From Bacillota bacterium (GTDB lineage Bacteria > Bacillota > UBA4882 > UBA10575): DNA of 62,200 nt. This document shows, in pieces, positions 1 to 62,200 of the stretch (its first letter is position 1; every line of letters begins with the position of its first letter). The notes beneath the pieces were generated by a model. The model did not search any database. It was not told where the DNA came from and saw nothing but the letters and a program-made list of their open reading frames with translations. The stretch is from positions 1 to 62,200 of the forward strand of contig DUOH01000009.1 of assembly GCA_012838955.1 (NCBI GenBank), given 5' to 3'. The position numbers and the translations under genes are program-made.

Positions 1-77
1 ATCTATGTCATGAAATTATTCCTATCTTATTATTCATCAATCGGATTCAGCAAATCCTACTGAGAATCCCCATTAGG

Positions 78-611
78 GTGGTAGGCCCCACCGGAGCAAC
101 AGGGCCGCAGGGTGCTACCGGCGCTACCGGACCACAAGGGCCGCAAGGCGCTACTGGTGCCACCGGGCCGCAAGGACCAACCGGGCCTGGAATTGCAGGA
201 GCATATGCTTATATCTATAACCAAGGCACGGTCCAGAACCTCGAACCTGAAGAAGCAGTGGTCTTCAATAACAACGGCTTAATTGTCGGCGATATTCAGC
301 ACGAACCGGGAAGTGCGGAAATCTTCATCAATGAAACCGGCGATTACGCCATAGTCTTCTCTGTGACCGGCGTACCGGAGAACCAATTCGCACTCTTCTT
401 TAATGGAGAACCAGTCGTTCAATCTATCTATGGTTCCGATCAATTGACCACTGGATTCGTGGTAATTCGTATTACAGCGCCGACTGTTCTAACTCTGGTA
501 AACCATACTTCCATCGGTACAGTAACTTTGCCTGCTTTAGTTGGTGGTTCTCAAGTAGTGGTTAATGCTTCAATCCGTATTATCAGGCTAAATACTCTAA
601 ACCTTGTCTAA
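78..611 (+). CDS. Collagen-like (BclA-type) surface/exosporium protein, 5' end uncertain
   Basis: The first ~35 residues are perfect G-x-y triplets rich in [10 protein letters not shown] and [10 protein letters not shown] units, the collagen-like stalk of BclA-family spore-surface filaments. They are followed by a ~140-residue beta-rich, hydrophobic C-terminal domain of the BclA trimerisation type (phrases such as [10 protein letters not shown] and [13 protein letters not shown]). The stalk is very short for this family. The GTG at 78 has no convincing ribosome site, and the frame stays open to base 1 without ATG, so the true start may lie upstream of the window or the 5' end may be damaged. 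A long hairpin follows at 680-714. A GT4 glycosyltransferase lies downstream on the same strand and could glycosylate the stalk; that link is inference. Confidence 0.75.
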
Positions 612-679
612 TGATGCCGGTATATTGCAGATAAACTATGGGGAGCAGCGGTTTTCCATTAATTCAGTGGCCCAATCCC

Positions 680-714
680 AATCAAAGTAACCGGATCAAC
701 CGGTTACTTTGATT
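680..714 (+). terminator. Long perfect hairpin after the collagen-like gene
   Basis: A perfect 15-bp stem (680-694 pairing with 700-714) with loop ATCAA. It sits ~70 bases after the stop of the collagen-like gene. There is no T-run, so it is either an atypical terminator or an mRNA-stabilising 3' hairpin. Confidence 0.5.
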
Positions 715-842
715 CCTATATAACTATATAATATGTATATATGTGTGTATATGAACTGAGCTGCTGTAACCAAAGAAAATCCACTGCAATTCAGGGAAGG
801 GTTTCAAATGTATGTTCGTAAAATAAGTAAGGATGGATGATC

Positions 843-1985
843 ATGGCGCATCTGCGTTTTCATTTATTGGGCTTGGCTCATTTACCTACCCATCGGGAAA
901 ATTCCGCTTGCGCATATACGCAAAAAGTGGTCAAACTGGCCAAAATCCTAAAAAGTTATGGCCATACCGTATATTTTTATGGCGTCGAGGGTTCTACTGT
1001 GGAGTGTGATGAACTCATTTCCGTCTCTACCCAAAAGGTCTTGAATGACACATACGGAAAATATGATCAAACAAGAGAGTTTTTTAAGCATGACCCCAAG
1101 GACTTAGCGCACACCATTTTTAATAAAAACGCCATCAAAGCCATTAATGAACGAAAAGAAGACCATGACATTCTGTTGTGTCCCATGGGTAATTACCAAC
1201 AACCAATTTCCCAAGGAGTCAACCTTTTGACAGTTGAATCGGGGATCGGGTATACCGGAGTCTTCTCTTCATTTCGCGTGTTTGAGTCATATGCCTGGAT
1301 GCACTATATCTACGGCTTGCTGAACCAGGCTGACGGTGTCTGGTATGACGCGGTGATTCCCAATTATTTTGAGGTTAATGATTTCACCTTCGAACCGAAG
1401 AAAGACGATTACCTGCTTTACTTCGGTAGAATCATCTGGCGCAAAGGAGTGCAGATTGCTGCGGAGGTAGCCAAGGCCACCGGAAACAAGTTATATATCG
1501 TTGGCCAGGGTTCCCTGGATAACCGCGGCGAAGGCCTTTACTTAAGCCGGGAGAAGCACATCACTTACCTGCCCGCAGTCGGGCCGGAAGAAAGAAACCG
1601 CCTACTTGGGAAGGCGAAAGCCGTCCTCATGCCCACCATCTATTTGGAACCTTTTGGCGGAGTAAACGTGGAAGCCCAGTTGTGCGGCACTCCGGTCATT
1701 ACCAGTGATTGGGGGGCCTTCCCAGAAACGGTTTTGCATGGAGTGACGGGCTACCGCTGCCGAACATTTGAGGAATTCTGCTGGGCAGTTAAGCATATAG
1801 AGCAGATCAAGCCTGAAAACTGCCGGGAGTGGGCGGAGAAAAATTACTCTTTGGATCGCATCGGCAAGATGTATGAAGAATATTTCCAACGGATCAACGG
1901 GTTATTCGGTAAGGGCTGGTATGAGGAGAATCCGGAAAGAAACGAACTGGAATGGCTAAAACGATATTACCCTAACCCAACTTAA
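843..1985 (+). CDS. GT4-family glycosyltransferase
   Basis: Retaining GT-B glycosyltransferase of about 380 residues. The C-terminal Rossmann half starts with YLLYFGRIIWRKGVQ, the usual 'GR...KG' nucleotide-sugar site, and carries the EPFGGVNVEAQLCGTPVI segment (E-x7-E motif) followed by a DWGAFPETV loop. The N-terminal half, beginning HLLGLAHLPT, is the acceptor domain. No signal peptide or membrane segment, so it is cytosolic. ATG 843 is nine bases after AAGGA (829-833); ATG 837 in the same frame is too close to that site. Acceptor and sugar cannot be read from sequence. Its place after a collagen-like spore protein suggests filament glycosylation. Confidence 0.85.
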   Translation: MAHLRFHLLGLAHLPTHRENSACAYTQKVVKLAKILKSYGHTVYFYGVEGSTVECDELISVSTQKVLNDTYGKYDQTREFFKHDPKDLAHTIFNKNAIKAINERKEDHDILLCPMGNYQQPISQGVNLLTVESGIGYTGVFSSFRVFESYAWMHYIYGLLNQADGVWYDAVIPNYFEVNDFTFEPKKDDYLLYFGRIIWRKGVQIAAEVAKATGNKLYIVGQGSLDNRGEGLYLSREKHITYLPAVGPEERNRLLGKAKAVLMPTIYLEPFGGVNVEAQLCGTPVITSDWGAFPETVLHGVTGYRCRTFEEFCWAVKHIEQIKPENCREWAEKNYSLDRIGKMYEEYFQRINGLFGKGWYEENPERNELEWLKRYYPNPT

Positions 1986-2185
1986 TTCTTGCAGCAAAAT
2001 TTGAAATGATGAAGTAATGACGCCTCACAGAAAGGCGTCATTACCGTCTTAGTCTTATATGTTCCTTCCTGGACTTTTCTAATCGTGATCGTTCCAGAAG
2101 AAATAGTTTTTTCAATAATACTCTGCAATTTCCTCTTGTTGTCCTTAATGGGAAAAAGATCCCGAAAACCACTGGACAAGAACAC
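1982..2185 (-). CDS. Short hypothetical ORF behind an SOS-type promoter
   Basis: A 67-codon frame, basic and without a recognisable family. It begins at a GTG that lies inside a LexA-type box and only a few bases after the predicted transcription start, so that start is doubtful. A TTG further in, preceded by AGAGGAAA, is an alternative. Its main support is the upstream promoter with two LexA-like boxes (2180-2220). The 10-bp hairpin at 2015-2043 lies inside the frame and could end the transcript, in which case the product may be a small RNA instead. Low confidence as a protein gene. Confidence 0.25.
   Translation of the reverse strand: MFLSSGFRDLFPIKDNKRKLQSIIEKTISSGTITIRKVQEGTYKTKTVMTPFCEASLLHHFKFCCKN
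2015..2043. terminator. 10-bp hairpin between convergent units
   Basis: TAATGACGCC (2015-2024) pairs perfectly with GGCGTCATTA (2034-2043) around a 9-base loop. It lies just after the glycosyltransferase stop and at the far end of the leftward SOS-type unit, so it could terminate either. T-richness afterwards is weak on both strands. Confidence 0.5.
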
Positions 2186-2220
2186 CTGTTCGCATTATAA
2201 TAGAAGCAAACAAATGTTCG
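2180..2220 (-). promoter_or_regulatory. Promoter flanked by two LexA/DinR-type boxes
   Basis: On the minus strand CGAACATTTGTTTG (2220-2207) and CGAACAGGTGTTCT (2193-2180) bracket a perfect TATAAT (2199-2194). Both resemble the Gram-positive SOS box GAAC-N4-GTTC; the second matches that core exactly (GAACAGGTGTTC). A repressor on either box would cover the -35 or the start-site region. Transcription would run left into 2185-2015. Confidence 0.6.
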
Positions 2221-2288
2221 AAAAATGAATAGAAAAGTTCATAAATATAAAATATATAAAAGTATAACTGACTAAGGAGCCTCAAAAG

Positions 2289-2410
2289 ATGATGCGTAAA
2301 TTATTAAGACAGAGCATAAAGAATAGTTATATAGAAAAGCATTAGTGAAAATTGAAGCCAAATCTGATCAAACGTTTAATAAATTTAAGGTGCTATGGAA
2401 AAATAAGTAA
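2289..2410 (+). CDS. Possible ~40-residue small protein, frameshifted
   Basis: TAAGGAG (2273-2279) stands nine bases before ATG ATG at 2289. The frame reads MMRKLLRQSIKNSYIEK and then hits TAG. Adding one A to the A4 run at 2335-2338 lets it continue as ALVKIEAKSDQTFNKFK to TAA at 2408. The product would be small and basic, with no family recognised. Tentative. Confidence 0.25.
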
Positions 2411-2444
2411 TACTTGATGTTTTTTTGGCAAAAATTTAACGTCC

Positions 2445-2450
2445 TATAAT
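2445..2450 (+). promoter_or_regulatory. -10 element of the 2489 gene
   Basis: TATAAT lies 39 bases upstream of the ATG at 2489 in an AT-rich stretch. No good -35 hexamer is visible at the usual spacing. Confidence 0.4.
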
Positions 2451-2488
2451 ATATATTATGTTAACTATAAAGAAATGAGGGATCTTTT

Positions 2489-2737
2489 ATGGCCACAGAA
2501 ACCATTACCAACACGGAAAATTTTGATGCAGCGGAAAAAATACTCGAAGCACCCGAATCAACAGATCCGCCGTCGCTGGCTGCGTTAGATGCGTTGCTGG
2601 ATGAGAACCTCAAACTCCTCGACAAAAAGTTGGAGCAATTCAGACGCGACTTCAATACGCGATTCTCCGGCTATAGTCCGGAATTCTTTTCAGATATATT
2701 ATTTGTAAAAAATCTGAAGATTAAGGCCAACAACTAA
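2489..2737 (+). CDS. Small hypothetical acidic coiled-coil protein
   Basis: An 82-residue protein with no signal peptide and no family I can name. The N-terminal half is acidic. Residues ~30-55 form an amphipathic helix (ALDALLDENLKLLDKKLEQF) likely to make a coiled coil. The tail contains FSGYSPEFF. A GAGG ribosome site (2476-2479) precedes the ATG. The FSGYS motif recurs as FTGYS after a similar helical segment in the 155-residue protein at 18625, so the two may be distant relatives. Confidence 0.6.
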   Translation: MATETITNTENFDAAEKILEAPESTDPPSLAALDALLDENLKLLDKKLEQFRRDFNTRFSGYSPEFFSDILFVKNLKIKANN

Positions 2738-2958
2738 CGTCTTCTACTCTTCTCCACCCTTCCCTATTCGAGACTATAATATAATCCGATTACGAGCAGA
2801 ACAAAATGCTACCTTGGCTCCATTCCAGCAAGTTCAATCTTTGGCTCAATCATTGATTGATTGATTGTGATTTACTCTCAAATATGCAAATAAAACCTTG
2901 TCTATTTCCTTCTTTCGCGATAATATTGATTCGAAAGAGAGTTAAGGAGTTGCTCTTG

Positions 2959-3753
2959 ATGGGGAGAATAATTCTTAAACCATTATTATGTATAGCACTA
3001 TGGTTATGCATGGGCGGCCATTTACTATCTGTCGAAAAACCTGCTTCTCCGGTCCGGTATTCCTATGAAATTATAAACACCTACCCTCACGATCCCGAGG
3101 CCTTTACCCAGGGGTTAATTTACTTGGATGGTTTTTTCTACGAAAGTACCGGCTTGTATGGCCGCTCTTCCCTGCGGCAGGTCAATCCGGAGGACGGAAC
3201 GGTTATAAAACAGGTTAACCTACCGAAGAATTATTTTGCCGAGGGAATTGCCGCCCATAATCACCACACGCGCCCGCGCATCATCCAACTGACTTGGCGG
3301 GAAAACCGCGGATTCGTTTATGATCTGGAATCCTTTACTCTACAGGAGACCTTCTCCTATCAAACCGAAGGGTGGGGTCTGACTTACGACGGGGAATTCC
3401 TAATCATGAGTGACGGCTCTCCGGTACTGACCTTTCTGGACCCGGAAACCTTTCTCCCAGTTAAGCGGATTACGGTCAAAGCCCATAATATACCTCTGCA
3501 AAATCTTAATGAATTAGAATACATAAAAGGAAAGATCTACGCCAATGTCTGGTTAACCGATTATATTGTCATCATCGATCCTGGAACCGGTCGGGTTACC
3601 GGCCAGATTGATTTAACCGGTCTTCTTGATCCAACGACTCATCCAGGACATACCGTTGATGTACTCAATGGAATAGCCTACGATGAAGAAGACGATCGGT
3701 TGTTTGTAACTGGAAAATTCTGGCCAAAAATCTTCGAAATAAAATTACAATAG
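2959..3753 (+). CDS. Glutaminyl-peptide cyclotransferase (plant/bacterial type)
   Basis: Glutamine cyclotransferase family (five-bladed beta-propeller), converting N-terminal Gln of secreted peptides or proteins to pyroglutamate. Diagnostic segments: SYEIINTYPHDPEAFTQGL near the N-terminus, FYESTGLYGRSSLR, the central EGWGLTYDGEFLIMSDGS, and NELEYIKGKIYANVW followed by LNGIAYDEEDDRLFVTGK. The start is the ATG at 2959, nine bases after TAAGGAG; it gives an N-terminal signal peptide (hydrophobic ILKPLLCIALWLCMGG). An upstream in-frame ATG at 2857 lacks a ribosome site. The mature enzyme acts outside the cytoplasmic membrane. About 264 residues, normal for the family. Monocistronic. Confidence 0.9.
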   Translation: MGRIILKPLLCIALWLCMGGHLLSVEKPASPVRYSYEIINTYPHDPEAFTQGLIYLDGFFYESTGLYGRSSLRQVNPEDGTVIKQVNLPKNYFAEGIAAHNHHTRPRIIQLTWRENRGFVYDLESFTLQETFSYQTEGWGLTYDGEFLIMSDGSPVLTFLDPETFLPVKRITVKAHNIPLQNLNELEYIKGKIYANVWLTDYIVIIDPGTGRVTGQIDLTGLLDPTTHPGHTVDVLNGIAYDEEDDRLFVTGKFWPKIFEIKLQ

Positions 3754-3778
3754 TGAAAAAGCAAGCCGCTGCTTCTAC

Positions 3779-5023
3779 TTATTCGTTACTCGGCGCCATC
3801 TCCTCCAAGAGCCGCTTTTCTCCGGTAATCTCCTGGAGGGGCTGGATATCCTGAGTGACTTCCAAGGTGCCCAGATAGGCGCCGTCGGTGTTACGCACGG
3901 CAAAGTAGCGGATATAAACATACCGCGGGCCCATTCTGAGCCAGAATTCTTCCTGATCTTTCCTGCCGGTCTGCAAGTCCTCGACTACCTTCTCAACAAT
4001 ATGTACGCTAGCGGGTGGATGACAATTGACTACGTTTCGTCCGATCACCGTTTTTGTGCGGGGAAAGATTCTCTCCTTAGTCTGTGAAAAGTACTTAACC
4101 GTCCCCTCTCGATCAACAAAGGTTATATCCACGGGCAAAGTATTAAAGATCAAACCGATCTCTTCCGGGGTGAGCAAGCCGGTTTCAAAACGAATGTATC
4201 CCTCGTCTACCGATCTCTCCCCTTCTGCCTGAACCTTAGCCTCCACATTGATATTCACCGGTTTCCATTCTCCTTGCGGCTTCGTCAAACAGAAACCAAT
4301 CTCTGCGCTCTCTTCGGCTATACCTCGCCACTCATCCTCGGTCAAGGTCTCCATAGCCATGGGAAAGAGAATATTCTCTTCCTTAAAGATCATCTCGTTC
4401 ACTTTATTTATTATCGCTAAAATCCTCTGTTTCGCCTCTTCCTTCCCTCCATGGTAATTGGAGAGAAAGTTAATTGCCTCCTTGACGGCTGATCTAATCT
4501 CATCATCCACTCCCCACATCACTTTTGGCGGAGCGGTAATCCCGTACTTTTCCAACAAGGGAAAAAGGAGATTTTCCTTTCTGGCGTAGTGTTTATCAAT
4601 TTCCCGTAAGGATTCGAGGTTTCTTAAGAGGGGCACTATATTTTCGTTCCGGTCATCCTGCCAAAAATCTTCTAAGTTCACCTGTATATCTTCGATCAGT
4701 TTCTCTATTTCCCTATTCTCCAGTTTAAAGGTGTGTAAGGGGTGTCCCGGAGTCTCCTCGGCCTTTTGCGCATGGTGTATCTCTTCAATGGAGCCTTTAA
4801 AAACCGCAGCATGCACATCACAGAGGTTTTGTACCTCTTCCACAGATAAGCCTTCCTGGATCAAAGCCTGCTCCAGTTCGGCGATTTCTGTAGCGGAGAC
4901 ACCCTGAAAAGTCTGGGCAAATCTCTTTTTTACCTGGTCCACAGTTTTCCCTTGATGCAGATCGCGGATGATCTCCTTCAGCACTTCTCGCCGATACTCC
5001 CGATTCTTCAGTAACTCACTCAT
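3779..5023 (-). CDS. DUF438 / hemerythrin HHE / PAS sensor-like protein
   Basis: Three-part cytosolic protein of ~414 residues. An N-terminal DUF438 region (~1-75) is followed by a hemerythrin-like four-helix domain (~85-235) with typical metal-ligand segments HYARKENLLFPLLEKYG and FKEENILFPMAMETL. A C-terminal PAS domain (~280-400) includes NTLPVDITFVDREGTVKYFS and a characteristic VVNCHPP loop. Such proteins bind a di-iron or heme-type centre and are thought to sense O2, NO or redox state; the exact ligand is unknown. The start is the ATG at 5023 behind GGAGGGG; the upstream GTG at 5041 is not needed. No output domain is attached, so any signal must go to a partner. Confidence 0.88.
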   Translation of the reverse strand: MSELLKNREYRREVLKEIIRDLHQGKTVDQVKKRFAQTFQGVSATEIAELEQALIQEGLSVEEVQNLCDVHAAVFKGSIEEIHHAQKAEETPGHPLHTFKLENREIEKLIEDIQVNLEDFWQDDRNENIVPLLRNLESLREIDKHYARKENLLFPLLEKYGITAPPKVMWGVDDEIRSAVKEAINFLSNYHGGKEEAKQRILAIINKVNEMIFKEENILFPMAMETLTEDEWRGIAEESAEIGFCLTKPQGEWKPVNINVEAKVQAEGERSVDEGYIRFETGLLTPEEIGLIFNTLPVDITFVDREGTVKYFSQTKERIFPRTKTVIGRNVVNCHPPASVHIVEKVVEDLQTGRKDQEEFWLRMGPRYVYIRYFAVRNTDGAYLGTLEVTQDIQPLQEITGEKRLLEEMAPSNE

Positions 5024-5224
5024 GAATATCCCCTCCGGCACATAGTATTAGTACTCAAGGAGGAAATTATCCGCGAAACCGGTAACTTCTTCCACTGCGC
5101 CAATTCTTAAGAAACTCCCAACAGAAGACGACCAATCCGCTACGGATCAGGTTTCCGGGAGGTTAACGCAATTGCGTTTGGTTCTTCAAAACTTCCCCAT
5201 TGACCTTGAGCTTCTACCGGTAAA

Positions 5225-6118
5225 TCAAGAGACAGACCTTACTTGACTCCCCCCGTTTGCCTTTATATACTCCATTAACCATGCCAGATCCCGGCTGATA
5301 TATTTGTCTTTATGATAAACCAGGGAAAAGTGGCGTGTCAGGGAAAGATCCTCTACCGGCAGAATGACCAGGTCGTGGTCGTCACGAAAGAGGGTAATCT
5401 CAGAGACTACGCCCAGTCCCAAGTTATACTTGGTGGCAATCTTGATGCCCTCCGTATTATTGAATTCCCCCTGAATCTTAACTGGCATTCCCCTTTTTTT
5501 CATAGCATCCAAAAATAAAGCCCGTGAACCGCTTCCCTCCTCGCGGAGAAAAAAAGGTTGATCCTGCAAGTCTTGAAGAGTAATAGTATTTTTTTGGGCT
5601 AAAGGATGATCTTTGTGGCAAATAAGGACCAACTCATTCTCAGAAAAGGGTTTCACCTCAAGATCAACAGAATTAATCCCCCCCTCGACCAATCCTAGAT
5701 CAAGCCGGGAACTTAAAATACCCTCCTCAATTAACTTGGTGTTTTCCACGATGGTCTTAATCTCCAGCCCATCATGGCACTCTTTAATCTCAGAAAGAAG
5801 ACCAGGTAAAATATAGGTTCCTATCGTTACAGTAGCCCCTAAAACCACTGTCTGACGACGCTCGTTCTTTCTGGCAACCTCTTCCATCTTTTGATTAAGG
5901 GCTACTAAATGGTAGGCGTAAGATAACAACTCCTCTCCCGCTTTGGTCAAATATATCTTCCGGGAAAGACGTTCAAAGAGCTTCACCTGGTAGTATTCCT
6001 CCATTTCCGCAATAGCCTGACTAACCGATGGTTGACTGATAAAAAGCTTCTTTGCGGCTTTTGTCATGTTTTTCTCTTCACAGACGGTAATAAAGATTTT
6101 CAAATGACGAAAATTCAT
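5225..6118 (-). CDS. LysR-family transcriptional regulator
   Basis: 297 residues with the standard layout: an N-terminal winged HTH (MNFRHLKIFITVCEEKNMTK, then SQPSVSQAIAEMEEYYQVKLFER) and a two-lobed effector domain (~90-295), including PFFLREEGSGSR and LGLGVVSEI. The start at 6118 follows GGGAGGGGAGGGA; a longer frame upstream to 6253 has no ribosome site. It is divergent from the YeiH-type transporter at 6307, with a perfect palindrome at 6171-6188 between them. That is the classical arrangement for a LysR protein controlling its neighbour and itself. CysL/YwfK-type regulators next to yeiH-like genes are known, so sulfur metabolism is a reasonable guess. Confidence 0.9.
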   Translation of the reverse strand: MNFRHLKIFITVCEEKNMTKAAKKLFISQPSVSQAIAEMEEYYQVKLFERLSRKIYLTKAGEELLSYAYHLVALNQKMEEVARKNERRQTVVLGATVTIGTYILPGLLSEIKECHDGLEIKTIVENTKLIEEGILSSRLDLGLVEGGINSVDLEVKPFSENELVLICHKDHPLAQKNTITLQDLQDQPFFLREEGSGSRALFLDAMKKRGMPVKIQGEFNNTEGIKIATKYNLGLGVVSEITLFRDDHDLVILPVEDLSLTRHFSLVYHKDKYISRDLAWLMEYIKANGGSQVRSVS

Positions 6119-6170
6119 GGCCTTCCCTCCCCTCCCTTTTCCAATACTAGCATTGATCTTGCCTAAAAAC

Positions 6171-6188
6171 AATAGGTAAATACCTATT
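6171..6188. promoter_or_regulatory. Candidate LysR operator (18-bp perfect palindrome)
   Basis: AATAGGTA-AA-TACCTATT: two 8-base arms in perfect inverted repeat, 53 bases upstream of the LysR start and ~120 upstream of the transporter start. Its position between divergent genes suits a shared operator. Confidence 0.6.
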
Positions 6189-6306
6189 ATATTTATAACA
6201 AGATAGTATTTTACCTTTGATAAGTCCAATGCTATACTTCTTAATGTGAACATATGATCAGCTAAACAACGGGGAATTAATTACAACATAGAAAGGAAGA
6301 TTTGGT

Positions 6307-7356
6307 TTGAGTCTAATCTATCGCAAGGTTCGTATTTATCTGCCGGGAATAGTCACTACCTTTTTTATTGCTCTAATCTCCTTCTTCATCGGCGAGCGTA
6401 TTCCCTTGGTCGGCGCCAGTATCTTTGCGCTATTGATGGGAATTCTTCTGAACTTGCTGATTCAGGAGAAGTCTCGTCTCTCCTCCGGTCTGAAATTCTG
6501 TTCAAAAACCATTCTCAAGATCGCCATTATTCTACTGGGAACCGGACTGAGTATCTCCCAAATCGTGGTCGTCGGCAAATACTCCCTCTATGTGATGGTC
6601 TTCACCTTATTATCGGCTTTCGGCTCCGGCTATATCTTGGGTAAACTACTCAAAGTCAACTGGAAGATGAGTACCTTAATCTCCGCTGGTACGGGAATTT
6701 GCGGAGGATCGGCCATTGCCGCCCTCTCTCCCACCATTGATGCGGATGAGAGTGATATCGCTTATTCCATCGCCGCTACATTTATCTTTGATATGTTAAT
6801 GATTATTCTCTTCCCGATCATCGGAAGATTACTGGGCCTCTCTGACCTGGCCTACGGGCTGTGGACCGGTACCGCGGTCAACGATACCTCCTCAGTAGTA
6901 GCTGCGGGGTATGCCTTCAGTAACGCTGCTGGCGAATTTGCGACCATCGTTAAACTCACTCGTACATTGTCCATCATCCCCATTGTCTTCTTATTTTCCT
7001 TACTGGGAACCTATAAGAAACAACGTGAGTCCAGAGAAACCACTAATCCCTATAACAATACCGGCGGTGTGTGGAACAGAAGGGGATACCTGTTGAAGAT
7101 CGCACCCTGGTTTATCCTGCTCTTTGTGGCTGTTGCCCTAATTAACAGTTTAGGATATATTCCCGTGGAGGTCAGTAAATCTTTAAAAGTTGTCAGTAAG
7201 TTCTTGATGGCTATGGCGCTGGGCGCCATCGGATTCAATACTGACCTGCAAAAAGTGGTGAAGGCAGGCATAAACCCAATGATCCTTGGTTTTCTGGTCT
7301 CCGCCATCGTAGCAGTGGTCTCGTTGCTAGTGCAGTTTTCTTTGGGACAGATCTAG
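6307..7356 (+). CDS. YeiH/UPF0324-family membrane transporter (putative sulfate exporter family)
   Basis: 349 residues, almost wholly hydrophobic with about ten membrane segments. Family marks: IALISFFIGERIPLVGASIF near the N-terminus, LLGTGLSISQI, TGICGGSAIAALSPTIDA, WTGTAVNDTSSVVAAGYAFS, and FLMAMALGAIGFNTDLQK near the C-terminus. This is Pfam Cons_hypoth698 (YeiH). Members are annotated as putative sulfate exporters, but substrate evidence is thin. The TTG start is supported by AAAGGAAGA seven bases upstream. The divergent LysR gene probably controls it. A terminator follows at 7477. Confidence 0.88.
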   Translation: MSLIYRKVRIYLPGIVTTFFIALISFFIGERIPLVGASIFALLMGILLNLLIQEKSRLSSGLKFCSKTILKIAIILLGTGLSISQIVVVGKYSLYVMVFTLLSAFGSGYILGKLLKVNWKMSTLISAGTGICGGSAIAALSPTIDADESDIAYSIAATFIFDMLMIILFPIIGRLLGLSDLAYGLWTGTAVNDTSSVVAAGYAFSNAAGEFATIVKLTRTLSIIPIVFLFSLLGTYKKQRESRETTNPYNNTGGVWNRRGYLLKIAPWFILLFVAVALINSLGYIPVEVSKSLKVVSKFLMAMALGAIGFNTDLQKVVKAGINPMILGFLVSAIVAVVSLLVQFSLGQI

Positions 7357-7476
7357 GTCTGTTTCTCCTATAAAGACCGGTTCTGTACAAGATCGTCTTG
7401 GGAATGATCAGTTATGTTCAACGGATAAGCGTAGCGCATATCCGTAGGATCAAATAAGAAACCCACACAAAATAAG

Positions 7477-7524
7477 AAAGTGCCGGAAGACTACTTTTCA
7501 GTAATCCGCTGGCACTTTTTTTAT
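7477..7524 (+). terminator. Rho-independent terminator after the YeiH-type gene
   Basis: AAAGTGCC (7477-7484) pairs with GGCACTTT (7511-7518). GGA (7485-7487) and TCC (7505-7507) extend the stem inward with a small bulge, and a T-run follows (7516-7522). Confidence 0.85.
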
Positions 7525-7598
7525 TCTTGATTTTCACCAAATATCATCTTCGACCTGGCAAGACGCGCCGTTCAGCAAGAAGGCGCTGGGTTCGGTAT

Positions 7599-8031
7599 TT
7601 ATTCCGCTATATGTGTCGGGGTGGGAGTCTGGGTCCATCCACCGCTTAAAGCCATGTCCATGGCATGGTTGGCCAGGATCGTCGCGACAGCACTGGGGTA
7701 TAGCACTCCGAACCCGTCATAATCCGCATAAAGATTACCGTCATCCTGAATTCCGGTTAAGATCCAGAAACAAGATCCGGCATAACCATGGTCTAAAACT
7801 GCGTCACACCATACCGGATAGACGCTTTCCCTATTTCCCCGGATGCCGTATTCCTCAAGGATAATCGGTTTATCCTGTCCTGCACCTGAACACCTCTCCG
7901 TCCAGCATAAAATTGGAGCCCTCGGTATAGACAAAGCCGGCTGGCGCCGCTTGTGCTGGAGGAATGTTCATGAGCATGGTCATGAGAATGACACCCAGAA
8001 TAAAGAGGAAACCAAATATCCTTTTGGGCAT
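7599..8031 (-). pseudogene. GH5-type endo-glycanase (mannanase-like) remnant with internal deletion
   Basis: Only the two ends of a secreted hydrolase remain. The 5' part has a good ribosome site (AAAGGAGGG), ATG 8031, a signal peptide ending in PPAQAA and the first mature residues AGFVYTEGSNFMLDGEVF. It then joins, out of frame, a GH5 C-terminal segment with AGQDKPIILEEYGIRG, where the Glu after ILE would be the catalytic nucleophile region, and YAGSCFWILTGIQDDGNLYADYDGFG. Roughly 250-300 residues of barrel are missing at the junction near 7890. The 3' end also stops inside a TPTPT linker, so a binding module has probably gone too. The KP-ILEE-G signature suggests a mannan endo-1,4-beta-mannosidase relative. 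It was part of the GH30/GH9 cluster. Confidence 0.8.
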
Positions 8032-8163
8032 GGAAAACCCTCCTTTCACTATCCACCAGGAAATTAAGATCAACGCCTTGAAAAAATGCGGATAACTCCT
8101 CTCCTCTGCTCTCCCCTACCCACCGAAACCACTGCTCAGGCAGGAGATGAACGATATTAGATC

Positions 8164-9864
8164 TTATAGAGGCGTACCGTTCAAGGTAAAGCTGACGGGA
8201 ACAAGATTGGAACCGCTGTAGGTCAGATTAAACCCGAATTTCACCGTCCCGCCATTTGCCGGGATCATGGAATTCCAGGAGAGATTCCTGACCGATACGG
8301 AAGAACCGCTTTGGTTGTATTCACCGCACCATAGGTCGGAAATCTTTTGATTACCCGGGAAATTCCATTCCAACGTCCAGCCGTTTACCTGTGCCGGACT
8401 GTTGTTCTTAATCGTCACGTTCACCGTGGCGCCTTGCCCCCAGTCATTGGCTATCTCATAAGATACAACATACCCACCAGGCGGTGGAGGTGGCGGTGGG
8501 GTCGGTGGTTGCCCAGAACTATTCACAACAACCGTGACAATGGATTGTGCGGGCATACTCAAGGTATGACCTGCGCCTAAACTCCCGATCAGGGCGAACC
8601 TCTCACTTCCGTTAGGAACCGTCCGGTAAACCGCTGAATCATTAACCGCGTAACCGTTCAAATCCAAAGCCACATCCGCCGTGTTATGTCCCTGATTAAT
8701 CAAGACCACAGTCAGGCTTTTATGATCCGGAGAGACAAAGGCGGAGATCTTTATATCATCTACACTGCAGTCGGCAGCTACCCGTTGATAACCGGGATCC
8801 GTGAATTTGCTGTAATGTTTAAAGACATGGAAGAACTCGGTAATAATATACCCTTTATCAGAACTCCAACTACTCTGGTCCCACGGATTTTCCAGCTGAA
8901 TAAAGGGTCTTTGGCTGTTCTCCCAGATCAGATCCCAGAAGAAATAAGCGTTAACCCCTTCTTCCACCAATGAATGATGCATCAGTAACGCCGTGGTAAA
9001 CGGAGTACCCTGATCGTACTCGGTTTGAAAGAGCGGTTTATCCTGGAAAGCACCGGCTATTCCCTGCATGGCCGAGACGAAGCTGTCCGGACTATTGGGA
9101 TCACCGCCGTTATATAAGTGATGCGCCACCCCGTAGAGCTGGTTCATATTCAAATTTCGGGCATACTCTTGTACCAGATTGCTGCCGATCCCGGCGGTTT
9201 CCGGACCGAGGATCTTCGGCGTCCGGGAAAGTCCTTGCAACCTACGGTATACTGCATCTAGAGCCTTACCATATCCCGGATAGCTACTGCTCTCGACCGG
9301 CTTGAAAACACACGTCTCCCAACCATCGTTTTCGTAGTCCGGTTCGTTTTGGATACTGATATAGTCGGGATAAATGCCATTATTTCCCAGCTCAACCAGG
9401 GAATCGTACCAGTAGGTCGCAAATTCGTCATACGCGAATTGACCGTTCTTCTTGATTAGAGTCCCGCCGTTTAAAACGCCGTTTTGCTTTAAATCCGCCG
9501 GAGGAGTCCAGGAAGAAAGCATCAGCTTAATGGGACGCCCCAATGAGGCTTCCACCATGCGGATGATCTCGATATCCTCGGCAAAACCTTGGTCCCGATT
9601 ATACTGATTCCGGAAACGGTAAATATCGATACCCAAGTCCTTAAAGAGCAGATCGATAACTTCCTCTCTATTCGGGTGTGCGGTCAAGTAACTCTGATAC
9701 CAGGCGATGGAAGCCCCGAACCCTTCCAGAGTTTGATAGGTGGTATTGACATTTACCGAAGCATTATAGGTAACCGCATTGGTCTGAGGAACCACGGCAA
9801 AGCCGAGCACTACCAGTAACCCGACGATTACCATCACCAAGGGAAGAACATATTGTCTTTTCAC
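8164..9864 (-). CDS. Secreted GH30 family hydrolase (xylanase-like) with CBM2
   Basis: 566 residues. Signal peptide 1-30. A GH30 (beta/alpha)8 barrel with side beta-domain (~35-450) opens with QTLEGFGASIAWY. The predicted acid/base is Glu174 in YISIQNEPDY and the nucleophile is Glu282 in LFQTEYDQG. A polyproline linker (~450-463) joins a C-terminal CBM2 (464-566) with the typical three Trp-containing stretches (GWTLEWNF, DLWCGEYNQSG, VRNLSWNSMIP). Closest in feel to the glucuronoxylan/xylan endohydrolase branch; the subfamily cannot be fixed by eye. The start is GTG 9864 with GGAGGG nine bases upstream. It would hydrolyse xylan outside the cell while held to cellulose by the CBM. Confidence 0.88.
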   Translation of the reverse strand: MKRQYVLPLVMVIVGLLVVLGFAVVPQTNAVTYNASVNVNTTYQTLEGFGASIAWYQSYLTAHPNREEVIDLLFKDLGIDIYRFRNQYNRDQGFAEDIEIIRMVEASLGRPIKLMLSSWTPPADLKQNGVLNGGTLIKKNGQFAYDEFATYWYDSLVELGNNGIYPDYISIQNEPDYENDGWETCVFKPVESSSYPGYGKALDAVYRRLQGLSRTPKILGPETAGIGSNLVQEYARNLNMNQLYGVAHHLYNGGDPNSPDSFVSAMQGIAGAFQDKPLFQTEYDQGTPFTTALLMHHSLVEEGVNAYFFWDLIWENSQRPFIQLENPWDQSSWSSDKGYIITEFFHVFKHYSKFTDPGYQRVAADCSVDDIKISAFVSPDHKSLTVVLINQGHNTADVALDLNGYAVNDSAVYRTVPNGSERFALIGSLGAGHTLSMPAQSIVTVVVNSSGQPPTPPPPPPPGGYVVSYEIANDWGQGATVNVTIKNNSPAQVNGWTLEWNFPGNQKISDLWCGEYNQSGSSVSVRNLSWNSMIPANGGTVKFGFNLTYSGSNLVPVSFTLNGTPL

Positions 9865-9950
9865 CTTAGTTACCCTCCTTTTTCAGTGGCCACCGGGTGA
9901 CCACATTCTTCTTTTTCTAAAGGAATCTGCAGGCCAAAAGGGCCTATTGT

Positions 9951-12342
9951 TTAAGGCTCCTTGCCCCAACACAAAACGCCTCCCACATATCCAGTGACTT
10001 TGGTCCAATCTACAGGTTGGCTGGCGGACTCATTAAATGAATAATCATCGTTCTGCGAATAATTGGACCAATCGGTCTTGGTGATTCTGCCTTGAACATC
10101 AATGGCCGCTCCAGGCGCCAAAGTTCCGGCGCCGCTGGTGAAGCCTACTTCCAGATAGTAATCAGCCCCCGGACGTGCCACCAACTTGGTAAACTCCCCT
10201 GTGACGTTGGCCGCACCGATTGTAGACCAATCGCACCAGAAATTCTGTTGGAGCTCCCCGTTGATCGTGTAGTAGTACCGGAGTTTCACCGCACTCAGAT
10301 CAATAGGCTGCCTTCCGGTATTGGAGAGCCTGAACTGTAAATACAGAGTGTTACTGATGGCCGCCGTATTACTGTTACAGAATTGCACTTTGATGTCGGA
10401 TGAAACCGGCGGTGTTGGTGTGGGTGTAGGAGTTGGCGTGGGTATGTTGCCACCATCCGGTTCATCACCGTAAATCTTCACCCCGTCCAAATACAACGGG
10501 ATATTCTCAGTAACACCCAAGGTATTCGTCAGTCCCTCCCGAGAGAAGTCATTACTGGAATCCCAACAATTCGCATTGTAGGCAGCTAACCGGAGTTGAA
10601 ATTGGACCTTCCCATAATTTGGGGTCGACGGCCAACTGCCTTCCACGTAATAAAGGTGCCGCTCCTCGTCCCATGGGAGTAAGGCTGAGATTACGCCCTG
10701 GTTCGGAGCGTAGTTAACGGCAGCCGTGACATCGGAAACAGTGAGACCCTGCGCGTAATACTCACTTAAATCCACGAAATATCTGAAGGTGAGGCCGGTC
10801 ACATACCGCGGCGGCAGTAAAGTGTCACAGTGGATATATGTGTCAATCGTGCTGTGTTGACCGGTCTCCTCCATGACCCTGGCTTCCACGAAGAACTCCT
10901 GATCAGGTTCGATGCCGGGGGTCGGCTCCGGAGTTTGACCGACACCGAAATGCTCCACAATTCCGGCCATGGCGCCAACGAATCCGGCGTTATAGTCAAT
11001 GGCCACTTCCGTATAGGCATAATCGTCCACATCATCGCTGTAATTATCCGTACTGTCCGGCCCGCCTACTAAAGCACCGTATAACAAGTGCTTTTGCGGG
11101 TCCTTCTTCGTCTCGTAAGCCGGGGGCGCTTCCATCCGCCCGCTGGCGGCCCGGTGATGCGGGAATTTCGGATAATTATTCCCGAATCCCACCACATACG
11201 AACTGTTCCGCGGATTATCTCCCAGTATATAGTCGATCTGTTCCTTGGCAAAGTTCAGATGTTCCCTGTTTCCACTAGTTTTATAATAAACCAGCGCCAG
11301 CATGCATTCGGCTGCTGTATAACGAAGTGCTCCCCAGGAGTTGATGTATTTCACCCCGCCCGGAGTAGTCGGCGCGTGATACATCCAATACTCCAAGTTC
11401 TCCTCAGCGATCTCCACATACTTCGGGTCATTGGTCAACTGTGCCAATTTCACAAAAACTCCGCCGAAGACATCATCCCAACAATGAGTCCAGTGGTTGG
11501 CATAGGAGTTCACACCATCGATTCCCTTCTCCAACATGAAGGCGTCGGCGTCCTCCAGGTAACTTGAGTCATTGGTCGCTACATATAGCCAGATCGCTCC
11601 CCAGGTTAGGTCATCCAAATCCGAGGTGGAGTTGTAAAAGCCTCCGCTTTGGCTTAACCCCCGGTAGTTCTTGGCAAAAGTATAGAGATTTTTCGCAGCG
11701 GTTAGACATTGTGCAGCATAACTTGGATCTCTGTCTTGATAGTTGAGGTACATTAAAGCCAACGAAGCAGCGGCGCTCCCGCATACATCAGACGCTGGAG
11801 TGCTTGGTGTAGCCGCGTACAGTGTCGGTCGGGTGGTCAAGTCTGCGGTTTGCAGTTCCGGCGGACCCCAATAAGCGTGATCCGTTGTTCCGTCCCCGCA
11901 TTGGTAGTAGAAAGTGGTATGATCTGGAAAACACTTGAGGAAATAATCGTTGAAGTGTTTTAAGATCTTCAACAGATAGACATCTTGGCCAGTGGCCACA
12001 AAAGTCTCCTTAAATTCGTAATACGCCCAGCCCAAAGTTGAAGCGGAATAAACCTGAGGCAAACCGAATTTTACATGGTCACCTGCGTCATGAAATCCGC
12101 CAGTCAGATCCAAGCCCACATCGGCGCCGTCCTCCACATGACAAGGTCCGCGCCACGCCAGCCGGTTTTCACCGGCATCCGGTCCACACCAGTTTGCTTC
12201 ATAATAAAGGATGGATTTGGCCAGAGCGTCCACGTAGTTGAAACCTGATTGCGCAATGGATGGCGGTTGAAAAATCAATGCGCACATGGTGCAGAATGAG
12301 ATAAATAGCATCAAAATCCATGCTGTTTTTCGTATTTTTCAT
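9951..12342 (-). CDS. Secreted GH9 cellulase with CBM3c and CBM3, frameshifted at the signal peptide
   Basis: The intact frame (12314-9951, 787 codons from a TTG) holds a GH9 (alpha/alpha)6 barrel (~25-455): HDAGDHVKF with Asp76/Asp79, PHHRAASG at 386-393, and the acid Glu436 in DDYAYTEVAIDYNAGF. A fused CBM3c follows (~473-615), as in processive 'theme B' cellulases, then a (TP)n linker and a C-terminal CBM3 (~639-787). That frame lacks a ribosome site and starts in mid signal peptide. GAGGTGTG-ATG at 12342 supplies a start, but it is one base out of frame. Removing one A from the A5 run at 12330-12326 gives MKNTKTAWILMLFISFCTMC, a textbook signal peptide. Either a sequencing error or a real inactivating insertion. 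Confidence 0.88.
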
Positions 12343-12511
12343 CACACCTCACTTTTCATTCTTGTAAAACACCTCTCTTCCGAAACTAGCAATCTTTCGA
12401 TGGCAACCTTTCTTTCATCTTTTACCGGGTTTTTTAAATTACACCAAAACACCAAAATACCCAGGCATGATTTTCATGGCATCCCCCCTCTTCCACCCTG
12501 CCGGGTTAATA

Positions 12512-12647
12512 ACGCTGTGTAACTTATTACGTTGTGTAACTTATCACGTCATCAACTTCAGCACGTGAACTTATTTACACAGCGCAAGTTATTGCCTTGT
12601 GCAAGTCACTGCATCGTGCAATTGATTGCACACCGCAATGATTAAGC
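12512..12647. repeat. Degenerate 17-bp tandem repeats (about eight units)
   Basis: Units begin at 12512, 12529, 12546, 12563, 12579, 12596, 12613 and 12630, nearly all 17 bases long. The first two, ACGCTGTGTAACTTATT and ACGTTGTGTAACTTATC, are almost identical. Later units drift but keep a C-A-A-x-T-T-x core. The array covers the 3' end of the truncated GT2 gene and the upstream region of the GH9 gene. Confidence 0.6.
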
Positions 12648-13191
12648 CGCGAACATATCTATTCCTTTCCCCACATTCCCACAGCGCATTACAGACCTTC
12701 CGGTCAATCAAGCGGAAATCCCCGGTGTCTACCGGCATCTCCACCTCCGTCATTCTACGTAAAAACCTATAGAACAACTTGGCTGTAACCTTTTTTAAGA
12801 GGGTTTCCCCTTCTCTTTCCACTCGTCGCCCGTAGATTACATCATATCCATCTTTCCACTTCTCAATCATTAACGGGATTACCTCGGGCGGATCCTGCAG
12901 ATCAGCATCAATGACCACAATTGCTTCTCCCTGAGCATAATCCATCCCGGCAGTAATGGCGATTTGGTGACCGAAATTTCTGGAGAAATCAATGAGTTTC
13001 ACCATTGGATCCCGGGCACAGATCCTTTCCAAAAGTCCGGAGGTACGATCCCAGCTGCCATCGTTGACAAAGATCAGTTCATAAGAACCGTCCGTTTTTT
13101 CCATAACCCTTTTCAACCTGGTATACGCCACTTCCACCACTGCTTCTTCATTAAAGACCGGAATCACCACCGAATACTTAACACTCCCCAT
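12589..13191 (-). CDS. GT2 polyprenyl-phosphate glycosyltransferase (DPM1/GtrB-like), C-terminally truncated
   Basis: The first ~180 residues are a clear dolichyl/undecaprenyl-phosphate sugar synthase catalytic domain: SVVIPVFNEEAVV, YELIFVNDGSWDRT, the VVIDADLQDPPEVI metal motif, and VDTGDFRLIDRK with GERNRYVRGL. Family members run on for another ~100 residues including two membrane helices. Here the frame passes straight into degenerate 17-bp repeats and stops, giving a nonsense tail of ~17 residues. It would have transferred mannose or a similar sugar from a nucleotide to polyprenyl phosphate, donor for the downstream PMT and GT-C enzymes. GTG/ATG context is good (GGAAGGGAGG upstream). Activity of the truncated form is doubtful. 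Confidence 0.8.
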   Translation of the reverse strand: MGSVKYSVVIPVFNEEAVVEVAYTRLKRVMEKTDGSYELIFVNDGSWDRTSGLLERICARDPMVKLIDFSRNFGHQIAITAGMDYAQGEAIVVIDADLQDPPEVIPLMIEKWKDGYDVIYGRRVEREGETLLKKVTAKLFYRFLRRMTEVEMPVDTGDFRLIDRKVCNALWECGERNRYVRGLIIAVCNQLHDAVTCTRQ

Positions 13192-13217
13192 CCCTTTCGG
13201 TCCTCCCTTCCTTTTCC

Positions 13218-14972
13218 TTAAAAGATCCAGTGTTTAAACCATCTCAATTTATCTACATAAGCCCGACTAATCTCCAGGCCGGATAAGACGGGATAAAACC
13301 GGATAAACAGACCGATGACCAAACCCAGGTAGAGACAGAATACCCCTCGCACATACGCGCTGTAGTCCGGATACTGATCCGCCAGTATTTTTACTGTATA
13401 GACCAGTGCAAAAATGAGAAACGGCACACAGGAGAAGAAGTGATAGATAAAGGTTAATCTACTGACTAAAGCCCAAGGCAAGTACAGAGAGAGCAGCGTA
13501 GCAAAGATGACGGCCATTCCCTTGTCCCGTTTTTTGAGGCTAAAGACGGCGGCCGGGATGACGAGCAACATCCCTACCCACCAAATCGCCGGGTTTCCCA
13601 GGGAAGCAATGGACGAGGTCGTATCCAAAGCGTAATTGCTGTGTCCATAGAACCAAATCGGCCTGATGATCAAGGGCCATTCCCACCAGGAAGAGGCAAA
13701 AGGGTGGGTTGCTACTAATGAACGATGATAATTGAACATATGACGCTGGTACGTAAAGACTGCCCGTAGTCCGTGGCCGGGACCGGGCACCATCATAAAT
13801 GGCCAATAAGACAAGAGGTAAATGACTGCCGGGAGCAGCAAAAAGGAGAGTACGCCGCAGAAAACCAAATAGCCCAGGTCCCGTCGGAGAAACTCCCACA
13901 CTCCCTGGCTCTCGAGACTTATAAGTTTGTCTTGAGCCTTTTGGCGCACTCTTCGGTGTGCCCGAAGATAAGCAAAGATCCGTCCACCCATCATCCAGAG
14001 AAATAAGAAGGCTAATCCGGCTGCTCCGTACAGGGTAATCCACTTAGTGGCTGAGCCTAAACCAAAACAGACTCCACTCTTGAACAAGGAGCGCACAGAC
14101 TCTACCCCCCGCCCTCTGCTACCAGCATGCAGGCTGTTGACAGAACTCCGGACGCCTGCCGCATAGTCATAGAAGTAGTAGTACATCAATAAGATGAAGA
14201 AGACCGCATACACATCGATGGTGGCGATTCTGGTTTGGGTGAAATGCATGAAATCAAAGGTCAAAAGAGCAGCGGCGCAGAATGGAAAGAAGCGACCGCC
14301 AAAGAGTTTCTTCCCAAAAATCATGATTCCCAAGGCAATCAGGAGTTTACCCAGAGGCGGATGAGTGGTTTCATAGGGTTCCACCCGACGCAGGTGTTCA
14401 TAGGCGGTGCGCGCGTAATAAATCTCGTCAAAGTAAGTGCCGGTCAAGAAGGTAGGATCATCAGTGAGGGTCTCCGCTTCATCAAAGAGCTGCTCCACTC
14501 TTCCTTCTGCGGTAGGATGAACGCTCCTCTCCACTATGACCGGATCGATGAGGGCTTCCTGGGTAAGGGTTTCCTGTTTGTCTCTCTCATAAAAGCCAAG
14601 TTCCAACAGTGTTCCACCGGGTGCTTCCGTAGTTACTCTGATCCGGTCTGTCTGCGCGGTCACCTTTAAAGAGTTCCATTTATAAAAATCCCGTTTCTCG
14701 ATGATGCCCAGGGGGTAATAATCTCCGTCCACTCCGCGGTACTCCACTCGATAACGGCCAACCCCGTCGCCTTCGTAAAAACAAATCCTGGATAAAGACC
14801 GGAGTCCCCCCAAGTCCAGCAGGAAAGAGTCCCCTGCTTGCGCCGGTTTCCATCCGGTTTGCGGCACATTACGCGAACCCAGGTTAAACAAGGTAAGACA
14901 GAGATAGACCAGGGTCAAAAGGGTGATAATGATGAAATCCCGGTGATCGTTTTTTGGCAAACATACGTCCAT
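13218..14972 (-). CDS. Protein O-mannosyltransferase family (GT39/PMT) with inserted discoidin-like domain
   Basis: 584-residue polytopic membrane protein. TM1 (~12-30) is followed by a ~120-residue beta-rich extracytoplasmic segment (~35-155) with SFLLDLGGLRSLSRICFYEG and WNSLKVTAQTDRIRVTTEAP, resembling an F5/8 type C (discoidin) fold. The PMT catalytic loop comes next: YFDEIYYARTAYEHLRR (Asp-Glu pair) and YETTHPPLGKLLIALG. About ten further membrane segments follow. PMTs transfer mannose from a polyprenyl-phosphate donor to Ser/Thr of exported proteins. Its neighbours (GT2, GtrA, GT-C) supply exactly that donor chemistry. ATG 14972 has GAAGG upstream. It is the only full-length catalytic gene of this cluster. 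Confidence 0.85.
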   Translation of the reverse strand: MDVCLPKNDHRDFIIITLLTLVYLCLTLFNLGSRNVPQTGWKPAQAGDSFLLDLGGLRSLSRICFYEGDGVGRYRVEYRGVDGDYYPLGIIEKRDFYKWNSLKVTAQTDRIRVTTEAPGGTLLELGFYERDKQETLTQEALIDPVIVERSVHPTAEGRVEQLFDEAETLTDDPTFLTGTYFDEIYYARTAYEHLRRVEPYETTHPPLGKLLIALGIMIFGKKLFGGRFFPFCAAALLTFDFMHFTQTRIATIDVYAVFFILLMYYYFYDYAAGVRSSVNSLHAGSRGRGVESVRSLFKSGVCFGLGSATKWITLYGAAGLAFLFLWMMGGRIFAYLRAHRRVRQKAQDKLISLESQGVWEFLRRDLGYLVFCGVLSFLLLPAVIYLLSYWPFMMVPGPGHGLRAVFTYQRHMFNYHRSLVATHPFASSWWEWPLIIRPIWFYGHSNYALDTTSSIASLGNPAIWWVGMLLVIPAAVFSLKKRDKGMAVIFATLLSLYLPWALVSRLTFIYHFFSCVPFLIFALVYTVKILADQYPDYSAYVRGVFCLYLGLVIGLFIRFYPVLSGLEISRAYVDKLRWFKHWIF

Positions 14973-15059
14973 TAAACAACCTTCTTTCTCTTTCCCGACG
15001 GGCGCGTCGAGTCATCAGATCGGGCGCATCGGATCGCTAGGCTGGACGCACAGAAACAG

Positions 15060-16374
15060 TCAGGCCATTCCGGACACATCAGGCATTTCTGTGAACTCCT
15101 GCGCTATCCGAGCTACTTCCCGGCCGTTTCGTAAGGCAAAATTCTGTCCACGGTCTTCAGGGTAGATCTGGGCCATAGAAGCCAAGTATAAATGAGGAAT
15201 CGGTGTCTGGTACGCAGGTATCTTCCGTGAATATCCGGTAGTCGCTACCGGTTGGGCGTAAGCGCTGCGATAGACATGGGAACCCCGCACCCAGGAATCC
15301 TGCCATTCCGGGAAGATTTTCCGCAAATAAGTGAGGAAGATCTCCTTCACTCTGGCGTCGGAGGCGGTATACAGCTTATGATCCGGCCGGAGATATCTGG
15401 ATAAATAGACAAGATGAGCTCCGTACTCCTCTGCCGGAATCAGGTTTGTATGTTCAATAACCGCCACAAACGGCGCACTTACTTCTGCCACTGTAATCCA
15501 ATAATAAGAGGAAAGCGGCTTCTCCAACTCCAATAACAAACAGATATTAGCCTGATAACTGAGACCTTCCAACTGTCGGCGGTAGGTCTCGGGTAATACC
15601 GGGCAGAGCTTGAGGAGGAATAGTCACTATCACCTTGTCAAAGCGTTCTCTTCGTTTTCCGGAAGAAACCACCAGAGACTGATCAGACTGTACGGCAATC
15701 CCCTCTACCGCTTCACTAAGGAAGATCTCTCCCCCTCCCTTCTCCACCGCTCTGGCCAGCCGGTCATAGAGGACCATAAAGCTGCCATCCAGGTATCCCA
15801 AGAGTTCACGTTGGAAATTATAGCTTCTGGTGGAACCCCGTTGCTTGAATTTATGCCACATCCAGGCCGCAGAGATGTTCGCGGCTTCCTCCGCGAATTT
15901 GGACTGCAGCAGAGGTTCCCAGACTTTTTGATACACTTCAGTGCCGGCCTGACGGATAATCCACTCCTTGGCCGGAAGATGCTCCAGTTCTTTCCAATCC
16001 GCCAATTTACGGGCCCGACAGATCAGAAGACCCAACGCGACCCTACTGTAAAAATTCAACTCTGGAAATAACAGCAGATCCAACGGTGAGGTAAAAGGAT
16101 ATAACCGGTTATTTAAGTAGATGCCATTAGATGGTGTTTGCCACCTCATGCGTACAGTGAGACTGAGTTTCTGGGCCACCTCAATAAACTCCCTGTCTCC
16201 GGTGAACACATGGTGGTAAAACCGCTCGACTCTCCCCTTACCGACCGGCGTTGTAGAGACCAACCCGCCATAATGCGGTTCTTTCTCGAAGATTCGCACT
16301 TGATGGCCGGCTTTGACCAGATCATATCCTGCCACTAAACCCGTGGGACCCGCACCGACAATAGCAATCTTCAA
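15060..16374 (-). pseudogene. FAD-dependent protoporphyrinogen oxidase/amine-oxidase-like protein, frameshifted
   Basis: The 5' frame (16374-15547) starts with the dinucleotide-binding motif KIAIVGAGPTGLVAGYDLV and EKEPHYGGL and continues through DKVIVTIPPQALPG. The 3' frame (to 15060) resumes with LPETYRRQLEGLSYQANICL and ends with the flavin-binding C-terminal part (LYLASMAQIYPEDRGQNFA). The break is at 15595-15601 (minus CCCGGTATTACCC); a one-base change restores continuity. The intact protein would be ~437 residues. The TTG start overlaps the GT-C stop (TTGA), so it belongs to the same operon. Related flavoproteins often sit in glycan loci; the substrate is unknown. Sequencing error versus decay is unresolved. 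Confidence 0.8.
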
Positions 16375-17634
16375 ATCTCTACCCCCTTCCCGTACTTTAC
16401 CCGTTGAGCAGCCGGTAGTCTAAGATTGCGCAGAAGATAACCGGCAGCTTGCAGCAACACAACCAAAGTTATGACAGCGATTACGGACGCGAAAAGGTCA
16501 AATCTGGGCGCCCAATACTTTCCTTTTCTGGCCAGTTCATAAATGTACCATTGGTTTGCCAAGTGACAACCGCTGAGAATAACCAAAGGTAGGAAGAAGA
16601 CGCGGTCCCATAAGACGAGCGCAGTCAGGAAGATTAAGGCCGGAAAGAGATATCGTTCGTGCATTCTGGGACCGAGGAAAAAAACGGTAAGCGCCAGAAA
16701 GTACGCGCTGAAAAACCAGGAGAAGAGGTAGGCCTGACGTCGCCGGAGAAATACTAACACTACCAAGCAGGACAAGACGAGAAAAATCAGACTCCAAGCC
16801 GCGAAGGTCAGTCCCAGAAAGGGTGTGCTGTCCTGAACGGTTTGACCGCCCAAGAGAGTCCAAAGGTTAAAGGCGTTTGCAGTGGCATATGGATAATCTC
16901 CGCCGCTTCTGAAGTAATGTTCAAACAGCCAATAGACCGGACGACCGTGGCTGAAGGGATGAGTTAGCCCTAAATAAACCACGCCTCCGGCTAGGAGAGA
17001 AGAAAAGAGCGTCCGCCAATTAAAAGCCACGGCGAAAAAGAGATAAACAACAACCGGCGCCAAGAAGGCGCTCTGTGGTTTCGTCAGGATGGAGACGATG
17101 AATAAAGCGACAGCGCTTGACCTTTGTTTCAAAAACATTAAATACAGAACGCCCAGGAGTATAGTGGCGGAGAGCGAATCAAACTGCCCCCAGACAGATG
17201 AGTTAAAAAAACCGCTGGATTCAGAAGATAAGCCACTCCGAGCAGAAACCCCCGCCTCATCCTTCCACTTCTTCGTCCGAGTAAACAAAGGACGGTTGCT
17301 CCCGCCAGGTCGGAGAGGACCGCCCACAACTTAATCAGGTACGCATGAGCGTGCGAACATAGAGAGAAAGTCTTGGCCAGAATGCCGGAAAGCTGCAGGA
17401 GATACGGAATGACCGGGCCGTACACTACGTGAAAGGTGCGATAAAAACCAGCATACCCATGATCGGCCAGGTAAAGGCTCCATGCTCTATATCCGTTCAT
17501 ATCAATCTCATAACTGGGCAGAAGAGTCAGTAAGGCTCTGATCAATAGGACACCGGCGATGATCAGCGCACTTTTCCTCTTCGACAGCGTGATCTTCTCT
17601 TCAAAAAAGGTTTCGGTCCCTTTATATCCTCCAT
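16371..17634 (-). pseudogene. Integral-membrane GT-C mannosyltransferase-like protein, split by frameshifts
   Basis: Two overlapping frames together make one polytopic GT-C enzyme. N-terminal part: YEIDMNGYRAWSLYLADHGYAG (acidic catalytic loop) then GFYRTFHVVYGPVIPYLLQL. C-terminal part: NSSVWGQFDSLSATILLGVL, TKPQSAFLAPVVVY and GPRMHERYLFPALIFLTAL. The frames meet at an A7 run on the plus strand (17205-17211): one more base reads through as LNPAVFFNSSVWGQFDS. A second break sits at the A6 run 17603-17608; one extra base there links the well-placed ATG at 17634 (behind GGAGGAAG) to the rest. Both breaks are homopolymers. Likely polyprenyl-phosphate-mannose-dependent. Confidence 0.78.
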
Positions 17635-17799
17635 TTTCTTCCTCCGTATACTTTATTTGTAAACATAGAGTAAAACAAGACATCCCCACCTACGTAAATT
17701 CAGACGCAATAACGCTCGTACGTGGGAATTAGTCAGAAAGCACTCCAAATTTTCCAGGCGTAATCTACCAATGAAGTCAGATCGTCTTCTTGCTTAAGC

Positions 17800-18243
17800 T
17801 CACTTTCGATACACAACTTTTGTATAGAAGAAGAAATTCCAACAGACAATTAGACCCATGGTGGCAACTTTGGATAAAAGCGGGGAGATCCCCATCAAAT
17901 GAGCGCCTAAAAACATCAACATGTTCGTTAAGGCGATATTGAAGAAGAAACTGAAAGCATAGAAAGGAAGTTGTTTGTACATGGCTTGCGTGGAATTAAA
18001 AGTCCAACAGCGATTCAAAAAGTAGTTAAACCAAAAAACTACGAGGAGCGCGGTGGAATTAGCGAAGATGTACCCGACTGCGCCCATGTGGTATAGAACG
18101 AAGAAGAGAGTATACTCTAGACCAAAGGAGAAGCACCCGACTACTAAATATCGTTTGAAAGTGGACAAAATTTTACCCTCCGCCATGGAGCGCGCGGCCT
18201 TTGAAGAAAACAATACATTCAGCAGTCTTTCCGCTGATAACAT
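17800..18243 (-). CDS. GtrA-family membrane protein
   Basis: 147 residues with four membrane helices. Typical GtrA features are FKRYLVVGCFSFGLEYTLFF at TM1, the FWFNYFLNRCWTF motif after TM2, and the C-terminal NFFFYTKVVYRK. GtrA proteins are thought to flip or assist polyprenyl-phosphate-linked sugars across the cytoplasmic membrane. Good ribosome site (GGAGGG) before ATG 18243. It is first in the leftward glycan operon, ~170 bases before the GT-C gene. Confidence 0.88.
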   Translation of the reverse strand: MLSAERLLNVLFSSKAARSMAEGKILSTFKRYLVVGCFSFGLEYTLFFVLYHMGAVGYIFANSTALLVVFWFNYFLNRCWTFNSTQAMYKQLPFYAFSFFFNIALTNMLMFLGAHLMGISPLLSKVATMGLIVCWNFFFYTKVVYRK

Positions 18244-18624
18244 AGTGTCCCTCCACTATACTTAGTATTGCAGGTGATCTGAGCCGACCATGGAGATTTC
18301 CAAATATTACCTATTATTTACAGTCTAATATTCTTATGTGAAGAAGGCAACCACCAAAGAAGTCGATTATCCGACAATATGTTACGATTTGGTGACATTT
18401 TTTTACTTATTTGTGCCCTTTTGTCGGATTTGCAACTACTTGTTACTTCATGCCTGTCCTCAAAAAATTCATAAATATTTCAAACATATTTTAAACACCA
18501 AACACAAATTCACCTATTAACAATTTACTGTCCGCAACCGATAAAAAAAGTATGAGCACGGCTTTCACCTATATAAAGTTATACTAAAAAAGCCATTCCC
18601 CATTTAGAACAGGAGGCAAGAGTA
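18244..18624. other. Divergent intergenic region, no gene seen
   Basis: AT-rich. It should carry the leftward promoter of the gtrA operon and the rightward promoter of the 18625 gene. The only element I can point to is TATACT at 18580-18585 for the rightward gene, without a matching -35. No repeat, RNA gene or conserved frame was recognised. Confidence 0.4.
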
Positions 18625-19092
18625 ATGGATGAATCCGGAGTAAATGACATTCTGAATAAAGTCCACTCCCAATTTACCGCCTACGATCAAAAATTACAGG
18701 AGATTAGTGAGAAGGTCCAATCCGGTCTGGAAGCCATTAATGAAGGGGTCAGTCTAAAGCTAGCGGCTTTAAAAGACAGGTTAACCGGGAACGCAGAAAT
18801 TCCGGAGGATTTTACCGGATATAGCGAGGCGGAACAGGCTAATGTTACGGATGAGCAGAATACCCAAGAAGACCACTACATTCAAGAGGCACAGACAGGC
18901 GACACCGCGCTTAATACCGAAGAAAATGTAGCGAATGAAGCAAATAGTGAAGAAAATAGCTTTGAACCCTTTGAGCCCTTTGAAATCATCGAAACAAACG
19001 CGGAGAATCACAGCAACGCCAATCCAACTGAGCAATCCAATGTAATCAAAGCGGCTCTGAACAAGATTGAAAAGATTGAACATGAATCTTAA
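18625..19092 (+). CDS. Acidic coiled-coil hypothetical protein
   Basis: 155 residues, strongly acidic, no signal peptide and no family I recognise. Residues ~1-52 form heptad-like helix (VHSQFTAYDQKLQEISEKV, then LEAINEGVSLKLAALKDRL). The middle (~60-130) is Glu/Asn-rich low complexity including FEPFEPFEI. The last ~15 residues may form another helix. AGGAGG lies eight bases before ATG 18625. An FTGYS motif after the helix echoes FSGYS in the small protein at 2489. Stands alone, followed by a hairpin at 19118-19141. Confidence 0.65.
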   Translation: MDESGVNDILNKVHSQFTAYDQKLQEISEKVQSGLEAINEGVSLKLAALKDRLTGNAEIPEDFTGYSEAEQANVTDEQNTQEDHYIQEAQTGDTALNTEENVANEANSEENSFEPFEPFEIIETNAENHSNANPTEQSNVIKAALNKIEKIEHES

Positions 19093-19117
19093 GAGCCTCT
19101 TCTATAAAATAACGAAA

Positions 19118-19141
19118 TGAGCAGGGATCATCCCCTGCTCA
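19118..19141. terminator. Hairpin between convergent transcripts
   Basis: TGAGCAGGG (19118-19126) pairs with CCCTGCTCA (19133-19141) around ATCATC. T-rich sequence follows leftward (minus ATTTCGTTATTTTAT), less so rightward. Placed to end both the 18625 gene and the leftward efflux operon. Confidence 0.65.
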
Positions 19142-19244
19142 CTCACTTCTTTCTCCCTCGATCCGCCCTTACCCTCAACTTAGATCTCCGCGCTCCTTGC
19201 CCCTTCCCCGGCTTGAACCCGGAAGCCTGCCTTTTCCCGTCTTA

Positions 19245-22200
19245 CTAATTCTCCAAACTATCCAGGCCAAACCGGCCGGTGGCATTCAACAATTCAATAA
19301 AGGCCAGGTACAAATGGGATTTAATGGTTTCGTATTGTACCTCTGACTCGTGTAAGAGCAACTGCGCCTCCAGTATATCCTTTACTGAGGCCAGTCCGGC
19401 CCGGTATTTTGCTTCCAGAGCCTCCAGGTATAGTCGGTTATGGCGTAGTTGCAGTTCACTGCTGCGTAAACTTCTTTTAAGATTAAGGTAACTAAAGAAA
19501 GCTTCTTTAGTTTGGTACTGAATACTCTTTCTGCTCCTTTTCTCCTCTTCCAGAGCCTGCTCCACCAGTAACTCCGCTTGTTTAATCTGTTCCCTCCGGA
19601 CATTGCCGTCGAGAAAATCCCACCGTAGACTAAGCTTGAGTTTATTCTCTTCCAAAGTTTTCGCGGAAGAGACTCCGGTATTCCCACGAATACTCCACTC
19701 TCCCACACTCCGATCGGCTTTTAGGTTGGAGAGACTGATTCCGCTGTTGAAATTTTCTTTTTCAAAAGTCCAGCTCAGACTAATCCCCAACTGGTCTGAG
19801 AGTTTTGCCAGGGCCAGTAAATTTTGCGCGCGTTGCGTGGCCAAGGCTGCTTGCTTTAGCTCCAATCTATGCTGTAAGGCTGTATCCAGTAGATCCTGGA
19901 GCTCCGGGACCTCCGTACATTTCACTGTTCCGATGGGCGCCAACTCCAGCTCTGCGGAGACGCTGAGCCCCAAGTACTGCCGTAAACTGAGCCGCGCCAA
20001 TTCATAATTCTGTTCCGCCCGAAACAGTTCCGTCTCCGCACCGGCTAATTGAGCCTCGACCCCGCTTTCATCCGTAATGCTGGTCATGCCCAGCCTGGAC
20101 CGGACCTTTATCTCCTCGTAAAAATACTGGGCGCGGTGATAATTATTCTTCGCCAAGTCCAGATCTTTTTTGGCCAGCAATTCCCGTTGATATGCGGTAA
20201 CAACCTGCAGGATCAGACGGTTTTTTTGCAGATCGATATTCATCAAGTCAATCTTGGTATTCTGTTCGGCTATTTGATCCGCATAAGACTTCCCTCCCCA
20301 GAGATTGACCAGGGGTACTGTCTTCTCTGTCGTCAAGTCGATCGCAGAGTTTTCTCCCGCCTCTTCCGTATATTCCGTAGTGGCTTCCGTATATAGTTTC
20401 CATCCCTTGGCCCCCTGCGTCTCCCGGTAGCTCGATAAAACACTTTCTCTTTGCGCCACGAGCAATCGCCCTTCCTCGCTGTTTTTCAAGGCCAAGGCAA
20501 CGGCTTCTCCTACTGTCAACTGTTTTATCTTTTGGTTTACTCCTTCCGCAACAGCCGGATGCTGATCAAGCAGAATCATTGCCACCAGGAACAGGAGTAC
20601 ACTACCAATGGTCAGGCCTCTAATAATCGCCTTCTTCCTGGCCTCCCTCTTCAGCTTACGCTGGGCTAAAAAATTCTCCACCGCCATAAAGAGCACGGGA
20701 ATTAAGACCAAAGTCAGGACTGTGGAGAAGATTAGCCCACCGATGACCGCCCGCGCCATCGGCGCCTGCATATTGTTGGCGGAGCCGGCGTCAATGGAGA
20801 GCGGCACTAATCCCAAAACTGTAGTAATTGTGGTCATCAGGATCGGACGCAACCTGGAAACCGACCCTTTGACCACCGCTTCCTCCAATGTAATGCCTTT
20901 TTCCATCAAGAGACGGTAATAACTGATTAAGACGATGGCGTTGTTGACCACCACTCCTCCTAAGATGATCAGACCGATATAAACCTGGTTATTGAAGGCT
21001 GTATCCGTCAGGAAGAGCATTAACAGGACCCCTCCCAAGGCAAAGGGGATGGAAAACATAATGATAAACGGATCCAACAGCGACTCAAATTGCGAGGCCA
21101 TAATCATATAGACGAGCAGCAAAGACATGATCAAAGCGGTCAACAATTCGGCAAAACCCTTCTGCTGCTCCTCATAATCCCCTGAGTAATAAAGACTGAT
21201 CCCTGCCGGTAGGCTAATCTTGGCCATCTCCGCTTTAATGTCCGCCATCGCCTCGGAGAGGCTGCGCCCGTGCAATGCGGCGGTCACCGTGATCGTCCGC
21301 TCCCGGTCGGTTCGTTCGATACTGACCGGACTGTTACCCAAGTCTACTTGCAGTAGACTGCCCAGGGTAAAAACTTGGTTATTCCTGCCGGCGACCAAGA
21401 CATGCTCCAGATCCTGTAGAGACCGGCGATCCTCTTCCCGTAACCGTACTTTCACCTCTAACTCTTCGCCGTCCCGTTTGATGGTAGTGGCAGTCACCCC
21501 TTGAAAACTATTCTGAATCGCCTGGGAGATCTGGGCGGTGGAGACCCCAAGATCAGCAGCGCGTTTACGGTTGATCGTGATAAGAAACTCCGGCTGCTCC
21601 TCTTCCCTGGAGATTTCCGTATTGGATATCCCCGGGATCGTGTTTAACCTGTCCACTACCAATTTCGCGGTCTCGCGGGCCAACTCCTGATTATAACCTC
21701 GGACATCAATGACGATCGGAGCATTGGAGCCGCTATACAGCATCCGCATGGAGTTCCTGGCCCGCAGACTGATGTTGGCTCCGGGATAGGTGAGTTTCTT
21801 CTGTAACTCCAACATCACCTCATTGGTGGAGCGCTGACGTTTTGTCCGATCCGACAAGCGTAAGGTCATGCTGGCCCAGTTCCCGCCGCCGCCGCTGGAA
21901 CCGCGGACCGAGGCCTCCATATTCTCCAGTTCAGGCAGTTGGCGTACGATCTCTTCAAACTCCAACATCAAGGCGTTGGTTTCTTCAAATTTCGTACCCG
22001 GCGGCAGAGTAACCCAGACTGAAATGATCCCTTCATCGGTTTCGGGGATTAATTCGGTTCCGATCAACGGCCACAAACATAAAGTGGCGAGGAATAATAA
22101 GACACAAGTCAAGACCACCATCTTCTTATGCTGCAGACACTTGGTGAGAAACCGGTGATAGCCCCCCTCCCACTGCTGTTGAAGAAGGACTGACTTCCTG

Positions 22201-23702
22201 ACCAGCCAGGTTCGTTGTCTTTCCGGATTGCCGTTTTTCCGCATATACTTTGCGCTCAACATGGGGGTGAGCGTAATCGCCACCAGCAGAGAACACATCA
22301 AGGAGAAGATTACCATATAGGCCAGTTCCTTAAAGATAATCCCGGTTTGTCCGGTAATATATAACAAGGGAAAGAAGACACAGATGGTGGTAAGGGTAGA
22401 GGCACCAATCGCCGACGTCATCTCCTGGGTTCCCTCCAGAGCTGCGCTGGCTGGTTCTAACCCCAGATCTAACTTGCGGGAGATCTGATCAATAACCACC
22501 ACTGTATTGTCGACTAGCATCCCAACGCCTAAAGCCAGACCACCCAAGGAAATGGTGTTCAGGGTCATCCGGCCGAAGTAGGCCAAGATTAAAGTGGCTA
22601 AAATGGAGACAGGCATCACCACACCAGCGATCAAGGTGGAACTGAAGTTGTGCAAGAAGAATAACAGGACCAAGCCGGCCAGGAGCGCTCCATAGACAGC
22701 AGAATCCGCCACCCCCCGCACCGAATCACTGATAAAGGTAGAACTGTCATTTAAGACCCGAAAGTGCAGATCTGGATAGGCTATGGCCAACTCAGCCAGG
22801 ACTCTCCGAATACGGCCTGCCACCGCCACCGTATTGGCGCCGGACTGTTTCTGCAAAGAGAGCATGACCCCGGGGACCCCGTCGATCCTCACCAAGTATT
22901 CGGCGTTGGCCTTCTTCTCCTCGATTACCCCCAAATCCCGGAGGAAAATGGGGATGCTGTTTCGGTATTGAACCACAATATTCTTGAGGGCTTCGGCGCT
23001 CTTCAGCTCTCCGTCAGTGCGGAGCAGAAACTCGCCGGCACCGGTTTCCAGATTGCCCGCAGGCAGCATAATATTTTCACTTTTGATGGCCGCAGCTACT
23101 TCATTGATGGTGATCCCCAGTGCAGAAAGGCGCTCCCGGTTTAACTCTACCGCCACTTCCATCCGGCTCCCCCCGCGCACCTCCACGGAGGCCACACCTT
23201 CGGCTTTTTGCAGTTGGTAGCTGATCTCGTCTTCCGCCAGGCGCCGTAGGTAAGATTCGTCCACATCACCGGAGAGTCCTATACTCATAATCGGTTGGGC
23301 TGCAGGATCAAACCTGTAGATGGAAGGTTTATCGGCGCTCTCCGGCAGCCTGCGTTCCACCCGGTCCAGATTCCCCCGGAGATCGTTCATTACTTCATCC
23401 AGATTGACGCCCCAGTCAAAATAGACGGTCACCCGGGAACGTCCTTCAGAGGAGACTGAGGTCACGGAGGTTACGTGATTGATGGTGGAAATAGCCTGTT
23501 CCACCGGGATGGTCACCAACTGCTCGACTTCCTCCGGACCGGCCCCGGAGTATCTGGTGCTGATGTTCACTACCGGAATGGCGATATTGGGATAGAGATC
23601 AATAGGCATCCTGGAACTACTGAACAACCCCAAGAGCGTTAGAATGGCAAAAAACATAACGGTGGTAACCGGTCGCTTGATACAAAAGGAAGTAATGTTC
23701 AT
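19245..23702 (-). CDS. RND efflux permease fused to a TolC-type outer membrane factor
   Basis: 1485 residues in one uninterrupted frame. Residues 1-~1015 are a complete AcrB/HAE-type permease: FCIKRPVTTVMFFAILTL (TM1), LYPNIAIPVVNISTRYSGA, GMLVDNTVVVIDQISRK in TM4 (one of the two AcrB proton-relay Asp is Asn), GTELIPETDEGIISV, and ILGGVVVNNAIVLISYY in TM10. After the twelfth TM the basic stretch QRKLKREARKKAI leads into an extra hydrophobic helix (~1023-1045) ending AVAEG. Residues ~1057-1485 follow the two-repeat OEP/TolC pattern (LTVGEAVALALKNSEE; LELKQAALATQRAQNLLALA; YLEALEAKYRAGLASVKDILEAQ). The extra helix reads like a retained signal peptide and would put the TolC half in the periplasm. 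No start codon precedes it. Its ATG overlaps the adaptor stop by four bases. Confidence 0.93.
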   Translation of the reverse strand: MNITSFCIKRPVTTVMFFAILTLLGLFSSSRMPIDLYPNIAIPVVNISTRYSGAGPEEVEQLVTIPVEQAISTINHVTSVTSVSSEGRSRVTVYFDWGVNLDEVMNDLRGNLDRVERRLPESADKPSIYRFDPAAQPIMSIGLSGDVDESYLRRLAEDEISYQLQKAEGVASVEVRGGSRMEVAVELNRERLSALGITINEVAAAIKSENIMLPAGNLETGAGEFLLRTDGELKSAEALKNIVVQYRNSIPIFLRDLGVIEEKKANAEYLVRIDGVPGVMLSLQKQSGANTVAVAGRIRRVLAELAIAYPDLHFRVLNDSSTFISDSVRGVADSAVYGALLAGLVLLFFLHNFSSTLIAGVVMPVSILATLILAYFGRMTLNTISLGGLALGVGMLVDNTVVVIDQISRKLDLGLEPASAALEGTQEMTSAIGASTLTTICVFFPLLYITGQTGIIFKELAYMVIFSLMCSLLVAITLTPMLSAKYMRKNGNPERQRTWLVRKSVLLQQQWEGGYHRFLTKCLQHKKMVVLTCVLLFLATLCLWPLIGTELIPETDEGIISVWVTLPPGTKFEETNALMLEFEEIVRQLPELENMEASVRGSSGGGGNWASMTLRLSDRTKRQRSTNEVMLELQKKLTYPGANISLRARNSMRMLYSGSNAPIVIDVRGYNQELARETAKLVVDRLNTIPGISNTEISREEEQPEFLITINRKRAADLGVSTAQISQAIQNSFQGVTATTIKRDGEELEVKVRLREEDRRSLQDLEHVLVAGRNNQVFTLGSLLQVDLGNSPVSIERTDRERTITVTAALHGRSLSEAMADIKAEMAKISLPAGISLYYSGDYEEQQKGFAELLTALIMSLLLVYMIMASQFESLLDPFIIMFSIPFALGGVLLMLFLTDTAFNNQVYIGLIILGGVVVNNAIVLISYYRLLMEKGITLEEAVVKGSVSRLRPILMTTITTVLGLVPLSIDAGSANNMQAPMARAVIGGLIFSTVLTLVLIPVLFMAVENFLAQRKLKREARKKAIIRGLTIGSVLLFLVAMILLDQHPAVAEGVNQKIKQLTVGEAVALALKNSEEGRLLVAQRESVLSSYRETQGAKGWKLYTEATTEYTEEAGENSAIDLTTEKTVPLVNLWGGKSYADQIAEQNTKIDLMNIDLQKNRLILQVVTAYQRELLAKKDLDLAKNNYHRAQYFYEEIKVRSRLGMTSITDESGVEAQLAGAETELFRAEQNYELARLSLRQYLGLSVSAELELAPIGTVKCTEVPELQDLLDTALQHRLELKQAALATQRAQNLLALAKLSDQLGISLSWTFEKENFNSGISLSNLKADRSVGEWSIRGNTGVSSAKTLEENKLKLSLRWDFLDGNVRREQIKQAELLVEQALEEEKRSRKSIQYQTKEAFFSYLNLKRSLRSSELQLRHNRLYLEALEAKYRAGLASVKDILEAQLLLHESEVQYETIKSHLYLAFIELLNATGRFGLDSLEN

Positions 23703-24961
23703 TGTTGGCTCCCCTCTCCGGAAGCGCTTTTACCTTCTCCCGGCTTCACCCCCTGCTTACTGAAGGCTGTTTCTTCTTTCAGCCCCCCGACAGGAGTTGC
23801 TGGCGCCTCAGCCTCGGTTGGCAGCACCTCCACTTTCTGTCCCACTCTGAGGTTATTCTGGCCGATGACTACCACGGGATCGCCTTCCGTAAGCCCGGAG
23901 ACGGCCTCAATCATTCCATCGGCGATGAGGCCGGTCTGCACCGGCTTGAATCCAGTGGTCAAATCCTCATCAACTACATAGACCCCGTTTTGTCCATCCA
24001 CAGTAACCAAGGCCTCTTGCGGAAAAGCCAGCGCCACTTTGCGGCCGAGTAGAATTTCCACTGTACCGAAGATTCCCGGCTCCAAAACGACCGGGTTATT
24101 CTCCAACAAAACCGAGAATGTCATGGTCCTGGTCTGCGCATCGTAAGTAGCTGCCGCTTGGTCGATGCGACCGCTGAAGACCTGATCTGGGATGGCGTCC
24201 GTCCTGAACTCTACAGAAGCGCCTTTCTTAATCCCCACCGCCTTCTTCTGATCCAAACTGAATCTGATCTCTACCGGTGAAAAGGGCGCCACAGTCAGCA
24301 TGTGTGTTCCGGTCGTCAGGTTCATGCCGGGCGTCACCTCTTTAGCCAGGACATAACCGTTAATTGGGCTCTTGATCTTCGTCTGCTCCAACTGAATCTG
24401 GAGTAAATCCCGGTTCTTTTCGGCGGAAGTCAACTGTTCCTTCTGGATTTCCACTGCAGTAAGAGCCGCGGCAAAAGCATTCTCCACATTATCGTATTCA
24501 TACTGAGAGATATATCTATGCATTAAGAGCTCTTTGTATCGTTCTTTTTCCGCTTGAGCCCGGGCCAGATTGAGCTTGGCCTGGTTCAGATTGGCTTTGA
24601 TCACCGCGATATTACTCTCCGCCTGCTGGAGTTGGAGCCGGATGGTTTGATCGTCAATCACCGCCAAAAGCTGACCGGCAGTGACCGCGTCCCCTTCCTC
24701 GACAAGCACTTCCAACAGTCTACCACTGATGCGGGGCTGAATCATGATTTGACCGTAAGGGGTGACCTCTCCCACCACCATATAACTCTCTTTTAACTCC
24801 TCGAGCTTAACCCGGGAGACCTTTACCACCGTGGTTGAGGTCAACCGGTTACCGAACCCCCCTGGTTGCACTTGACCTTTGGCGTCAATCTTCGACTTAA
24901 CTCGAAAACCGATTAGTCCAAGGAAGAAGACGAGTAAGATACCGGCGAGCAGTTTTTTCAT
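23699..24961 (-). CDS. RND periplasmic adaptor (membrane fusion protein, HlyD/AcrA type)
   Basis: 420 residues. N-terminal signal-anchor (KKLLAGILLVFFLGLIGF); barrel-sandwich halves around an alpha-hairpin (YGQIMIQPRISGRLLEVLVE and IKSPINGYVLAKEVTPG flank ~100 helical residues rich in Gln/Glu); then a beta-barrel domain and a membrane-proximal tail. The C-terminus is a low-complexity Lys/Glu/Ser extension. It would bridge the permease and TolC halves of the downstream fusion protein. ATGA overlap with the fusion gene shows coupled translation; with it, a tripartite pump is encoded by two genes. GAGGAGGGT precedes ATG 24961. No regulator is adjacent. Confidence 0.92.
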   Translation of the reverse strand: MKKLLAGILLVFFLGLIGFRVKSKIDAKGQVQPGGFGNRLTSTTVVKVSRVKLEELKESYMVVGEVTPYGQIMIQPRISGRLLEVLVEEGDAVTAGQLLAVIDDQTIRLQLQQAESNIAVIKANLNQAKLNLARAQAEKERYKELLMHRYISQYEYDNVENAFAAALTAVEIQKEQLTSAEKNRDLLQIQLEQTKIKSPINGYVLAKEVTPGMNLTTGTHMLTVAPFSPVEIRFSLDQKKAVGIKKGASVEFRTDAIPDQVFSGRIDQAAATYDAQTRTMTFSVLLENNPVVLEPGIFGTVEILLGRKVALAFPQEALVTVDGQNGVYVVDEDLTTGFKPVQTGLIADGMIEAVSGLTEGDPVVVIGQNNLRVGQKVEVLPTEAEAPATPVGGLKEETAFSKQGVKPGEGKSASGEGSQQ

Positions 24962-25310
24962 AAAAGACCCTCCTCAATATGACGCCTCTCCCTGAATAAA
25001 ACCGGGCGCCATGGTTATCCATCCTCCGAAAGTCAAATACCGGATACGATCGGAAAAATACAGCTTTACCTGGAGTCTCCCGTGGTCTTCTTGAGAGAAG
25101 AAAGATTCCCGCTTATAGAATCCGCCCATTATCTACAGGCTGATCTGGATCATTCTTAACAATAAAGAATAATTTCTTACCTCCGTCAATACCTTCCTTC
25201 TTTTTTTACAGGAAATTGTGGAGGATTTTTTTAGAAATGGGTCTTAAGATTCAACAAGAATTATTCTACTACAAAATTTGATAAATTTGGGTGATGTATC
25301 CTAAAACAGA
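24962..25310. other. Leader/promoter region of the RND operon
   Basis: About 350 bases upstream of the adaptor gene, AT-rich toward its right end. I could not identify a convincing promoter, riboswitch or operator palindrome. The MATE terminator bounds it on the right. Confidence 0.4.
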
Positions 25311-25338
25311 TAAAAAAAGAGTGGAGACTCCTCCACTC
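25311..25338 (-). terminator. Rho-independent terminator of the MATE gene
   Basis: On the minus strand GAGTGGAG (25338-25331) pairs with CTCCACTC (25326-25319) and is followed by seven T (25318-25312). Confidence 0.88.
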
Positions 25339-25356
25339 GCGCCTGCTATTCACGCC

Positions 25357-26760
25357 TTAAGTTAGATCACTAACTAAATTATGTATCCACTTCCTGGTGA
25401 CAAAGCGCTTGACGATCATAATCATTTTATAGACTTCCTGCAGATTAACGAGGGCAAAGACCCAGCCGATGGATAACTGCCAGACCAAACCGGAGAGATA
25501 GGCCAGGGGCAGCCCGATTAGGTAGACGGCGACCAAGTCCATGACTAAACAGAACATGGCATCCCCACCGCTGCGCAAGACACCGACTACCCCCACCATA
25601 TTAAAGACAGCAAAGGCATAAACAAAGGTAAGTACGGATAATACTTCAATGGCATAAGCGGTCGTCTGCGCAGAAATGTTATAAGGAAGTAAGATCAAGT
25701 TTTTACCGCAGAAGATGGCTAACCCTATAAACACGCCAAAAATGGCGGTGAGGATCAAAAAGCGCTCACTATAAAGATAAGCCTGGTCTTCATCACCGGC
25801 GCCGATCTCTTTCCCGACCATAATCAGACAGGCGTTGGCCAGGCCGTTAAAGAAGACCGTAGCCAGCTGCCGGATGGTGGCGACAATATTCAGCACCGCC
25901 ACTACCTCCGTGCCGATCCGTCCATAGATCGCCATATAGATGGTCATGCCGATCGCCCAAATCATATCCTTGGCCACCAACGTTGAGGAGGTGGAAAAGT
26001 ACCGTTTCACCAAATCTTTGGAGAACCGGAACATCTCCATAAACTTTCTTATATCCAAATATTTACAGGTGTAAGTTACGGTCAGTAAAATACCCAGCTC
26101 CACTAGGCGAGCGATTACCGTGCCAAGGGCGGCGCCTACTACACCCAACCGTGGCAGGCCGAAACGGCCGAAGATCAGGACGTAGTTCAAGACGGCGTTG
26201 GTGAGCAGCCCGATAACACTGGCTCGCATCGGTAGCTTGACTTCTTCCATACTACGGAGAGCAGCGGAGTACGTGACGGTAATCCCTACTATAATATAGC
26301 TGAATGCTGTGATCCGAAGATAGTCGCTGCCGATCCGGATCAACTCCACGTCTTTGGAGAATAAAGAAAGTATAGCTTCAGGAAAGAAGAAGCCGGCCAG
26401 GAAGAAGAGGAAAGCCGCAGCGGTATTCACCAGTAAACTGAGGCCAAGTATTCTCCTGATATTCATCCGGTCCTGCTTCCCCCAGAACTGGGAGATGAAC
26501 ATGGAACAAGAACCACCCACCCCCAATAAGAAAAGGCTCAGATTAAAGTATAACTGATTACTCAAGCCTACGGCGGCGATCTCTGTCTCCCCCAACTGTC
26601 CGACCATGATGGTATCCAGCATATTCAAGCCGGACATAATAAAGTGCTGCAGAGTTACTGGTAAGGCCAGGCGTAGTACGATCCGGTAAAACTTACGGTC
26701 GCCAAATAATCTAGAAAAAAAGCTCTTGGACGCATTGGCAAGGGCCAAGCTTTTTTGCAT
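25357..26760 (-). CDS. MATE-family multidrug/Na+ efflux transporter
   Basis: About 467 residues with twelve membrane helices in two repeats. Family marks: LALPVTLQHFIMSGLNMLDTIMVGQLGE in TM1-2 (split here: LPVTLQHFIMSGLNMLDTI / MVGQLGETEIAAVGL), FISQFWGKQD, and YSAALRSMEEVKLPM. MATE proteins export cationic compounds in exchange for Na+ or H+. The start is ATG 26760, nine bases after GGGAG; the longer reading from 26766 is unlikely. A strong GC hairpin (26777-26798) lies immediately upstream of the ribosome site. Substrate unknown. Separate from the RND operon, since its own terminator lies between them. Confidence 0.9.
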   Translation of the reverse strand: MQKSLALANASKSFFSRLFGDRKFYRIVLRLALPVTLQHFIMSGLNMLDTIMVGQLGETEIAAVGLSNQLYFNLSLFLLGVGGSCSMFISQFWGKQDRMNIRRILGLSLLVNTAAAFLFFLAGFFFPEAILSLFSKDVELIRIGSDYLRITAFSYIIVGITVTYSAALRSMEEVKLPMRASVIGLLTNAVLNYVLIFGRFGLPRLGVVGAALGTVIARLVELGILLTVTYTCKYLDIRKFMEMFRFSKDLVKRYFSTSSTLVAKDMIWAIGMTIYMAIYGRIGTEVVAVLNIVATIRQLATVFFNGLANACLIMVGKEIGAGDEDQAYLYSERFLILTAIFGVFIGLAIFCGKNLILLPYNISAQTTAYAIEVLSVLTFVYAFAVFNMVGVVGVLRSGGDAMFCLVMDLVAVYLIGLPLAYLSGLVWQLSIGWVFALVNLQEVYKMIMIVKRFVTRKWIHNLVSDLT

Positions 26761-26776
26761 CTTCAAACACTCCCGG

Positions 26777-26798
26777 CGCGCCTACTTGCGTAGGCGCG
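26777..26798. promoter_or_regulatory. Strong GC hairpin just upstream of the MATE gene
   Basis: CGCGCCTAC (26777-26785) and GTAGGCGCG (26790-26798) form a perfect 9-bp stem with a 4-base loop. On the minus strand it ends ~11 bases before GGGAG of the MATE gene. No T-run follows, so it may be the terminator of the upstream gene or a translation-control hairpin. Confidence 0.5.
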
Positions 26799-26883
26799 AG
26801 TTGTTCAATTTTTTTATCAAAACTCCGGTCCCGACCGAACTCAGCCTGAATCAACTTAGAAATCAAGAGCAAAAGCCTCACCC

Positions 26884-28590
26884 TTACGCATATCGAAAAA
26901 CCCGGTAAGTGGTGGGTTCCAGTTTTAAGGTGAAGATCGTCTGGGAACCCAAGGTATCACCGGTGAACTGCTCTCCGGAGACCAGATCGGTCAAGACCAG
27001 ACCTGGTTGGTCAATAATCACCCGCACATCGGAGAAGTAAGGCAGGAAGGACTCTACAATAAAGGTACGGTTATCATAGAGAAAGAGCCCGATATTGGCG
27101 GGTCCCTCGATCCGCAACTCCAAATCGGCGGTGAGCACCCGGCGCAGTTCGTTTAAGACTCCTTCCGGCAGGTGATAAAAGTCGCCGGGATTCTCCGGAA
27201 CCGTCAAGATATACAGAGTCCCCTCAGCGTATTGTGCCTTCAGTAAAAGAGGAAAACTGTTATTCTCCTTAAACCCTACAATCATCTGCCAGGTGTCGTT
27301 GGTGCTGAATTCAATCTGGGGGATGAGCACCGGTTGCGCCCCCCGGCAGTAATGGCCGAAAGAACACTCATACATGGGATACGCGAACTCCTGAACCGCC
27401 ACTTTTTTATCAGTGTACCTAACCTCAGCGATCCCCTCAATCCCCCGACCTTGCAACTCTCTGAGCAAGCCCGAAGTAATGACCACCTTCCCGCCTTGAC
27501 GTAGCCGAGCCTCGATCTTCTCGACAATCCTGCCGTCTCCTGCGGCATTCTCCGTGAGGAAGAGGAGCTGGCCCTCGGAGGGTAATTCCGCCGCCGGTTC
27601 CAAGGGAATCCCCAGCATACCAAGGTACCCATGGAGATAGCTCTCGCCCTTGGAATGATACGGTTTATAACATGACACGCCAAGGGGGGCGCCGAGCTGT
27701 CCCAGGAACTGATCGAGCTGAGCGAAGACATGACCGGCCAGGGGAACAAAGATACTGCCTCTGGTAATCAGCAATCCGGCACAGAAGAGAGTGACCTCCC
27801 TGCTTTTGGCGAATAAAGTTAAAAAGGCTTGTTCCACATAGGAACCCATGTTATAGAGGCAGTCAAAAGTATCAAACCAGCCGCCCCCGTTCTTCCCGGG
27901 TTTCACATTCTCCAGATAACGCAGGAGAAAATAACTGATGTACCTTTGCAAGTTTTGCTGAGTATAGGTGGGGTTACGGGTTTCTGTCCCCGTATAGATT
28001 GTATCAAAGAGCAGCGGTTCGGCCTCCAAATTATAACCGGTGTTTTGGTAATCCTCGTACCAATTGGGATACTTAATGATCATATTGACCTTTGGGTTCA
28101 CTGCTTTGGCTGTTTTCATTACGATGTCGGATGAGACTTCTTTCATTAGATCCGTGCGAAATTGCGACCAGGTACGTTCACCTTTCGCCTTGATACAAGA
28201 CTCGCATTTACAGTTTGTAAAATAAAAATCATCAAGGATAACTTCATCAAAGATCTCCGCGGTGAACCGCACGACCTCTGTTAATTCAGCCAAGTGTTCC
28301 TGGTTTGTATAACAAAAGGATTTAAACTCCCAGTTCCCATAGACCGAAGTAGTAATCGCTCCGGAGGTTTGGTACCCCCGCTCTGTGAAAAACTCCTTCA
28401 GTTTCAGAATCTTCTCTTTGTCAATCAGGTGATTCCCCCGGTAGGTTTCTAGATATACCTTAGTACAGTTGAGGTGTTTCTCGATGAAATTCAGCTTCTC
28501 TACGAGCAGCTCTGGATGGTCCGCAGCTTGCTCCGTATCGCGAATGGTAAAAAAGATTGCCACTGTAAAATTGTCATACCCTTTCCTCAT
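26884..28590 (-). CDS. Putative glycosidase-like protein (TIM barrel + flavodoxin-like + beta domain)
   Basis: 568 residues, cytosolic, no family recognised with certainty. The N-terminal ~330 residues look like a (beta/alpha)8 barrel: FIEKHLNCTKVYLETYRGN, FDEVILDDFYFTNCKCESC (acidic pair next to a CxCxxC cluster), and MIIKYPNWYEDYQ. Residues ~335-450 resemble the flavodoxin-like middle domain of GH42-type enzymes (QLLFLTENAAGDG, GGKVVITSGLLREL). The last ~90 residues are beta-rich. This architecture recalls 'hypothetical glycosyl hydrolase' families, so an intracellular oligosaccharide role is inferred. AGAGGTGA precedes ATG 28590. The AraC gene lies immediately upstream on the same strand and probably regulates it. 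Confidence 0.6.
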   Translation of the reverse strand: MRKGYDNFTVAIFFTIRDTEQAADHPELLVEKLNFIEKHLNCTKVYLETYRGNHLIDKEKILKLKEFFTERGYQTSGAITTSVYGNWEFKSFCYTNQEHLAELTEVVRFTAEIFDEVILDDFYFTNCKCESCIKAKGERTWSQFRTDLMKEVSSDIVMKTAKAVNPKVNMIIKYPNWYEDYQNTGYNLEAEPLLFDTIYTGTETRNPTYTQQNLQRYISYFLLRYLENVKPGKNGGGWFDTFDCLYNMGSYVEQAFLTLFAKSREVTLFCAGLLITRGSIFVPLAGHVFAQLDQFLGQLGAPLGVSCYKPYHSKGESYLHGYLGMLGIPLEPAAELPSEGQLLFLTENAAGDGRIVEKIEARLRQGGKVVITSGLLRELQGRGIEGIAEVRYTDKKVAVQEFAYPMYECSFGHYCRGAQPVLIPQIEFSTNDTWQMIVGFKENNSFPLLLKAQYAEGTLYILTVPENPGDFYHLPEGVLNELRRVLTADLELRIEGPANIGLFLYDNRTFIVESFLPYFSDVRVIIDQPGLVLTDLVSGEQFTGDTLGSQTIFTLKLEPTTYRVFRYA

Positions 28591-28639
28591 TCCGTATCAC
28601 CTCTTAACTTTTTTTTACCACTTCCAGTTTATAATAAAT

Positions 28640-28662
28640 TCCCTGACCGGTCTTGTCAGGGA
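28640..28662 (-). terminator. Hairpin between the AraC gene and the glycosidase-like gene
   Basis: TCCCTGAC (28640-28647) pairs with GTCAGGGA (28655-28662); AATTTATT follows on the minus strand. Weak terminator or attenuator. Confidence 0.5.
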
Positions 28663-28676
28663 TTGCTAATCGCTTC

Positions 28677-29555
28677 TCAAAAATTGCTTTTTAACTGTTT
28701 CCGATATTGCGTAGGAGAACAACCTTTCAACTGTTTAAAAACGCGGTTGAATGTTTTTATACTATCGAATCCGGACTTAAACGCCACCTCCGTAATGGAG
28801 TCGGCGGTCTGGGCCAGGTACTTAACGGCCTTGGCGATACGATAACTATTCAAATATTGTAGGAAAGTCAGACCGGTAATCTCCTTAAAGAACCTGGTAA
28901 AATGATAAACACTGAAGTTAGCCACTGCGGACACTTCACGCAGAGTGAGGGGTCTGGTGTAATTCTTCTCCACGTAATTGAAGACCTGTTCCAAGCGGTC
29001 AAGTTCCTTCAAGTGTTTGGTCTTTTCCCAAACCGAAATCTCCTCCATGGGAATATACTGTAAAAAGATCGTTAGCAAATCATATAACCTGGCCATCACC
29101 GCCAGCTTATGTCCTTCACTCTTCTTCTGATATTCAGTGTACAACGTCAGGATCTGTTCTTCCAATAAATGATGGATCACCTGCTCGGGCACTGGCCAAA
29201 AACCGTCCGGTTCCCCGACGCCTGGATTTTTTCTGATAAAAGGCGCTTTGAATCTCCGGTCCTGAAAAGCGGAAGAGACATATTCCATCATGGAAAGGTC
29301 AAATTGAATGATAATCCGGTTACTCCGTACCGGACTGGTTAAGAAGTAATGCACATCACCCATGCCCACCAGGAGAATGTCCCCTGTTTCCATCGGATAG
29401 ATCCGGTTGTTTAATCCGATATCCATCTCCCCCTCCAACACATAGATGATTTCAATCTCCTTGTGCCAGTGCGGGGGAAACTCGGCAATGTCCGTGATTA
29501 ATAGATTAAACGGAAACTCTTGACTGACTAGATTCTTTTGTTGGCTGGCCTTCAT
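28677..29555 (-). CDS. AraC-family regulator with N-terminal cupin sensor
   Basis: 292 residues. The N-terminal cupin (~10-100) carries FPPHWHKEIEIIYVLEGEMD and GDILLVGMGDVHYF, the typical ligand pocket of sugar-responsive AraC proteins. C-terminal double HTH (~190-290): PLTLREVSAVANFSVYHFTRFFKEITG (quoted in part as LTLREVSAVANFSVYHF) and SITEVAFKSGFDSIKTFNRV with CSPTQYR at the end. It precedes the putative glycosidase on the same strand and likely activates it in response to an imported sugar. The start follows GGGGGTGAT. Confidence 0.9.
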   Translation of the reverse strand: MKASQQKNLVSQEFPFNLLITDIAEFPPHWHKEIEIIYVLEGEMDIGLNNRIYPMETGDILLVGMGDVHYFLTSPVRSNRIIIQFDLSMMEYVSSAFQDRRFKAPFIRKNPGVGEPDGFWPVPEQVIHHLLEEQILTLYTEYQKKSEGHKLAVMARLYDLLTIFLQYIPMEEISVWEKTKHLKELDRLEQVFNYVEKNYTRPLTLREVSAVANFSVYHFTRFFKEITGLTFLQYLNSYRIAKAVKYLAQTADSITEVAFKSGFDSIKTFNRVFKQLKGCSPTQYRKQLKSNF

Positions 29556-29760
29556 GGTATCACCCCCAATCTTTATACTCTTAATCTAACTTTAACAAAT
29601 GTGAAATCAAATGTCTAAGGCAAAAAAGCATCTCCGCAGATCAAAGAGCCGGTGATCGCCTGGGATTTCATTCAAGAAGCAGACGTAACAGACCGATATA
29701 TAATAATGGACAATTATCTGCCCTAACCTCTTGATAACATTTTTTGAAGGGGGCGTTTTG

Positions 29761-30855
29761 ATGGCTGAAAAAGAAGACCTGCATACTGCCAATTCCCTGG
29801 TCATTAAGATACTCTGGGCATCCCTAATCATCGCTGTCGGCGTCAGTCTGGGAAGCAAAGCGGAAGTGTTCAAGACGGCAACCATTGGTGGGTGCGGCGC
29901 CATTGTCTTCCTGATTCCCACCATCCTCTGGAAAAAAAGACTGCTTACTGAGTACATAAAATACTTCGTCACCATCGGCCTGGGGGCCTTCTCCTATGTA
30001 CTGCTGAACGCCATGGCCTACTCTTCAAACATCTTCGTCTTGTACGTCAGTATGATCATCATCTCAGTTTACCATGACTACAGACCAGTCATCCTCTCCG
30101 GCTTGATTGGTCTGGCGCAGATTAATTACTTCTATTACTTATTCCGAGACACTGTCTATCTCAATGAAAATCCCGTAATCATCAACGGCGCTCTGCTCGT
30201 CATCGCATTGGTGATCATACTTCAAATCAAAATCGGTGAAAGCATACGCCGGAATGAGCTGAAACGTGTTAAAGAGACTTTACTCCGGGTGGAATTGCTA
30301 CTGGTCAAAGCGGCCAAAAGCGCCGGACAGACAGAAGACATCTCCGGTGAAACGTCCGCAGAATCCTTGAGCACGAAAGGAAAAGAAGTACTAGAGGAGA
30401 CCAGTACGGTAATAAAGCAGATCACAGAGAGCTGTAGCCAGATTGCCGAAATGATCAAGGAAATCGATGACCTTGTCTTCCAAACAAATCTCTTGGCTTT
30501 AAACGCCTCTATTGAAGCTGCCCGGGCCGGTGAAGGGGGTAGAGGCTTTGCCATGGTCGCCAGGGAAGTACGGGACCTGGCGAACCGCGCCGCGGATTTA
30601 GTGAGAAAGTTGGCTAAACTAAACACCGGGTGCATAGAAGAGAGCGTAAAAGGAGATGCCCTGCTACAAAAGACCGCCGGGATGTTTCAGGAGATTATGG
30701 AGAATAACAAAAACACCCCCCATCTCCTCCTGGAAGTGGCAGCAGCCTTGCAGGAAGAGACCGGAGGGGTTGAAAAAACCCAGGCCGCTTTGGAACAACT
30801 TAGCCAAGCATCACAGAAAAATACGGCATTGATCAAAGAGATTATCCAGATCTAA
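29761..30855 (+). CDS. Membrane-bound methyl-accepting chemotaxis-type signalling protein
   Basis: 364 residues. The N-terminal ~165 residues contain about six hydrophobic segments with very short loops, unlike the usual two-helix receptor with a periplasmic sensor. The cytoplasmic half has the MCP hairpin tip [20 protein letters not shown] followed by [18 protein letters not shown]. The signalling domain is short and lacks obvious long adaptation helices. The start is ATG 29761 after GAAGGGGG rather than the earlier ATG at 29731. Probably senses a membrane-associated or energetic signal and feeds CheA/CheW. It lies alone between two leftward units; a bidirectional terminator follows. Confidence 0.85.
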
Positions 30856-30894
30856 CCTGGCTGGCTTTGCTTACGTGCCTGATCCGAAGTTATG

Positions 30895-30922
30895 AAAAAA
30901 AACCGCATAATGCGGTTTTTTT
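30895..30922. terminator. Bidirectional rho-independent terminator
   Basis: AACCGCA-TAA-TGCGGTT (30901-30917) with an A-run on its left and a T-run on its right, between the rightward MCP gene and leftward nagA. Confidence 0.9.
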
Positions 30923-30932
30923 ATCTTTAAAC

Positions 30933-32123
30933 TCATTCCTGTGCGGAAGCAGAAAATACTATGCGGCCGGCTTTGATGACATGTTTGATCCGAATCTCGG
31001 CATCGCAGACGACTAGATCAGCGTCTTTCCCCGGCTCGATACTGCCTTTTCGCTCCGCGACACCAATCAACCGCGCCGGATTCAAGGTTGCCATCTGCAC
31101 TGCTTCATGCAGAGGAATCTTCGCCATCCTCATCATATTATAGATCGCCCGATCCAGAGTCAGGGTGGACCCGGCCAGATCTCCATTACGTAACCTGGCG
31201 ATTCCGCCGGAGACGATCACCTGCTGGCCCCCGAGATCAAAACATCCGTCACCAAGACCGGTCGCCCGCATGGCGTCGGAGATGAGAATAATACCGGCAG
31301 TGCCCTTCAAGCGGACGGCCATCTCCACTGCTGCCGGATGAAGATGAATACCGTCACAGATCAATTCACAAATTACCCTCTGGTCCAGCAGAAGGGCGCC
31401 GGGCGGACCAGGTTCACGGTGACCAAAGCCCCTCATCCCGTTAAATAGATGCACCGCATCAGTCACCCCTGCTTCCACCGCCGCAACCGTCTGCTCATAA
31501 GTAGCGTCCGTATGCCCGGCTGCCACCACTATCCCCTGACTTTTTAAATACGCAATTGCTTCCGGAGCGCCTATTCGCTCAGGAGCTAAGGCTACCACCT
31601 TCAGGTATCCCCGGGTAACTGTCAAAAAGTCTTGTAGTTCCTGAAGATCCGGTGCTTTAAGATACTCCTCCGCTTGTGCGCCTTTTCGCTTCGGAGAAAG
31701 GTACGGCCCTTCCAAGTAGATCCCGAGCAGTTCCGAACGGGGCTCCCCTCCTATCCGCTGGTTTTGGTTTTCAGCGTAAACCGCCATATTCATGATGGCC
31801 TTCCTGACCTCCGCAGTCGGCTTGGACATAGTTGTGCCCAAAAACCCCGTCACCCCGTTTCTCAAGTGAAAGGCAGCCATCTCCGCCAAAGCCTCGAGGG
31901 TGGCGTCCATCACATCGAAACCGCTGTTGCCATGGTTATGTAGATCAATGAAACCGGGCGCCACATAAGCGCCCATACAATCCAAGACTTCATCATAATC
32001 CTTAGCCACAGCTTCCCCTGGAGAGAGAATTCTGGAAATAACCTTCCCGGTGATTTCCAGGCAATGATCATCGAGAATCCGTCCGGGAGTGATAATCCGG
32101 CAGTTCGTGACTAATCTATTCAC
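30933..32123 (-). CDS. nagA: N-acetylglucosamine-6-phosphate deacetylase
   Basis: 396 residues, amidohydrolase fold. Metal and substrate motifs are GAYVAPGFIDLHNHGNSGFD, the EGPYLSPKRKGAQ glutamate, VAAGHTDATYEQ, HLFNGMRGFGHREPG and LISDAMRATG. Removes acetate from GlcNAc-6-P, giving glucosamine-6-P for NagB. The GTG at 32123 follows GGGAGGG and overlaps the nagB stop by eight bases, so the pair is translationally coupled. The longer frame from 32153 runs deep into nagB and is rejected. In the cytosol it would process amino sugars from chitin or cell-wall turnover. No PTS or GntR gene is adjacent. Confidence 0.95.
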   Translation of the reverse strand: MNRLVTNCRIITPGRILDDHCLEITGKVISRILSPGEAVAKDYDEVLDCMGAYVAPGFIDLHNHGNSGFDVMDATLEALAEMAAFHLRNGVTGFLGTTMSKPTAEVRKAIMNMAVYAENQNQRIGGEPRSELLGIYLEGPYLSPKRKGAQAEEYLKAPDLQELQDFLTVTRGYLKVVALAPERIGAPEAIAYLKSQGIVVAAGHTDATYEQTVAAVEAGVTDAVHLFNGMRGFGHREPGPPGALLLDQRVICELICDGIHLHPAAVEMAVRLKGTAGIILISDAMRATGLGDGCFDLGGQQVIVSGGIARLRNGDLAGSTLTLDRAIYNMMRMAKIPLHEAVQMATLNPARLIGVAERKGSIEPGKDADLVVCDAEIRIKHVIKAGRIVFSASAQE

Positions 32124-32874
32124 ACAAATCCAGCCCTCCCAAAGCCGAGGCAATCTTATAATCCAAGAGCATAGTCACATCAGGATGTAAATGCAGAATG
32201 GACGCAGGAATCCTGGGAGTGACCACCCGCTCTTGCAGAATCTTTCGAACCACTTCTTCTTTCCCCTCTCCGCTCACTACCAGGAGGATCTTCTTGGCCC
32301 CCATGATGGAGCCTATCCCCATAGTCATGGCGTACCTCGGCACCTGCGCCTCAGAGGAGAAAAACCTGGAATTCGCCTTGATGGTATCAGCGGAAAGCTC
32401 CACCACATGGGTGTCCAAGACGAAGTGCTCATCCGGCTCGTTGAAGCCGATATGACCGTTCCTCCCCAATCCTAAAAGCTGAAGATCTAATCCGCCACGA
32501 ACCTCAATAGCCTCCTCATACCTTACGCATTCCTGAGAAGCATCTTCGCTGTTGGCATTGGGGATAAAGGTATTTTCCGGTTTTAGATTGACGTGGCGGA
32601 AGAAATTCTCCCACATATAAAAATGGTAGCTTTGGGGATCGGTCTTCTTCAGCCCGCAGTATTCGTCTAGATTAAAGGTGGTGACCTTGGAAAAATCCAA
32701 ACCTATACCACCACCAAGACGGTGCAGGCGAATCAGTTCTTCATAAATCCCCAATGGAGTGCTTCCGGTGGCCAAACCCAAAACACAGTCAGGTTTATTC
32801 CTGACCACTTCTTCAATGATCTTGGCACCCTTCTTACTTAGTGACGTATAGTCTTTTTCAACGAATACTTTCAA
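32116..32874 (-). CDS. nagB: Glucosamine-6-phosphate deaminase
   Basis: 252 residues, the short NagB type. Motifs: VLGLATGSTPLGIYEELIRL (phosphate loop), TTFNLDEYCGL with the catalytic Asp, LLGLGRNGHIGFNEPDEHF, and SGEGKEEVVRKIL. Converts glucosamine-6-P to fructose-6-P and ammonia. The short form lacks the C-terminal allosteric extension of the enterobacterial enzyme. The start is TTG 32874, with GGGGAGAGG upstream; the nearby ATG at 32878 is out of frame. First gene of the nagB-nagA pair. Confidence 0.95.
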   Translation of the reverse strand: MKVFVEKDYTSLSKKGAKIIEEVVRNKPDCVLGLATGSTPLGIYEELIRLHRLGGGIGLDFSKVTTFNLDEYCGLKKTDPQSYHFYMWENFFRHVNLKPENTFIPNANSEDASQECVRYEEAIEVRGGLDLQLLGLGRNGHIGFNEPDEHFVLDTHVVELSADTIKANSRFFSSEAQVPRYAMTMGIGSIMGAKKILLVVSGEGKEEVVRKILQERVVTPRIPASILHLHPDVTMLLDYKIASALGGLDLCE

Positions 32875-32898
32875 TCATACCTCTCCCCTACTTTTTAT

Positions 32899-33834
32899 TT
32901 AAAAGAGTCTTCCTTGAACGGCCTTGCATGATACCATAGTTTTCTCGGTAATCAGATCTTCAGCGGTCAGATTACCGTACAGCAGCGGGGAAGCGGGCTG
33001 ATGCCGTCGTCTGTTTGTTGAAACTTGTCGGTTGCTGGAATTGGCATAACAGTATAGACACTGATGAGCGCAGGTATTGTAGGCGCCAATATCGATACTG
33101 TTCACGCAACCGCATTCCTTCCTTTGAAACTTATCCTTCTCTACGGCAAGCTCCGCTCCGGTTATCCTCTGGATTAACCGGTCATCAATACACTTTCCAT
33201 GCTCAATGCCTAACAGATCCAAGTCAACCTCTTCCGCACAGGTTTCAATGGTCAAACCAAACTTGCCCGCAATTTCCGCAAACCCTTTGGCCAAAGTGAA
33301 GATCTGCTCTTCAGTCAAGCAGGCGACTTTAGGGATACCATTCAGGTTCCGTGCGGTTTTTTTATACAGATCCAAGAAACTAATAATACATTTCTCCGTA
33401 TATGCCCTTAACTTACTTGCCAACTCCTGAAAGTAGCGCAAATGGTCGTCCTCTGTAATCTGGGCAGTCAAAAAAATCGGATCATACCTCCACACCACCC
33501 TCTGCTTGCCAATTCTGTCGGAGAGTTCAGCAAAGGTCTCGATCAATTCAGCTTTTGGCGGAAGATTAACTTCGATTTCGTGATCATAGGGGTTAAGTGT
33601 AAACTGAAAATAGTAATCATATTCGGAGAGGAGGGGGAGCTTGTTCAGCATGGGCCGGGGGTTTTTCGTCCAAAAGACAAAACAATCCACCACTGCCGGA
33701 CTGAGACTGACCCTGCTGACTTGACGAGGATTCATCGGGTTACGGACCAAGACAAAGCCTTCCTGCAGGCGTCGGCAGAACCATTCACTGTAAAAAGCCG
33801 GTACATCCGTTCGTCGGCTAGCGCTAATAATCAT
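32899..33834 (-). CDS. DUF1848-family protein with Cys cluster
   Basis: 311 residues, complete and typical of DUF1848: it starts MIISASRRTDVPAFYSEWF and includes VRNPMNPRQVSRVSLSP, FVFWTKNPRPML and VVWRYDPIFL. The C-terminal part carries CGCVNSIDIGAYNTCAHQCL-YCYAN, a cysteine cluster reminiscent of radical-SAM or SPASM Fe-S sites. Function is not established for the family. Cytosolic. AAAGGA before ATG 33834. It lies just upstream of nagB, 24 bases apart, so it may share a transcript. Confidence 0.85.
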   Translation of the reverse strand: MIISASRRTDVPAFYSEWFCRRLQEGFVLVRNPMNPRQVSRVSLSPAVVDCFVFWTKNPRPMLNKLPLLSEYDYYFQFTLNPYDHEIEVNLPPKAELIETFAELSDRIGKQRVVWRYDPIFLTAQITEDDHLRYFQELASKLRAYTEKCIISFLDLYKKTARNLNGIPKVACLTEEQIFTLAKGFAEIAGKFGLTIETCAEEVDLDLLGIEHGKCIDDRLIQRITGAELAVEKDKFQRKECGCVNSIDIGAYNTCAHQCLYCYANSSNRQVSTNRRRHQPASPLLYGNLTAEDLITEKTMVSCKAVQGRLF

Positions 33835-33876
33835 CTTAAACTTCCTTTATCAATAAGACCTGGACTCTGGTGGAGC

Positions 33877-34089
33877 TCAATCTTGGCAATCAACCCGCCC
33901 CAACAGGTAATCTGCGGACACGCCAAAAAAATCGGCCAGTTTTCTGATGACTTCAGGGGACGGTTCCCGCCGATTCTGCTCATAAAAGCCATAGGCGCTT
34001 TTGGTAATCCCCAGATACTCCGCTACCTTTTTTTGCGCCAGACCCCGCTTCTTTCTTAATTCAGTCAATCGTTTCGCCATAATTTCCAT
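33877..34089 (-). CDS. Small XRE-family HTH repressor
   Basis: About 70 residues consisting of one Cro/CI-type HTH: LTELRKKRGLAQKKVAEYLG, ITKSAYGFYEQNRREPSPEV and FFGVSADYLLGR. No effector domain. A TATAAT/TTGCTT promoter ends six bases before ATG 34089, leaving no room for a ribosome site, so the mRNA may be leaderless. ATG 34080 is an alternative. Divergent from the Spo0E-like gene at 34263, which it may repress. Confidence 0.85.
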   Translation of the reverse strand: MEIMAKRLTELRKKRGLAQKKVAEYLGITKSAYGFYEQNRREPSPEVIRKLADFFGVSADYLLGRVDCQD

Positions 34090-34095
34090 ACTTAA

Positions 34096-34123
34096 ATTAT
34101 ACAATAATTTCTAGTGAAAGCAA
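34096..34123 (-). promoter_or_regulatory. SigA-type promoter of the XRE gene
   Basis: Minus-strand TTGCTT (34123-34118), 16-bp spacer, TATAAT (34101-34096). The predicted start of transcription falls at or beside the A of ATG 34089. Confidence 0.65.
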
Positions 34124-34262
34124 CTACCCGGAAGCAGTTGTTTTTTGCCGTGCTAGACTAGTCCAGGTGAACCCCGGCCGCAAAGTGTGCGGGATAAATC
34201 TTGGCTGACAACAATTTGTAGTCTGTACTTATAACCACAATTAGTGGTCAGGAGGGCGCCAC

Positions 34263-34490
34263 ATGAAAGAAACATCTCTATATTACCGGCTTGAACAAGT
34301 CCGTAAGAGCATGAGTATTTTATGGAAGATCAAATCCCTGGTTGATCAGGAATTTTTATCTGTCTCCGCCGAATTTGATGATCTGATGAACCAATATAAC
34401 AAAATTACACACATTACACACAGTGAGGGGAATGATACACCGGGCGCCTCAGGCGCCCGGCTTCAGCCGTCCATTATTAATCATCATTGA
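34263..34490 (+). CDS. Spo0E-like sporulation phosphatase
   Basis: 75 residues. Two short helices with the Spo0E-family signature in the second: SVSAEFDDLMNQYNKI (S-x-E-[LF]-D-x-L-[IM]-x-x-Y). The first helix holds YRLEQVRKSMSILWKI. Spo0E proteins dephosphorylate Spo0A~P and delay sporulation. The signature fits well, though the tail after ~55 is low complexity and crosses a GC hairpin. A strong CAGGAGGG ribosome site precedes ATG 34263. The divergent XRE repressor is the likely regulator. This gene is the best single hint that the host sporulates. Confidence 0.75.
   Translation: MKETSLYYRLEQVRKSMSILWKIKSLVDQEFLSVSAEFDDLMNQYNKITHITHSEGNDTPGASGARLQPSIINHH
34440..34460. terminator. GC-rich hairpin between spo0E-like gene and alcohol dehydrogenase
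   Basis: A perfect 9-bp stem, 34440-34448 with 34452-34460, loop TCA. No T-run. It lies inside the 3' end of the Spo0E-like frame and ~50 bases past the dehydrogenase stop, so it may serve the convergent pair. Confidence 0.45.
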
Positions 34491-34511
34491 TCTTCAGTTT
34501 GAGGCGAATAG

Positions 34512-35666
34512 TTATTGGTAGTTATCATAGATCTCGCCCAAGATCGTGTTGACTTCTTCGTTCTTCAGTTCCTTGGGGACAAAATTGTAACAAGCGTCTT
34601 TGAAGACCATGGGCGCGATGGCGAGCAGATCAGCTCTGGAGATTCCCAAATCCTTAAAGGATTTAATCTGCACCTTTCTATTGAAGATCCTGATGGCTTC
34701 AGCCACCATTTCTCCGATTTCACCGACGCTTTCCAGTCCGCTGAAGCTGATATCCATGGCTTCCCCGATGATCTTTACTTTTTCCGCATCTATCTTCGCG
34801 GCATACTTCATCACTTCCGGCAAGGCCAAGGCACAAACTATTCCGTGAGTAACGTGGAACTTGGCGCCCGCCGAATGGGCGATGCAGTGGCCTAAGTGCA
34901 CCAAAGCATCATTAAACGCTATTCCCGCAAAGTTACTGGCCAGTAAGAGCTCCCCGCGGGCCTTCAAATTATTTCCGTCCGCCATCGCCTCCGGAAGATT
35001 GGCCATGATCTTCTTGATCGCCGCTACCGACAACAATTCCGATTTGGGGTTCGGCATCTTTGCCGTGATGGCCTCGGCGGCATGAGCAAAGGCATCCATT
35101 GCCGTGGCGGCAGTCATTTCTGGAGGAACGGATACAGTCGCTTCCGGATCCAGAATCCCTAAAGTGGCATTAACAATTACGGAGTTTTTGACATCATTGA
35201 TTGTATCCGTAATCACTCCTACGGAAGTGCTTTCACTACCCGTCCCGGCAGTAGTTACAACCATGACCACCGGAACGCCCGGCTGATAAAAAGGGTTGCC
35301 GAAGTATTGATTGACCGGTCCCGGATTATTGACTAAGACATTGATTCCTTTGGCGGCATCCATGGGGCTACCCCCGCCGATGGCCACAATCCCGTCAATC
35401 TGTTCAGCTTTGGCGTTCTCGCCTCCTTCATTAATGATATAATCCGGCGGATCAGGAATCACCTTGGTGAATTCAACCACCTGCACGCCGGCGTCCTGCA
35501 GACTCTTTTTGCCTTTGGCGTATATCTCCAGCCGGCTCACGTTCTCATCAGAGACGACCATCACTTTGGAACAGCCGAGTTTCTTCACTTCCTCCCCCAA
35601 TACGTTGATGGCCCCAACGCCGTAGATAATCGGACACGTCTGCGCATATCTTCCCAAACTACTCAC
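34512..35666 (-). CDS. Iron-containing (type III) alcohol dehydrogenase
   Basis: 384 residues, with the N-terminal NAD-binding Rossmann half (GIVAIGGGSPMDAAKGINVL, TTAGTGSEST) and the C-terminal helical half carrying the metal ligands (DAFAHAAEAITAKMPNP; LVHLGHCIAHSAGAKFHVTHG). Reduces an aldehyde to an alcohol or the reverse with NAD(H), as in 1,3-propanediol or butanol/methanol dehydrogenases. The GTG start follows AGAGGTGAT. The enoate reductase gene precedes it on the same strand 23 bases away, so the two probably form an operon serving fermentative redox balance. Confidence 0.92.
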   Translation of the reverse strand: MSSLGRYAQTCPIIYGVGAINVLGEEVKKLGCSKVMVVSDENVSRLEIYAKGKKSLQDAGVQVVEFTKVIPDPPDYIINEGGENAKAEQIDGIVAIGGGSPMDAAKGINVLVNNPGPVNQYFGNPFYQPGVPVVMVVTTAGTGSESTSVGVITDTINDVKNSVIVNATLGILDPEATVSVPPEMTAATAMDAFAHAAEAITAKMPNPKSELLSVAAIKKIMANLPEAMADGNNLKARGELLLASNFAGIAFNDALVHLGHCIAHSAGAKFHVTHGIVCALALPEVMKYAAKIDAEKVKIIGEAMDISFSGLESVGEIGEMVAEAIRIFNRKVQIKSFKDLGISRADLLAIAPMVFKDACYNFVPKELKNEEVNTILGEIYDNYQ

Positions 35667-35689
35667 TACTAATCACCTCTTATTTTATT

Positions 35690-37657
35690 TTACAGATTAT
35701 ACGCGGTCAAAAAGCCGGTTTCCAAGGCGTTCCTGATCTTGCCTATTTTTGAGGCGTCTCCCAGCAAATAAACCCGCTCAAACTCTGCTTGAATCTCTTC
35801 CACCAACTCCCGGTTAGGTTCTGAGCCGACCGCGATCACGATTGCATCAAAGGAGTATACCTTCTCCGCTCCGCTTTCCGTCTCCTCAAACACGGCAGTA
35901 CCCTTTTCCACCTTGATCAACTTATGTTTAGGATACATCTGCACGCCTAACTTCCCAATCTGACTCATCAGATCAATAAGGTTTTGAAAGAAGACTCCCG
36001 GTCCAATGGTGTCCGCCATTTCAAAGAGACTGACCTGATTATTGTTCTTCGCCAACAGATGAGCGGTCTCGAGGCCGGTCAGTCCGGATCCGATGACCGC
36101 CACCTTCTTACCGGTAAGTTTCGGTTGGCCCTCTAAAACGTCCACACAGCTTAGAACTTCCTCTCCCTCGATCCCCTGGACGGAGGCAGGCCTGATCTGC
36201 TTCGAACCGTGGGCGATAAAAACGGCATAGGGATTTAACTCTCGTAACTGCTCCAGAGTGGGCGTAGTGTTAAACCGGATTTCCACGGCGAACTTTTCCA
36301 CCTGGTTTTTTAAGTACTCCAGCAACCAGTTGATCTTATCTTTCTTGGGCGCCTTGGAGCCCGGCACCAACTGCCCGCCCAGCCGGTGGGTTTTTTCAAA
36401 GATGACGGGCTTAAACCCGCGTAGCGCCAGCACCCGGGCTGCCTCCAGACCGGCGGGGCCTCCTCCGATGATGGCAACAACCCGTCCGGCGCCGTCCGGT
36501 TTAAACTCACTGTACTCCAATTCCCTGCCGGTCTGAATATTAATGGCGCACCCGCAAGGTATTGGGCTCATATCCGCTTCCATCAGCCTTTCCATACAGT
36601 AAAGGCAGGAGATGCATCTTCTCAACTCCTCGATCCGCCCTTCCTGGGCTTTATTGGACCATTCGGGATCCGCATAGTGCTGCCGGGCGGAACCGACGAA
36701 GTCCAGCTTTCCTTCGGCCAGCGCCTGCTCGGCATAGGCCGGATCGCGGAAAACCGCAACACCAATCACGGGAACGGATACCGCCTTCTTCACAGCTTCC
36801 GCCAGATAAAGTTTCCACCCTTGCTCAAAAGAGGAAGGCTCCCAGGCCACATTCATACTTTCATAAATACCTGCGCTGACATCAATGGCGTCAACACCCA
36901 ATTCCTCCAAGTGTTGAGCAATCTTTACGCCGTCTGCCAAGTGTAATCCCTGATCAGGCTGACCCGTTGTTTCCAAGAACTCATCCACGGATAACCGGAC
37001 GAGCAACGGAAAATCTTCTCCGCAGCGCTGCCGAATTCCGGAGACGATCTCCGTCAAGAACCGGAGCCGGTTCTCAAAACTGCCGCCATAGCGGTCTTCA
37101 CGCAAATTTGTATACGGACTTAAGAATTGATTGATTAAATAACCGTGGGCGCCATGCACCTCCACCCCGTCCATTCCGGCGGCCTTAACCCGGACTGCCG
37201 CTTGCACAAACTTCTCCACCATCTCTTCCACTTCTTCGGTGGTCATGGCGACCACGGGTTGGCGCACCGCCCGACATTCCACTGGACTGGGAGCAGGCAT
37301 GGGCAGATGGCCATTGATCACACTAATCCCTTGCCTGCCCGGATGATAAATCTGGACCACCATCTTGCTACCGTATTTATGGGCTTCTTGGGCCAGGCGG
37401 TTTAAACCAGGAATGAATCGATCCTCCGCCGCGGAAATCTGTTGATTATTCCCTCTCCCCCTTTCCATGTCGACAATGGCGCATTCGGTAATAATCAAAC
37501 CCACGCCGCCGCGGGCCCGGGCGCCATAAAAGGCGATATCCCGTTCTGAGACGCTACCGTCGGTATTGGCCAAATGATTTCCCATCGCCGTCATAACAAT
37601 CCTGTTTTTTGTCTGCATCTTTCCTATTTTCCCTACTGAAAACAGGTGCGCAAACAT
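35690..37657 (-). CDS. NADH:flavin oxidoreductase / 2,4-dienoyl-CoA (enoate) reductase family
   Basis: ~655 residues. Old-yellow-enzyme barrel (~1-340): KNRIVMTAMGNHLANTDGSV, VQIYHPGRQ, GVEVHGAHGYLINQFLSPYTN and NREDRYGGS-type FMN site (LREDRYGGSFENR). [4Fe-4S] ligands lie in CISCLYCMERLMEADMSPIP-CGCAIN. A C-terminal FAD/NAD(P) domain follows (VVAIIGGGPAGLEAARVLA; KVAVIGSGLTGLETAHLLA). Reduces activated C=C bonds, such as enoates or dienoyl-CoA. The start is ATG 37657 behind AAAGGAGGGG. Coupled to the alcohol dehydrogenase. The exact substrate is unknown; bile-acid or cinnamate reductases share this architecture. Confidence 0.92.
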   Translation of the reverse strand: MFAHLFSVGKIGKMQTKNRIVMTAMGNHLANTDGSVSERDIAFYGARARGGVGLIITECAIVDMERGRGNNQQISAAEDRFIPGLNRLAQEAHKYGSKMVVQIYHPGRQGISVINGHLPMPAPSPVECRAVRQPVVAMTTEEVEEMVEKFVQAAVRVKAAGMDGVEVHGAHGYLINQFLSPYTNLREDRYGGSFENRLRFLTEIVSGIRQRCGEDFPLLVRLSVDEFLETTGQPDQGLHLADGVKIAQHLEELGVDAIDVSAGIYESMNVAWEPSSFEQGWKLYLAEAVKKAVSVPVIGVAVFRDPAYAEQALAEGKLDFVGSARQHYADPEWSNKAQEGRIEELRRCISCLYCMERLMEADMSPIPCGCAINIQTGRELEYSEFKPDGAGRVVAIIGGGPAGLEAARVLALRGFKPVIFEKTHRLGGQLVPGSKAPKKDKINWLLEYLKNQVEKFAVEIRFNTTPTLEQLRELNPYAVFIAHGSKQIRPASVQGIEGEEVLSCVDVLEGQPKLTGKKVAVIGSGLTGLETAHLLAKNNNQVSLFEMADTIGPGVFFQNLIDLMSQIGKLGVQMYPKHKLIKVEKGTAVFEETESGAEKVYSFDAIVIAVGSEPNRELVEEIQAEFERVYLLGDASKIGKIRNALETGFLTAYNL

Positions 37658-37884
37658 GAACATCCCCTCCTTTACCAAAACAAGTTTTCTTCTCAGAACG
37701 ACTCCGGTGATCCCAGAACCATCAATAAATATTACTTATCAACAATTTTTGTACAAATTATAAGTTATAGAAATCTCCTAAAATACCTTTGTCGAATTTT
37801 AATTTTTTTACCGTATTTTGCATTATTTTAAACTTTTTTGCCAATATCCCAGCTTACTTTGGGAAATAAAAAAACTGTTCATAT

Positions 37885-37907
37885 AAAAAAGACCCCACTA
37901 AGGGTCT
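37885..37907 (-). terminator. Terminator of the ABC exporter operon
   Basis: AGACCC (37890-37895) pairs with GGGTCT (37902-37907); on the minus strand a run of six T follows (37890-37885), continuing TATATG. The rest of the 37679-37974 gap is AT-rich with no frame recognised. Confidence 0.75.
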
Positions 37908-37974
37908 CCGTCTTTCCAGGTTCGCTCACTTACTCTTATATATTAAGGAAAATTATAACTCACCATTGCATCTA

Positions 37975-39756
37975 TTAAATCACTTCTAAAAACTGATATT
38001 GGGAGAGATACAGGCGATAATAGACGCCGCGTTTCTTCATCAATTCTTCATGCGTACCAGCCTCGACAATCCCGCCCTGATCAATATACATGATCCGATC
38101 GGCATTCTTAATAGTAGAAAGCCGGTGCGCAATGATGAAGGAGGTTCGATTTGCCAATAACCTTTCCAATCCTTGCTGGACAAGAAGTTCCGTTTCCGTA
38201 TCAATGCTGGAGGTGGCTTCATCCAGAATCAGAATCCTGGGGTCTGCCAGCAGAGCCCGGGTAAAGGAGATTAACTGCCGTTCCCCCACGGAGAGTCTAG
38301 CGCCACGCTCATTCACCTGGGTATAATATCCCTCCTCCATCTTCTCAATAAAGTCATGGGCTTTCACAGCTTTGGCCGCAGCGATTACTTGTTCGTCCGT
38401 GGCGTCTAGGCGGCTGTAGCGAATATTATCCATGATCGTTCCGGAGAAGATAAAAGTATCTTGAAGCATCACCCCCATCTGACTGCGTAAAGATTTCAGA
38501 GTAACCTCCCGCAGATCAATGCCGTCGATCAAAACTCTGCCTGCTGTCACATCATAAAACCTGCTAATCAAATTAACAATGGTCGTCTTGCCCGCCCCCG
38601 TCGGTCCCACCAGAGCAATAGTCTCTCCCGGCTGAACCGTAAAGCTGACCTCATGGAGGATCTCCTCCCCCTCCTCATAAGCGAAAGAGACGTTCACGAA
38701 CTCAACCAGGCCGGTAATCGGCGGCATCAGCCTTGCTCCCGGGTTATCGGTGACAGAGGGTTTTTCGTCCATGGTCTCAAAGATCCTTTCGATATAGGCG
38801 GCGGCGTTCAGCAAAGAATTATAAAAGTTGGCCAAATTGAAGATGGGAAACCAAAACGAATTGATATAACTGATAAAGGCGATCAATACGCCGACCGTGG
38901 TCCCCCGAACCAGCCACAGCACGCCCGCTAGATAGACCGCAGCCAAAACCAAGGTGGAAACATTCTCCACCAGTGGATTCACGAGAATGATGATTTTAAT
39001 CGCTTTCAGCCAGGCAGTACGGTACTGATCATTCAATTCCTGAAAGATCCCAAGATTAACCCGTTCCCTGGCAAAAGACTGGGTTACTTTAATCCCGCAG
39101 ATGCTCTCGTGGATGTAGGCGTTCATATTCGACTGCTTCCTGCTGACCCTCTGCCATAGCTTCCGTTGGAGATTCTTCAATAAAAGCAGGGCGACGGCGA
39201 GGAGCGGTAATCCGGTCAGGCTGACCAAGGTTAGCCTGTAATCCAAGGCAAACATAAAGAAGATAATGACAAATAAAGTAAATAAGTCGGTGATCAGGTT
39301 AATGATCCCGTTGGACAGGAGATCACTTAAAGTATTGATATAATTCACCACCCGCACCAAGATCTTGCCGTGCGGGCGACTGTCATAATAATCAAAGGGC
39401 AAAAGTTGCAGGTGAGTAAAGAGATCCCTGCGGAGGTTCTGGATAATACTCTGGCCCATAACAGCCGTATTCCTAATCCGGAGTTTCAGACAATAGGCGC
39501 TAATCAGCAAGGTGGCGATATAAACCAAGGTTAACAGGATCAGCTGTGGGATCTGGCCATTGGGGATGGCGGTATCCAGCGCTATTTTAATTAAGTAAGG
39601 CCCGGCAAAACTGGTAACACTGCAGATCAACATGACCAGAACAGTAAAGATGATCTGTCTTTTATACGGTTTCACATAACCCAATAAGCGTTTGACTTGA
39701 TCCAAGTTAAACTCGACATTCAGGTCCTCATCTACATCAAACTTATTCCGCGACAT
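37975..39756 (-). CDS. ABC exporter half-transporter (subunit 2, catalytic Walker B)
   Basis: ~593 residues: a six-helix exporter domain (~20-320) then an ATPase domain. Walker A is GPTGAGKTT, Walker B ILILDEATSSID with the catalytic Glu, H-loop IAHRLST. The signature is LSVGERQL rather than LSGGQ, so it cannot complete a normal site opposite. ATG 39756 follows the partner's stop by one base; the longer reading to 39852 lies inside the partner gene. The pair matches heterodimeric exporters with one degenerate ATP site. Lipid or drug export is likely; the substrate is unknown. Confidence 0.9.
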   Translation of the reverse strand: MSRNKFDVDEDLNVEFNLDQVKRLLGYVKPYKRQIIFTVLVMLICSVTSFAGPYLIKIALDTAIPNGQIPQLILLTLVYIATLLISAYCLKLRIRNTAVMGQSIIQNLRRDLFTHLQLLPFDYYDSRPHGKILVRVVNYINTLSDLLSNGIINLITDLFTLFVIIFFMFALDYRLTLVSLTGLPLLAVALLLLKNLQRKLWQRVSRKQSNMNAYIHESICGIKVTQSFARERVNLGIFQELNDQYRTAWLKAIKIIILVNPLVENVSTLVLAAVYLAGVLWLVRGTTVGVLIAFISYINSFWFPIFNLANFYNSLLNAAAYIERIFETMDEKPSVTDNPGARLMPPITGLVEFVNVSFAYEEGEEILHEVSFTVQPGETIALVGPTGAGKTTIVNLISRFYDVTAGRVLIDGIDLREVTLKSLRSQMGVMLQDTFIFSGTIMDNIRYSRLDATDEQVIAAAKAVKAHDFIEKMEEGYYTQVNERGARLSVGERQLISFTRALLADPRILILDEATSSIDTETELLVQQGLERLLANRTSFIIAHRLSTIKNADRIMYIDQGGIVEAGTHEELMKKRGVYYRLYLSQYQFLEVI

Positions 39757-39757
39757 C

Positions 39758-41509
39758 TTACTTCGCCTCCTCGCTCCCGGCCAAGTCAAAGTCGCCGTAT
39801 TGATGCTGAAAGACCGTATAATAATAACCTTTTCTGGCCACCAACTCCTCATGTTTGCCTGCTTCGATGATCCGTCCGTTCTTCAGCGTCAAGATTAGAT
39901 CGGCGTTGCATACCGAGGAGATGCGATGGGCAATCACAAAAATGGTCTTCTTTTTATATAAGGACTTGAGGTTCTGTTGAATGGCGCGCTCTGTTTCCAG
40001 ATCCACGCTGGAGGTGGTATCGTCCAGGATCAGAATGGCCGGGTCCTTCAGTAAGGCTCTGGCCAGCGCGATTCGCTGTTTCTGTCCGCCGGAGAGGCCG
40101 ACGCCACGTTCGCCAACGATGGTATCATAACCCGCCGGGAGCTTGGTGATGAAATCATGAGCCCCGGCTGTTCTGGCCGCCTGCTGCACTTCCTCAAGGC
40201 CCGCGTCAGGAAGGCCGTAAGCGATATTCCCCTCAATCGTATCGGAGAAGAGGAAAACATCCTGCATGGCCACGGCGATATTAGAACGCAAGCAAGTCAG
40301 GTCATACTCTTTGATATTCACTCCGTCAATCAGAATCTCTCCGTCCATCACCTCATAAAACCGGCAGATCAGGTTGACCAGCGTAGATTTGCCGGAGCCG
40401 GTGGGCCCAACAATCGCCACCGTCTCTCCGGGACGAGCCGTGAAACTGACCTCCCGCAGTACTTCACCGCTTTCTTGAGAGAAGGAAACATTCACCAACT
40501 CGACTTGCCCTTCCAAGCGCTCTTTCCGCAGAGGAGTTGGGCTGTTTTTAATCTTTGGCTCTGCCTCGAGCAAGGCGAGGATCTGAGCGGCTGCTGCCAC
40601 AAAACGCTGTAAGTCATTGATGAGCCACCCCAGGTTTCTCAAGGGATAACTCAAAGTCCATAAAAAACTGTTGAAGATGACCAACCTACCGATGGTTAAC
40701 GCGCCTTTGATCACCATTAATCCGCCAACCAGCAGCAGGACTACGGTCAGACCGCCGCAGGCGGCATCAAGCGCAGGCAGATACCTTTCCCAGATCCGGA
40801 TGGCTTGCAGATTCTTCTCTTTAAAGCCGTCGTTTTCCGTGGAGAATTTGCTGATCTCATATTCTTCCTTGGCAAAGGCTTTGACTACCCGGTTTCCGCT
40901 GATGTTCTCCTGCACCACCGAATTCAGTTTGGACAACTGTTCGCGGATTCCGAAGAAGGCTGGCTTCACCTTGATGGAAAGACGCAGGGCAAGGAGGCAG
41001 ATGAGCGGGGTGCACGCCATTAATACCAGGGCCAACTGATAATTAATCGCGAAGAGCGTGATCAGGGCGAAACTAAAGATGGCCACATTCTCGACCAGGC
41101 TAAAGGCGACCCAAGAGATGAAGTGGCGCACCGCATCGGCATCCCCTGACATTCTGGTCATCAGATCTCCTGTTCTGGCCTGATCAAAAAAAGTAAAATC
41201 CAACTCCTGTAGTTTTTGGTAAAGATTCATCCTAATCTGATAGACAACATCCTGGGAAATATGTTCAAAGATTAGTCGATAAAAGTAGCGGGCAGCGGAC
41301 TTCAAGAAAGTAGCGCCGATCACCAGAAGCACAACCTGCCAGAGCAACTCTTTCTCTCCCCGGAGGAGCACGCGGTCGACAATAACTCCGGAGAGATAAG
41401 GAGGAATCAAGTTCAGTAAGGTAAAGCCCATCACCAGCAGGAAAGCAAAGATGATCCTGATCTTATACTTACGAAGATAGATCCATAACCACTGAACAGC
41501 CTTTATTAT
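39758..41509 (-). CDS. ABC exporter half-transporter (subunit 1, degenerate Walker B); start codon unclear
   Basis: Six-helix exporter domain and ATPase with Walker A GPTGSGKST, canonical signature LSGGQKQR, and Walker B ILILDDTTSSVD where the catalytic Glu is Asp. With subunit 2 (LSVGE signature) this gives one degenerate and one active ATP site. The first ordinary start in frame is GTG 41434, but it falls inside TM1. The frame reads coherently 25 codons further up (KAVQWLWIYLRKYKIRIIFA) to ATA ATA at 41509-41504, seven bases after GGAGGAGG. No ATG, GTG or TTG exists there, so either an unusual ATA start or a mutated or misread start codon is implied. Confidence 0.88.
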   Translation of the reverse strand: MIKAVQWLWIYLRKYKIRIIFAFLLVMGFTLLNLIPPYLSGVIVDRVLLRGEKELLWQVVLLVIGATFLKSAARYFYRLIFEHISQDVVYQIRMNLYQKLQELDFTFFDQARTGDLMTRMSGDADAVRHFISWVAFSLVENVAIFSFALITLFAINYQLALVLMACTPLICLLALRLSIKVKPAFFGIREQLSKLNSVVQENISGNRVVKAFAKEEYEISKFSTENDGFKEKNLQAIRIWERYLPALDAACGGLTVVLLLVGGLMVIKGALTIGRLVIFNSFLWTLSYPLRNLGWLINDLQRFVAAAAQILALLEAEPKIKNSPTPLRKERLEGQVELVNVSFSQESGEVLREVSFTARPGETVAIVGPTGSGKSTLVNLICRFYEVMDGEILIDGVNIKEYDLTCLRSNIAVAMQDVFLFSDTIEGNIAYGLPDAGLEEVQQAARTAGAHDFITKLPAGYDTIVGERGVGLSGGQKQRIALARALLKDPAILILDDTTSSVDLETERAIQQNLKSLYKKKTIFVIAHRISSVCNADLILTLKNGRIIEAGKHEELVARKGYYYTVFQHQYGDFDLAGSEEAK

Positions 41510-41662
41510 GGATTCCTCCTCCCCTCACCACCAAGATACCCTGGACGTGTACACGCCAACCGGACATTCGCCTCCCAGACGCTGCCGCTTTCCCCGTCTT
41601 TTCAGGGCATAATAATCGAAGCTACAGAAGATAGGCGGCCTACTCTACTCAGGATCTCTCCT

Positions 41663-43540
41663 CTAGAAGAGATCTTTTAGTTTGCGGAGTTCTTTTTCGG
41701 CCTTCTCTTTTAACCTCTCCTCTTCCGCGTCGAGCTTCTTCTGGAGCGCCTCCTCCAACTCCTTCTTCTTGGTTTCCAACTCCCTTTGTTTGGCTGTTAA
41801 TTCTGCTGCTCTCCGGTCCAACTCATCCTCAAACTCCTGTAGTTTAGCGGCGACCCTTTGTTCAGAAAGCGCCTTGGTTGCTTCCAGAGATGCTTCCGTG
41901 TGGCGCAGCTTCTCTTCGACCTTAGCCCTGAGCTCGCGGGTGAAGTCGGTGACTTTTTCTCCGACCGCCGCTTGTAAACGGGTGGAGATCACCCGGTCCA
42001 GATCGGAGGAGATCTTCATCTCATATTCTCCGGCGCTCTGCGCCAACTCATAATGGACCGTGACTTGATCCAAACCGGTCAGGGTGTTTCGGACGATCTC
42101 CCCGATCAGATCATTCGGTTCCGGCCGTCCGCTAAAGTCCGTCTTGACCTGATCGGCTCTAAAGACTGCCACCAGCTTCAGGAGATCCGGATCCATTTTC
42201 AGCACAGCGTCGATTCCAACCCGACCGGTGAGGATCTTTGTCGGCAGGTATCTACTGTCGCCCAAATTCAGCTCAGGCAAGGGCAACCCCTGCAAGGTCA
42301 AGTTAATGCGGTCTTGAAAATCGGGAGTGACATGATTAAGCTCACCATCGAGCCTGAAAAAAGCTTCCCTGGGCGTTTGGGCGAAGAGCGCCATGGTCAG
42401 CGGTGACCCGTACAGCGATGGTTCACTGGTAATACCGGTGATCACTCCCTTGGCATAAAATCCATCCCCCGAGGAATCAGGAGTCCCTCTTCCAGAGACG
42501 GCAATCTTCTTAATTAAGAAACGGGGGTGGGTTTCTCTGCGCGGAAAAGCAATGTCTTGTCCGCCTCGGGTAGGTCTGGCCTTAGCAGGCTTTTCTCCAC
42601 CGACCGAACGCGACTTCCGGACATAGTCAATGACGTCAAGGAGAAGAGACGTTGCGTTGAAGATGGTCTCTCCCAGCAAGGCTTCGGCATAATTAATCTC
42701 ATCGAGATCCGGCAGTTTCGCCAAAGCCAGTAACGCTTGGTAGTCGGCTTCCGCTTCCGCTTTCAGGCTCCGGATCGCCTCCGTCACGGCTTGATTATCT
42801 TGTTGAAACCGGTCATCCATGGCCCGTAATTGGGCACGGATCTTCTCCACCCCGTCTCGGATCTCATTGACTACAGCCAGCTGTTCATGGAGTTCCTGAA
42901 GATGAGCTGGTTTCTTCAGTGCGGCTGCTTTCTCCTGTAAGATGTTCAGATCCGCCTGGAGTTGATCTAATACTTCCAGATTAGCGTCGCATCTCTCTTG
43001 ATAGGCCTCAAGCTCCGCTTTGAGGCCGACGGCGGACAGATCGGTCTTAAATTGATATCCCGTAGTGAGCATTGGCAGATCTAAATTGGCCGCGATGGTC
43101 TCCGGTTTTAATACCGGCATGGTGGCAATGGTCCGGCGTAGTCTGGATTCTTTTTTTTCTTTTGGTGGCGCGGCGGCCTTCTTTTTCAGCCTGCCATCGG
43201 TCTGGCGTTGTTCGTTAAAGACCAGATCTTCCACGGCGATCTCTTCAATAATCTTTTTCCCTTCCAACAACGGTCCGGGCGCCATCTTAAAACGGATATT
43301 TTTGGCCGAAACCAAATTCTTCCAGGGATCGGCCGGGTTTGCCATCTCTATCTTCTCCATCTGAATCGCCAGTTGAAAAGGGCGCAGGCGCAAACCGGTG
43401 ATCTCGACTTTGGCGCGGGTCACCGCTTGCAGAGTATTCTCCAGCGTCCAAGTGAGCAGGGAATTACCCCAGCAGAGGCAGATCAGGGTAACCAGGATTA
43501 AGAAACCGGTGAAAATCAATACTGCTTTTTTTCTCATCAC
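41663..43540 (-). CDS. TIGR03545-family envelope protein (AsmA-like)
   Basis: 625 residues. N-terminal membrane anchor (VLIFTGFLILVTLICLCWG), then an AsmA-like beta segment (LENTLQAVTRAKVEITGLRL; FQLAIQMEKIEMANPADPW) and long helical coiled coils (~190-290). A second beta region starts at ~320, and the last ~110 residues are an almost uninterrupted charged coiled coil ending RLKEKAEKELRKLKDLF. The layout matches TIGR03545, a family described from bacteria with outer membranes and usually encoded beside TIGR03546, as here (12 bases apart). Probably spans the periplasm; the function is unknown. ATG 43540 or 43537. Confidence 0.8.
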   Translation of the reverse strand: MMRKKAVLIFTGFLILVTLICLCWGNSLLTWTLENTLQAVTRAKVEITGLRLRPFQLAIQMEKIEMANPADPWKNLVSAKNIRFKMAPGPLLEGKKIIEEIAVEDLVFNEQRQTDGRLKKKAAAPPKEKKESRLRRTIATMPVLKPETIAANLDLPMLTTGYQFKTDLSAVGLKAELEAYQERCDANLEVLDQLQADLNILQEKAAALKKPAHLQELHEQLAVVNEIRDGVEKIRAQLRAMDDRFQQDNQAVTEAIRSLKAEAEADYQALLALAKLPDLDEINYAEALLGETIFNATSLLLDVIDYVRKSRSVGGEKPAKARPTRGGQDIAFPRRETHPRFLIKKIAVSGRGTPDSSGDGFYAKGVITGITSEPSLYGSPLTMALFAQTPREAFFRLDGELNHVTPDFQDRINLTLQGLPLPELNLGDSRYLPTKILTGRVGIDAVLKMDPDLLKLVAVFRADQVKTDFSGRPEPNDLIGEIVRNTLTGLDQVTVHYELAQSAGEYEMKISSDLDRVISTRLQAAVGEKVTDFTRELRAKVEEKLRHTEASLEATKALSEQRVAAKLQEFEDELDRRAAELTAKQRELETKKKELEEALQKKLDAEEERLKEKAEKELRKLKDLF

Positions 43541-43552
43541 GGATCACCTGCT

Positions 43553-44071
43553 TTACTGCATTTTGATCTTCCGATACATTTGAAAGATCTTATTGGCCTT
43601 CAGTATTTGCACTATTTTTAACCGGCTTGCTTTCTCGGCCACCTTTGCTTGATAAAACTTGACCATTTGTTTAAAGCCAAAATAAACCGGGAAGAAGGCG
43701 ACCAATGAGCTGATCAGACTGCCCAGGACGACAGTATTATAGAATTTGGTCAAAGGAGCCACCGGGATGTTGTACAGATAGGTCCAGACCGGTTTCAGAA
43801 ATTCCACTTCGACCAGTAAAAAATAGCCCAAGTGATGGAAGAAGGGATCACACAAGTGCGCAAAACAACTGAAGAAAAAGATCCCAAAAAAAGCCGCTGG
43901 AATACTGACCTCCAGGAGCAGAATTAGGATGAAAACGAGTAGGTTATGTAGGGACCAAAAGGGGGTCAACCCGATAATAGACCCCAAGGCGAAACCCAAG
44001 GCGATGTGATGAGGTTCTTCTTTGGAATGGAAAATCTTTATTAATTTAAAGATCACGTTCAGCCCGAACAA
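43553..44071 (-). CDS. TIGR03546-family membrane protein (DUF2062-like)
   Basis: 172 residues with four membrane segments. Family phrases: HHIALGFALGSIIGLTPFWS and LHNLLVFILILLLEVSIPAA, then FHHLGYFLLVEVEFLKP-VW and ASLVAFFPVYF-type helix near the end. TIGR03546 is the usual partner of TIGR03545, both restricted largely to outer-membrane-bearing bacteria. First gene of the pair; a terminator-bearing gap separates it from the aldehyde dehydrogenase unit. Role unknown, presumably envelope. Confidence 0.8.
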   Translation of the reverse strand: MFGLNVIFKLIKIFHSKEEPHHIALGFALGSIIGLTPFWSLHNLLVFILILLLEVSIPAAFFGIFFFSCFAHLCDPFFHHLGYFLLVEVEFLKPVWTYLYNIPVAPLTKFYNTVVLGSLISSLVAFFPVYFGFKQMVKFYQAKVAEKASRLKIVQILKANKIFQMYRKIKMQ

Positions 44072-44164
44072 CTTCGACTCCTCCCCATATAGATTGATGC
44101 CGAAAATGTTATATTCTTACATCCGATTAATTCAAGACCAAAACTGGCTTTCCTGCTAAAAAAA

Positions 44165-44199
44165 CGTAAAATAAAAACGGACAGCTCTCCTGTCCGTTT
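44165..44199 (-). terminator. Rho-independent terminator
   Basis: On the minus strand AAACGGACAG (44199-44190) pairs with CTGTCCGTTT (44184-44175) around a 5-base loop, followed by TTATTTTACG. Ends the aldolase/aldehyde dehydrogenase/YjbQ unit. Confidence 0.88.
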
Positions 44200-44225
44200 C
44201 GGGTGGGTTTAATCAGGTCTTGAAC

Positions 44226-44553
44226 TTACTCCCCAATAACCTTCACCAACACCCGCTTCTGGCGTTGACCGTCAAATTCGCCATAGAAGATCTGTTCCCA
44301 GGGGCCGAAGTCTAATTCTCCATCGGTAACGGCTACCACTACTTCCCTCCCCATGATCTGCCTTTTTAGATGGGCGTCGCCGTTATCCTCTCCGGTCCGG
44401 TTATGCAGATACTGAGAGATGGGAGCATGGGGCGCCAGCTTTTCCAGCCAATTTCAATAATCCTGCCACAAACCGCTTTCGTGATCATTAATAAAGACAG
44501 TGGCTGTGATGTGCATGGCATTGACTAAGAGGTCTCTATTCCATTACGCAGTC
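44226..44553 (-). pseudogene. YjbQ/UPF0047-family remnant
   Basis: The reading NAMHITATVFINDHESGLW ... [20 protein letters not shown] and [20 protein letters not shown] identifies a YjbQ-family protein (Glu/His-rich, thiamin phosphate synthase-like activity reported for some members). It is broken three ways. About 40 N-terminal residues are missing where it abuts the aldehyde dehydrogenase stop. A one-base shift lies near 44538. An in-frame TGA (44456-44454) interrupts QDY*NWLEK. A T insertion plus an A deletion beside the TGA would read QDYENWLEK, so base-calling errors at homopolymers could explain the internal breaks but not the missing N-terminus. Confidence 0.75.
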
Positions 44554-45921
44554 TTACTTCATGATCCGCTTTAAAAGATTAAGTTTCTTCTTATAAGGGG
44601 CGTATCTTAGCCGAAGATCAAAGAGAAAGGTCTGCTTGAGGATGCTCTTGGCATGGGAGAAGGTGTCAAAGCCTTTTTTCCCGTGATAGGAACCGATCCC
44701 GCTGGCGCCCACCCCGCCGAAGGGCAGATGGTAATTGGCCACGTGCATAACGGTATCATTGATGCAGCCGCCGCCATACAACAGATTATGGATCACCCAG
44801 GTCTCAAGGTTTTTGTCCTTGGTGAACAAGTACAGCGCCAGCGGTTTCTCCCGGCTTCTAATGATCCGGACAGCCTCCTCCAAGTCATCATAGGCGATGA
44901 TCGGCAGGATCGGCCCGAAGATCTCCTCGGTCATCAGCTGGGAATCAAGGGCCGGATTATCCACTAGGGTGAGCTCAATCTTTAGTTGTTCCCGGTCGCA
45001 CGCCCCACCAGTAATAACCTTCTCCCTCTCTTCTTCGATCAGCCCTTGCAAGCGATCAAAGGCTTCGTCACGGATGATCTTGCCGAAATCCCCGGACTGA
45101 AGCGGATCCTCCCCGAAAAACTCTTTGATCGCCTGTTGCATGGCTTGGATTAACTCTTTCTTTACTGCACGGTGCACCAGGACATAATCCGGCGCCACAC
45201 AAGTCTGTCCGGCGTTTAAGGCTTTACCCCAAATGATGCGGCGGGCTGTTTTCTCCACATCCGCCGTGCGATCCACCACACAGGGACTCTTTCCGCCCAA
45301 CTCCAAGGTGACCGGGGTCAAGTGCTTGGCTGCCGCCTCCATGACGATCTTCCCCACCCGCACACTGCCGGTGAAGAAGATGTGGTCGAACCTGATATTC
45401 AGTAATGCAGTGTTGACTTCTTTACCGCCTTCAAACAAAGCAATATATTCCTTGGAAAAATGTGCCTTAATGAGGTTGGCTAAGAGGGTTGAAGTGTGCC
45501 TGGCGTAACGGGAGGGTTTTAGGACAACGCAGTTTCCGGCGGCGATGGCCGCGACCAACGGCGTCATGTTCAACTGAAAAGGGTAGTTCCAAGGCGCCAT
45601 GATCAGTACTACACCCAAGGGTTGCCGGTGGATATAGGATTTGGCACCGAAACTCTGTACCGGAGTCGGCGCGCTTTGCTCTTTCATCCAGCCCTTAAGG
45701 TGCTTGAGGGTGTGTTTGATCTCCGCATAAACCAAGGATACTTCCGTGGCATAACTTTCAAACGGGCTTTTCCCCAGATCCCGCTGTAAGGCCTGGAAGA
45801 TCAGATCTTCGTTCTTTTTGATCGCGCCATATAGCGTCTTAAGTTGTTTGACCCGAAAAGCATAAGGCAGAGTAGCCCCGGATTGAAAGAACTTCCTTTG
45901 CTCCTCCACAGTTTTGAGCAT
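44554..45921 (-). CDS. Aldehyde dehydrogenase (class 3-like)
   Basis: 455 residues. Catalytic Cys in NAGQTCVAPDYVLV, general base Glu in VTLELGGKSPCVV, NAD loop FTGSVRVGKIVMEAA, and PWNYPFQLNMTPLVAAIAAG. The C-terminal FDTFSHAKSILKQTFLFDLR with a hydrophobic/basic tail is typical of class 3/fatty aldehyde enzymes. Oxidises medium-chain or aromatic aldehydes to acids with NAD(P). ATG 45921 follows GGGGGGAAAC. Downstream of the two-domain aldolase on the same strand; the YjbQ remnant abuts its stop. Confidence 0.93.
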   Translation of the reverse strand: MLKTVEEQRKFFQSGATLPYAFRVKQLKTLYGAIKKNEDLIFQALQRDLGKSPFESYATEVSLVYAEIKHTLKHLKGWMKEQSAPTPVQSFGAKSYIHRQPLGVVLIMAPWNYPFQLNMTPLVAAIAAGNCVVLKPSRYARHTSTLLANLIKAHFSKEYIALFEGGKEVNTALLNIRFDHIFFTGSVRVGKIVMEAAAKHLTPVTLELGGKSPCVVDRTADVEKTARRIIWGKALNAGQTCVAPDYVLVHRAVKKELIQAMQQAIKEFFGEDPLQSGDFGKIIRDEAFDRLQGLIEEEREKVITGGACDREQLKIELTLVDNPALDSQLMTEEIFGPILPIIAYDDLEEAVRIIRSREKPLALYLFTKDKNLETWVIHNLLYGGGCINDTVMHVANYHLPFGGVGASGIGSYHGKKGFDTFSHAKSILKQTFLFDLRLRYAPYKKKLNLLKRIMK

Positions 45922-46012
45922 AGTTTCCCCCCCATCACTCCTGAGTTTGGGTTCCCGCCCGGCTCACCCGGCCCGCTGGTGTTCGCCCAGGCGGCTTCCA
46001 GGTTATTCTCTG

Positions 46013-47218
46013 TTATTTGTCCGCGCTCATAACCAACGCCTGCTTGGCGTATTTCTTAAGATAAAAATAGCGCATGAGCATACTCTCCACCGGATTAATG
46101 GGCTTGACTCGACCGAATAAGGAAGCGCCAATCCAGGCTTTGGCTGCTTTGTGCAGGATCGCCCCGGCCGCGCGGGCGTCATCCTCATTTGCACCGCAAC
46201 ATAAGGCGCCGGTATTCTTGATCAGCACAGCGGAGGATCTACCTAACGCTCGGGCGACCCGATCCGGATCATCCCGCTCAACCGTTCTGACCCGCAGTCC
46301 GATGATCTGCGCAAAATCATCCAGCAGAGGTTTTAAACTGCAACCAGCCGTAGAAAGGCTGAGAATCTCCGGGGTCGCTTGGAAGATAATCGCCTTAATC
46401 CACTGATTCTTCTGGTAGATGGCACGATAGAGCCCAACCTCCTCCGGCCAGCCAGCCAAAATTTGTTCATCCGGAATCTCCACTTCTCTCTCGCCGTCAA
46501 ACCAGATAAAACCATTCCCTCTTCTGAAGCTGGCGCCATAAGCCCTTTTTTCCGGCGTCACCAGAGACAGCAGAGTTTCCCGGTCTTGCCCGAGAACAAA
46601 GGCGCTCATGGCATAAGGATCATACTTCCTTTCTCCGCTCAGCTTTAAGTAACGGTTGATCACAAAAACCCTACAGGCTTCTTCCAGTTCGGAAGCGACC
46701 GTAAACGCCTCTTCCGCGTTTGCACCGAAACAAAGGGCACCGTGGTGTCTCATGATTACTGCTTTACCAGTGGACTTTTCCAGCGCTTGGCGGACTTTTT
46801 TCTGCAACGCTTCCGTCCCGGGCAGCGCATAATCAGCACACAGGACCGTTTCCCCCAGCGTGGGGTATTTACTATCAACCTGAATCTCCTTCAATCTGGT
46901 CGCCGCGATCACTGAGGCGTTATCCTGATGGGTGTGGATGACGAAATTTACTTCAGGATGAAGTTTATAGACTTCGGCATGAACCCCCTTTTCAGATGAG
47001 GGTTTAATCTCCCCTTGGAAGCTCAAGTCATCGATCTTGACCAGGACCAGATCAGCCGCAGTCAAAGAGAGATAACTCCGGCCGCTGGGCGTGATGACAA
47101 AACTCTCCCCATCTACCCGGCAACTGACATTCCCCCACGTGCGCGCAGTTAAACCTGATTCCAGCAGTTTGATCCCGGCTTTGAGCACCGCATTCTTCGC
47201 ATCGTTAATATCTATCAC
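46013..47218 (-). CDS. Class II aldolase/adducin protein with a second, degenerate aldolase domain
   Basis: 401 residues. Domain 1 (~1-215) is a complete class II aldolase: GLTARTWGNVSCRVDGESFV (phosphate loop), the Glu of SSEKGVHAEVY, zinc ligands VIHTHQDNASV and MRHHGALCFGA. Domain 2 (~245-400) repeats the fold, but FQATPEI replaces the HTH segment and KNTGALCCGA replaces HHGALCFG, so the metal site is lost. Likely an L-fuculose/L-rhamnulose-type phosphate aldolase with a regulatory or structural second half. I chose GTG 47218, five bases after AAGGCGG; the frame upstream to 47407 crosses unrelated remnants. Aldolase plus aldehyde dehydrogenase suggests lactaldehyde oxidation in deoxy-sugar use. 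Confidence 0.82.
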   Translation of the reverse strand: MIDINDAKNAVLKAGIKLLESGLTARTWGNVSCRVDGESFVITPSGRSYLSLTAADLVLVKIDDLSFQGEIKPSSEKGVHAEVYKLHPEVNFVIHTHQDNASVIAATRLKEIQVDSKYPTLGETVLCADYALPGTEALQKKVRQALEKSTGKAVIMRHHGALCFGANAEEAFTVASELEEACRVFVINRYLKLSGERKYDPYAMSAFVLGQDRETLLSLVTPEKRAYGASFRRGNGFIWFDGEREVEIPDEQILAGWPEEVGLYRAIYQKNQWIKAIIFQATPEILSLSTAGCSLKPLLDDFAQIIGLRVRTVERDDPDRVARALGRSSAVLIKNTGALCCGANEDDARAAGAILHKAAKAWIGASLFGRVKPINPVESMLMRYFYLKKYAKQALVMSADK

Positions 47219-47344
47219 AACCACCGCCTTACGCTTTGATCGCCACATTTTGGAAGACATTTTCGAACCGGACGCGAATATCGGAGAGCATGTGGCCTTC
47301 ATAAGCCGCGCTAGTATAAATCCTGCTACCAGTTCTCCTATACC

Positions 47345-47462
47345 TGCAAGTATTATAAAGAGCGACTGAAACTCTTTATTGACGACAATGTCTTTACCAA
47401 AGATCAACGCCTGGTGGAAGAAGTGATGAAGTTCATTAAGGGAACTTTATATTTAAGTTCGT
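47345..47462 (+). pseudogene. Rightward 3' gene remnant, family unknown
   Basis: A plus-strand frame with coding-like composition reads YYKERLKLFIDDNVFTKDQ and RLVEEVMKFIKGTLYLSS to a TAA at 47460. It has no start and is preceded by a TAG near 47310. Looks like the last ~40 codons of a lost gene. Confidence 0.35.
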
Positions 47463-47880
47463 AAAGTATGGGAGTGGACGCGGGTTCGATTCGATCATAA
47501 CCTGGATTTTTACGGCCGTACCCCGGGCTCGCCATTGAAACTGCCCGCTGGCAAAGAGCATGTCGAGGAGGAAAGGTTTGTACCCCTTTACCCTGGTCGA
47601 CAAGAACGGCCCTTCTGGTCCGCTTTCCAAAAAGGGACATGAGCTTCGCCCCTACCGTCGGGGAGACGATGACCCGGTCCTGCCGGATCTCTTCAATCCG
47701 CCAGACTGAGGCGCCCAGGACAAATCGGTCGTTCAACCTTCGTTCGTACACAAACTCTTCATCCAATTCGCCCAAGCGCGAGTTAGACCCGATCAGATAA
47801 ACCCCGAAATAGCCCCGGTCGGGAATGGTGCCACCGGCGGTGTAGACCAGCCTTCTACCGTAAGCATCCGGTTTAATTAC
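47436..47880 (-). pseudogene. Lhr-like DEAD/DEAH helicase remnant
   Basis: Minus-strand reading from ~47870 gives GRRLVYTAGGTIPDRGYFGV, GELDEEFVYERRLNDRFVLG and ASVWRIEEIRQDRVIVSP, the unmistakable C-terminal core region of large Lhr-type helicases. The continuation needs a frame change at ~47640 (KLMPFWKADQKGRS) and then jumps to a later segment, LDMLFASGQFQWRARG. Everything else of a normally >1300-residue protein is absent. Clear relic; no product expected. Confidence 0.7.
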
Positions 47881-47966
47881 TCCTCTTGAAAAACAATTTT
47901 GTATTAAATATATTACTCCTCGTATTTTTATAAATCAAGACACTTGGCCGAAGGATCTGCCTTTGG

Positions 47967-49913
47967 TCAGTCCTGATCCCCGGTATAGTCATGTACAATC
48001 TGAGTAGCGCTGGCCACCATCTCTTCACCCTGAGCAGTAAACTCTTGGATAATGGCTGAAATATTCATGATCGCCATATTAACAGCGTCCATCTTCTGAT
48101 CAACCGTATTGGAGATCTCAAGCACCTTGACGACCAGATCCTGAATGGCCTCTTCATTCCCTAGAGCCTCTTCCGCTGTTCTCTGAGACTCCTCAGCCAG
48201 TCTTTTGATTTCTTGAGCCAAGACATTAAATCCTTTACCGTGTTCACCACTTCTGGCCGCTTCGATCCCGGCATTCAAAGAAAGAATTCTCGTCTGACGC
48301 GCCACCCCAAGAATATCAGAAGTGGCTTCAGTAAACCGGCCTACATTGTCATTGATCTCAGCAATCAGCTTCCGAAGTATTTCAGTGTACTCAGCCACCT
48401 CGCTCACATCACGGCCGATCATTTCAATCTCTTGCCCTGCCTGTTCATTCCCGTGGTACACGTCCTCCATGGAGACAGTAATCTCCTGAATACGCTTGGT
48501 TAGCTCAGCCGCACGTTCCTGGCGTTCTTGGCTGAGGGCGGTCACTTCCTCCAACATCCTGTTGATCTCGTTATTCTTCTCCTCGAGCATTTTATTCTCC
48601 CGAATGACTTCTTTTCGGTTATAATCAATACAATTCGCCGGCCGGTCCAATTTATTAAAGATTGCTCTGACCATATCACGACAGGTCTGATAACCGCAAG
48701 CAGTACAATTAAGATTTTGGGCCTCAGGCGTATCCTTATGCAGGCTCAAGAAAATCTCGGCATACTCTTCCCTGGTCGGCTCCTTTAAGGAGTGTATGTC
48801 AGCTCTCTTATAACTGCGATAAAAGTCATCCAGTTTCAACTTTTTATTGAAGATCTTAAACAACTTTTCAGAGCGGCTCTTCAATTTTTTACCGCTTTTA
48901 TCTCCTGACTTTTCTTTGGCAAACGCCTGCATAGCCAGGTCAATATCGTCAATGTCACCCTCCTGGCAAGCCCCGGTCCCTTTATTACAACCATATGGAC
49001 AGTTCAAAATATCTACCAGAGTAGGAAGGTTTTTTCCTCTGTCCAGCCGTCGTCTGTATTCTTGCAAATAAAGATAGGCTACATCCTGCCCTTCCACTTG
49101 CCGAACCCAGACGTTCCCCGCAATCGCCTCCACATTCTCTCTGAGGCCTCCCGGCCGTGGAAATACAGATCCCAACCCGCAACCCGGGTCGTCAAATTCG
49201 CCTTCCGGATACTCATGTATATTTATACCGTGAGTTGCGATATAATCCATGAATTTTTTGAAGGTGACATTATATTCAACCACATTTCCGGTGTTGGCGT
49301 CTACGATCTCATCATTCTTCGCGATACAAGGGGAAAGAAAGGCTATTTTGTCACGGTATCCATTATATTTACGTAAATAAATGGCTGTACACATCATCGG
49401 ACTATGCACTGGCGCCAAATAATCAAGCAACCCGGGTTGGTGTTTCTCCACATAGTTGACGATGGCCGGACAAGGCTGGGCAATCATTGAACTTACCCCT
49501 GTCTCCGCCAAAACTTTTAAATACGCCCAAACCGTAATATCCGCTCCAAACGAAACATCATAGACCAAAGGCGCCCCTAATTTCTTCAAATACCCGATCA
49601 CTCGTTTATACTCGGGAAAGTTTGTCCGCACCGATGGGGCCACCAATACGGAGATCCGCTGTCCTTCCTGAAGATCCTGGAAGAACCGTTCCGTATCATC
49701 CCTGTAATCCCTGGCGTCATGGTCACAAACTTCGATACACTTCCCACAATGAATACATATCTCCGGATTCACCCTGACTTTGGTCTCACCGTTGATTGTG
49801 TAGGAAATATTAGCGCCGAGCACCGGACAATTTCTGATACATTTGTTACATCCCTGACACTTCTCCTCGATAATGAATATAGTCTCTTCTACAAAACTGT
49901 TATTATTCATCAT
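47967..49913 (-). CDS. Sensory [FeFe]-hydrogenase-like protein fused to an MCP signalling domain
   Basis: 648 residues, no membrane segment. Two [4Fe-4S] ferredoxin motifs (Cys19/22/25/29 and Cys53/56/59/63). An H-cluster domain (~75-320) retains all four cluster cysteines: Cys147 in AQPCPA, Cys195 in LSPCIAKND, Cys304 and Cys308 in NCPYGCNKG. Several catalytic neighbours differ from TSCCP and PCxxKKxE of real hydrogenases. A further 4Fe-4S domain follows (Cys402/405/410/427, NCTACGYQTC). Then a coiled coil and an MCP signalling hairpin (LSLNAGIEAARSGEHGKGFN, ~545-580). Predicted cytosolic H2 or redox sensor feeding the chemotaxis machinery. Start ATG 49913 or 49910 after GAGGAGAAG. Monocistronic. 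Confidence 0.92.
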   Translation of the reverse strand: MMNNNSFVEETIFIIEEKCQGCNKCIRNCPVLGANISYTINGETKVRVNPEICIHCGKCIEVCDHDARDYRDDTERFFQDLQEGQRISVLVAPSVRTNFPEYKRVIGYLKKLGAPLVYDVSFGADITVWAYLKVLAETGVSSMIAQPCPAIVNYVEKHQPGLLDYLAPVHSPMMCTAIYLRKYNGYRDKIAFLSPCIAKNDEIVDANTGNVVEYNVTFKKFMDYIATHGINIHEYPEGEFDDPGCGLGSVFPRPGGLRENVEAIAGNVWVRQVEGQDVAYLYLQEYRRRLDRGKNLPTLVDILNCPYGCNKGTGACQEGDIDDIDLAMQAFAKEKSGDKSGKKLKSRSEKLFKIFNKKLKLDDFYRSYKRADIHSLKEPTREEYAEIFLSLHKDTPEAQNLNCTACGYQTCRDMVRAIFNKLDRPANCIDYNRKEVIRENKMLEEKNNEINRMLEEVTALSQERQERAAELTKRIQEITVSMEDVYHGNEQAGQEIEMIGRDVSEVAEYTEILRKLIAEINDNVGRFTEATSDILGVARQTRILSLNAGIEAARSGEHGKGFNVLAQEIKRLAEESQRTAEEALGNEEAIQDLVVKVLEISNTVDQKMDAVNMAIMNISAIIQEFTAQGEEMVASATQIVHDYTGDQD

Positions 49914-50310
49914 TACTTCTCCTCCTACCGCAATGTCGAAAAATCGCGGATACGTATTCGTTTCGAGCCACTCTTACGAGTATTCCTTCATTCCACTGGA
50001 TTTACCTGAACACTAGATCTGGGCTTACCGAAAAACTCAAGTTGAAATAGGAAGAAAGGTTTTGGCCACAGAAGAGGCGAGTTAGGAGAGGAAATCTCCA
50101 AAGGAAAGTTATCGCTCGGTTTTTCGTTTCATACCAGTCACCTCAAGGGCAAGAATTATATAGAATAGTTCTCCATATTCAGGCATTTTTCCTGTCTAAA
50201 ATGGTTTTTTCCTTTTTTTTTGGGATTTTTAGACTTTTCCATGAAACAATCGTCAAGCTTAGCGCAATTTCAACAGTAAGTGCCGATAAAAAACAAGCAT
50301 AATAAGTGAT
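49914..50310. other. Promoter region of the H2-sensor gene; otherwise no gene seen
   Basis: The minus strand has TATAAT at 50161-50156 with CTGAAT 16 bases upstream, a plausible promoter for the sensor gene ~240 bases away. The long leader between is not recognisable as a riboswitch. A T-rich/A-rich stretch sits near 50200. Confidence 0.45.
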
Positions 50311-50333
50311 AAAAAAACTGTCCGCCAGGACAG
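50311..50333 (-). terminator. Rho-independent terminator of the sensor-kinase/ATL operon
   Basis: CTGTCC-GCCA-GGACAG (50318-50333) with seven T following on the minus strand (50317-50311). Confidence 0.92.
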
Positions 50334-50340
50334 CTTGTAA

Positions 50341-50655
50341 TCACCGATATCTACCACTTTCGGATCCCATAGGTGCTTTTTCAGATCAATACATCCGTCT
50401 GCTTTGAAGGTGACCCCTTCGCTCTCGAGCAATTTTCGTTGTTCCTCCTGGTGGCAAAGAACCGCCGGACACATGCTTCCCACCTTGTTGACCACCTGGT
50501 GCCAGGGAAGGTCCAGCTCAACCGGGGCGCTATGCATCGCCCACCCGACCACCCGGGCGTTCCGCGGTTGCCCAAGAAGCGCGCGATCTGGCCGTAGGTA
50601 GCCACCTTTCCCCTGGGGATTTGGGCGACAATCGTATAGACCTCAATATAATCAC
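50341..50655 (-). pseudogene. Alkyltransferase-like (ATL) DNA-repair protein, apparent frameshifts
   Basis: Pieces in two frames make one ATL protein: VYTIVAQIPRGKVATYGQIA then VVGWAMHSAPVELDLPWHQV and CHQEEQRKLLESEGV. The active-site motif is PWHQ, with Trp in place of the acceptor Cys of O6-alkylguanine methyltransferase; that is the ATL hallmark (binds alkylated guanine and recruits excision repair, no transfer). One extra T at ~50645 links a GTG (50655, overlapping the regulator's stop as GTGA) to the frame. One extra C near 50565 gives GNPRNARVVGW. One extra C near 50365 gives WDPESGRYR-stop just before the terminator. The corrected protein is 105 residues, normal for ATL. All three are homopolymer changes, so sequencing error is the simplest explanation. 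Confidence 0.78.
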
Positions 50656-52244
50656 TTAGTATTCTCCCGGTATTCGCTGGGTGACATCCCCGACATCTTT
50701 TTAAAGCAATTACTGAAATAATATGAGTCCTTATACCCGACGGCATTGGAAACCTCATAAATTTTCAGGTCGGTATGTTTCAGCAACTCTTTGGCTTTCT
50801 TGATCCGGCGTTCGGTGAGATAATCAATGAAATTCTTACCGGTCTGTTCCGTAAATAATAGACTGAGATAGCTGGGGCTGATATTATAATGATGGGCCAT
50901 GGCGGAGAGGGTAATATCAGCGGCGAAATTTTCATCCAGATACCGCCGGATCTCCTCCACCAGTTGATGATTGAGTGAAGCGCGTTTTTGGCGGATATGA
51001 TTATTAATCCGGTTAAAAAATGAATTCAAAAGCCCCTTTAAATCCTCTAAGCTTTCTACCTGATTCAGGTCGACCAGGGTAGTGTCATTGGCGCCAAATA
51101 TTTCTCCGGCGTTATACCCCAGTTCATTCAGGCTGGCAAGGGTTAATAGAATTAAATTACTGGCCACCATCTTTGCTAATTCGGGATTTAGCTTGGCCAG
51201 GCGTATCTCATTAATGATCCTGTTCAAATCCTCATCGATGGCTGAGGCCGCCCCGATTTTTATATTGTCGAAAATCGGATGCCGGTGAAGGGCATTGAGG
51301 ATTTTATGGTAGGATTGATTATCCGGATTAAGATCATTAATAAAGAAGACCTGATTCATTCCGTATAAATAACGATATTGCAACGCGGAACATGCCTCTC
51401 GGTAGGAAACGGCCAGGTCCGCCAAGTCCCAGTATGAACGCCCCAATCCGCAGGCGACTGAAAGCTTTAATGTCAAATGCGTCTGGGATAAAATCTCCTC
51501 TAGGCGCAGGGGTAAATTTCGATCCGGTTCAATGAAGATTAATACTACTTGGTTGCGATGGTGGTTGACCACAAAACTTCGATGGACGTTGGCTTCAGCC
51601 AACCGTTGTACCTGTTGATATAGTCGCAAACTGAGGAGATACTTTTCTTCTTCATTCATCTCTGATAATTGGTTCTCAGGAAGCTCGATCACGGCCACTT
51701 GAAAGGCACGGTTATTAAGCCCGCTGATCCCCAAAAAATCCAACTGGGCGTCAATATTGGCGACCACATTACCGTTCAACAGATCTAACAAGAGTTTTTC
51801 AACCAAAGCGGTCTTGTTCTTTCTTAACTGGTCCCGTAGATCATTTATCTCTGACCGCTCCGCTTCTTCCTTTTCGAGCTCCTCCCTGAAACGCAGCACC
51901 ACCTCGAGCAGCCTTTTACTGGCGAAAGGTTTAAGCAAATAATCGGAGACGTTTAATTTGATCGATTCTTGCGCATACTCAAACTCGGCATAGCCGGAGA
52001 TCACAATGATCTTCATCTGGTAGCCGCGGCGTTTGATCTCTTTAATCAGTTCGATCCCGTTCATCTTCGGCATCTGCACATCAGTCACCATAATCTTAAC
52101 GGGATGCTTCTCCAAGAGGGCCAGCGCCTCAAGTCCGTTGGACGCCCCTAAAACCGGTTCAAAGCCATATTCGGCCCATGCCACGTTGTTCATGAGTTTC
52201 TCTTTGATCGCCTCTTCATCTTCGACCAGTAAAAGTCCGAACAC
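50652..52244 (-). CDS. Response regulator, REC + AraC type (YesN-like)
   Basis: 530 residues. Receiver domain 1-~120 with phospho-acceptor Asp55 in VTDVQMPKMNGIEL and Lys in YLLKPFASKRLLEV. A variable linker/sensor region (~140-420) follows. C-terminal AraC double HTH (~430-530): SAMAHHYNISPSYLSLLFTE, then EVSNAVGYKDSYYFSNCFKK and MSPSEYRE. Partner of the kinase encoded just upstream (18-base gap). The GTG start follows GGTGAAGGAGA. Likely activates sugar uptake or catabolic genes. The last codons overlap the ATL gene. Confidence 0.92.
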   Translation of the reverse strand: MFGLLLVEDEEAIKEKLMNNVAWAEYGFEPVLGASNGLEALALLEKHPVKIMVTDVQMPKMNGIELIKEIKRRGYQMKIIVISGYAEFEYAQESIKLNVSDYLLKPFASKRLLEVVLRFREELEKEEAERSEINDLRDQLRKNKTALVEKLLLDLLNGNVVANIDAQLDFLGISGLNNRAFQVAVIELPENQLSEMNEEEKYLLSLRLYQQVQRLAEANVHRSFVVNHHRNQVVLIFIEPDRNLPLRLEEILSQTHLTLKLSVACGLGRSYWDLADLAVSYREACSALQYRYLYGMNQVFFINDLNPDNQSYHKILNALHRHPIFDNIKIGAASAIDEDLNRIINEIRLAKLNPELAKMVASNLILLTLASLNELGYNAGEIFGANDTTLVDLNQVESLEDLKGLLNSFFNRINNHIRQKRASLNHQLVEEIRRYLDENFAADITLSAMAHHYNISPSYLSLLFTEQTGKNFIDYLTERRIKKAKELLKHTDLKIYEVSNAVGYKDSYYFSNCFKKMSGMSPSEYRENTK

Positions 52245-52262
52245 TCTCCTTCACCTCTCTTC

Positions 52263-54059
52263 TCACACAACCGGCAATTTGATCGTCACCGTTACTCCGC
52301 CGCCCGGTGTCGCCCTCAACTTCAAACCGTATTCTGGTCCAAAAGCCAGTCTAATCCGCTCATTGACATTGCTAAGGCCAAAATACCGTTGTTCGGTCCC
52401 GCTCTCCCGCAAGCAGGCATTGATCTCCTCCATCTTGGCAGGTTCCATCCCGACTCCGTTATCGATCACTTGAAAGCAGATCGTATTCGAAGCCTCAATT
52501 AAAAAACCTTTAATCGTGATCAGGCCGCCGGGGGTTTCCAATTCCCTGACCCCATGATAGATTGCGTTTTCCACAATCGGCTGCAGGATTAGTTTAATAG
52601 TCTTGTTATTCAGTAATCCCTCCTGGATTTCGATGGAATAATCATATTTATCCCCATGGCGTATCCGTTGAATATAAAGATAATTGCGGACATGCTCAGC
52701 CTCTTCGCGGATGGTGATTAACTCCTGGCCGTGGCTGAGACTGGTTCGGAAAAAGGCTCCCAACGCCTCGACCATATTAATCACATCTTCATTTTTATTC
52801 GTTTCCAAGAGACCGATGATAAGATCGAGCGTGTTATAGATAAAATGCGGTTTGATCTGTTCTTGCAGCGCTTTCATTTCGGTACGTCTCAGTTTTTCCT
52901 GTTCCTGAAGACTCTGCTGCATCAATTGGCGAATCCGGGCCAACATCTGATTGAAGGTTTCACTCAGTTCCCCGATCTCATCCATGGTATGAATTTCCGC
53001 GTTGGTATTTAAGTCCTCCGAGGCTTGCCTCATGGACCGCTGCAATTCTTTCAAGGGATTAGTCAGCAAATGGGCAAAATAGATCGCCATTAATCCCAAA
53101 ACCAGAATCGTACTGAAAATAATGGCCAAAGAAAGCCTGGTGATCTTTTGCATCTCCGTGGCCAGCTCGAATCTGTTTGAGAGCCCGATAATTTTCCAGT
53201 TCGCTGGAGCAAATGTCTTAACCCCGATCAGTTGATTGCCTGGTCCCATTTTCGTTGTAAAACCCTGTTCCCAATCAGTAAGCGATGACTCCCCCAACAA
53301 AGCGCTGATGCTTCTCCCGATTAATTCCGGATCCGGATGATAAATAATCCGGTTATCTCCGTCAAGCAACATGATGTAACCGGTCTTACCGAGCCTGATA
53401 TTCCCGCAAATTCGGTCTAACAATTCCACATCCACATCGATGCTCATCATGCCCAAAAAATTATCATAATCACCGTGGATCGCCTTTCCGACTGAAAAAA
53501 CGGAACCACCCAACCAGTCCGGATGAGGCCCCCAAATAGCGATGCTACCATCCTTGGCAGTCCGGTTCGCCAAAGCCTGAAACAATTCATTTTGTGCCAA
53601 ATCCGTATGGGTCACACCGTAACAACCAACTGTTACCCCACCCATCGTTGTAATGGAGACATCTCTTAATTCGGTCTTATAATTCCGGATGTTATTCAGA
53701 TTTTCCCAAAGCCTAAAGGTGAACTTGCGGTTGCCTTCAACATCGCCCGCCAGACTTAATTTAATAAATTGCAGATTATAATAGTCGTTGCGAAGCTCCA
53801 AAATCCGTTCCAGATCGCTCAGATAAATCTCTAGATTCCGATCTACGCGGTCAATAACCTCGCTGGTGTATGATTGAATATTTTGTTGCAAAATATCATG
53901 GTAAACGCCATAGGAAAAAAAAGCCAGCATAATCATGGGGATCGTGCTTAAAACAACAAAAGACAGGATAAACTTGGAGCGTAGTGATCGCAAATTAAAC
54001 GTATTGACCAGCCGGTTTTGAAATCCGGTAAAAGCAGATTTTAAAGCATTCATCTTCAT
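52263..54059 (-). CDS. Sensor histidine kinase (YesM/LytS-type)
   Basis: 598 residues. TM1 (~30-50), a large extracytoplasmic Cache-type domain (~55-290; LGMMSIDVDVELLDRICGNI and GKTGYIMLLDGDNRIIYHPD), TM2 (~305-325), HAMP, then the His_kinase domain with the phospho-acceptor in QIKPHFIYNTLDLIIGLL. HATPase follows (QPIVENAIYHGVRE; VIDNGVGMEPAKM; FGLSNVNERIRLAFG). Belongs to the YesMN family typical of carbohydrate-responsive systems in Firmicutes. ATG 54059 follows the binding protein's stop by one base, so expression is coupled. The adjacent periplasmic binding protein probably presents ligand to the Cache domain. Confidence 0.93.
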   Translation of the reverse strand: MKMNALKSAFTGFQNRLVNTFNLRSLRSKFILSFVVLSTIPMIMLAFFSYGVYHDILQQNIQSYTSEVIDRVDRNLEIYLSDLERILELRNDYYNLQFIKLSLAGDVEGNRKFTFRLWENLNNIRNYKTELRDVSITTMGGVTVGCYGVTHTDLAQNELFQALANRTAKDGSIAIWGPHPDWLGGSVFSVGKAIHGDYDNFLGMMSIDVDVELLDRICGNIRLGKTGYIMLLDGDNRIIYHPDPELIGRSISALLGESSLTDWEQGFTTKMGPGNQLIGVKTFAPANWKIIGLSNRFELATEMQKITRLSLAIIFSTILVLGLMAIYFAHLLTNPLKELQRSMRQASEDLNTNAEIHTMDEIGELSETFNQMLARIRQLMQQSLQEQEKLRRTEMKALQEQIKPHFIYNTLDLIIGLLETNKNEDVINMVEALGAFFRTSLSHGQELITIREEAEHVRNYLYIQRIRHGDKYDYSIEIQEGLLNNKTIKLILQPIVENAIYHGVRELETPGGLITIKGFLIEASNTICFQVIDNGVGMEPAKMEEINACLRESGTEQRYFGLSNVNERIRLAFGPEYGLKLRATPGGGVTVTIKLPVV

Positions 54060-54060
54060 T

Positions 54061-55113
54061 TTACTTCATTTCCCATGGTTTTTTTTCACTCAATAATCGA
54101 TCAAAATTGGATTGATCGGCTAACTCCAATCCGGTATCAATATATTCCACTGGTACCGGTTGTCCTTTAACGGCGTCCACCAGGTATTTAACGGTAAGTT
54201 CCCCCATTTTTCGGAAATCTTGTCCCACTAAGGCCTGAGCAAATCCTTTCTTTGCGGCTTGTAATACTGAATAAAAAGTATCCATCGAAACGGCGATCCC
54301 GCCGTTATTGCACCATTCCTGATACAAGGGCATTGATTCCGTCGGCCCGAAAAAAGCCCATCCGCCGGCGAAATAAAACAAATCGGTCTCCGGGTGCTCT
54401 CTAATATAGGCCTCAACCACCTTGGCCCCGGTGCTGGTATCGTCATCACAAGCTAATAAGGCCACATAGTCCAGATCAAGTTTGCCTGCGACCGCCTCCT
54501 TAAAGCCTCGAATTCGTTCGTTTAAGTTATGCGCCTCAATCCCGCCCGTCAGGATCGCCGTGCGTAATCTCTTATCCGCCAGTCCCCGCTCGGTGACGAT
54601 TTTAACCATGGCCTCGCCGCAAGCCCATCCCGCCTTATAATTATCGGTGCCGCAATAAAAAAGGCGTTTGCTATCCGGACAATCAGCGTCAATGGTCGCT
54701 ACTTTGATCCCGGCTGCAACCGCCTTATCAATCACTCTCCTTATCTTCTCCGGATCACTGGTGCTGATGGCAATCCCATCAACTTTACGCCAGATTAATC
54801 CTTCGATTATCTTCACTTGGAGATCCGGATCAACTTTAAAAGGCGCTACCCATTCCAAATTGACCCCCAGTTCCTTCGCGGTCAACATGGCTGTTTCCAT
54901 GGAATCGACAAAAACCGGATTATCCAGGGATTTAGGGACAATGGCGATCACAATCGGCCTGGTCTTCGCATTGAAAGAGTCGGAGACAGGTGTGCCCGCG
55001 GCGACCGCCACCCCAAAACCGGGCCTTGAATCCGGAGAAATGAAAGATAAAAAAACCAGGCAAAGAAAGAGGAAGGTCAGATAGATGATGCGATAACCTT
55101 TCAATCCGATCAC
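54061..55113 (-). CDS. Periplasmic sugar-binding protein, probable sensor accessory
   Basis: 350 residues. N-terminal signal/anchor (IIYLTFLFLCLVFLSFI) and a type I periplasmic binding fold of the RbsB kind: IVIAIVPKSLDNPVFVDSME, EGLIWRKVDGIAISTSDPEK, IDADCPDSKRLFYCGTDNYK. There is no lipobox Cys. It lies directly before the kinase and regulator genes (one-base gap) and 224 bases after the ABC importer. That placement suits a ligand-presenting accessory, as in the XylFII-LytS-type systems of clostridia, rather than the transporter's own receptor, which is encoded at 59145. GTG 55113 or, better spaced after AGGGGG, TTG 55104. Confidence 0.88.
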   Translation of the reverse strand: MIGLKGYRIIYLTFLFLCLVFLSFISPDSRPGFGVAVAAGTPVSDSFNAKTRPIVIAIVPKSLDNPVFVDSMETAMLTAKELGVNLEWVAPFKVDPDLQVKIIEGLIWRKVDGIAISTSDPEKIRRVIDKAVAAGIKVATIDADCPDSKRLFYCGTDNYKAGWACGEAMVKIVTERGLADKRLRTAILTGGIEAHNLNERIRGFKEAVAGKLDLDYVALLACDDDTSTGAKVVEAYIREHPETDLFYFAGGWAFFGPTESMPLYQEWCNNGGIAVSMDTFYSVLQAAKKGFAQALVGQDFRKMGELTVKYLVDAVKGQPVPVEYIDTGLELADQSNFDRLLSEKKPWEMK

Positions 55114-55337
55114 CCCCTAGCCCTAATTATAACCCTTGTTAACAAAATATTAAAGAAATATGTGTTCCGTACAGCTTAGAACCGGTTTCACTCTCATGTT
55201 CATTCTTTACCGACCCGCTTCATCAAGTATAAAGACACCCGGAGGGCAAACGCACCAAAGATCAACATTATCAAACCAGGGTTATAACAGCTACCACCCG
55301 TCTTTCTTTATATAATAAAGAAGCTCTTCCACTACTC

Positions 55338-56432
55338 TTAGTTCCCGGCCTTTTTCTCACTGGACGTCCGGTGCGATTTCAGCCATGGTAGCAGAGCAAG
55401 TTGGAATTTACTCCTACCCCGTAACGACATAACGATGCTTTGCAGCACAATGAAGAGATACAGCAAGAGCCCGCTGACGATGGCTTGTAAGTTTGATTGA
55501 ACACCAGCCGCCCGGATCAGTTCATTAATGGTCAGCAGGGTCATCGTACCGATGGGCGCGCCAAGCAAGTTCCCCACACCGCCGTTGAGCAGAATTCCGC
55601 CCATCACATTCGAGGCGATCGCTTTCATCTCAAACAACGCCCCGTTTCCGATATTGCCGGCTCCTGTTGTCATCAGGAAGACAAAACCGGAGATCCCAGC
55701 GGTCAATCCGCAGATCACGTATGAGCAGAAGATCGTTTGCTTGACGTTGATCCCGAGCATCCGGGCGCTCTGACGATTACCGCCCACAGCGTAGAGATTG
55801 CGCCCGAAACGTGACCACTTCATAAAGACGGCGTAGAGAAGAACAAGGACCACCACGACGAGGACGCCTGGTTTGATTTCACACGGAATAAAAACGCCCA
55901 GCCTGTTTACGGTGCCAAGCCAAGGAATCTCTATCGTAAAATTTCGTAAGGCCACAAAAGCAGGCCTGGTCACGTTGAGCGGCTCTTTGTGGAGGGTGGT
56001 CAACAATCCTTGCGCAAAAAACATTCCGGCCAGGGTTATGATAAAAGGCTGAATTTCAAGATAGGCAATGAGATATCCATGCATGAGCCCAAAGGCGAGC
56101 CCGATCCCGAGCGCCAAAAATAAGGCGCCCCAAACGTTCCCCATTCCAGATTCCAGTAACATGGCGCAGGCCATAGTGACCAGGCCGCATACAGCGCCAA
56201 CGGAAATATCGATACCGCCTCCGATCATAACGACACACAGGCCAAGTGTAACGATGAAGAGCGCAGCGTTAAAGTTGAACAAGTCAAAGAAGGTCTGAAA
56301 CTGCATGAAACTACCTGGAAAACTGAGTAGGGCAAACCCATACATCAGTACAAATATAATCCCGGCGATCATAAAAAGCAGATTCGAATTGGATAGTCCT
56401 GTCTTTGTTTTGGTTGTGTTTAGAGATCGCAT
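55338..56432 (-). CDS. Sugar ABC transporter permease (YjfF/RbsC-like)
   Basis: 364 residues, about ten membrane segments. Family marks: FFDLFNFNAALFIVTLGLCV, IGGGIDISVGAVCGLVTMAC, GGNRQSARMLGINVKQTIFC (EAA-like loop) and SNVMGGILLNGGVGNLLGA. Second of two tandem permeases, as in the E. coli ytfQRT-yjfF furanose importer. ATG 56432 comes one base after the previous stop. Imports a pentose or hexose furanose with the ATPase at 57548. Confidence 0.92.
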   Translation of the reverse strand: MRSLNTTKTKTGLSNSNLLFMIAGIIFVLMYGFALLSFPGSFMQFQTFFDLFNFNAALFIVTLGLCVVMIGGGIDISVGAVCGLVTMACAMLLESGMGNVWGALFLALGIGLAFGLMHGYLIAYLEIQPFIITLAGMFFAQGLLTTLHKEPLNVTRPAFVALRNFTIEIPWLGTVNRLGVFIPCEIKPGVLVVVVLVLLYAVFMKWSRFGRNLYAVGGNRQSARMLGINVKQTIFCSYVICGLTAGISGFVFLMTTGAGNIGNGALFEMKAIASNVMGGILLNGGVGNLLGAPIGTMTLLTINELIRAAGVQSNLQAIVSGLLLYLFIVLQSIVMSLRGRSKFQLALLPWLKSHRTSSEKKAGN

Positions 56433-56433
56433 T

Positions 56434-57546
56434 CTACTCCCCCTTCTTCCCCGTTGTGTCCGTTATGGAAGCCGCTCCCTTGTTCAGTCCACCGGTCTGG
56501 CGTACGGAGTAGCGCGCCACGATTGTTTTCGCCTCGTCTAAAAATTTCTTGACAAAAACTCTAACCACCGGCGAAGCAATTACCATAAGCACGATAATGA
56601 AGACTGCCTTAAAGGCCTTAATGGCCTCGGGGTTTACCTCCAGCCGGAGCAGAGTCCTGTTCAGCATCTCAATGGTATACGCGCCGATAATCGAACCGGT
56701 AATGCTGAACTTTCCGCCGCCCAGCGAGTTTCCGCCTAAGGCAACAGCGAGAATCGCGTCCATCATGATAAACTTGAGCAGATTAACACTGTCGTGGCGC
56801 CCTGCCTTGTTCACGGCGATGAAACCGGCGACCGCGCTACAAACCCCCATCAGCAAAAAGGTTAGGAAGATAACTTTTTTCGGATTGATTCCGTTCAGAC
56901 GCGCCGCACTTGGGTTCACTCCCACCGCCTCCACATAGAGCCGGAGATTGGTGGTCCTGAGGACCACGGCAACGACGACAATGAAGACGGCAGTCAGGAT
57001 GATGGGCGTTGGGATTGGCACACCCGGTATGACGGTGCCGATTCGATTCGAGATCTCATTCGCCAGGATGGGAGATACTTTGCCGTCAATAATAAAAGCG
57101 ATCGACCTGCCCCCTAGAAACAGGATGAGGGTGGCCACCATGGGCTGAACGTTGAAGAACGAAACCAGGGTGCCGTTGAAAGCTCCGATCACCAGACCGG
57201 CCACGCAGCTGATGAGGAAACCCACTAATATGGTGCACAAGGTAACTTCTCCCGCATTCAAGACATACTGAACAAAGATGGCGGAACTGATCGCGCCGCT
57301 CTCCCCGATGCTGATGTCCTGTCCGCGTGAGGCCGCAGTAACCAGAGTCATCCCGATGGACAGAATCACCAACTCCGAAGCGCCGAAGAGGATATTCGGG
57401 ATGTTCCCGTAAAGGGCCCCGTTTACCATAGTAATCCGGAAGTAATCAGCGCCCTTGATCAGATTAATGATAATCAAGATCACCAGAACAGAGAGGGGAA
57501 GGAAGAGATGGGATAAGTTATTTATGCGTCTTTTTAACCTTGGCAT
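56434..57546 (-). CDS. Sugar ABC transporter permease (YtfT-like)
   Basis: ~370 residues. Segments SIGMTLVTAASRGQDISIGE, GAFNGTLVSFFNVQPMVATL, VNPSAARLNGINPKKVIFLT and AVALGGNSLGGGKFSITGSI mark the BPD_transp_2 family. First of the two permeases. The start is ATG 57546 (GGGAGG upstream), one base beyond the ATPase stop; the 57567 start would overlap needlessly. Ends with a basic/Lys-Gly tail. Confidence 0.92.
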   Translation of the reverse strand: MPRLKRRINNLSHLFLPLSVLVILIIINLIKGADYFRITMVNGALYGNIPNILFGASELVILSIGMTLVTAASRGQDISIGESGAISSAIFVQYVLNAGEVTLCTILVGFLISCVAGLVIGAFNGTLVSFFNVQPMVATLILFLGGRSIAFIIDGKVSPILANEISNRIGTVIPGVPIPTPIILTAVFIVVVAVVLRTTNLRLYVEAVGVNPSAARLNGINPKKVIFLTFLLMGVCSAVAGFIAVNKAGRHDSVNLLKFIMMDAILAVALGGNSLGGGKFSITGSIIGAYTIEMLNRTLLRLEVNPEAIKAFKAVFIIVLMVIASPVVRVFVKKFLDEAKTIVARYSVRQTGGLNKGAASITDTTGKKGE

Positions 57547-57547
57547 A

Positions 57548-59050
57548 TCATTTACCTCCCTGTGCAATCATGTGCATCACATCTTGTTCCGTCAGATTCA
57601 TGCCACTGAGTTCTCCGACAATTTCCCGGTCTTTCATCACGATCAACCGCGAGCAGACGCGAAGCATTTCATCAATTTCTGAGGAGATGAAGGTCAGACT
57701 CATTCCGTCTGCGGCGAGTTTGAGCACAAGTTTTTGAATCTCCACCTTGGTGCCGACATCGATTCCGCGTGTCGGTTCATCGAGGATCAAGTACATAGGC
57801 TGTGTGAGCAGCCAGCGGGCCAAAATTACCTTCTGCTGGTTGCCCCCGGACAGAGACTTGATTGGCGTGTTGGGAGACGGTGTTTTAATATCCAGCTTCT
57901 TTATGAACTGATCGGCAAACTCCTCAGCCTGTTTCCGCGAGAGCGGCTTAAAAAAGCCCTTCATGACCTGTAAGGCGAGGATAAGATTATCACATACCGA
58001 AAGCTCATCGATGATTCCGTCGCCCTTGCGGTCCTCCGGTAGGTAACCGATCCCCTGTTTCATGGCTTGTAGGGGGGTCTTGATCTTCACCCTCCTACCA
58101 TTTATCTTGACTTCCCCGCCGGATACCTTGTCAGCGGCAAAGATGGCGCGCACACTTTCGCTCCGCCCCGAGCCGAGCAGCCCGGCAAACCCATTCACTT
58201 CGCCTTTTTGGATCTTGAAATTAAAAGGCCTTACTCCGGCGGCACTGGAAAGGGCTTTCGCCTCGAACACCGGTACGCTGTCGTCGGATTCAGGCGGTTC
58301 GTGTTTTTTTATTGCCGAGACATCACTTAGCGCCTTGCCCATCATCTTCGAGATCAGCTCAATTTGGGGAAGGGCCGATGTCTGGTATTCGCCGATCAAC
58401 TCGCCATTACGCAGCACGGTAATGCGGTCGCTGATCGCATAGACCTCATCGATAAAGTGAGTAATGAAGATGATCCCGACGCCCCGGTCTTTCAATTGGC
58501 GCATGAGGGCAAAGAGTTTTTGCACCTCATCTTCATCAAGGGAAGACGTGGGCTCATCCAGGATGAGTATCTTGCAGTCCATATCCACCGCGCGGGCAAT
58601 CGCAATCATCTGCTGGACAGCAATTGAGCAACTGGCCAGTTCTTGGGTGGGACTCGCCGGAATACCGAGGGAGCTGAGCATCTCTGCGGCCTTGGTATTC
58701 ATCTGTTTCCACTTAACGAAAGCGTTCCGGCTGCGACCGATAAACATATTCTCCGCCACGGTCAAATTGGGGCATAAAGCAATCTCCTGAAAGACCGTGC
58801 CAATTCCCATGTTCTGCGCATCCTGCGGCGACCTAAAGTGAACCGGCCTTCCCTCTAAAATGATTCGGCCGACATCCTTTTGGTAAACACCGGTTAAAAT
58901 CTTGATCAGCGTGGACTTGCCCGCTCCATTCTCGCCCATCAGGGCATGGATTTCACCCTTGCGGAGCGTCAAGTCTACGTTATGCAAAGCTCTGACCCCT
59001 GGAAAGGATTTACCGATCCCCTCCATTTTGAGGATGTTTTCTGACAGCAA
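57548..59050 (-). CDS. Sugar ABC transporter ATPase, double cassette (YtfR/RbsA-like)
   Basis: 500 residues with two cassettes. Cassette 1: Walker A GENGAGKST (~38-46), Walker B ILILDEPTSSLDEDE, weak signature CSIAVQQM. Cassette 2: degenerate Walker A GLLGSGRSE, good signature LSGGNQQKV, Walker B LILDEPTRGIDVGTK. That asymmetry is usual for this family. Energises uptake by the permeases at 56434 and 55338. ATG or ATG-like start at 59050 (MLSENILKMEG); AGGAGGG lies upstream. Sits 94 bases after the binding-protein gene. Confidence 0.94.
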   Translation of the reverse strand: MLSENILKMEGIGKSFPGVRALHNVDLTLRKGEIHALMGENGAGKSTLIKILTGVYQKDVGRIILEGRPVHFRSPQDAQNMGIGTVFQEIALCPNLTVAENMFIGRSRNAFVKWKQMNTKAAEMLSSLGIPASPTQELASCSIAVQQMIAIARAVDMDCKILILDEPTSSLDEDEVQKLFALMRQLKDRGVGIIFITHFIDEVYAISDRITVLRNGELIGEYQTSALPQIELISKMMGKALSDVSAIKKHEPPESDDSVPVFEAKALSSAAGVRPFNFKIQKGEVNGFAGLLGSGRSESVRAIFAADKVSGGEVKINGRRVKIKTPLQAMKQGIGYLPEDRKGDGIIDELSVCDNLILALQVMKGFFKPLSRKQAEEFADQFIKKLDIKTPSPNTPIKSLSGGNQQKVILARWLLTQPMYLILDEPTRGIDVGTKVEIQKLVLKLAADGMSLTFISSEIDEMLRVCSRLIVMKDREIVGELSGMNLTEQDVMHMIAQGGK

Positions 59051-59144
59051 GCAAAGCCCTCCTTACCGGTAGCACATAAATTAAGAGCAGTGCGGTTAGC
59101 CGGAGAGGCTCCCAACACCGCACTGCGTCAACTGTTACAGAAAA

Positions 59145-60140
59145 CTACCTTGTGATTACACCCTTGCCCGGATCGGCATTGATCCCATATTTTTCGATCT
59201 GTTCGTCGGTGATCGTGTCAGTCGTTAAGATTAATTCTTCCTGATAGACAATGCCTTTGGGGATCTTACCGCTTTTGATCCACTGATCAATCTGGCCGGC
59301 CTGACGTGGATTACACTGGACATCAGCGTCCCAGTAACCGGCTTGCACGTTCCTCAGGGCAAAACGGTTAAAGTCAAAACCAATAATCTTGACCTTGCCA
59401 TTCTTCCCATGGCTGATCCCGGCCGCCTCTAGCGCCTGAACAGCTCCTTGCGCCATACCGTCGTTCTGAGCATAGATGACGTTGAAATCCTTTTTCGCGG
59501 CAATTGCGGCTTCAACCACTTTACGGGCTTCCTCAAGGCTCCAAGTGTCTCCACCGGTTCCATCAGCCACAATGTTGAGTTTACCCTCTTCGGCGGCTTT
59601 GAGTAACGGGGCGCTGCGCCCGATCTCAGCTGCGCTCCCCAACTGCCCACGAATCAAGACGACATTAATGGGTTTTGGAACATTATTCAACACCCAGTCT
59701 GTTGCCAAGCGACCCTCATAATGCATGTCGGAGAGAAGCGCCGCCTCATAGTTGGAGGGGTCCGTATCAATTGCCCGATCAAAGAGGATAACCCTCACAC
59801 CGGCTCTTTTTGCCGACCGCAGAACGTCGTCCCATCCGGAGGCGTTGGCGGCCGAGATCAGGAGATAGTCCACTCCATCGCGGATATACCCTCTGGCCGC
59901 TGCGATCTGCTCGCTGTTGTCCGCGGTATTGGTCTGTTTGGCGTCATAGCCGTTTTCCCTTGAGAAGACCACGTTCATGTCTTCAACATTGGCCTGACGG
60001 TATCCGGATTCTTCCGGCGGTAAATTTACGATCCCAACCTTAATCAGTTTTTTTGAAGCTGCCAAAGTAAACCCGCACACAGTAGACAGCACCAGAACAA
60101 CCACTAGTAGTAACAATCCCACTCTCGTCAACCTCTTCAT
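59145..60140 (-). CDS. Sugar-binding protein of the ABC importer (YtfQ-like)
   Basis: ~331 residues. Signal peptide (RVGLLLLVVVLVLSTVCGFT) and type I binding fold: VGIVNLPPEESGYRQANVED, NTADNSEQIAAARGYIRDGV, GTGGDTWSLEEARKVVEAAI, YAQNDGMAQGAVQALEAAGI, and FDFNRFALRNVQAGYWDADV. Strongly YtfQ-like; the E. coli protein binds galactofuranose, and relatives bind arabinose. ATG 60140 follows AAAGGAGG. First gene of the importer operon. A 15-bp palindrome at 60188-60202, shared with the araA upstream region, makes L-arabinose the likely ligand. Confidence 0.92.
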   Translation of the reverse strand: MKRLTRVGLLLLVVVLVLSTVCGFTLAASKKLIKVGIVNLPPEESGYRQANVEDMNVVFSRENGYDAKQTNTADNSEQIAAARGYIRDGVDYLLISAANASGWDDVLRSAKRAGVRVILFDRAIDTDPSNYEAALLSDMHYEGRLATDWVLNNVPKPINVVLIRGQLGSAAEIGRSAPLLKAAEEGKLNIVADGTGGDTWSLEEARKVVEAAIAAKKDFNVIYAQNDGMAQGAVQALEAAGISHGKNGKVKIIGFDFNRFALRNVQAGYWDADVQCNPRQAGQIDQWIKSGKIPKGIVYQEELILTTDTITDEQIEKYGINADPGKGVITR

Positions 60141-60187
60141 CCATAAACCTCCTTTTTCTTTTAAGACCGAAACAAGGTAACTCTTCC

Positions 60188-60202
60188 AACGTTTCAAACG
60201 TT
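60188..60202. promoter_or_regulatory. Operator palindrome upstream of the importer operon
   Basis: AACGTTT-C-AAACGTT, perfect 7-base arms, 48 bases before ATG 60140. A 12-of-15 match stands at 60525-60539 before araA. Confidence 0.65.
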
Positions 60203-60479
60203 TTTGGCCTGTACCCCCCTTCTTTTCGATTTCATATGGAGTTTTATATTAAGCTTAAGCGGCCCTTGCCAACCAAGCGGCCAGCGGCCACCTCTCCCTG
60301 TTAACCTATTATTAATATAAAAAACGAGCCGTTCGAATTGAATAGAGATTTTTTGATTATGCTAGAGAATTTTTTACATAACAGAAACGATCAAAAAAAT
60401 TACATTAAAAAAAAATATTGTCAAGTTGAATGCTTAGAATAGGTCAATTATTATAAAATTGTAAACACAGGTTTTATCT

Positions 60480-60503
60480 TTCCAGGCAACATTCCAGGCA
60501 ACA
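60480..60503. repeat. Perfect 12-bp tandem direct repeat
   Basis: TTCCAGGCAACA occurs twice head to tail (60480-60491, 60492-60503) between the two operator copies. Confidence 0.7.
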
Positions 60504-60524
60504 CCAGATCATTATTTATTCAAA

Positions 60525-60539
60525 AATGTTCTAAACGTT
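60525..60539. promoter_or_regulatory. Operator-like palindrome upstream of araA
   Basis: AATGTTCTAAACGTT matches AACGTTTCAAACGTT (60188-60202) at 12 of 15 positions, 101 bases before ATG 60640. Confidence 0.6.
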
Positions 60540-60639
60540 CGGCATGAATGAATAGGTAAAATCAAAAGCGCGGTTCTTGGGTGACTGGGTGACTTAATAA
60601 AAGACTTATTTAATTTTTAATTAAAGAAAGGAGATTGGC

Positions 60640-62151
60640 ATGGTTAATATCGAGCAAAAAGAAGTATGGTTTGTTACGGGCAGTCAACACCTTTACGGCG
60701 AGGAAACTCTGCGGCAAGTAGCAGAACATTCGCGAGTAATCGCGACCTCATTATCGGAAAATCCCAAAATACCGGTGAAGATTATTCCGAAACCGGTTCT
60801 AACCACCCCCGACGCCATCCTCAATCTCTGCATCGAAGCCAATACCGCTCCCAACTGTATCGCCATTATCACCTGGATGCATACTTTCTCCCCGGCCAAG
60901 ATGTGGATCGCCGGATTAAAAGCATTAACAAAGCCGTTGGCTCATCTGCATACCCAGTTTAACCGGGATATTCCCTGGTCGGAGATTGACATGGATTTTA
61001 TGAACCTGAACCAGTCCGCCCATGGCGATCGGGAGTTTGGTTTTATCGGCGCCCGACTGCGTAAAGCCCGCAAGGTGATTGTCGGTTTCTGGCAGGACGA
61101 AGAGGTCATCGAACGGTTGGCGACCTGGATCAGGGCGGCCTTGGCCTGGAATGACCTGCAAGGCGCCAAATTTGCCAGATTTGGCGATAACATGCGGGAG
61201 GTAGCGGTTACCGAGGGCGATAAAGTCGCCGCCCAAATCCGGCTGGGGTATTCGGTCAACGGTTTTGGCGTGGGTGATCTGGTTGCTGTGATCAAAAGCG
61301 TTTCCCAGAACGAGATCCGGGATCTGCTGGCTGAATACGAGCAAAAATACAGGATCCAAAAAGAACTGGCCGCCGGCGGCAGGCAAAGAAATTCCCTGGA
61401 AGAAGCGGCCCGGATTGAACTGGGGCTAAAGAAGTTTTTAGAAGCCGGCGGGTTCAAAGGCTTCACCACCACCTTCGAGGATTTACACGGCCTGGTCCAG
61501 TTACCGGGGTTGGCGGTCCAACGTCTTATGGCGGCCGGTTACGGATTCGGCGCCGAGGGTGACTGGAAGACCGCCGCCTTGCTCCGGGCGATGAAAGTGA
61601 TGGCTTATGGCCTCAAAGGCGGGACTTCTTTTATGGAAGATTACACATACCATCTCCAGAAAGATCAGATGAAGGTATTAGGCGCTCATATGCTCGAGGT
61701 TTGTGAGTCAATCGCCGCCGGTCAACCCTCTTTGGAGATCCACCCGCTCGGGATCGGAGGCAAAGCGGACCCGGTCCGTCTGGTCTTTAATGTGCCGGCA
61801 GGACGGGGCCTGAATGCGTCCATCATTGATCTGGGCAACCGTTTCCGTTTACTGGTAAACGAGGTCGAGGTGACCGCACCCGACCATGATCTGCCCAAGC
61901 TTCCGGTGGCCCGGGCCCTCTGGGCGCCGCAACCCAACTTGAAAACAGCGGCTGAAGCCTGGATCCTGGCTGGCGGCGCCCATCACACCGGATTCAGCCA
62001 GGCTCTGACCAAGGAGCACTTGGAGGATTTCGCGGAGATCGCCGGTATCGAATACCTGTTGATCGATGCGGAGACCAAAATCAGCGCTTTCAAAAAAGAA
62101 CTCCGCTGGAACGAACTCTATTATCACCTGGTCCAAGGGATCGGGGATTAA
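60640..62151 (+). CDS. araA: L-arabinose isomerase
   Basis: 503 residues, full length. [20 protein letters not shown] at the N-terminus is diagnostic; the active-site residues lie in [48 protein letters not shown] and [14 protein letters not shown] (two Glu and two His that bind Mn2+). Isomerises L-arabinose to L-ribulose in the cytosol. ATG 60640 with AAAGGAG eight bases before. Divergent from the sugar importer and preceded by the same operator, which ties that importer to arabinose. araB/araD are not in the window and may follow to the right. Confidence 0.97.
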
Positions 62152-62200
62152 CCGGGCTATACCGTTAGTGAGGCGTGTAACTTTAAAGTGCTTGTAGATC

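Follow-up and report, generated by a model that had tools for sequence, protein, structure and literature searches.

The window analysed here, a 62,200-nucleotide stretch of a Bacillota bacterium genome, carries on its minus strand an intact open reading frame for a 648 aa protein, in which an [FeFe]-hydrogenase-type sensor is fused to a methyl-accepting chemotaxis protein (MCP) (Table 1). Pfam searches matched Fe_hyd_lg_C at residues 85-311 (E 6e-33), MCPsignal (PF00015) at residues 516-638 (E 2.5e-20, 73.5 bits against a cut-off of 34.6), Fer4_10 at residues 11-62 (E 1.8e-9) and the FeS family PF04060 at residues 399-428 (E 2e-6). Since all four matches exceed their gathering cut-offs, this architecture is far beyond chance. 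No Pfam match to a PAS domain was obtained for the protein.

Table 1. Features of the fusion gene (positions in the window; residues numbered from the first Met)
Feature	Position	Strand	Basis
Whole gene	47967..49913	-	ORF and Pfam; same fusion in 59 relatives
Shine-Dalgarno sequence AGGAGGA	49920..49926	-	Sequence; 6 nt 5' of the ATG at 49913
Residues 11-66, two [4Fe-4S] ferredoxin motifs, C19/22/25/29 and C53/56/59/63	49716..49883	-	Pfam Fer4_10/Fer4_7
Residues 85-311, H-cluster domain	48981..49661	-	Pfam, conservation, fold
Residues 403-428, C-terminal cluster motif Cx2Cx4Cx16C (PF04060)	48630..48707	-	Pfam, conservation, helix start
Residues 429-465, helical linker from C-terminal cluster to hairpin	48519..48629	-	AlphaFold2 model
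Residues 466-647, MCP signalling hairpin, about 13 heptads past the tip	47973..48518	-	Pfam MCPsignal, model, arm lengths
Residues 540-576, hairpin tip QTRILSLNAGIEAARSGEHGKGFNVLAQEIKRLAEES, CheA/CheW contact region by homology	48186..48296	-	Column conservation

In the AlphaFold2 model of the protein (mean pLDDT 86), two long helices, 429-554 and 556-647, come after a hydrogenase fold, and the turn between them lies at the MCP tip. Solved [FeFe] hydrogenases match the modelled fold with Z of about 26-33; the match to CbA5H (Z 32.9, 350 residues at 2.8 A) marks it confidently as an [FeFe]-hydrogenase fold. An earlier note, made from the sequence of the window, had described a soluble receptor without a membrane sensor and with an MCP hairpin as C-terminal output, and both points agree with these data: the protein has no hydrophobic segment, and the MCPsignal match falls within the two long helices.

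Residues N547, E551, R554, G556 and F562 correspond to CheA- and CheW-contacting positions of known receptors. The tip columns are strongly conserved among MCP-fused sequences, with N547 found in 59/60, A548 and E551 in 60/60, R554 in 52/59, and G556 and F562 in 59/59, so that the protein combines the MCPsignal domain and the conserved hairpin tip by which a chemoreceptor is recognised. The hairpin extends for about 91 residues past the tip glutamate, while the other measurable MCPs of the same genome have 15 to 32 heptads past the tip, tails included. The best solved sequence match, PDB 3g6b, covers residues 455-617 (E 5e-12). In four Peptococcaceae-type relatives (L033, L035, L042 and L088) the hairpin is longer, with 127-128 residues past the tip, which reads EAAGAGE, not EAARAGE. 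The second, membrane-bound MCP reported in the earlier note is also real; it is encoded at 29731-30855 on the plus strand of the window (MCPsignal E 1.3e-30), has four hydrophobic segments ahead of its hairpin and reaches about 15 heptads past the tip.

The fusion gene stands alone, adjoining neither che nor hyd genes within the window. A search upstream of the gene for a sigma-28 promoter gave no convincing site, a result of little weight with so loose a search pattern; sigma-70-like matches in the region numbered 9, against 3.6 in shuffled sequences, and the minus-strand interval separating the start codon from the upstream gene contains none of them. An alkyltransferase-like gene (50259-50758, minus strand) contains the motif PWHQVVN, with Trp at the expected acceptor Cys, and appears to be split over two reading frames by a frameshift or a sequence error. 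Genes for class II aldolase and aldehyde dehydrogenase are found close to the receptor gene, downstream in the window (44557-47407) and upstream in one relative (L024:567-4946).

The H-cluster site and class of the H-domain

All four H-cluster cysteines are kept, as the earlier note had claimed, although its positions (147, 195, 304 and 308) are each one too low; the ligands are C148, C196, C305 and C309. They are invariant in the conservation set of 60 MCP-fused proteins (the window protein and 59 relatives), and with the fold they identify a PF02906 H-domain. Alignment with group A enzymes places P147, S194 and L303 at the CpI positions C299, M353 and M497. These substitutions are essentially fixed in the 60 sequences, where catalytic enzymes have C, M and M, the leucine being present in 60/60. 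The differences in flanking catalytic residues noted before are thus evident in the motifs AQPCP, SPC and LNC, replacing TSCCP, MPC and MAC. The equivalents of CpI K358 and E361, K199 and E202, are invariant in the same set, and the eight cysteines of the ferredoxin motifs are almost so.

Judged from these residues, the pocket of the window protein looks sensory, with some doubt left by L303, since TamHydS has both S353 and L497 as well as an H-cluster, and enters the Hred state with H2 (PMC8163306), but in CpI the M497L exchange yielded protein whose [2Fe] site was not properly integrated (PMC10055695). The C-terminal cysteines match exactly the Cx2Cx4Cx16C motif published for sensory groups (PMC8163306). 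The last cluster ligand, C428, directly precedes the long helix starting at residue 429 in the AlphaFold2 model, a position from which a change in the cluster could reach the coiled coil with no PAS domain in between.

To place the H-domain, a tree of 92 H-domains was combined with family models. Group A (100/100) and group B (100/98) form separate clades, and the window protein lies outside both, scoring 114 bits with TIGR02512 (cut-off 406) and 145 bits with TIGR04105 (cut-off 450); its P147, S194 and L303 further separate it from group A. It falls in a clade of 29 rows (100/96) containing MCP, GGDEF-EAL and kinase fusions, which bears out the resemblance to sensory hydrogenases proposed earlier, and group D-like proteins form another clade. 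The tree contained no Nar1 row, and the nearest solved structures to the H-domain are all [FeFe] hydrogenases. By the published definition of sensory groups C and D (PMC8163306) the protein belongs with these, having the C-terminal Cx2Cx4Cx16C cluster, no C299, and both M353 and M497 exchanged. It lies outside group C in the narrow sense (M2f), with no PAS match and with the helix beginning one residue past C428.

The window system is not of a new kind; it is probably a further member of the putative class, not mentioned in the earlier note, that HydDB (2016) names [FeFe] group C2, 'Chemotactic (putative)' (PMC5037454), in which a sensory-type H-domain is linked to a methyl-accepting chemotaxis protein and for which the same function was proposed. 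This membership rests on architecture and the class description. A later survey dropped its C2 matches at validation (PMC9431212), and the literature searched yielded no biochemical or other experimental study of any group C2 protein. Among characterised proteins, TamHydS (group D/M2e; PMC8163306, PMC13104023) shares two N-terminal clusters, S353, L497, the lack of C299, the Cx2Cx4Cx16C motif and the lack of PAS, but has no output domain past the C-terminal cluster, and the window protein has P at position 299. TmHydS (group C/M2f; PMC10055695) likewise has a sensory-type H-domain with a C-terminal cluster and has lost the catalytic C299; it differs in having a PAS domain and G353/S497, whereas in the window protein the MCP hairpin follows directly past the cluster. 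The soluble chemoreceptor hairpins PDB 3g67 and 3g6b, the latter being the closest solved hairpin sequence, are 213-residue entries of the hairpin alone, unlike the window hairpin, which is joined to a hydrogenase domain.

Chemotaxis and hydrogenase genes in the host genome and in relatives

The genome containing the window was searched by family and by region. It has two loci with CheA and CheW: a flagellar operon in which CheA, CheW, CheC and a CheD-like gene accompany flagellar genes including FlhA, and a second cluster, C36, outside that operon, with the order MCP-CheW-CheA-CheR-CheB. NCBIfam matches to CheB and FlhA exceed their cut-offs, while those to CheA and CheR are strong but below their own. 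HydF (571 bits) and HydG (502 bits), both over cut-off, are encoded close together on contig C40. The four Fe_hyd_lg_C proteins comprise two group A enzymes, the window protein and one PAS-containing sensory protein; both the chemotaxis partners and the catalytic hydrogenases that the earlier note had advised looking for are therefore present, and the lack of CheA and CheW that would have refuted its reading does not apply. The PAS sensory hydrogenase is encoded on contig C49 in one gene run with HydA-HydB-HydC-type genes and a SpoIIE-like phosphatase (L113:8283-15743), and resembles the phosphatase-linked class.

A scan of genome contigs recovered 79 loci, most with the MCP fusion. Among the relatives (called C2 genes below), one locus has C2-hydE-hydG-hydF in tandem on one strand (L059; NCBIfam 540, 873 and 469 bits for hydE, hydG and hydF, all over cut-off). 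In another genome (G041, locus L071) the C2 gene is divergent from, and beside, hydG-hydF-hydE and encodes the only Fe_hyd_lg_C protein found there. Elsewhere hydE is next to the C2 gene, past a terminator-like hairpin (L093), or hydF lies within about 8 kb (L031 and L034). By our estimate, assuming flanks of about 8 kb and genomes of about 2.5 Mb, fewer than one such hyd case would be expected by chance among 67 loci. On the chemotaxis side, a CheA gene follows immediately on the C2 gene in L033, in L116, where CheB and CheR are also present, and in L035, where CheW is. The last of these, an operon of Desulfocucumis (L035:8001-18008), comprises the C2 gene, a hybrid CheA, CheW, an MCP and a response regulator-GGDEF gene in a Wsp-like layout. 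In general, no widely recurring family was found in the C2 neighbourhood beyond other MCP and signalling genes and ABC transporters. The linkage to hydEGF and to cheA supports both the sensor half and the chemotaxis half of the 2016 guess.

CheW is present in 50/50 carrier genomes. Among 293 evenly sampled Clostridia with a completeness of at least 95%, the H-module cleanly set apart 16 carriers (above 400 bits, the next match being 237) from 277 non-carriers; CheW occurs in 16/16 of the former against 107/277 of the latter (Fisher p 5e-7, in a test that ignores shared ancestry). HydF showed no enrichment in this sample, occurring in 11/16 carriers and 187/277 non-carriers. Neither HydF nor HydG was found in 15 of the 50 carriers, but 10 of those 15 have a group A enzyme, so that many of these absences look like data gaps. 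Absence of HydF is unreliable in several carriers because their group A hydrogenases need it, as in G296, a single 3.26-Mb contig with group A hydrogenases despite the absence of a HydF or HydG match. An argument from such absences against an H-cluster was consequently rejected. Catalytic [FeFe] hydrogenases are also present in most carriers; the metagenome-assembled genome G026 has two C2 genes and no match to another [FeFe] protein or a maturase.

Proposed function, alternatives and exchange of output modules

The window gene likely encodes a cytoplasmic chemoreceptor in which an H2 sensor drives CheA, and by means of it the cell can probably steer by hydrogen. HydE, HydG and HydF would install the [2Fe] subcluster on the [4Fe-4S] cluster of the H-domain, forming a slow, sensor-tuned H-cluster that H2 would reduce or bind, and electrons or a conformational change might then reach the C-terminal [4Fe-4S] cluster (C403/406/411/428). 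With C428 predicted to cap a continuous helix running into the MCP hairpin, the redox or ligation state of this cluster may alter the coiled coil, and hence the activity of CheA at the tip, biasing the flagella. Since H2 crosses membranes freely, no membrane sensor would be needed.

Several points count against an H2 sensor, namely the leucine at the M497 position, the lack of HydF enrichment, the genome G026 and the absence of a che or hyd neighbour in the window. The leucine, in view of CpI M497L, HydF not being enriched with C2, and two C2 genes with no maturase found in G026, together with the eight retained ferredoxin cysteines, would fit a redox receptor for energy taxis, whose H-domain binds only [4Fe-4S] without [2Fe] and reports the state of the ferredoxin pool to CheA. 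We regard this as unlikely in view of the tandem C2-hydE-hydG-hydF genes, the C2 gene beside hydG-hydF-hydE where no other [FeFe] protein was found, the activity of TamHydS with the same leucine and serine, and the invariance of the lysine contacting the [2Fe] ligands. The earlier note had left the signal as H2 or redox level; gene linkage in relatives supports H2 as the signal, as well as the coupling to CheA.

A true sensor might also have a non-swimming output in its own organism, if the chemosensory array acted on c-di-GMP or on some other function unrelated to flagella. The Wsp-like operon headed by the Desulfocucumis C2 gene, the fusion of close H-domains to GGDEF-EAL and the che cluster outside the flagellar operon speak for this reading, which nevertheless seems improbable for a genome whose flagellar operon includes CheA, CheW, CheC and a CheD-like gene, and given that most relatives are not in Wsp-like operons. 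H-clusters in general bind CO and react with O2, and the sequence is compatible with CO, O2 or a further H-cluster ligand being sensed in place of H2; as the sensory relatives TmHydS and TamHydS turn over H2 and catalytic [FeFe] hydrogenases also occur in most carriers, a different ligand is very improbable.

An archaeon is reported to show taxis towards H2 in work cited in PMC4266047, and our literature searches found no established H2 chemoreceptor; full-text searches on H2 taxis with hydrogenase and on GGDEF-linked sensory hydrogenases returned nothing. With C2 genes linked both to hydEGF and to cheA, the C2 proposal can be put directly to the test, and several named isolates have relatives (Roseburia faecis L045, Alkalithermobacter L025 and L026, Desulfocucumis L035). 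If an H2 chemoreceptor is indeed encoded, it would offer a way to follow or avoid H2 in H2-exchanging communities such as the rumen, the home of many carriers.

The MCP fusion requires at least four changes on the tree. A single origin was rejected (AU p 3.5e-5, with an MCP clade in 0% of bootstraps), and together these results indicate that the output module has been exchanged more than once. We lean towards regarding the H-domain as an exchangeable H2-sensor cassette, one close-knit lineage joined repeatedly to MCP, histidine kinase/receiver and GGDEF-EAL modules, and in some lineages placed at the head of a dedicated CheA pathway, which in one case has a Wsp-like diguanylate cyclase as output. 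If so, one and the same sensor would let H2 control swimming as well as c-di-GMP lifestyle switches. Neither the linkage evidence nor this output swapping was found described before in the literature searched.

GGDEF-EAL fusions of related H-domains were observed at L049:4735-7371, L057:7878-10628 and L101:7944-11414 (Desulfosporosinus, Treponema). In L134, L135 and L142, Pfam matches show that a sigma-54 AAA+ activator bearing a Fis/HTH domain is joined to a sensory H-domain and C-terminal cluster, by domain content an apparent one-protein H2-to-transcription switch. Both the GGDEF-EAL and the sigma-54 fusions are absent from HydDB classes C1-C3. L136 and L137 are placed with the sigma-54 fusions by length and tree.
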